From a virus, in IMG/VR virus record IMGVR_UViG_3300023278_002315, positions 1 to 21,040 of that record: 21,040 bases of DNA; one strand, given 5' to 3'. The position numbers and the translations under genes were made by a program. Numbering within the stretch: the stretch's first letter is position 1; the number at the start of each line of letters is the position of its first letter. The notes below the pieces were generated by a model that saw only the letters and a program-made list of their open reading frames with translations, was not told the DNA's origin and made no database searches. Of the stretch, positions 1 through 21,040 are shown in pieces.

Positions 1-421
1 GTACAACTCTTTTAGGAACCTTTACTAACTTAGGAACAACTTTCTTCTTAACTTTGCTTCCTTTTTTTATTGCATCATTAAATTTAATAGCTGCATCTTT
101 TGCTTTTATAGATTTTTTAGTGTGTCCTCTATTTAGATTAAATTTAATAGCTGCATCTTTTGCTTTTACAGATGATTTTGTATAGTAAGTACTACCTTTT
201 TTAGTAATAGTATTTAATTTTTTATTAGCAAGCTTAGTGCCTTTTTTGACACCACTATCAACCTTTTTATACGTATCTCCTAATTTAGCTGCACCCTTTT
301 TTACATGCGGTTTTGCCATTTTATAAGCTTTTTTCGCAGTGCTTTTAAGTCCTTTTTTTAAAATTCTTGATCCTACTACCCTTGCCGCATTTAATGCTAC
401 TGCTACGAATGGTATTGCCAT
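1..421 (-). CDS. Lysine-rich repeat protein, C-terminus cut by window edge
   Basis: An open frame starts at ATG 421-419 and runs off the left edge with no stop, so at least 140 residues are present. A GGGAGAGAG ribosome binding site lies just upstream of the ATG. The protein is strongly basic (many KK and KKG runs) with a short hydrophobic start (MAIPFVAVALNAA). It contains two copies of KAKDAAIKFN, 20 residues apart, encoded by a perfect 32-bp direct repeat. It follows the capsid gene on the same strand with a short gap, so it is probably a virion or DNA-associated structural protein. No family is recognised. The base composition may suggest nucleic-acid or membrane contact, but this is inference. 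Confidence 0.7.
   Translation of the reverse strand, partial: MAIPFVAVALNAARVVGSRILKKGLKSTAKKAYKMAKPHVKKGAAKLGDTYKKVDSGVKKGTKLANKKLNTITKKGSTYYTKSSVKAKDAAIKFNLNRGHTKKSIKAKDAAIKFNDAIKKGSKVKKKVVPKLVKVPKRVV
77..168. repeat. 32-bp direct repeat within the basic protein gene
   Basis: Positions 77-108 and 137-168 are identical, with a 60-bp period (20 codons). The repeat lies in frame and encodes the duplicated KAKDAAIKFN peptide. Identity at the DNA level, including third codon positions, suggests a recent tandem duplication or gene conversion. Confidence 0.9.
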
Positions 422-471
422 AACTCTCTCCCTTTATAATGGGGGGATATATTTCAATCCCCCCGTTTATG

Positions 472-1923
472 TTAACTAAATTGCAATACAGTATGTGTTT
501 CTGGTAAAGAAATTTCTAGACCTGCTTCTGTAAGAACCATGTCTTTTCTTCCGTCAACATCTCTGTTTTGAACATTAGTAATAACTTGAGTATCACGTGA
601 TACACCATTGCCCATTAATGGACGATATGCCACGTTTGCCAAGTCAATCATGATCGCTGTATCCTCATGAATACCTCTGAACATTGGTTCTGCAACAAAG
701 TTTAGATTACCATATAGAGTATTAACTCTTGTTACATGGTGTCCAAACGAACCTTTAATATTCTGAACATCTAAACCATAAGGATTAGTTGATTCAGCAT
801 TATCAGGTTGCGAACCTAATGCCATGGTATTGCCTAAGAATGAAGATCCACCTAGTTTATTCAACCAAGATAGAACTTTTCTTGAAGCAAGGACTAGTTT
901 TTCACCACTGTTTCCAGATTCTGGTGCAAAAACATTTTCCATTGCATCGATAAAGTGATCATAATTCGCACTTGCATAAGCAAATGTCTTTGTTTTACCA
1001 TAGATCTCAGCATAAGGTACAATACCCCATGTTCTACGAACTGGACCTGTTGATGTAGAATCATCTGATCCCATACCAAACAAGAATGCGTTTTCAAGAT
1101 CCATCTTATGTTCCATAAGTTTTTCTTGATATACACGCATGTATTCATTACTTACACCACGATATTTAGTAGCTAGAGCTGTACCAGAGAATAGAGGTAC
1201 TGCAGTTTTAAAAATCTGACAGTATCCTTCTCTGTTGTAGAACTCATCTGCCCAACCTTCTGGATCGGTTGATCCTTCAGCCCATGCAGAACCAATCACT
1301 TGACCGTCACCATCTGCTCTAAAAATTAATTTAGAAGCTGAAGCTTCAGTAATTTCTCCAGCTGTTGCTGCTTCCGCACCATCTGCTGAACGTGTTGGTT
1401 TATGTACTACTTTAATAAAACTACCTGCTACACGGGCAGCAGCAGCATCTGTAGTCAGATCTACTCCTGTTACCTTGTAGTAAGCAATTGCTGCAGTTTC
1501 CGCACCTGCTCCTGCGTCACTACCATTTGCATCGTATTCACATTCGATTGCAAGGATTTGACCGACAAGAATAAAGTTCGGTTGTACTGCAGATGATACC
1601 TCTCTACCAAATTTATCATAAAGCACATCTAGATCAAGAGTTGTAACATTCCAATTAGAGTCTGTACCGCTGTGTGCAGAACTTGTGACTGCTGCTTGAA
1701 CTTGGAAATTACGTCTTTGCCATTGATGTCGTTGTTCTAAGAACTTAAAAACTGGATCGTCTGTAGGTTTCTTAGCTACTTTAGACAAATATGTGAAGAA
1801 AGGTGATTGTTGGGGTGCTAACTCGGCGATTCTTTCACCGAAGTTAAAAATCCTACGATCGACGTTAATCGACGTACCCTGGACAGCTTCCCCTGGATTG
1901 ATACTATAAATATTAGCCATCAT
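472..1923 (-). CDS. Putative major capsid protein
   Basis: The gene encodes 483 residues on the minus strand. Two adjacent ATGs (1923 and 1920) are possible. A GAGGAG site upstream fits the second ATG slightly better, giving MANIYSINPGEAVQG. The protein has no signal peptide or membrane segment and has the mixed alpha/beta, Gly/Asn-rich composition usual for a capsid subunit. Its place directly after terminase, portal and the acidic scaffold candidate, in the same direction, is the normal position of the major capsid gene. A long Ala/Gly/Thr-rich segment at about residues 85-205 could be a surface insertion. I did not recognise a family motif, so the assignment rests on gene order, size and composition. 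A different head protein remains possible. Confidence 0.62.
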   Translation of the reverse strand: MMANIYSINPGEAVQGTSINVDRRIFNFGERIAELAPQQSPFFTYLSKVAKKPTDDPVFKFLEQRHQWQRRNFQVQAAVTSSAHSGTDSNWNVTTLDLDVLYDKFGREVSSAVQPNFILVGQILAIECEYDANGSDAGAGAETAAIAYYKVTGVDLTTDAAAARVAGSFIKVVHKPTRSADGAEAATAGEITEASASKLIFRADGDGQVIGSAWAEGSTDPEGWADEFYNREGYCQIFKTAVPLFSGTALATKYRGVSNEYMRVYQEKLMEHKMDLENAFLFGMGSDDSTSTGPVRRTWGIVPYAEIYGKTKTFAYASANYDHFIDAMENVFAPESGNSGEKLVLASRKVLSWLNKLGGSSFLGNTMALGSQPDNAESTNPYGLDVQNIKGSFGHHVTRVNTLYGNLNFVAEPMFRGIHEDTAIMIDLANVAYRPLMGNGVSRDTQVITNVQNRDVDGRKDMVLTEAGLEISLPETHTVLQFS

Positions 1924-1937
1924 TCATCTCCTCTTTG

Positions 1938-2825
1938 TTAAAATGGATTCCTTTTTCTAAAATTACCGATCATTGAATCCATCATTTGATCTTCCGCTGA
2001 TTTTTTTGATGACTGCGTATCTGCACTAGGTTGAACACCGATAGGTTTTGGAATAGCTAGTTTCTCTTGTCTCCTAATCATAGTATTTTGTTTCACTTGA
2101 GCTTGTGGACTCACCTGTTGCACTTCCTGTGTAACAGATGTCAAGTTCAATTGATGCAATCTAACAAGATTATCTAAAGATAAAGACTCTGGAGCACTCA
2201 TTTTACTAATAAAGTCCTCAGCCTGATCATTAGAATAATTGTAATTAGCCTGCAAATCATTTCGTAACTGTTGCTGTTGCAATAGTTCTTTTTGTTCTGC
2301 TTGCTGTTTAGCTACTTGTTTACTACGTTGATCTTCAAGAGATACCATATATTCAGATAAATCGTCCATATAATTATCTTTTTTAGATAAATATTTAGCC
2401 GATTCACTATCAGGATCGCTTAATGCATCAGTGTGATCGTATTCAGAGGGCTTTCGTGGTTTAATAGGTCTTTCTAATCGAACAGTCTCTTCCTCAGCTG
2501 GTTCTTCAGCTTTTGGTTGAGATGTTTTAGTCATAAAATCTGACATTTGTTCTTTTAGAACATCTATTTCCACTTGCTTTTTATCAGATTGACTTTGCCA
2601 ATACTGAAATTGCTCTGGATCACTCTTTGGATCAACAGCATTCTGAACTTCAGATGCTTGATCTAATCCAGGTTCAGAGATTTCTGACTCATCTTTAGCT
2701 ACAAATTCGTCTGAATTATCCCCGAAGACCTGATTAAATAGTTCATCTTCATTAATAGAAGGTGTTGCAGTCGGTTCTTCTATCATCTCTTGCTCATTTA
2801 CTGTTGCCTGTTTTTCTTCGCTCAT
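1938..2825 (-). CDS. Putative scaffold (capsid assembly) protein
   Basis: The gene encodes 295 residues, starting at ATG 2825 with an AAGGAG site ten bases upstream. The N-terminal third is very acidic (EEKQATVNEQEMIEE, DELFNQVFGDNSDEF). The middle is Gln/Lys/Glu-rich and likely coiled coil (about residues 75-195, with KQQAEQKELLQQQQL). The C-terminus is short and basic (FRKRNPF). This charge layout, the lack of a catalytic motif and the position between portal and capsid are typical of phage scaffolds. A scaffold's basic C-terminal helix usually binds the coat protein. Only 14 bases separate it from the capsid gene and 18 from portal, so the three are likely co-transcribed. The function is inferred. 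Confidence 0.6.
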   Translation of the reverse strand: MSEEKQATVNEQEMIEEPTATPSINEDELFNQVFGDNSDEFVAKDESEISEPGLDQASEVQNAVDPKSDPEQFQYWQSQSDKKQVEIDVLKEQMSDFMTKTSQPKAEEPAEEETVRLERPIKPRKPSEYDHTDALSDPDSESAKYLSKKDNYMDDLSEYMVSLEDQRSKQVAKQQAEQKELLQQQQLRNDLQANYNYSNDQAEDFISKMSAPESLSLDNLVRLHQLNLTSVTQEVQQVSPQAQVKQNTMIRRQEKLAIPKPIGVQPSADTQSSKKSAEDQMMDSMIGNFRKRNPF

Positions 2826-2843
2826 GTTTTGTTTTCTCCTTCC

Positions 2844-5153
2844 CTAACTTTCCTCAGCCTCTTCAGCATTATCAAATACTTCAAGGGCATTAGACTTTAT
2901 TAGGTTTCTTTGAACATCACTTAATCTAGCTTTATACAAACTAGTTGCTGCATCAGCCTTATTAGCTTGTTGATCTAATTTCGTGCTGAATTTTTCTACT
3001 TCAAGACGTTTCTTAGCATGTACAGTTTCTCTATCTGCTGTTTGTAAGTCGCCTTTTACTTCCTTTAATTCTTCTTGGAGCATTTCTACTTGTTGTGCCA
3101 TTTGTTTCATTTGACCAGAACGTTGCAATACTCCTTCTACGTCTACTAATTCTGATTTCTTTAATACTTCTATCTGATCTATTAATCCCATTTGATACAT
3201 TTCTTGGTATGTTTGTAACAATGCCATTCTATTCGTTGGTAATGTAGATCCTGAAGAAACTTTAATATCATACTTTCCTACTCCAATATCATGATATTTC
3301 TTAACAGCTCCATTATCCATTTCTTTGTAGAAATTAAATCTTTCTTCTTTTTCAGTCCCGTTAGGTTGTACTAATCTAATAACTTTTTCTTCAGTATATA
3401 ACTGTTGTATTAAAGGAACTGCAACTTTTGCGATCTGATTTAAAGCTTCTTCTACACTATCTCTACGAGATTTAATTCTTCGTTGTCCAAATTCATCAAC
3501 TACCAGAGTTCCTCTATAAGTAGATGGTGCATTTGCAGTACTTCCTTGCATTAACTCAAAAATACCAAAGCCATATTCTAAATCATATTTAGCATCAGCT
3601 TCGTTTTTATACAATTCGTTGGGAAGAGGGACTGGACCTGCCACAATGGGTGCACCTAATTCGGCATCAAACTCAATAACACTGGTCCCTGCTCTTCCCC
3701 ATTCTTCTTCTATTTGACGTATATCTGCCGAACCTCTAGGAATTAATAACTTTACATTTGTACTTGTACTTGCATGAGCTATAATTAAAGAACGAATCTT
3801 ATTGATATACTCTTGAAGAGGTCTAAACAACCTTACATCTGACTCTGGATATGGATTACGATTGTGTATATTCATCATTGGAATAATAGGATAATCTTCA
3901 GTAGGTAATATACGAGTGTAAAGCAAACTTTCCCCTACACTAACAATCATTTTTACACAACATTTTTCTATATCATTTGCTGTTATACGTTCCATCCCGA
4001 TAAGTTCTTCTGTAGTAATAGGAGTTAAAACAATAGTACTACCAACAATAGATTCTCTATTTTCCATTCCAGGAACTCTTATTGGATCTTGAGGAATTAA
4101 ATTTCCTCCTTCATCAAACTGAGGTTCTGGTATCTCGAAATGATACATTGGACCACTCTCTGAGATAAGACTAAACATTTCTTCTACTGTTAGAGTATCA
4201 AATATAATTGTTTCTTCTCCTGTAATTTTTTTAACTCTAATATACATTTTTGATGTATATTCATCATATTCATCTACATCAAAAAGAAATTCTCTATTAG
4301 AGAAAGGTTCAAAAACATTATAATACATATGCATTTCTTTAGTATAACGTTCAATGAATTTACGTTTTGTATGTAAACGGGTATCTGAATCTGGGCCAAA
4401 AATCTGTCCTTCTGTTGCTGCTAAATCTGTAACAGGATAATCATCATTATCTCCAGGTGAACTTTCAGCATCTTCAATTACATCCATATACTGAGGATAT
4501 ACTCTTGCTGCATGTTCATCGGTTAAATGTTTAGCTACTAAAATATGTGCAGCATCACGTGCATAAATATCTTGAGAATTAGGATCAATATATACATCTA
4601 AAGGATTTAAAGACTTAATATAAACTTCTCCTTTACCTAGGTCTGCCATAGGATCTTGATATACTTGCAATACTCCCATGCCTCCGACGTAATAATCGTC
4701 AATACATCGTTTTAATTGTTCGTCTCCAGTAGATACATCCCATATATACTGAAATAAGTCAGAAAATACTTTTGCTGTTTGTCTATCAGAATCCTCTCTT
4801 CCAGTAGAACGAAACTGAGGAGAGTTATATGTTAATAAAGATTTTGCAGTTTCTACAATTGGATGAATACGATTAACAACTATAGGAGCTTGTCCACGAG
4901 ACTCAAGGATTTCTTTCTCTTCATTTGTCCATTGAGCTCCACCACGAAATTCTACAGCTTCTTGAAATTTTTCTGACCACAATTCACGAGAAGATTTATA
5001 TTCTTGAAATAATTCTAACGTATCTTCTACGTCATCAAGTATAGTTTCTTTAGAAGACTTTGATCTATTGTGTTTATAATTAAATACTTCTTCTAAATCA
5101 GCTAGTGATTGAGTTCTTGTCTTTGCTGTTCTGTTCTTTATCTTTTCTGGCAT
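2844..5153 (-). CDS. Portal protein, P22-like
   Basis: The gene encodes 769 residues and starts at ATG 5153. The portal forms the twelve-subunit ring at one capsid vertex through which DNA is packaged. Family-like segments are AQWTNEEKEILESRGQAPIVVNRIHPIVETAKSLL (about residues 75-108), the wing/stem region with GGMGVLQVYQDP and LNPLDVYIDPNSQD (about 157-196), and a long C-terminal coiled coil (about 655-750). The size matches P22-like portals, which are longer than those of lambda or HK97. No good Shine-Dalgarno site precedes this ATG. An upstream 54-codon frame overlaps the start, so initiation may depend on translational coupling. Terminase lies just upstream and the scaffold candidate follows. 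Confidence 0.85.
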   Translation of the reverse strand: MPEKIKNRTAKTRTQSLADLEEVFNYKHNRSKSSKETILDDVEDTLELFQEYKSSRELWSEKFQEAVEFRGGAQWTNEEKEILESRGQAPIVVNRIHPIVETAKSLLTYNSPQFRSTGREDSDRQTAKVFSDLFQYIWDVSTGDEQLKRCIDDYYVGGMGVLQVYQDPMADLGKGEVYIKSLNPLDVYIDPNSQDIYARDAAHILVAKHLTDEHAARVYPQYMDVIEDAESSPGDNDDYPVTDLAATEGQIFGPDSDTRLHTKRKFIERYTKEMHMYYNVFEPFSNREFLFDVDEYDEYTSKMYIRVKKITGEETIIFDTLTVEEMFSLISESGPMYHFEIPEPQFDEGGNLIPQDPIRVPGMENRESIVGSTIVLTPITTEELIGMERITANDIEKCCVKMIVSVGESLLYTRILPTEDYPIIPMMNIHNRNPYPESDVRLFRPLQEYINKIRSLIIAHASTSTNVKLLIPRGSADIRQIEEEWGRAGTSVIEFDAELGAPIVAGPVPLPNELYKNEADAKYDLEYGFGIFELMQGSTANAPSTYRGTLVVDEFGQRRIKSRRDSVEEALNQIAKVAVPLIQQLYTEEKVIRLVQPNGTEKEERFNFYKEMDNGAVKKYHDIGVGKYDIKVSSGSTLPTNRMALLQTYQEMYQMGLIDQIEVLKKSELVDVEGVLQRSGQMKQMAQQVEMLQEELKEVKGDLQTADRETVHAKKRLEVEKFSTKLDQQANKADAATSLYKARLSDVQRNLIKSNALEVFDNAEEAEES

Positions 5154-5262
5154 GATTATCTATCGCAATATACCCTTTTGGTATTTTTGAATATATAAAA
5201 TTGTTTAGTTTCTTCTTAAATGATTCTGATGTCATATAGTATTTAACTAGATCAATTCTCAT
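5098..5262 (-). CDS. Candidate 54-residue protein upstream of and overlapping portal
   Basis: On the minus strand, ATG 5262-5260 opens a 54-residue frame (MRIDLVKYYMTSESFKKKLN...) ending with TGA at 5100-5098, 56 bases inside the portal gene. An AGGA site lies eight bases before the ATG. The part that precedes the portal overlap reads like a normal basic protein (KIPKGYIAID). Because portal lacks a clear ribosome binding site, this frame could deliver ribosomes to it. It could also be a chance open frame in a leader. No homology is recognised. Confidence 0.35.
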   Translation of the reverse strand: MRIDLVKYYMTSESFKKKLNNFIYSKIPKGYIAIDNHARKDKEQNSKDKNSITS

Positions 5263-5280
5263 ACGATTATCCTAACTGGT

Positions 5281-5310
5281 AAGATACTACTAAAAATAGG
5301 TAATTGTCAA
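5281..5310 (-). promoter_or_regulatory. Possible sigma70-like promoter for the portal-capsid genes
   Basis: On the minus strand a perfect TTGACA (5310-5305) is followed after 18 bases by TATCTT (5286-5281), about 20 bases before the 54-codon frame that precedes portal. It lies in the 164-bp gap between terminase and portal, the only large gap in the morphogenesis block. The -10 match is moderate, so this is a candidate only. Confidence 0.4.
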
Positions 5311-5317
5311 GGATTAT

Positions 5318-6802
5318 TTATATTATTTTCCAACTTTTTGGCATAGAGTAAACATAGTCATCATTTACTGTTTCTTCTTCTATATCATGTACTGGTTTAT
5401 AAGCATTTTTATTTGCATAGAAAAAACCATCTAATAAGTCATCGTGCTTCCCTCTAGGATACAATAGTAGCTCATCCAATAACGGTTGCATAGTATTTTT
5501 CATATAAACCTTTCCTTGTGCAAATAAAGGTTGTAAACTTTCTAGACGATAAGACTTAGATGTTCTTGGATTTTCTTTAATTTCTAATCCAGGAATAAAT
5601 AATCCCATCTCTGTAGACTTCTCTTTGATATATTGACGTAACATTTCCTGATATCCAACAGATTCTATTCTAGTTCTTGCACTATTGTACTGTACAAAAT
5701 TGTCTATAATAGCATCTGCAAGAGCCAATGGAGTAGCCCTGTTTCTATAATAAGGGAGAATATATCTATTATTATTAGCATCTATTGCAATATTGAATAT
5801 AACAGAATAGTCTGCTCCTCTTTTTGTACTAGATGCAGGATCTACTCCTGTAAAAATATTCACTGGTATTCTTTCATCTACCTTCTTACCATTTTTTTTC
5901 AGTAAAATCATATATGGGTATCCATAATCATCTGTATCAAAATATCCATCGTAATATTTAATATGTTCTTGTCTAAATAAATTTTCTTCATCTCCAACGA
6001 TTTGACATAGATACTCTCTATAAAATACAGAAATACGATTAATACTTTCTAATTCTATCTTTTTCTGCTTCAATTTCTCTACAGGCCATATTGCTGGCCA
6101 TAGTGACATATTCTTTTCTAAGTCTGGTGCAAATGTTAAACTTTTCCATCCCTTCATATCTTTTAATGTTTCCACTAAACAACGTTGGTGTTGCGGTGTA
6201 CCAATAACACATACCCTTCCTTTCAATGGATCTAAGGAAGGAACACCAGATTGGAGCAACCAACGAAGGTTTTGTTCCATTGCTTCTGCTGTTTTGGTAT
6301 TATTCTCATCTTCTGGATCATCTAAGATTAATAAGGTAGGACGTTGATTGCCGTGCTTGATACCTCTTATCTGCTGTCCTGTACCTTTACATATAATGAC
6401 TGAACCATCTTTTAGCTCTATCTCAGCATTAGACCATTTTCGTGCTGACTGCATTCCCCAATATCCAAAAAAGTACCTAAATTCCTGAGAATAGTCTAAC
6501 ACATCCTTAATAGTTCCTAATAACTTGACAGCATGTTGCTGTGTACGAGATACTAATACAATAACTTTTGGCCCTTTATCGAACATAAGATGGAATAAAG
6601 GAAGCACTCCAGCTACAATAGAAGACTTTGCATGTCCACGTGGAGCTATAATATTTAATTGAGAAATAGATTTATTAAGTAACTCTTTTGTAATATCATA
6701 ATGAAAATTTGGAGATTCTGCACTAAACATATTAGGCATTACCATTCTGCCGAATAATAGCATATCCTGTTCCATTTCCAGGAGCATCTTCTTTTTGTCC
6801 AT
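5318..6802 (-). CDS. Terminase large subunit (DNA packaging ATPase-nuclease)
   Basis: The gene encodes 494 residues. The enzyme drives DNA into the prohead and cuts the concatemer. Residues 53-61 (APRGHAKSS) are the Walker A loop, with Arg in the typical terminase position. Residues 157-165 (LLILDDPED) are Walker B with the catalytic acidic pair. IGTPQ at about 200 is motif III/coupling. The C-terminal RNase H-like nuclease keeps its acidic residues: D321 in GVDPASS, D331 in the GADYSV segment, and D454/D455/D458 in GKHDDLLDG. All key residues are present, so it appears intact. Its ATG overlaps the stop of a 37-codon gene as TAATG, implying coupled translation. Confidence 0.93.
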   Translation of the reverse strand: MDKKKMLLEMEQDMLLFGRMVMPNMFSAESPNFHYDITKELLNKSISQLNIIAPRGHAKSSIVAGVLPLFHLMFDKGPKVIVLVSRTQQHAVKLLGTIKDVLDYSQEFRYFFGYWGMQSARKWSNAEIELKDGSVIICKGTGQQIRGIKHGNQRPTLLILDDPEDENNTKTAEAMEQNLRWLLQSGVPSLDPLKGRVCVIGTPQHQRCLVETLKDMKGWKSLTFAPDLEKNMSLWPAIWPVEKLKQKKIELESINRISVFYREYLCQIVGDEENLFRQEHIKYYDGYFDTDDYGYPYMILLKKNGKKVDERIPVNIFTGVDPASSTKRGADYSVIFNIAIDANNNRYILPYYRNRATPLALADAIIDNFVQYNSARTRIESVGYQEMLRQYIKEKSTEMGLFIPGLEIKENPRTSKSYRLESLQPLFAQGKVYMKNTMQPLLDELLLYPRGKHDDLLDGFFYANKNAYKPVHDIEEETVNDDYVYSMPKSWKII

Positions 6803-6915
6803 TATTTATCCTTTACAACAACAATAATTCCCCATTCTAAAGCTACATGCTTTAAAACTTCAAGGAATTCCTGTAAATCATCATTTTTTCCCGATAACTT
6901 TACTGTCTTTTTCAT
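6802..6915 (-). CDS. 37-residue protein translationally coupled to terminase
   Basis: On the minus strand, ATG 6915-6913 opens a 37-residue frame (MKKTVKLSGKND...VVVKDK), with AGGA about five bases upstream. It begins inside the end of the preceding 261-residue gene and stops with TAA overlapping the terminase ATG (TAATG). Ends that interlock with both neighbours, plus a ribosome binding site, support a real gene. Its ALEWGIIVVVKDK tail resembles ALELGILLRSDREL at the end of the 71-residue protein at 7945-8160, but the similarity is short. No function is recognised. Confidence 0.6.
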   Translation of the reverse strand: MKKTVKLSGKNDDLQEFLEVLKHVALEWGIIVVVKDK

Positions 6916-7666
6916 CTACATCCTGTTTTTTAGTTGCTTTTAACTTTTTAGTCTGTTTTTCGTAGGAATCTGCAATTTGATGCGTCATATCTACTTCTAA
7001 AGACTCTGTAATTTGTTTTGTCTTAGGAGCCATATCTAAGAATATTGATAATTCTTTAGCACCACGAATCATATCAGAACTACTTTCTTTTACTTTTGCT
7101 ACATCTATAGCATCTTTCATTACATCTAACACATATCCTTCATCTACACCCTTTTCTACTAGGATTTCTTTCAACTTCTCTTCAATCATCTTTTTAACCT
7201 CTTTTAGTTTAAGTAATTTTTTTGCGGCGATTACGGGGTTTTCTTGGTCTGGCCTATATATTTTCCCTATTTTATAAAGATCTGGCAGTATACCTGCCAT
7301 TTTGTACGTTAAAAAGGCATCTACGGCTAATTCTGCCCTAGCACTTTTAGCTTCTATTTCATTGTACGACTTTGTAGATACCCCGCAGAAGTTCCCAGAA
7401 CTGTAATGCGGCTCAAATTCTAACTTCCTATGTTCCCCTAACCATTGTCTACCAAAAGGATATACCATTTCTGTATTTGTTTTGTATTCATTCCTTGAAA
7501 TACACTCAGAAACATAGCCATCATCACTGATTCCATAGGTCCCTGGTACCGTTTTTTGCCAAAAATTATAGGAAATCCCTTTTTCCTTGGCTTCCACCTC
7601 TGTATATATAATAAACTCTACAGGTTGAAAATTATTTTTTTTCAGTTTTTTTATTATCCTGATCAC
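6881..7666 (-). CDS. Putative small terminase subunit (TerS-like)
   Basis: The frame encodes up to 261 residues from GTG 7666-7664. No strong ribosome binding site fixes the start, and a slightly later start is possible. The N-terminal part (about residues 20-75: AKEKGISYNFWQKTVPGTYGISDDGYVSECISR) looks like a small globular domain. The C-terminal half is helical, with VLDVMKDAIDVAKVKESSSDMIRGAKELSIFLDM at about 179-212, a pattern seen in small terminase-like phage proteins. It ends in a Lys/Asp-rich tail. Its position directly before the large terminase fits a DNA-recognition subunit. The call is based on helix pattern and context, and a different packaging accessory protein is possible. Confidence 0.5.
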   Translation of the reverse strand: MIRIIKKLKKNNFQPVEFIIYTEVEAKEKGISYNFWQKTVPGTYGISDDGYVSECISRNEYKTNTEMVYPFGRQWLGEHRKLEFEPHYSSGNFCGVSTKSYNEIEAKSARAELAVDAFLTYKMAGILPDLYKIGKIYRPDQENPVIAAKKLLKLKEVKKMIEEKLKEILVEKGVDEGYVLDVMKDAIDVAKVKESSSDMIRGAKELSIFLDMAPKTKQITESLEVDMTHQIADSYEKQTKKLKATKKQDVDEKDSKVIGKK

Positions 7667-7853
7667 GTTCTTTCTGTTTATCCTGCAAAAATTTTATGAA
7701 TTTTTCTTTATCACCTTTCATTTCAACATATAGGTCTAGGGCCTTATCGCCGTTGAAAACTTGCAACGTTAAATATTCCATTTGCTGCAAGATGGTTCGA
7801 ATCATCCTAAGAATTTCTTTGTTTGTAGGTTTTTTCTGTTTACGCAACGCCAT
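7632..7853 (-). CDS. Small basic helical protein of unknown function
   Basis: The gene encodes 73 residues from ATG 7853 with a strong AAGGAG site upstream, so translation is likely. The sequence is helical and charged (RKQKKPTNKEILRMIRTILQQMEYL, then a KEKFIKFLQDKQKERDQDNKKTEKK tail). The tail overlaps the start of the TerS-like gene by about 35 bases. It is the first well-supported gene downstream of the palindrome-rich gap at 7868-7944. A DNA-packaging accessory or small DNA-binding role is possible, but no family is recognised. Confidence 0.6.
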   Translation of the reverse strand: MALRKQKKPTNKEILRMIRTILQQMEYLTLQVFNGDKALDLYVEMKGDKEKFIKFLQDKQKERDQDNKKTEKK

Positions 7854-7867
7854 GTCGTTTCTCCTTA

Positions 7868-7944
7868 TCGTAATTAATTATTTTTAATAATTAATGTATG
7901 TAATATCGATATATCGTTATATTAACGTTAATACCTTACACTAC
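7868..7944. promoter_or_regulatory. Cluster of short palindromes between two minus-strand genes
   Basis: This gap holds three separate palindromes: a 9-bp stem with a TTT loop (7874-7882 with 7886-7894), CGATATATCG at 7907-7916, and ATTAACGTTAAT at 7921-7932. The last two are even palindromes of the kind bound by dimeric regulators. None is followed by a T-run on either strand. The block lies just upstream of the ribosome binding site of the 73-residue gene, so it may carry its promoter and operator. No clear -35/-10 pair was assigned. Confidence 0.3.
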
Positions 7945-8160
7945 TTAGTTTAGCTCACGATCGCTACGCAATAGAATTCCCAATTCTAAAGCTTCGATGA
8001 TCACATTAATTTCAATTTCTGCCAACATTACTTCTTTCAATTTTTGAACCGCAGGAGATTTCGAATGTACTGGTACTTTAACCCATTTTTTCCCATCAAA
8101 TTTTTCTAAAAATTCTGCTTCCATAATTTTTCTGATTATATCTTTAGGTAATTTTGACAT
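7945..8160 (-). CDS. Small protein of unknown function
   Basis: A 71-residue frame starts at ATG 8160 (MSKLPKDIIRKIMEAEFLEKFDGKKWVKVPVHSKSPAVQKLKEVMLAEIEINVIIEALELGILLRSDRELN is the composition, with a basic first half and an acidic, helical second half). No strong ribosome binding site is visible. An internal ATG (MEAEFLEKF) is an alternative start. It is the first minus-strand frame after the divergent structured region. It is not recognised. Confidence 0.5.
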   Translation of the reverse strand: MSKLPKDIIRKIMEAEFLEKFDGKKWVKVPVHSKSPAVQKLKEVMLAEIEINVIIEALELGILLRSDRELN

Positions 8161-8218
8161 TATGACTTAATGTAATACTATTTTTTGAAAAATGCAAGTA
8201 GAATGTGTGTACGTAGTA

Positions 8219-8224
8219 TATAAT
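8219..8224 (+). promoter_or_regulatory. Candidate -10 element just upstream of the structured region
   Basis: A perfect TATAAT at 8219-8224 would place a transcription start near 8231, about six bases before the first long helix of the structured region at 8237. No good -35 hexamer lies 16-18 bases upstream. A phage factor or an activator would be needed, or the match is chance in AT-rich DNA. Confidence 0.3.
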
Positions 8225-8236
8225 AAACCTACTACA

Positions 8237-8401
8237 CCCAAATCTTTGGGAACAAACACTATTTTCGTTGAAAATTCGCAATGGCGAATTTAAACGAAAA
8301 TACAGGGACGAAGACAAAATGATGTCCCTGCCGTGTTTGCCTTGACACACAAAGACATAAGAGTGTGTCAAGGTGCTATTCGCATTCCTTAAAGATTTGG
8401 G
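8237..8401 (+). ncRNA. Candidate multi-junction structured RNA in the divergent region
   Basis: A long-range helix pairs 8237-8252 with 8385-8401 (about 15 pairs, one bulge, one G-U if read on the plus strand). Inside it, 8253-8259 pairs with 8333-8339 and encloses two hairpins: 8261-8279 with 8284-8301 (loop AATG) and 8303-8309 with 8324-8330. A third hairpin of 11 perfect pairs follows (8340-8350 with 8363-8373). The region is visibly less AT-rich than its neighbours. The G-U pair and a TATAAT just upstream favour the plus strand, but inverted repeats read on both strands. It could be a non-coding RNA, a long leader or a replication origin. It matches no RNA family I know, including tmRNA and RNase P RNA. 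Confidence 0.45.
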
Positions 8402-8532
8402 CGCATTAGGTTTCCTTCCCTTCGGGTTAGCCACCCTGTGTCCTGTGGACACAAAGTCGGCTTTGGGTAACAATAATGTTGCCATAATTTAACACTTGGC
8501 TATTTGAAATAGTAGTCGTTAGGATAACTCAA
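8402..8532. other. Non-coding leader before the first plus-strand gene
   Basis: This stretch continues the structured region. It holds a CCC-TTC-GGG mini-hairpin (8418-8426) and a 7-bp hairpin TGTGTCC/GGACACA with a three-base loop (8437-8453), which an AGCC/GGCT helix may enclose. The frame that crosses it on the minus strand has no ribosome binding site and appears non-coding. An AGGA at 8521-8524 serves the next gene. Confidence 0.45.
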
Positions 8533-8997
8533 ATGGGTTATACATTTACTGAGAGAGTATACGAGAATTCAAGAAAACCAGGATTAGAAGGTTTATGGGT
8601 TTCGTATAATCCTTACAAGATAGTTGCTAATAAAAAAGACTATGATGAAGGCAAGAAAGCCTTTGGTTCCAAGACAGGTATGTTTCGTCCTGATGAACCA
8701 CATTATGGGGTATCACTTAACCAAAAGAACGAAGGTTGTTTTGGTTGGGATACAAGATTAGTAGTTAAACTTGATAGTCATCAAGGAATTATGAAGGACG
8801 AAAAATCCTTTAACGAGTTCTTTGAAGGTTTAAATGATATGTGTGCTGTTGCTGGTAAGATGATTTTTCATCCTGTTAGTGATGATAACGCTGATAGAGA
8901 AGGTTTACCTTCTACATTTAAAGAATATCAAGCCTTGATGAAGGATAGGTTATACCTGAATTTTAAGGTATATACCAAAGTAACTCAGTCTAAATAA
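8533..8997 (+). CDS. Protein of unknown function, first plus-strand gene
   Basis: The gene encodes 154 residues from ATG 8533, with AGGA about eight bases upstream. The protein is soluble, with no membrane segment or signal peptide, and is rich in aromatic residues and Gly (LEGLWVSYNPYKIV, GCFGWDTRLVVKLD). A GIMKDEKSFNEFFEGLNDMC helix is followed by a YLNFKVYTKV strand. Codon use is less AT-biased than in the genes at 9759-15668. It is flanked by the structured region upstream and a long hairpin immediately downstream, so it may form its own transcription unit. Its early position suggests a host-takeover or nucleic-acid-binding role, but no family is recognised. Confidence 0.7.
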   Translation: MGYTFTERVYENSRKPGLEGLWVSYNPYKIVANKKDYDEGKKAFGSKTGMFRPDEPHYGVSLNQKNEGCFGWDTRLVVKLDSHQGIMKDEKSFNEFFEGLNDMCAVAGKMIFHPVSDDNADREGLPSTFKEYQALMKDRLYLNFKVYTKVTQSK

Positions 8998-9049
8998 GGT
9001 TAATTGCATAGGGACATATCGTTTGCGATATGTTCCTTATGCAATAACC
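8998..9049 (+). terminator. Strong 20-bp hairpin directly after the 154-residue gene
   Basis: The stem runs 8998-9021 against 9026-9049: GGTT/AACC, an 8-bp ATTGCATA/TATGCAAT segment and an 11-bp upper stem, with single-base bulges and a TTTG loop. It begins one base after the TAA. No T-run follows, so it is not a textbook intrinsic terminator. It may act as a terminator with a factor, as an mRNA 3' end stabiliser, or as an RNase III site. Confidence 0.5.
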
Positions 9050-9095
9050 AGGTTAGATACCTTACAATAGTCAAAGTGTTGTCTTTTAAAAAATT

Positions 9096-9201
9096 AGGCT
9101 AAATAATCAAATCATACACAATCTCTCAACCCTTAGTTAGTTTGAGTTATTGTTTTTCTTATAGTGTTATTGATTACCCAATAAATCATATTATTTAGCC
9201 T
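9096..9201 (+). repeat. Long-range inverted repeat bracketing an 82-nt loop
   Basis: AGGCTAAATAAT (9096-9107) pairs perfectly with ATTATTTAGCCT (9190-9201). The loop includes a 5-bp helix (9125-9129 with 9142-9146). The remaining 9202-9290 is AT-rich and ends in purine-rich AAGGATAAGAAGGA. The gap from 8998 to 9290 has no gene. Confidence 0.55.
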
Positions 9202-9290
9202 ATAAATTATTTTATATATTATTATAAGTTTTATTTATCCTTGCTTATAATAATACCATTAGAAAGGATAAGAAGGAATATAATAATACT

Positions 9291-9542
9291 ATGTTAGGTA
9301 AAAAAATAGTAGTTAAGAACTTAAATACATATCAAATAAATATGTTAGCACTCATAAAGATAGCAATAAATAGCAATGGCAATTTGGTTAGTCCAAAGAA
9401 CTTAGATTACGCAAGAATGTATGCGGAATTAGATATGCTATCTGATAATATATGTGTTGACATTGATTTAAACTGTTTAGACAATTTAACTTTCATTACA
9501 GCACAAAGTAGACGAAGTTGTTTTAATATGTTTATAGTTTGA
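9291..9542 (+). CDS. Small protein of unknown function
   Basis: The frame encodes 83 residues from ATG 9291. The nearest purine-rich ribosome binding site (GAAGGA) is rather far upstream, so the start is uncertain. The protein has an alternating hydrophobic N-terminus (KKIVVKNLNTYQINMLALIKIAI) and three Cys in the C-terminal third (NICVDIDLNCLDNL, SRRSCFNMF). It is not recognised. The stop is followed after 16 bases by the 18-bp inverted repeat described next. Confidence 0.55.
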   Translation: MLGKKIVVKNLNTYQINMLALIKIAINSNGNLVSPKNLDYARMYAELDMLSDNICVDIDLNCLDNLTFITAQSRRSCFNMFIV

Positions 9543-9558
9543 TTTGATTAACCAAGAG

Positions 9559-9725
9559 AGTGCAATTAATGTAATTATAAAGGATATCGCTCTAAGAGCA
9601 TATGAAAACAACCCTTTGTAATAGTGTATTTGCGTAACAATTCACCAGAAAATAGTTTCTTTCTCTATTGAAATTATTAGTAAGTTTGGAATACTCATAG
9701 GCATTGGAATTACATTAATTGCACT
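9559..9725 (+). ncRNA. Intergenic structured element closed by a perfect 18-bp helix
   Basis: Positions 9559-9576 and 9708-9725 are perfect reverse complements, enclosing 131 nt. Inside, AAAGG (9579-9583) pairs with CCTTT (9613-9617) and encloses a hairpin formed by 9584-9587/9600-9603 and GCTC/GAGC (9589-9592/9596-9599). A further short stem AATAG/CTATT follows at about 9651-9670. It fills most of the gap before the ribosome binding site of the next gene. There is no T-run, so it is not an intrinsic terminator. An RNA domain or a DNA cruciform are both possible. Confidence 0.5.
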
Positions 9726-9758
9726 TTACATTTTAATCTTATGAAAGGAAGGTATAGA

Positions 9759-9974
9759 ATGTATTTATATGTGCCAAGATATAAACCTGAATTAATAGAA
9801 TATGTATCAATTACATCAAATTCACCAAAATATAAAGTTAAAACCATATCAAAAGAAAAATTAAAAGAAATGTATTGTTATTTAAGATATCCAGGGTTTC
9901 ATTGGAAAAAGAATAGAGCAATTCAACATAAAATAGATATACAATATTCTTATAATCAGGAAAATAAACTATGA
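9759..9974 (+). CDS. Small basic protein of unknown function
   Basis: I place the start at ATG 9759 (MYLYVPRYKPELIEY), since AAAGGAAGG lies at the right distance before it; an in-frame ATG at 9741 lacks a site. That gives 71 residues, Lys/Tyr-rich, with a KTISKEKLKEMYCYLRYPGFHWKKNRAIQHKI segment. No membrane segment is seen. The TGA overlaps the next ATG (ATGA), so it is coupled to the membrane-protein gene downstream. It is not recognised. Confidence 0.6.
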   Translation: MYLYVPRYKPELIEYVSITSNSPKYKVKTISKEKLKEMYCYLRYPGFHWKKNRAIQHKIDIQYSYNQENKL

Positions 9975-10156
9975 TAGAAACACTAAGAATAATATTATTT
10001 ATTACTTTATTACCAATACATTTAGTATCTTTTGTATTTGTAATATTATTTTCACTATTAACTAAACTTCTTTTAAAAGCAAATCATATGTTATTTGAAC
10101 ATATGGACGATTTGTTACAAGAAAGAAGGATAAAGGAAAGGCGAAATCATGAATAA
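9971..10156 (+). CDS. Small single-pass membrane protein
   Basis: The gene encodes 61 residues and starts with ATGA overlap at 9971. Residues 5-36 are almost wholly hydrophobic (LRIILFITLLPIHLVSFVFVILFSLLTKLLL), enough for one long or two short membrane passes. A charged tail follows (LLQERRIKERRNHE). It overlaps the next gene by eight bases. In phages, small membrane proteins next to early genes often act in lysis control, exclusion or host-membrane change, but nothing here decides between them. Confidence 0.65.
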   Translation: MIETLRIILFITLLPIHLVSFVFVILFSLLTKLLLKANHMLFEHMDDLLQERRIKERRNHE

Positions 10157-10580
10157 GTTAGGATATAATAGTTATGATGATGATCGTAGTAATAACTATT
10201 GGTTAATACGAATATTAAAGAAACTTTTTTTAGTGTTATTTGATTATGATAAATCAAAACATTTAAAAAAGGCATATGAAAGACTAATAGAATTAGCATT
10301 AAGAATAGTCGTTTCATTTTCTTTTATAACTGTTTTAATCGTTGCAACACTATATAAACATCACGAATATAATATATATAGTGACGATTTTAATATTTGG
10401 TTGACTACATTCACAGAATATTTAGTAAATGTAACAATAGGGTTTGCAATGCTTTGGGTTGCATTACATATATTAAATATTATATGGAATAAAATAAGTA
10501 AACTTAGTATAATGATGATTATGTGTGATAAAACTAAAACAGGGTTATATCGTTATTATCATCCATTAAGAAACAATTAG
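10149..10580 (+). CDS. Membrane protein with two predicted transmembrane helices
   Basis: The gene encodes 143 residues, starting inside the previous gene, with AGGCG/AAAGG purines upstream. Hydrophobic helices lie at about residues 49-68 (ALRIVVSFSFITVLIVATLY) and 95-118 (YLVNVTIGFAMLWVALHILNII). The N-terminal region before them is basic and aromatic, and the C-terminal tail is basic. Two passes with both ends cytoplasmic fit the charge pattern. It forms a three-gene overlapping unit with the two genes before it. No family is recognised. Confidence 0.65.
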   Translation: MNKLGYNSYDDDRSNNYWLIRILKKLFLVLFDYDKSKHLKKAYERLIELALRIVVSFSFITVLIVATLYKHHEYNIYSDDFNIWLTTFTEYLVNVTIGFAMLWVALHILNIIWNKISKLSIMMIMCDKTKTGLYRYYHPLRNN

Positions 10581-10618
10581 AGTAAACTAAAATACCCTTC
10601 TATTGTTTACACTATGAT

Positions 10619-10716
10619 GTAATAGAGAATTAAGGATAATTGGTTACCAGTCAAGGACAATTGAGATGATTACATATATTTTATAATATATATTCATACC
10701 TTAATTCTCTAATTAC
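10619..10716 (+). ncRNA. Intergenic three-way-junction element
   Basis: The closing helix pairs 10619-10635 with 10699-10716 (17 pairs, one bulge). The loop holds two more helices: AATTG/CAATT (10638-10642 with 10658-10662) and a 7-bp hairpin (10674-10680 with 10685-10691, loop TTAT). This makes a three-way junction between the membrane gene and the zinc-ribbon gene. The next ribosome binding site begins within about a dozen bases of its end. Confidence 0.45.
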
Positions 10717-10736
10717 GAAAGGAAAAGGAAAAGATT

Positions 10737-10919
10737 ATGTTTAAAAATTGGAAACAATTCTTTTATTCAAAATATGGATTTAATCCTGATAGATTAAAAC
10801 AATGTAATGAATGTAAAGAACATTTTCAAGAAGGTTATATTTATAATAACTTATGTGCGTATTGTGAACAAATTAATGTAAAAATTGATAGTTTTATCAA
10901 TGAAAGGAAATGGAAATGA
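10737..10919 (+). CDS. Small zinc-ribbon-like protein
   Basis: The gene encodes 60 residues from ATG 10737 with a GAAAGGAAAAGG site. Two CxxC knuckles, C23-x2-C26 and C40-x2-C43, are separated by 13 residues, which fits a single zinc ribbon. The N-terminus is basic and aromatic (MFKNWKQFFYSKYG), the C-terminus helical and basic. It could bind nucleic acid or act as a protein adaptor. It lies upstream of the ubiquitin-like cassette, but one zinc site is too few for a RING finger. Its ATGA stop overlaps the next start. Confidence 0.65.
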   Translation: MFKNWKQFFYSKYGFNPDRLKQCNECKEHFQEGYIYNNLCAYCEQINVKIDSFINERKWK

Positions 10920-11092
10920 ATTTAATAATGAAAAAAGATAAAGATAAACATAAAGTTCCTGATAATATTAAATCTGAAATTAAAGGTAAATGGAATGATA
11001 ATAAAAAACCATTTACTATGCAAGATTATGCTAATAAAATATATGGCAATATATTTAAGGATTTATGGGATAAAGGGGATAAAGATGAATAA
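10916..11092 (+). CDS. Small Lys/Asp-rich protein of unknown function
   Basis: I place the start at ATG 10916, overlapping the previous TGA, with AAAGGA about seven bases upstream; the ATG at 10910 is too close to that site. It gives 58 residues, very rich in Lys and Asp (MKKDKDKHKVPDNIKSEIKGKWNDNKKP), followed by a helix YANKIYGNIFKDLWDKG. It overlaps the next gene. It is not recognised. Confidence 0.55.
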   Translation: MNLIMKKDKDKHKVPDNIKSEIKGKWNDNKKPFTMQDYANKIYGNIFKDLWDKGDKDE

Positions 11093-11621
11093 ACAACTTA
11101 TTACTCAAAATCAAGCAAATTTAATGTTATTATTAACAAAATTTAATAATGAAATAAAAGAAAAAGAAGGAAATCCATTTAATTGGATTGAAACTAAATA
11201 TTCACCAAATTTAACAATTCAACAAAAAAATGAAAGATATATATTAAAAGAATTAGGATATCAAGGATTATTAAATGATAATACAATATTAACATATCAA
11301 CAATTAATAAAAATACCATATGGATTAGAATTTATTATTACAAAAGATAATATAATAGATATACATACAAGACAATGGCGATATGATAATCAAATGTTAA
11401 GAGTAGAATTTGATGATGATTTTAAAAATCTTAATTATATAACATTAATTAAAGCAAATACTCTACTTTATTTAATAAAAAATCCAAATTCTGAATTAGT
11501 AGCAAGAAAAAAACATAGGTATTTTCATATTATTTCACCTGAACAAGAACAAGATGAATTTCGTGAAATAGAAGAAAGAGAAAATGCAATGGATAATTTT
11601 ATGCAAATACTTCCATTCTAA
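11085..11621 (+). CDS. Protein of unknown function upstream of the Ubl cassette
   Basis: ATG 11085 with an AAAGGGG site gives 178 residues; an in-frame ATG at 10995 lies inside the previous gene and is less likely. The first half is helical (LITQNQANLMLLLTKFNNEIKEKEG, KNERYILKELGYQGLL). The second half has strands (LEFIITKDNIIDIHTRQWRYDNQMLRVEFDDDF) and ends in a Glu-rich helix and ILPF. It shares a strand direction and short gap with the Ubl gene and may belong to the same unit. Whether it is a substrate, regulator or unrelated protein cannot be told. Confidence 0.6.
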   Translation: MNKQLITQNQANLMLLLTKFNNEIKEKEGNPFNWIETKYSPNLTIQQKNERYILKELGYQGLLNDNTILTYQQLIKIPYGLEFIITKDNIIDIHTRQWRYDNQMLRVEFDDDFKNLNYITLIKANTLLYLIKNPNSELVARKKHRYFHIISPEQEQDEFREIEERENAMDNFMQILPF

Positions 11622-11635
11622 TGAATGGGATAACC

Positions 11636-11664
11636 AAGAATAGATGATTAGTCTATCTATTCTT
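11636..11664 (+). repeat. 10-bp hairpin between the 178-residue gene and the Ubl gene
   Basis: AAGAATAGAT (11636-11645) pairs with ATCTATTCTT (11655-11664) around a nine-base loop, 15 bases after the stop codon. It is followed by a mini-stem CTAC/GTAG (11671-11681) and then the GAAGGGAAA site. There is no T-run. It is the simplest member of the set of gap-bracketing inverted repeats. Confidence 0.6.
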
Positions 11665-11696
11665 ACAATACTACAATGTAGTGAAGGGAAATTAAA

Positions 11697-11939
11697 ATGG
11701 CTGAACAAAATACTATTAGATTACTTAATAATAGTGATACTTTTGAGAATACATTAGTTACATCAACCTCTGTTGGGGGTTTAAGAACTGAATTAGATAT
11801 TCCAAATAGTGCTACTGTTAATGTGAACCAAGCAAGGGCTAATAATGATACATTATTAGAACCAGCCGAAGGCGCTGAATACGCTGTTGTATCTGTTGTA
11901 TACAATGATAAAACAGGCGGTAAAATAGTAGTTAAATAG
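11697..11939 (+). CDS. Ubiquitin-like beta-grasp protein (Ubl/ThiS-MoaD-like)
   Basis: The gene encodes 80 residues, starting at ATG 11697 with a GAAGGGAAA site. The pattern SATVNVNQARANNDTLLEPAEGAEYAVVSVVYNDKTGG (residues 38-75) is that of the beta-grasp ThiS/MoaD/Ubl family: a strand with N-x-x-x, a 'dt-L' turn, an acidic-Gly turn, a strand, and a terminal Gly-Gly. The diglycine is at residues 74-75 and is followed by a five-residue tail, KIVVK. Ubiquitin precursors must lose such a tail before E1 activation, and a JAMM peptidase is encoded in the same cassette. An E1-like gene completes the context. I infer a protein modifier, although a sulfur carrier is an alternative. The strong base composition shift (more GC than its neighbours) hints at higher conservation or expression. 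Confidence 0.72.
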   Translation: MAEQNTIRLLNNSDTFENTLVTSTSVGGLRTELDIPNSATVNVNQARANNDTLLEPAEGAEYAVVSVVYNDKTGGKIVVK

Positions 11940-11954
11940 TTAATCATATAAAAT

Positions 11955-11994
11955 ATTCAGGTAAAGTATGTATTCATTAATGCTTTACCTGAAT
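11955..11994 (+). repeat. 12-bp inverted repeat between the Ubl and E2-like genes
   Basis: ATTCAGGTAAAG (11955-11966) pairs perfectly with CTTTACCTGAAT (11983-11994) around a 16-base loop; outer AAT/ATT pairs extend it with one bulge. It sits 15 bases after the Ubl stop and directly before the GAAAGGAAAAGG site of the next gene. No T-run follows. Confidence 0.6.
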
Positions 11995-12017
11995 TATTGA
12001 AAGGAAAAGGAAATATA

Positions 12018-13979
12018 GTGAGTAAATGGAATAGGAATAGTTACATTATTACATCTTTTGAAAAAGGAAAAATCAATAGTAAGGATTTTATTAATGATAT
12101 ATTATTAGGTCCACAAAAAGAAATATTAGAACAATTAAAAATATTTAATGATAATTATTATTATAATACACCAGAATTAGCAAAAAAAGTTAAACCATTA
12201 ACAGTAACCAAGGGTTTTCGTTTATCACCAGGAAGTTCTAATACTATTAAAGAGATGGTGCAAACTCATTGTTTAGGTTGGAAAAAAGGAACACCAATTA
12301 GAAATCTGTTTAGAGAACCATATGGACATTATTTTAGAAATATAGGCGATAGATATCATAGAATTGATAATAGTTTATGGAATATGCGAAATGAAGGATT
12401 ATCTTGGCAAGATAATACAATAATAACAGATAAATTAATAGAAAATATACAAGATGAAATTAAAAAACAAATAGAAAATACAAATAAACAACATAAAGAT
12501 ATGGAAGTCTTTTGTTATTTTGAACAAAATAAATTAGAAAAATCACAATCACCATTAAGTGTTTCAGAAGTATCTACAAATTTAACTTTTTATATTAAAT
12601 TTTCAAATCAAGTTATGCCTATTTGGCATAAAGATAAATTTATAGAAAATTTAGATATACCAGGTAATATATGGATAAAATCAGAAATTCATTTAAGAAA
12701 ATATATTAATCATTTACTAAATCAAGCAGATCAATTTGATAAAATTAATATTGATGATGAAGAAATAAATTTAGATAATACTTATTATAATGATCGTAAT
12801 GAACAAGAAATATTAGCAAATAATAAATCACTAAGACTTAAACAAGAAATATGGAAACAATTAAAATTAGAAAAAGATATTTCTGTTTTAGAATTACCTA
12901 ATTCATTAGAAATAATATTTACATTTATGGGAATAATGTATACTATAAATAAACTTAGATATAGAATACCTTCAACAAGAGTATTAGGATATTGGGAATA
13001 TGAATATGCACAAATGCACACAGGTTATGATTTGGCTTTTCCATTCATATCTTCACATTCAGGTTATGTTCACGATAATTCACCTATATTTGCGATAAGT
13101 GATCAATTAACAACAAGCACTGAAAATATAGAAAAAATAGTAACACCAGGAACGAATAATGGAAAATTACATATACAAAATGCTTTTAAGCATGTATGTG
13201 GCGGATCTGTTGGCGTTAAAATGGCACATACTTTGGCTTCTATGGATTTTAATTCATTTAAAGTGCATTTTGATAATTGGAAAACATATAATATAACACA
13301 TTCTCATCCATTAAATCAATTAACACATTTATTTTATGGAATGCCAAAGGAAAGAAAATCATCATTTAAAACTTTAATAACACCAGATATACAAATTAAT
13401 CAAAAAAAAGTATGGCAAATGTGTATGTATGATATTAATAAAGATAAAAAAATAACAGGTTATCCTGATTATATTTTATCTGATGAAATAGCATATATGC
13501 CACCATTACAAGCAAAATTAAATAGAAATCCAAAGATGATTGAAGATGATGATGGATATAAAATGGATAATCCAGATTATGATCCTGATGAATTACCTTT
13601 TAGTATTCACGAATTAGAAAATGAAAAAAGATTTATAAAATATTGCAATGAACCTGCAAGATTATATGAAGTTCCATTTTCTAAATCATATCAAAATGGT
13701 AATGGCACATTTAGAACAAAACGAGTAAAACCACTATTAAGAGAATTATTTAAACGAATTATAATTAAATATGATACAATTAATTGTGAAACAAGAAAGA
13801 TGTGTCCACTATATACGAATATAAAAAGAATAATGAAAGATAAATTCAATACAATACACGATGATAGTGAAAAACGATTTAATCCAAATGAAAAAACAGG
13901 ATTATCTGTAAAACAAAAACAAATGGAATTAGAAGAATGGAACTCTATTTTTAGAGATACCAGTCATCAAAGTAGATAA
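12018..13979 (+). CDS. Large protein with E2-like segment, middle of the Ubl cassette
   Basis: I choose GTG 12018 (MSKWNRNSYI), because GAAAGGAAAAGG lies before it; the upstream in-frame TTG at 11997 overlaps that site. This gives 653 residues. The N-terminal ~290 residues are not recognised. About residues 290-445 have an E2-like layout: strands (SLEIIFTFMGIMYTI, LRYRIPSTRVLG), then FPFISSHSGYVH near 341, a candidate catalytic Cys at 394 in HVCGG, then a helix and HFDNWKTYNITHSHP. Prokaryotic E2-like proteins share a Pro-rich loop before the Cys and a W-x-x-TYN-like end after it. The C-terminal ~210 residues include CNEPARLY and CETRKMCP. The assignment as E2 is inference, supported mostly by its place between Ubl and JAMM/E1 genes. 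It might instead be a fused target or ligase. Confidence 0.55.
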   Translation: MSKWNRNSYIITSFEKGKINSKDFINDILLGPQKEILEQLKIFNDNYYYNTPELAKKVKPLTVTKGFRLSPGSSNTIKEMVQTHCLGWKKGTPIRNLFREPYGHYFRNIGDRYHRIDNSLWNMRNEGLSWQDNTIITDKLIENIQDEIKKQIENTNKQHKDMEVFCYFEQNKLEKSQSPLSVSEVSTNLTFYIKFSNQVMPIWHKDKFIENLDIPGNIWIKSEIHLRKYINHLLNQADQFDKINIDDEEINLDNTYYNDRNEQEILANNKSLRLKQEIWKQLKLEKDISVLELPNSLEIIFTFMGIMYTINKLRYRIPSTRVLGYWEYEYAQMHTGYDLAFPFISSHSGYVHDNSPIFAISDQLTTSTENIEKIVTPGTNNGKLHIQNAFKHVCGGSVGVKMAHTLASMDFNSFKVHFDNWKTYNITHSHPLNQLTHLFYGMPKERKSSFKTLITPDIQINQKKVWQMCMYDINKDKKITGYPDYILSDEIAYMPPLQAKLNRNPKMIEDDDGYKMDNPDYDPDELPFSIHELENEKRFIKYCNEPARLYEVPFSKSYQNGNGTFRTKRVKPLLRELFKRIIIKYDTINCETRKMCPLYTNIKRIMKDKFNTIHDDSEKRFNPNEKTGLSVKQKQMELEEWNSIFRDTSHQSR

Positions 13980-13994
13980 TTTCATAAATTAATT

Positions 13995-14064
13995 TAAATA
14001 TTAGAGTGATTATAAAAACTTTTTAAAAGGCTACTTATAAGTTATTATATCATTCTAATATTTA
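13995..14064 (+). repeat. 16-bp inverted repeat between the E2-like and JAMM genes
   Basis: Positions 13995-14010 pair with 14049-14064 (16 pairs, one G-U if RNA is read on the plus strand), closing a 38-nt AT-rich loop. It begins 16 bases after the stop and ends just before the AAAGGAAATG site. No T-run follows. Confidence 0.6.
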
Positions 14065-14082
14065 TTAAAGAAAGGAAATGTA

Positions 14083-15012
14083 ATGCGAAAAGAAACTGAG
14101 TTTTACATTGCAGGAAAATGTTGGGATAAAATTCAACACTATGCAAAATATGCTTGGAAAAAACATAAATCAGAAATAGGTGGTATGTTATTAGCAAAAA
14201 AAGATAAAGATAATAATTATTGCTTATTTGAACCTACAATATTAAAACAAGAAATATCAATGGGTAATACTGAATTAGATCAAGATAGTTTAGCAGAATA
14301 TTATTGTAAAATGGGAACAAAATATAATGATATTAGATTTGTTTGGTGGCATAGTCATCATACAATGTCAGCATTTTGGTCAGGAACTGATTTAAAAGCA
14401 ATAGATGAAATGTCTAATGGAACTATGTCTATGTCACTTGTAATTAATTTGAAGGAAGAATATAAATTTAGAGTTAATATATGGAAACCTATTACTACAT
14501 TTGAAGATGTAGATTTAAGAATAGATAGAAAAACAAAATCAATACCAAAATCAATAGAAAAAGAATGTGATGAATTATGTAAACCATCATCTTTAATGTC
14601 ATCAATTAGTTCATATCATTATGGCGGAAATTCTAATGGAATAGATGGACGCCAAATAGCATTAAATTGGGATAGACAAAGTGCAATTATGGATACACAA
14701 GCAGAAATCGTATTAAATAAAGAACATTATAATCAAGTAAGAAATAGAGTTGAAACTATTCATCAAGACTATGAATTTAGTGGAATGAAAAAACACGAAT
14801 ATAAAGACTATAAAAAATCTATATCAGAAGTTAATAAAGTTCTTTTAGAAAATAAAATTGATTTAAGAGTATTGCTTTTAAATAAAAAACAAATAGATCA
14901 AGTAATAGATTGGTTGCCTGTTGAAAGTGTAATACATAATAAATTTCAAAATTGCACTTTTGATGATATTATGATAGAATACCAGTATGATCAGAGAGTG
15001 AGTATGTCATGA
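14083..15012 (+). CDS. JAMM/JAB-family metalloprotease (deubiquitinase-like)
   Basis: The gene encodes 309 residues from ATG 14083 with AAAGGAAATG upstream. JAMM enzymes are zinc isopeptidases that cleave after the diglycine of ubiquitin-like proteins. The signature is complete: E31 (SEIGGMLL), H90-S-H92, then seven residues to S100, two residues, and D103 (WWHSHHTMSAFWSGTD). The catalytic core covers about residues 1-140. The C-terminal ~165 residues are helical, unrecognised, and may bind substrate or the partner proteins. It overlaps the E1-like gene by four bases (ATGA), so the two are co-translated. Its likely jobs are to trim the KIVVK tail of the Ubl and to remove the modifier from targets. 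Confidence 0.85.
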   Translation: MRKETEFYIAGKCWDKIQHYAKYAWKKHKSEIGGMLLAKKDKDNNYCLFEPTILKQEISMGNTELDQDSLAEYYCKMGTKYNDIRFVWWHSHHTMSAFWSGTDLKAIDEMSNGTMSMSLVINLKEEYKFRVNIWKPITTFEDVDLRIDRKTKSIPKSIEKECDELCKPSSLMSSISSYHYGGNSNGIDGRQIALNWDRQSAIMDTQAEIVLNKEHYNQVRNRVETIHQDYEFSGMKKHEYKDYKKSISEVNKVLLENKIDLRVLLLNKKQIDQVIDWLPVESVIHNKFQNCTFDDIMIEYQYDQRVSMS

Positions 15013-15668
15013 TAAATAGTAGATATAATGGAATTGTTGATAATTTTAATTCATATACATATCACATATTAGGTTGCGGTGCAATTGGTAGTAGCACAGC
15101 AACACAATTAGTTCGTATGGGTGCAGAACATTTGCACCTATACGATTTTGATAAAGTATCAATAGAAAATATAGGCGTATCAATGTATAATAATAATTCT
15201 ATATCATTAGAAAAAACACAAGCATTATCAATAATATTAAAACAAATTAATCCAGAAATAGAAGTTAAATTACATAATGAAAAATTTAAAAATTACTATC
15301 CTGAATTTAAAAACAATATAGTTATATTGGGTTTTGATAATATGGAATATAGATTACAAGCAATAAAAGAAATTTGTAAATATAAAAACTGTAATTTTTT
15401 AATTGATGGACGAATGGGTGCAGAACAATTTCAAATGTATACATTTATTAATCCAACTATTACAAAATATAAACAATATTGGTATAGCGATAAACAAGGA
15501 TCTGATGAACCGTGTAATGCTAAGGCAACAAGTTATTGTAGTAATATGGCAGGTAGTTTTATATGTAATACCATACGAAAACTATTAACGAAACAACCTT
15601 GGAACCCAGTTTTATCTTTTAGTTATCCCGATTACTCAATGGAAGTGAAAGAATTAACATTTCCTTAA
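15009..15668 (+). CDS. E1-like / ThiF-family adenylyltransferase
   Basis: The gene encodes 219 residues and starts inside the JAMM stop (ATGA). The Rossmann nucleotide loop is G22-C-G-A-I-G27, followed by LYDFDKVSIEN (D46, D48, N54), LEKTQA (K69) and VILGFDNMEYR (D110, R115), the order found in ThiF/MoeB/E1 proteins. Such enzymes adenylate the C-terminal glycine of a Ubl. The usual 'N-L-x-R-Q' arginine is missing here (ENIGVSMY). C169 (DEPC) and C177 (SYCSNMAG) are the best candidates for a catalytic or structural Cys. It is compact and lacks a C-terminal ubiquitin-fold domain. With the Ubl and JAMM genes beside it, it most likely activates the 80-residue Ubl. Confidence 0.85.
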   Translation: MINSRYNGIVDNFNSYTYHILGCGAIGSSTATQLVRMGAEHLHLYDFDKVSIENIGVSMYNNNSISLEKTQALSIILKQINPEIEVKLHNEKFKNYYPEFKNNIVILGFDNMEYRLQAIKEICKYKNCNFLIDGRMGAEQFQMYTFINPTITKYKQYWYSDKQGSDEPCNAKATSYCSNMAGSFICNTIRKLLTKQPWNPVLSFSYPDYSMEVKELTFP

Positions 15669-15680
15669 CACGAAATAAAC

Positions 15681-15824
15681 TAAATATAACATATGAATAT
15701 TATCCACTTACGAACAATGTTGAATAAGAATAATGTGGATCAGCCCCTATTAAACAATAAATGAATATTTTTCATATATTAATATTACTTTAACTGTTTA
15801 ATATTTATTCATATGTTATATTTA
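15681..15824 (+). ncRNA. Intergenic three-way-junction element closed by a perfect 19-bp helix
   Basis: Positions 15681-15699 and 15806-15824 are perfect reverse complements. Inside the 106-nt loop, ATCCAC (15702-15707) pairs with GTGGAT (15735-15740), and ATTAAACA (15749-15756) pairs perfectly with TGTTTAAT (15795-15802). This is a three-way junction in the gap after the E1-like gene. There is no T-run. It is the longest closing helix in the window. Confidence 0.5.
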
Positions 15825-15843
15825 GAAATAATCCTAACGAAAG

Positions 15844-15922
15844 TTTAAGCCTATATTGAAAGGAAGATTGATTGTGAAATAGGTATCATGATTAATAACC
15901 TATATAGGCTTAAATTTTTTTT
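15844..15922 (+). terminator. Terminator-like hairpin with internal attenuator-type features
   Basis: TTTAAGCCTATAT (15844-15856) pairs perfectly with ATATAGGCTTAAA (15902-15914), followed directly by eight T (15915-15922). This is the only gap-bracketing repeat with a T-run, so it may end transcription of the Ubl cassette. The 45-base loop contains a ribosome binding site (GAAAGGAAG, 15858-15866), a tiny GTG-AAA-TAG frame, and an ATAGG (15879-15883) able to pair with either CCTAT arm (15850-15854 or 15899-15903). These alternatives are what an attenuator would need, but there is no direct proof. Confidence 0.45.
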
Positions 15923-15941
15923 AAAAAATCATAAAATTTAC

Positions 15942-15970
15942 TTGCTTTTTTAGCAAAATATAGGTATTTT
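15942..15970 (+). promoter_or_regulatory. Possible promoter for the replication operon
   Basis: TTGCTT (15942-15947) and TATTTT (15965-15970) are 17 bases apart, just after the T-run of the preceding hairpin and about 75 bases before the ERF-type gene. Both hexamers match the sigma70 consensus only partly. AT-rich DNA makes such matches common. Confidence 0.3.
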
Positions 15971-15982
15971 AAGTTGCTTTGA

Positions 15983-16007
15983 AATTAAATAAGTGATTTA
16001 TTTAATT
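15983..16007 (+). repeat. 10-bp hairpin upstream of the ERF-type gene
   Basis: AATTAAATAA (15983-15992) pairs with TTATTTAATT (15998-16007) around a five-base loop. It is purely A-T and so weak as RNA. It could be an operator. The AAAGGGG ribosome binding site lies downstream. Confidence 0.4.
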
Positions 16008-16046
16008 AAAAAGGAAAGTTAAATTAAACAACAAAAGGGGAAATAA

Positions 16047-16628
16047 ATGGCAATTAAAATTCATGGAAAAGACTATGTTTTAGTAAACGAAAGATTAATG
16101 TCTTTTCTTTCAGATAATCCAAAAGCAGCAATAGAAACACAACTATATGCTTGCAATCAAATCAATGATACTGCCACTGGCGATTTATGTAATGAATATA
16201 TCGTTTTAGCAAAAATATATCCCTTTCCAATGAACGAACCTGATATTTACTATACAGGATTGGCTGCGGAAAGAGATAATAATGGTTTCATTAATAAAAC
16301 TTCTGCATTAGAAAATGCTGAGACTTCTGCTGTAGGTAGAGCATTAGCATTTGCAGGATATGGAAGTAATGAAAGCATTGCAAGTGCTGAAGAAGTCGTA
16401 GTAGCACAAAATAAACAAAAAGTATTTAATCCTACTGTAACTTCATTAGATAAGTTAGATCGTAGTATGAACGAATGTAAAAAATTATTATTATTAGATG
16501 ATAATTTTGTTCAACGATATAGGGCTAAAAGAACTGCTGGAATGACCAGAGTTCAAGTACAAGAAACTCAATTGTACTTTGATAAGTTAACAACTACCAA
16601 AAAGAAGGGAGTTAAAAATGCAAAATAG
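16047..16628 (+). CDS. ERF-type single-strand annealing recombinase
   Basis: The gene encodes 193 residues from ATG 16047 with an AAAGGGG site. Family-like segments are HGKDYVLVNERLMSF (6-20), the strand YIVLAKIYPF (51-60), and NKTSALENAETSAVGRALAFAGYG (83-106) followed by SIASAEEV. This is the usual ERF/Sak-like core: a strand meander, then the conserved 'ALENAETSAVGRAL' helix. Such proteins anneal complementary single strands during phage recombination and replication. The C-terminal ~70 residues are helical and basic (KRTAGMTRVQV). It heads an operon with an SSB-like protein, primase-helicase and resolvase, which fits. It overlaps the next gene by 11 bases. Confidence 0.78.
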   Translation: MAIKIHGKDYVLVNERLMSFLSDNPKAAIETQLYACNQINDTATGDLCNEYIVLAKIYPFPMNEPDIYYTGLAAERDNNGFINKTSALENAETSAVGRALAFAGYGSNESIASAEEVVVAQNKQKVFNPTVTSLDKLDRSMNECKKLLLLDDNFVQRYRAKRTAGMTRVQVQETQLYFDKLTTTKKKGVKNAK

Positions 16629-16932
16629 TGATAATCTTACAAAAGAAATAACTTCATTACATAAACTATATGAAGGCTGTGATATGATATATAATACAGA
16701 ACATAATATAGCAACATTAAATTTAGGAAATAATGGAACATTTTTATTATTAAAATGTCGAGAAGAAGGTGAAGGATTTAATCAAGTTATTCATTATGAT
16801 AGGACTATAGATATGATATCAGAAGCAATTGCTCATGAAAATGAAAATAGATTTGAATTTTATAGAGAAAAAAATATGGATCATGCAATGGATAATATGC
16901 CTGATCCAACAATGGAAGGGGAGTTAAACTAA
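16618..16932 (+). CDS. Acidic small protein of unknown function in the replication operon
   Basis: The gene encodes 104 residues from ATG 16618, overlapping the end of the ERF-type gene, with a GAAGGGAG site. The protein is acidic, with short strands (IATLNLGNNGTFLLLKCREEGEG) and a Glu/Asn/Met-rich C-terminus (EKNMDHAMDNMPDPTMEGEL). Its stop overlaps the next ATG (TAATG). Co-location suggests a recombination or replication accessory factor, but no family is recognised. Confidence 0.65.
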   Translation: MQNSDNLTKEITSLHKLYEGCDMIYNTEHNIATLNLGNNGTFLLLKCREEGEGFNQVIHYDRTIDMISEAIAHENENRFEFYREKNMDHAMDNMPDPTMEGELN

Positions 16933-17447
16933 TGGCAATTAAAGGAACTAAAATAGAAAATAATGGATCATCAAAAAAAGGATATTTCATTAATAAATGT
17001 AGAATAGTTGGAGCAGAACAAATGGAATCTCAATATAGTGATACAAGTTTAAAATTAACACTTGAAGATGATAGAAACAATTTTCAATATACATGTTTTA
17101 TTAATCAAAACTATGAAAAAGATACAAATGGTGTAGTTTCAGAACTAAAGTTTCCCGATCATTTAAATACATTATATCTTGCAGCAGGAAAAGATCTTAA
17201 TGTATCTGATGTTGGTGAAATTAATATAGCAGAATTGGCTAATGCTGAAGTTGCTTGTTTAAGTTATGAATCTACAGGAAAATATAAAAGAGCAATTTGG
17301 AGTACAATGTCATCATGGGACGATACTGATCAATTAGAAGCAAAATTTGCTGAACAAGTTGAAAAAGGTTATCCTAAAAACTTTAAGAAACCACAAGATG
17401 TAATGGTTGGTGGTGAAGCAGTTAAAGTTGATGATTTACCATTCTAA
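16932..17447 (+). CDS. Single-stranded DNA-binding protein-like
   Basis: The gene encodes 171 residues. The first ~125 residues are strand-rich (KGYFINKCRIVGAEQ, LKLTLEDDRNNFQYTCFINQN, ANAEVACLSYES) and consistent with an OB-type fold. The protein ends in VKVDDLPF, like the acidic DDDIPF tip by which SSB proteins recruit partner enzymes. It sits between the ERF-type and primase-helicase genes and is coupled to the gene before and after by TAATG overlaps. The tail and context make SSB likely. The fold itself is inferred. Confidence 0.65.
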   Translation: MAIKGTKIENNGSSKKGYFINKCRIVGAEQMESQYSDTSLKLTLEDDRNNFQYTCFINQNYEKDTNGVVSELKFPDHLNTLYLAAGKDLNVSDVGEINIAELANAEVACLSYESTGKYKRAIWSTMSSWDDTDQLEAKFAEQVEKGYPKNFKKPQDVMVGGEAVKVDDLPF

Positions 17448-17707
17448 TGAAAGCAAAAGAGATAATCCTGCATTGGATAGAAAATAAATATCGTTCTAAT
17501 AATAAACACTTTTTTAGTTTTGATTTTGAGAACGAAATTGCAAACTATGGTCGATTAGCACATCAGAAAGTACATACACCAAGTACATATTCAAGAGCAT
17601 TTAGAGCAATTCGTTCAAGTAATTCTATAACTAGAAGGGGATTTCAATTAGAAGAAGTTAAACATAGTAACAACAAGAGTAAGGGATGGAGAATAAAGAA
17701 AATATAA
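17447..17707 (+). CDS. Small basic protein, possibly a winged-helix DNA-binding protein
   Basis: The gene encodes 86 residues, beginning in the SSB-like stop (TAATG). The sequence is basic, with helices EIILHWIENKYRS and TYSRAFRAIRSSNSI, and a later strand pair ITRRGFQLEEV...KGWRIKK, an order that suits a small winged helix. It overlaps the primase-helicase gene by 22 bases. It is a candidate loader or DNA-binding accessory factor. No family match is claimed. Confidence 0.6.
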   Translation: MKAKEIILHWIENKYRSNNKHFFSFDFENEIANYGRLAHQKVHTPSTYSRAFRAIRSSNSITRRGFQLEEVKHSNNKSKGWRIKKI

Positions 17708-19473
17708 TTGAAATAGTACAAAATTCTATTACAAATAGAAATAATACTATAAACATAAATAAATACGATCAACTAGTGAAAGACAATGCATGGAAACATG
17801 AAATGTACAGATCTTACTATTCATTTGATAAAACATTTGAATCACATGTTAAAGAAAATAAATCAGTAAAAGGATTTGATGGACTTACATATATTGATCG
17901 TATTATCATAGATTTAGATAGGGGAAATATTAATAAAAACTCTTTTAATGGTTATGTAATAAATTGCATAACTGAAATTCTAGATAAAGGAATTATGGGA
18001 GAAGATATTAATGTTTGGTTCTCTGGTACTGGATATCATATTGAATTACTAAATGTTTTTGGCTTACAGCCAAGTAAGGAATTAAACGAAAAATTAAGAT
18101 ACACTATGAAGGAGTATTTTGATTTTGGAGATTCTATTTACGATAAAACAAGAATAATTCGTTCCAACTGGAGTTTAAATAAAAAAACAAATTTATTTAA
18201 AATATGGATTCCACTACAGTTACTGCATGAACTATCATTTGATGATATTAAGAAAGCAGCAACATCTAAAGAAAACTACATGAAGTTAGTTTCGTCTCAT
18301 CAAAACTTTTTTGAGACATTAAACGAATCAAATCATGTACAACCCTATCTACAATCTATGATAATTGCATCACCTACCATTGTATCTAATGGTGATAGTA
18401 ACAAAGGAGATGTTTCAACAGTTGTTTCATGTATGCAACATGTATTCAATGAAGGACCTGTTAAAGGGTCAAGAAACATGAAGGTAATGCGTATGGCTAG
18501 TTCATATAAACGTGCTGGCATTCCTTTCCTTGTAACATTAAATGGTATGTTAACATGGTCAAAAGATAGTATATCTGAAGATGAAGTTACTAGAACAGTA
18601 ACTAATATCTACGAAGAGAACTATCAATATGGTTGTATGGACCATATTATGGCTGAATATTGTGATCCAAAATGTATATATTTTAAAAGAAAAGATTATA
18701 CACAAGAGATCAAAAATATTCTAGAATTAGAAGATAGTTTAAGAAGTTATATCAGAAATGATTTAACTTCTAATTCAATTAATTTATCTTCTATTTGGAA
18801 TGTTCCTAATTACCATTTTAAACCTGGTGAATTAATAATCATTTCAGGTGATACAGGATTAGGAAAATCTGCATTCGTGCAGAATATAATAACACATTGT
18901 AAAAAAGAAACATTGTTTTTATCATTAGAAATGAAAGAACAATTAACATTTAGGAGATTCATTCAAATTGTTACTAAACAAAATGAAAAATATGTTATCG
19001 ATTTATTTAAAAATGACGATAATGTATCATTTGAAGAGAATCTTAAACATGTTAATATTATGTCTATAGCACCAAGAGTTGAAGCAGTTAAAAAGGTGGT
19101 TGCAGAAATGGAACCTAAAGTCTTGGTAATAGATACTACTGATGAATTACAAGTTGATTTTGTAAGGGGAGAAATTGAGAAACAAAATATCATTATTGAT
19201 AATTTGAAACAAATGGCTCAAAAGAACAATATTATTATTATTGCTGTTCATCATTTAAATAAAATGAGTGCAGCAACAAATACTATTAATGTTCATTCTC
19301 TTAAAGGATCATCTAATATAGTTCAAAAAGCAGATAAAGTTCTTTTAATTAAAGGAAATCGAAATGAAACAGTAAGAACAATATGTTCTGAAAAATCAAG
19401 AGATGAAGCACGATTTGAAATGACTGCTAACTTTGATGGAGAAACAATGACTTTTTCACAAATTACATTTTAA
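17686..19473 (+). CDS. Bifunctional primase-helicase (AEP-like primase, DnaB-like helicase)
   Basis: The gene encodes 595 residues. The N-terminal half resembles an archaeo-eukaryotic-type primase: IIIDLD (73-78) for the metal-binding acidic pair, GTGYH (114-118) for the sxH-type motif, and DKTRIIRSNWSLN...FKIWIPL (153-177). A helical middle has four cysteines (C249, C317, C326, C330) and could hold a metal or Fe-S cluster. The C-terminal part is a RecA-like helicase: Walker A GDTGLGKS (388-395), FLSLEMK (411-417), Walker B VLVID (479-483), VHHL (521-524) and the LKGSSNIVQKAD loop (539-550). All key helicase residues are present. It makes primers and unwinds the fork. It starts inside the preceding gene, so it is likely coupled to it. 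Confidence 0.85.
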   Translation: MENKENIIEIVQNSITNRNNTININKYDQLVKDNAWKHEMYRSYYSFDKTFESHVKENKSVKGFDGLTYIDRIIIDLDRGNINKNSFNGYVINCITEILDKGIMGEDINVWFSGTGYHIELLNVFGLQPSKELNEKLRYTMKEYFDFGDSIYDKTRIIRSNWSLNKKTNLFKIWIPLQLLHELSFDDIKKAATSKENYMKLVSSHQNFFETLNESNHVQPYLQSMIIASPTIVSNGDSNKGDVSTVVSCMQHVFNEGPVKGSRNMKVMRMASSYKRAGIPFLVTLNGMLTWSKDSISEDEVTRTVTNIYEENYQYGCMDHIMAEYCDPKCIYFKRKDYTQEIKNILELEDSLRSYIRNDLTSNSINLSSIWNVPNYHFKPGELIIISGDTGLGKSAFVQNIITHCKKETLFLSLEMKEQLTFRRFIQIVTKQNEKYVIDLFKNDDNVSFEENLKHVNIMSIAPRVEAVKKVVAEMEPKVLVIDTTDELQVDFVRGEIEKQNIIIDNLKQMAQKNNIIIIAVHHLNKMSAATNTINVHSLKGSSNIVQKADKVLLIKGNRNETVRTICSEKSRDEARFEMTANFDGETMTFSQITF

Positions 19474-19485
19474 GGAGTTAAATGT

Positions 19486-19833
19486 ATGAGTCATCCAAAT
19501 AAAATACGTGGAAATAACCTTGAAAGAGAATGTGTTAATTTAGCAAAAGAAGAAGGGCTCTCTGCAAAGAGAGCCTACGCTTCTGATGGAAGATCTTTAG
19601 GCAAATCTGAAGTTGTAGATGTCATTGTTGAAGATACATGTATTCAAGCAAAAAGAAGAAAAAAAATTGCTCAATGGTTATATCCTAATTATCATGGAGA
19701 AGATGTAGATATGGTAGTAACAAGAATGGATAGAAAAGAAGCGCTTGCTATATTACCATATAAAGAATGGTTAAAACTAAAAAGGGAGGTAAAAAATGGT
19801 AGACGAAGCAATAGTGACATTAAAATTAAGTAG
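19486..19833 (+). CDS. Holliday junction resolvase-like PD-(D/E)xK nuclease
   Basis: The gene encodes 115 residues from ATG 19486 with an AAGGAG site. NNLERECVNLAKEEGLSAKRAYASDGRSLG (10-39), VVDVIVED (43-50) and IQAKRRKK (53-60) follow the Hjc/resolvase-type nuclease pattern. E13, D45, Q54 and K56 are candidate active-site residues; Q replaces the usual Glu in the E-x-K part. A tail of SerLysAsn-type residues overlaps the next gene by 38 bases. It likely cleaves branched DNA made during recombination and before packaging. A more general phage nuclease is an alternative. Confidence 0.75.
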   Translation: MSHPNKIRGNNLERECVNLAKEEGLSAKRAYASDGRSLGKSEVVDVIVEDTCIQAKRRKKIAQWLYPNYHGEDVDMVVTRMDRKEALAILPYKEWLKLKREVKNGRRSNSDIKIK

Positions 19834-20023
19834 TAATGAAATTAGTCTTTTAATAAATAGTTTAGGAATGTTAGAATCAACTATTGTTCCTTGTGTAGAT
19901 GATGGAAAATGGAAAGTTCCTTATGAATCATTAAAAAAAGATTTACAAAGAGTTCAAAAATCAATTATTGAAAAACGAAAAGAATATGAAGTATTACGAA
20001 GTTTGGAAGATAAAGGATTATAA
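19796..20023 (+). CDS. Small coiled-coil protein of unknown function
   Basis: The gene encodes 75 residues from ATG 19796, with an AAGGGAGG site inside the resolvase gene. The first half has strand/helix character (AIVTLKLSSNEISLLINSLGMLE), and the second half is a likely coiled coil (YESLKKDLQRVQKSIIEKRKEYEVLRSL). It overlaps the next short gene by one base (TAATG). It is not recognised. Confidence 0.6.
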   Translation: MVDEAIVTLKLSSNEISLLINSLGMLESTIVPCVDDGKWKVPYESLKKDLQRVQKSIIEKRKEYEVLRSLEDKGL

Positions 20024-20187
20024 TGAAAAAAATGAAAAAAGATCCAACAGTATTAAATTTGTTTAATCCAGCAGAACTGCTGGTAATAAAGACTGCTTTA
20101 CTTAATTTTAGAAAAGCACCTTTTGTGTCGAAAACTGAATTAATAATCATGGAAGAATTATTAACCAGGATAAATGAAGAAAATTGA
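20023..20187 (+). CDS. 54-residue protein coupled to the preceding gene
   Basis: ATG 20023 begins in the TAA of the previous gene (TAATG), and TGA ends it at 20187. The protein is 54 residues: a Lys-rich start (MKKMKKDPTVLNLF), then NPAELLVIKTALLNF, RKAPFVSKTELIIMEELLTRINEEN. It is amphipathic and helical. The overlap and the absence of other use for this DNA support a real gene. The intergenic element starts with the very next base. No function is recognised. Confidence 0.55.
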   Translation: MKKMKKDPTVLNLFNPAELLVIKTALLNFRKAPFVSKTELIIMEELLTRINEEN

Positions 20188-20350
20188 TATATTCCCTTTT
20201 TATTAATGTGGCTTAAAAGGAGTCAAGTGGGTATCCAATCCCATGATTACTTTTATTTGTTTTAAATTATTTATTACTATAAACAAATACATTAATTTTG
20301 AAAAGTATAATTGGTTGGCACTAAATTATAACTTTTAAAAAGGGAATATA
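20188..20350 (+). ncRNA. Intergenic four-way-junction (cloverleaf-like) element
   Basis: A 15-bp perfect closing helix pairs 20188-20202 with 20336-20350. Inside are three arms in order: 20214-20219/20250-20255 with an inner TGGG/CCCA stem (20228-20231/20240-20243); a perfect 8-bp hairpin 20255-20262/20281-20288; and 20301-20312/20324-20335 with one bulge, loop GGTTGGCACTA. This is a cloverleaf topology, but it is not a tRNA: it has no CCA-proximal acceptor pattern, T loop or anticodon arm of normal size. It fills the gap from the last base of one stop to the AGAAGGGAAG site of the next gene. Confidence 0.5.
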
Positions 20351-20365
20351 TTAGAAGGGAAGATT

Positions 20366-20725
20366 ATGACAATTAGAACAAGAAATGATTTAAAATGGTT
20401 GACAAGAGATATAGCATACGAAGGTAGTAACACAGAATTAATAAAAGACTATGAAGAAGAATTAGAAAACGAAGTAGTTTGGACTGAATTACATAAAGAT
20501 CCAGGGACAGTTGTAAGTTCTGATGAATTAATGAATCATTATTCATCAACAGGATGGAGTAATGAAAATGTTTGGTGTACAGGATGTGGATCAGAACCAT
20601 GTCTTGAATATCATAACCATATTACTCAAGAAGATTATAAAAAGATGGATATAATAGCCTTTTGTCCACATTGTGATCTTTGGAAAGAATTTGTTCCAGA
20701 ATTAATAGAAATGGAGGAAGAATGA
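20366..20725 (+). CDS. Small zinc-ribbon-like protein
   Basis: The gene encodes 119 residues from ATG 20366 with an AGAAGGGAAG site. The N-terminal part is acidic and helical (LIKDYEEELENEVVWTELHKD). Two knuckles, C71-x2-C74 (WCTGCGSEPC) and C100-x2-C103 (FCPHCDLW), with 25 residues between, suggest a zinc ribbon. The function is unknown; a transcription or host-takeover factor is possible. Its TGA overlaps the next ATG (ATGA). Confidence 0.65.
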   Translation: MTIRTRNDLKWLTRDIAYEGSNTELIKDYEEELENEVVWTELHKDPGTVVSSDELMNHYSSTGWSNENVWCTGCGSEPCLEYHNHITQEDYKKMDIIAFCPHCDLWKEFVPELIEMEEE

Positions 20726-20880
20726 AAAATAAACAAGAAATATCAGATGAAGCATTTGCTATTGTAAAAGATGGAATTAGTAAATTATTAAATGAAGGAT
20801 ATGTTTTAACAGTAAAATATATAGCCCCAGTAAAAAGGGGTGGTGGATTTCATTTACGAATAGATAGAATAGAAGAATGA
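20722..20880 (+). CDS. 52-residue protein of unknown function
   Basis: I place the start at ATG 20722, overlapping the previous TGA, after GGAGGAAGA; an in-frame ATG at 20680 is internal to the preceding gene. The 52 residues have a helix (ISDEAFAIVKDGISKLLNEG) and two strands (YVLTVKYIAPV, GFHLRIDRIEE). It is a small alpha-beta protein, unrecognised. It is coupled to the next gene by ATGA. Confidence 0.55.
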   Translation: MKNKQEISDEAFAIVKDGISKLLNEGYVLTVKYIAPVKRGGGFHLRIDRIEE

Positions 20881-21040
20881 AAAATAAAATAACAACTTAT
20901 GATAAAAATAATAATCCTATATATACAGATAAAGTTATTAATCAAGATAAAAAATGGAGAGAAAATACCTCAAAGGAATTTTATAAAAAATATGGACATT
21001 GGTATTATTTTAGTGGAGTTCCTGTTTTAACAAAAAAAGG
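20877..21040 (+). CDS. Partial gene, C-terminus cut by window edge
   Basis: ATG 20877 overlaps the previous TGA and opens a frame through the right edge (54 codons seen: MKNKITTYDKNNNPIYTDKVINQDKKWRENTSKEF...). It is basic and Asn/Lys-rich, and no family is recognised from this fragment. Confidence 0.5.
   Translation, partial: MKNKITTYDKNNNPIYTDKVINQDKKWRENTSKEFYKKYGHWYYFSGVPVLTKK

Follow-up and report, generated by a model that had tools for sequence, protein, structure and literature searches.

A phage-encoded cassette of a ubiquitin-like protein, a JAMM protease and an E1-like enzyme, with a putative E2-like partner, beside replication genes

The cassette and its surroundings

The window analyzed here comprises 21,040 bases of the 23,367-base IMG/VR virus record IMGVR_UViG_3300023278_002315. 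It harbors a cassette of four + strand genes (window 11697–15668) that encode, in this order, a ubiquitin-like protein (Ubl), a large protein, a JAMM metalloprotease and an E1-like enzyme. A sequence-only reading of the same DNA had described four consecutive genes on one strand, in an early region beside replication genes. All four open reading frames (ORFs) were recovered on the + strand at the positions given below, and the context was borne out both in the window and across relatives. The cassette, its intergenic stems and the genes that follow it are:

11697..11939, + strand: Ubl, 80 aa, ThiS/ubiquitin-like beta-grasp, C-terminal KTGG-KIVVK
11944..12005, + strand: stem in the gap between the Ubl and large-protein genes, 26-nt arms, 77% complementary
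12018..13979, + strand: large protein, 653 aa, putative E2-like, with an invariant cysteine, an N-terminal GPQ/helical region and a C-terminal four-cysteine cluster
13995..14064, + strand: stem in the gap between the large-protein and JAMM genes, 16-nt arms, 94% complementary
14083..15012, + strand: JAMM/JAB metalloprotease, 309 aa, with E31, H90-x-H92 and S100-x2-D103
15009..15668, + strand: E1/ThiF-like adenylating enzyme, 219 aa, ThiF match
16047..16628, + strand: phrog_11717 protein, in the slot held in relatives by Sak4-/Erf-like ssDNA-annealing proteins
16932..17447, + strand: SSB-like protein, so called from its C-terminal DDLPF tip and its position
17686..19473, + strand: primase/DnaB-like helicase (DnaB_C 2.4e-13, PHROG matches)

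The large-protein gene has a GTG start at 12018 with a strong Shine-Dalgarno sequence and is preceded by AAAGGAAAAGG; its ORF is open from a TTG at 11997. The JAMM and E1 genes share a 4-nt overlap (ATGA). Small ORFs precede the cassette on the + strand, and the terminase, portal and major head genes lie on the - strand of the same virus record, opposite to the cassette. A RusA-like resolvase gene is also found downstream in the window. Among the relatives, an SSB-like gene follows E1 in 72 loci and a primase-helicase gene in 143 loci (median distance 1.5 kb); across loci the neighborhood also contains annealing proteins of the Sak4 and Erf types together with RusA and endonuclease VII, and no sulfur-transfer enzyme (rhodanese, cysteine desulfurase, PAPS reductase or thiolase) was detected among 106 neighboring proteins.

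The Ubl, JAMM and E1 proteins

The AlphaFold2 model of the Ubl, built from a 54-sequence alignment, reached a pLDDT of 82.6 and shows the order strand-strand-helix-strand-strand. Nearly all of its leading Foldseek matches belong to ubiquitin-like proteins (Mth1743, Caldiarchaeum ubiquitin, SUMO, ISG15, MoaD), with probabilities mostly of 0.97–1.00, a best E-value of 0.006 and TM scores of 0.5–0.6. The window Ubl alone matched no Pfam family, and 24 of 54 relatives matched Pfam ThiS (best 1.9e-5). These results supply, as a prediction, the beta-grasp fold that the sequence-only reading had set as a check on the 80-residue protein. The diglycine on which that reading had based its call is present as KTGG, and K-x-GG is found in 84/84 distinct relatives; the protein therefore combines the two hallmarks of the superfamily, a beta-grasp and a C-terminal GG. 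In the window the diglycine is internal and followed by a 5-residue tail (KIVVK), which would need to be removed ahead of conjugation. Across the 84 relatives, no residue follows the diglycine in 26, 1–5 residues follow it in 43, 6–20 in 12 and more in 3, with the longest tails reaching about 60 residues.

The third protein matches Prok-JAB above the cut-off (6.3e-6) and carries the JAMM/JAB signature E ... HxH x7 SxxD, as had been read from the sequence; at least 121 of 122 relatives conserve E31, H90, H92, S100 and D103. The fourth gives a single ThiF match (1.9e-22) in 219 aa, which upholds its designation as a ThiF/E1-like enzyme. Over 120 relatives, the near-invariant positions are R5, the glycine-rich loop GCGAIGS (GxGxxGS), D46, D48, N54, K69, D110, R115 and the two cysteines C169 and C177. 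The Gly-rich loop, the adenylation Asp/Lys/Arg residues and an acceptor cysteine of E1-like/ThiF enzymes are all represented, save for the Arg of the ThiF/MoeB N-x-x-R-Q motif, which the phage enzyme lacks. Since the E1s of crAss-like phages retain the equivalent of C169 and not that of C177, C169 is the more likely of the two to be the acceptor.

The large protein as a candidate E2

Relatives of the large protein are diverse (about 20% identity). They share a motif of the form [HFY]P[YF]I...C, in which the proline and the cysteine are invariant in 85/85 sequences and which corresponds to the HPx motif ahead of the catalytic cysteine expected of an E2; downstream of it lie a conserved W, a T-x-P-x-N and the C-terminal four-cysteine cluster. 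The AlphaFold2 model (pTM 0.73) comprises long helices, a strand meander (162–225) and a helical insertion, followed by a strand (320–327), FPFI at 341, C394 and two helices, and this predicted order of elements fits that of an E2. In a Foldseek search the full-length model matched no solved structure in the PDB and six uncharacterized viral proteins in BFVD (E 1e-13 to 1e-18).

Searches of Pfam, NCBIfam, PADLOC and PDB sequences returned no E2 match. An hhalign comparison of the domain with eukaryotic E2s was non-significant, with HPYIS..VC falling on HPNI..GVCL; the comparison with plasmid Cap2 was likewise non-significant, and the positive control (Cap2 against eukaryotic E2) was weak as well, so that these comparisons have little power. 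The CEHH spacing of the Bil E2 was not seen by eye in the large-protein sequences, which do have the invariant cysteine and the HP motif. No relatives were obtained from a short-peptide search of viral contigs or from tblastn against reference phages. Of the E2-like segment proposed earlier for this protein, the motif and the predicted element order fit, and a fold or profile match was not obtained. From its motif, predicted element order and gene position, we infer that the large protein may act as an E2.

The four conserved cysteines past the HPxI..C domain (window ~13420–13830) resemble a zinc site, and the cluster may form a substrate- or E3-like module.

Recurrence in viral contigs

Alignment-based scans of viral contigs yielded 306 E1 and 261 JAMM relatives; from each set the top 80 were retained, and gene order was counted by running profiles on all ORFs of the loci so selected. 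Among the 68 non-redundant IMG/VR loci with more than 3.5 kb upstream of JAMM, 63 show the same-strand order Ubl, large protein, JAMM, E1, and the recurrence of the same four genes in one order on one strand is beyond chance; since E1 or JAMM served to retrieve the loci, this count offers independent evidence only in that the Ubl and large-protein genes recur with them. Recurrence of the four genes together in related phages, by which the sequence-only reading proposed to be judged, was thereby found. Among the five exceptions, two stretches stop before or within E1 and one swaps the Ubl and the large protein; in the remaining two, L007 (divergent) and L009 (crAss-like), the order is present and the profiles miss the first two genes.

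No relatives were detected in 84,980 bacterial and archaeal species (one genome each) by an E1 scan and a JAMM scan, both of which use short peptide patterns that would miss distant forms. The open-access papers searched describe no complete phage cassette. Taken with the beta-grasp model, the ThiS matches and the conserved catalytic residues, the recurrence of the genes across viral loci strongly supports a phage-encoded Ubl/JAMM/E1 cassette.

Divergent versions in crAss-like and other phages

A tblastn search with the E1 led to crAss-like Steigviridae and to phages of Flavobacterium psychrophilum. In crAss001, gp79-gp78-gp77-gp76 and their equivalents stand in the same order between the primase and uracil-DNA glycosylase (UDG) genes; in Fipvunavirus the four genes come just after the toprim and UDG genes. 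The JAMM signature is preserved in gp77 and the E1 motifs in gp76. An invariant HSH..C marks gp78, while the N-terminal part of gp79 is Ubl-like, ends in K..[K/R]SG[A/G] and is followed by a C-terminal extension. Neither gp79 nor gp78 matched a known family: the gp79-type N-termini matched no known Ubl profile, and profile searches found no E2 in the second gene. By hhalign, the IMG/VR clade and the crAss/Fipvunavirus set have homologous E1 (1e-42) and JAMM (9e-12) proteins, a marginal Ubl match and a second gene without detectable homology. The two sets are therefore alike in the four-gene order within the replication module and in their E1 and JAMM, and differ in that the crAss-like Ubl has a long C-terminal extension and the second protein is not detectably homologous. 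These crAss-like genes are annotated only as hypothetical, metalloprotease or thiamine biosynthesis.

A further divergent set, with a Ubl that lacks GG, is found in L007 (a 49.6-kb contig) and L176 (a 332,864-base contig). In the E1 tree, the IMG/VR clade, the crAss/Fipvunavirus set and L007/L176 form separate groups; the tree joins L007/L176 with Cap2, which was flagged as a long-branch effect.

Several details of these genomes were also observed. The long extension past KSG in L008, L163–L169 (crAss-like) and L170 (Fipvunavirus) is possibly a fused precursor, and several crAss-like genomes show an overlap of about 60 nt between the E2-like gene and the JAMM gene. L176, of jumbo-phage size, has the order Ubl-like, 309-aa protein, large Cys protein, JAMM, E1. 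Directly downstream of the divergent cassette of L007 lies a reverse-transcriptase-like ORF (8931–10016; YADD-type motif, seen by eye).

Comparison with known systems

Bil operons have the order BilA (Ubl), BilB (E2), BilC (JAMM) and BilD (E1) (PMC11354881). The earlier claim that the phage order equals that of Bil holds for 63/68 loci, taking the large protein as the occupant of the E2 slot. BilA, however, is a tandem double Ubl (ISG15-like) whereas the phage Ubl is a single 80-aa beta-grasp; BilD has inactive and active adenylation domains plus a Cys domain whereas the phage E1 is a 219-aa single domain; and the large protein is unrelated by profile. Bil is found in bacteria and the cassette in phages. 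With a single Ubl and a single-domain E1, the cassette falls outside the Bil definition.

PRTRC systems, to which the sequence-only reading had likened the gene set, correspond to operon type 6d. Operon type 6d has separate small Ubl, JAB, E1-like and cysteine-protein genes with a ThiS-like Ubl (PMC1779556; Iyer et al., 2006), and the cassette resembles it in each of these respects. Membership fails, since JAMM (16.5 of 101.8 bits) and E1 (19.4 of 144.75 bits) are far under the NCBIfam PRTRC cut-offs. Type II CBASS and Bub/6e share the E1-like and JAB chemistry. Cap2 of CBASS, however, is an E2-E1 fusion and a CD-NTase is needed, whereas the phage genes are separate, and no nucleotidyltransferase match was obtained among the window and neighbor proteins scanned; Bub has multi-Ubl proteins and DUF6527, whereas the phage cassette has a single Ubl, and DUF6527 had no match among the same proteins. 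ThiS and ThiF/MoeB are the nearest sequence families of the phage Ubl and E1, but the cassette is without sulfur pathway genes and has a JAMM and an invariant-Cys partner. Lambda TAPI/TAPK provides a precedent for a phage Ubl with JAB (PMC1779556), but it belongs to a tail module, involves an NlpC fusion and has no E1. The cassette would thus work in a similar way to Bil, PRTRC, CBASS, Bub and TAPI/TAPK and is a member of none.

Proposed mechanism and alternatives

The cassette probably constitutes a phage-specific, reversible ubiquitin-like conjugation system that serves replication and recombination, with enzymatic steps, an E2 role and a target proposed as follows. JAMM would first cut behind KTGG, which removes the tail and leaves a mature ...GG terminus. 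The E1, a small ThiF-type enzyme that probably works as a homodimer, would adenylate the Gly carboxylate and hand the Ubl to a cysteine, with C169 as the best candidate. The large protein might then accept the Ubl on its invariant C394 and transfer it to targets, with help from its helical N-terminal region and its Cys4 cluster, and JAMM would take the Ubl off again, a step proposed because JAMM persists where the Ubl is tailless (26/84). The likeliest targets would be phage DNA replication and recombination proteins since their genes lie directly downstream; the gene context favors such targets and disfavors virions. Against conjugation stand the lack of an E2 match by profiles or by Foldseek with the full-length model, the Ubls without GG in L007/L176, the missing N-x-x-R-Q Arg, the crAss Ubl-like N-termini, for which no known Ubl profile gave a match, and the crAss second gene, whose homology to the large protein was not detectable.

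An early-type location, after small ORFs, would also suit a true Ubl conjugation system that tags or untags host defence proteins (Bil, CBASS or Bub components, nucleases) early in infection. Since Ubl systems of bacteria take part in defence (PMC10097602; PMC11354881), one encoded by a phage could interfere with them; such a role is unlikely, as divergent phages have the cassette as a conserved block next to replication genes, unlike patchy anti-defence loci. A role in virion or tail maturation, as in lambda TAPI/TAPK, has the phage Ubl and JAB precedent on its side (PMC1779556) and is nonetheless highly improbable: NlpC/P60 is absent, an E1 is present, and the cassette travels with replication genes on the strand opposite to the head genes.

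In the CysO and QbsE pathways, a JAMM protease trims a tailed sulfur carrier. With this precedent, the phage Ubl could be a ThiS/CysO/QbsE-type carrier trimmed by JAMM, on which the ThiF-like enzyme makes a thiocarboxylate, the sulfur being destined for a nucleotide, tRNA or metabolite and the large protein being a sulfur acceptor or modifying enzyme. The Ubl is indeed nearest ThiS, the E1 is nearest ThiF/MoeB, and the E2 fold of the large protein is putative. Sulfur transfer is nevertheless rather unlikely, given that the 106 neighbors include none of the four sulfur-transfer enzymes sought, that the HPxI..C protein sits between Ubl and JAMM (63/68 loci), and that JAMM persists with the tailless Ubls.

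Implications of a phage conjugation system

To our knowledge, prokaryotic Ubl-conjugation operons described so far are bacterial and largely tied to anti-phage defence. The present cassette suggests, from sequence, that phages may tag proteins during infection. More tentatively, and with considerable doubt, it might represent an ancient phage-owned Ubl conjugation with its own new E2-like families, common to several unrelated phage lineages including gut crAss-like phages, that reversibly tags replication and recombination proteins, a viral parallel to the modification of PCNA and RPA by SUMO and ubiquitin in eukaryotes. If conjugation were confirmed, bacterial viruses would run their own ubiquitin-like signaling through a complete, conserved and phage-restricted replication-module cassette, the crAss-like genes now labelled 'thiamine biosynthesis' and 'metalloprotease' would gain a joint function, and a viral Ubl target would be directly testable in the cultured phage crAss001.

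Intergenic repeats and acidic tips

In addition to the two stems listed above, inverted repeats occur in the gaps at 11636–11664 and 15680–15923. The latter, after E1, contains a perfect 20-nt pair (15680–15699 / 15806–15825) and a 22-nt stem with a terminal T-run (15835–15923), which are possibly terminator or processing sites; Rfam gave no match on the window. Acidic SSB-like -PF tips (DDIPF, ILPF) were also noted on proteins near the cassette (L003, 5412–5792; window, 10995–11621), which suggests that these proteins may use the SSB-tip docking site.
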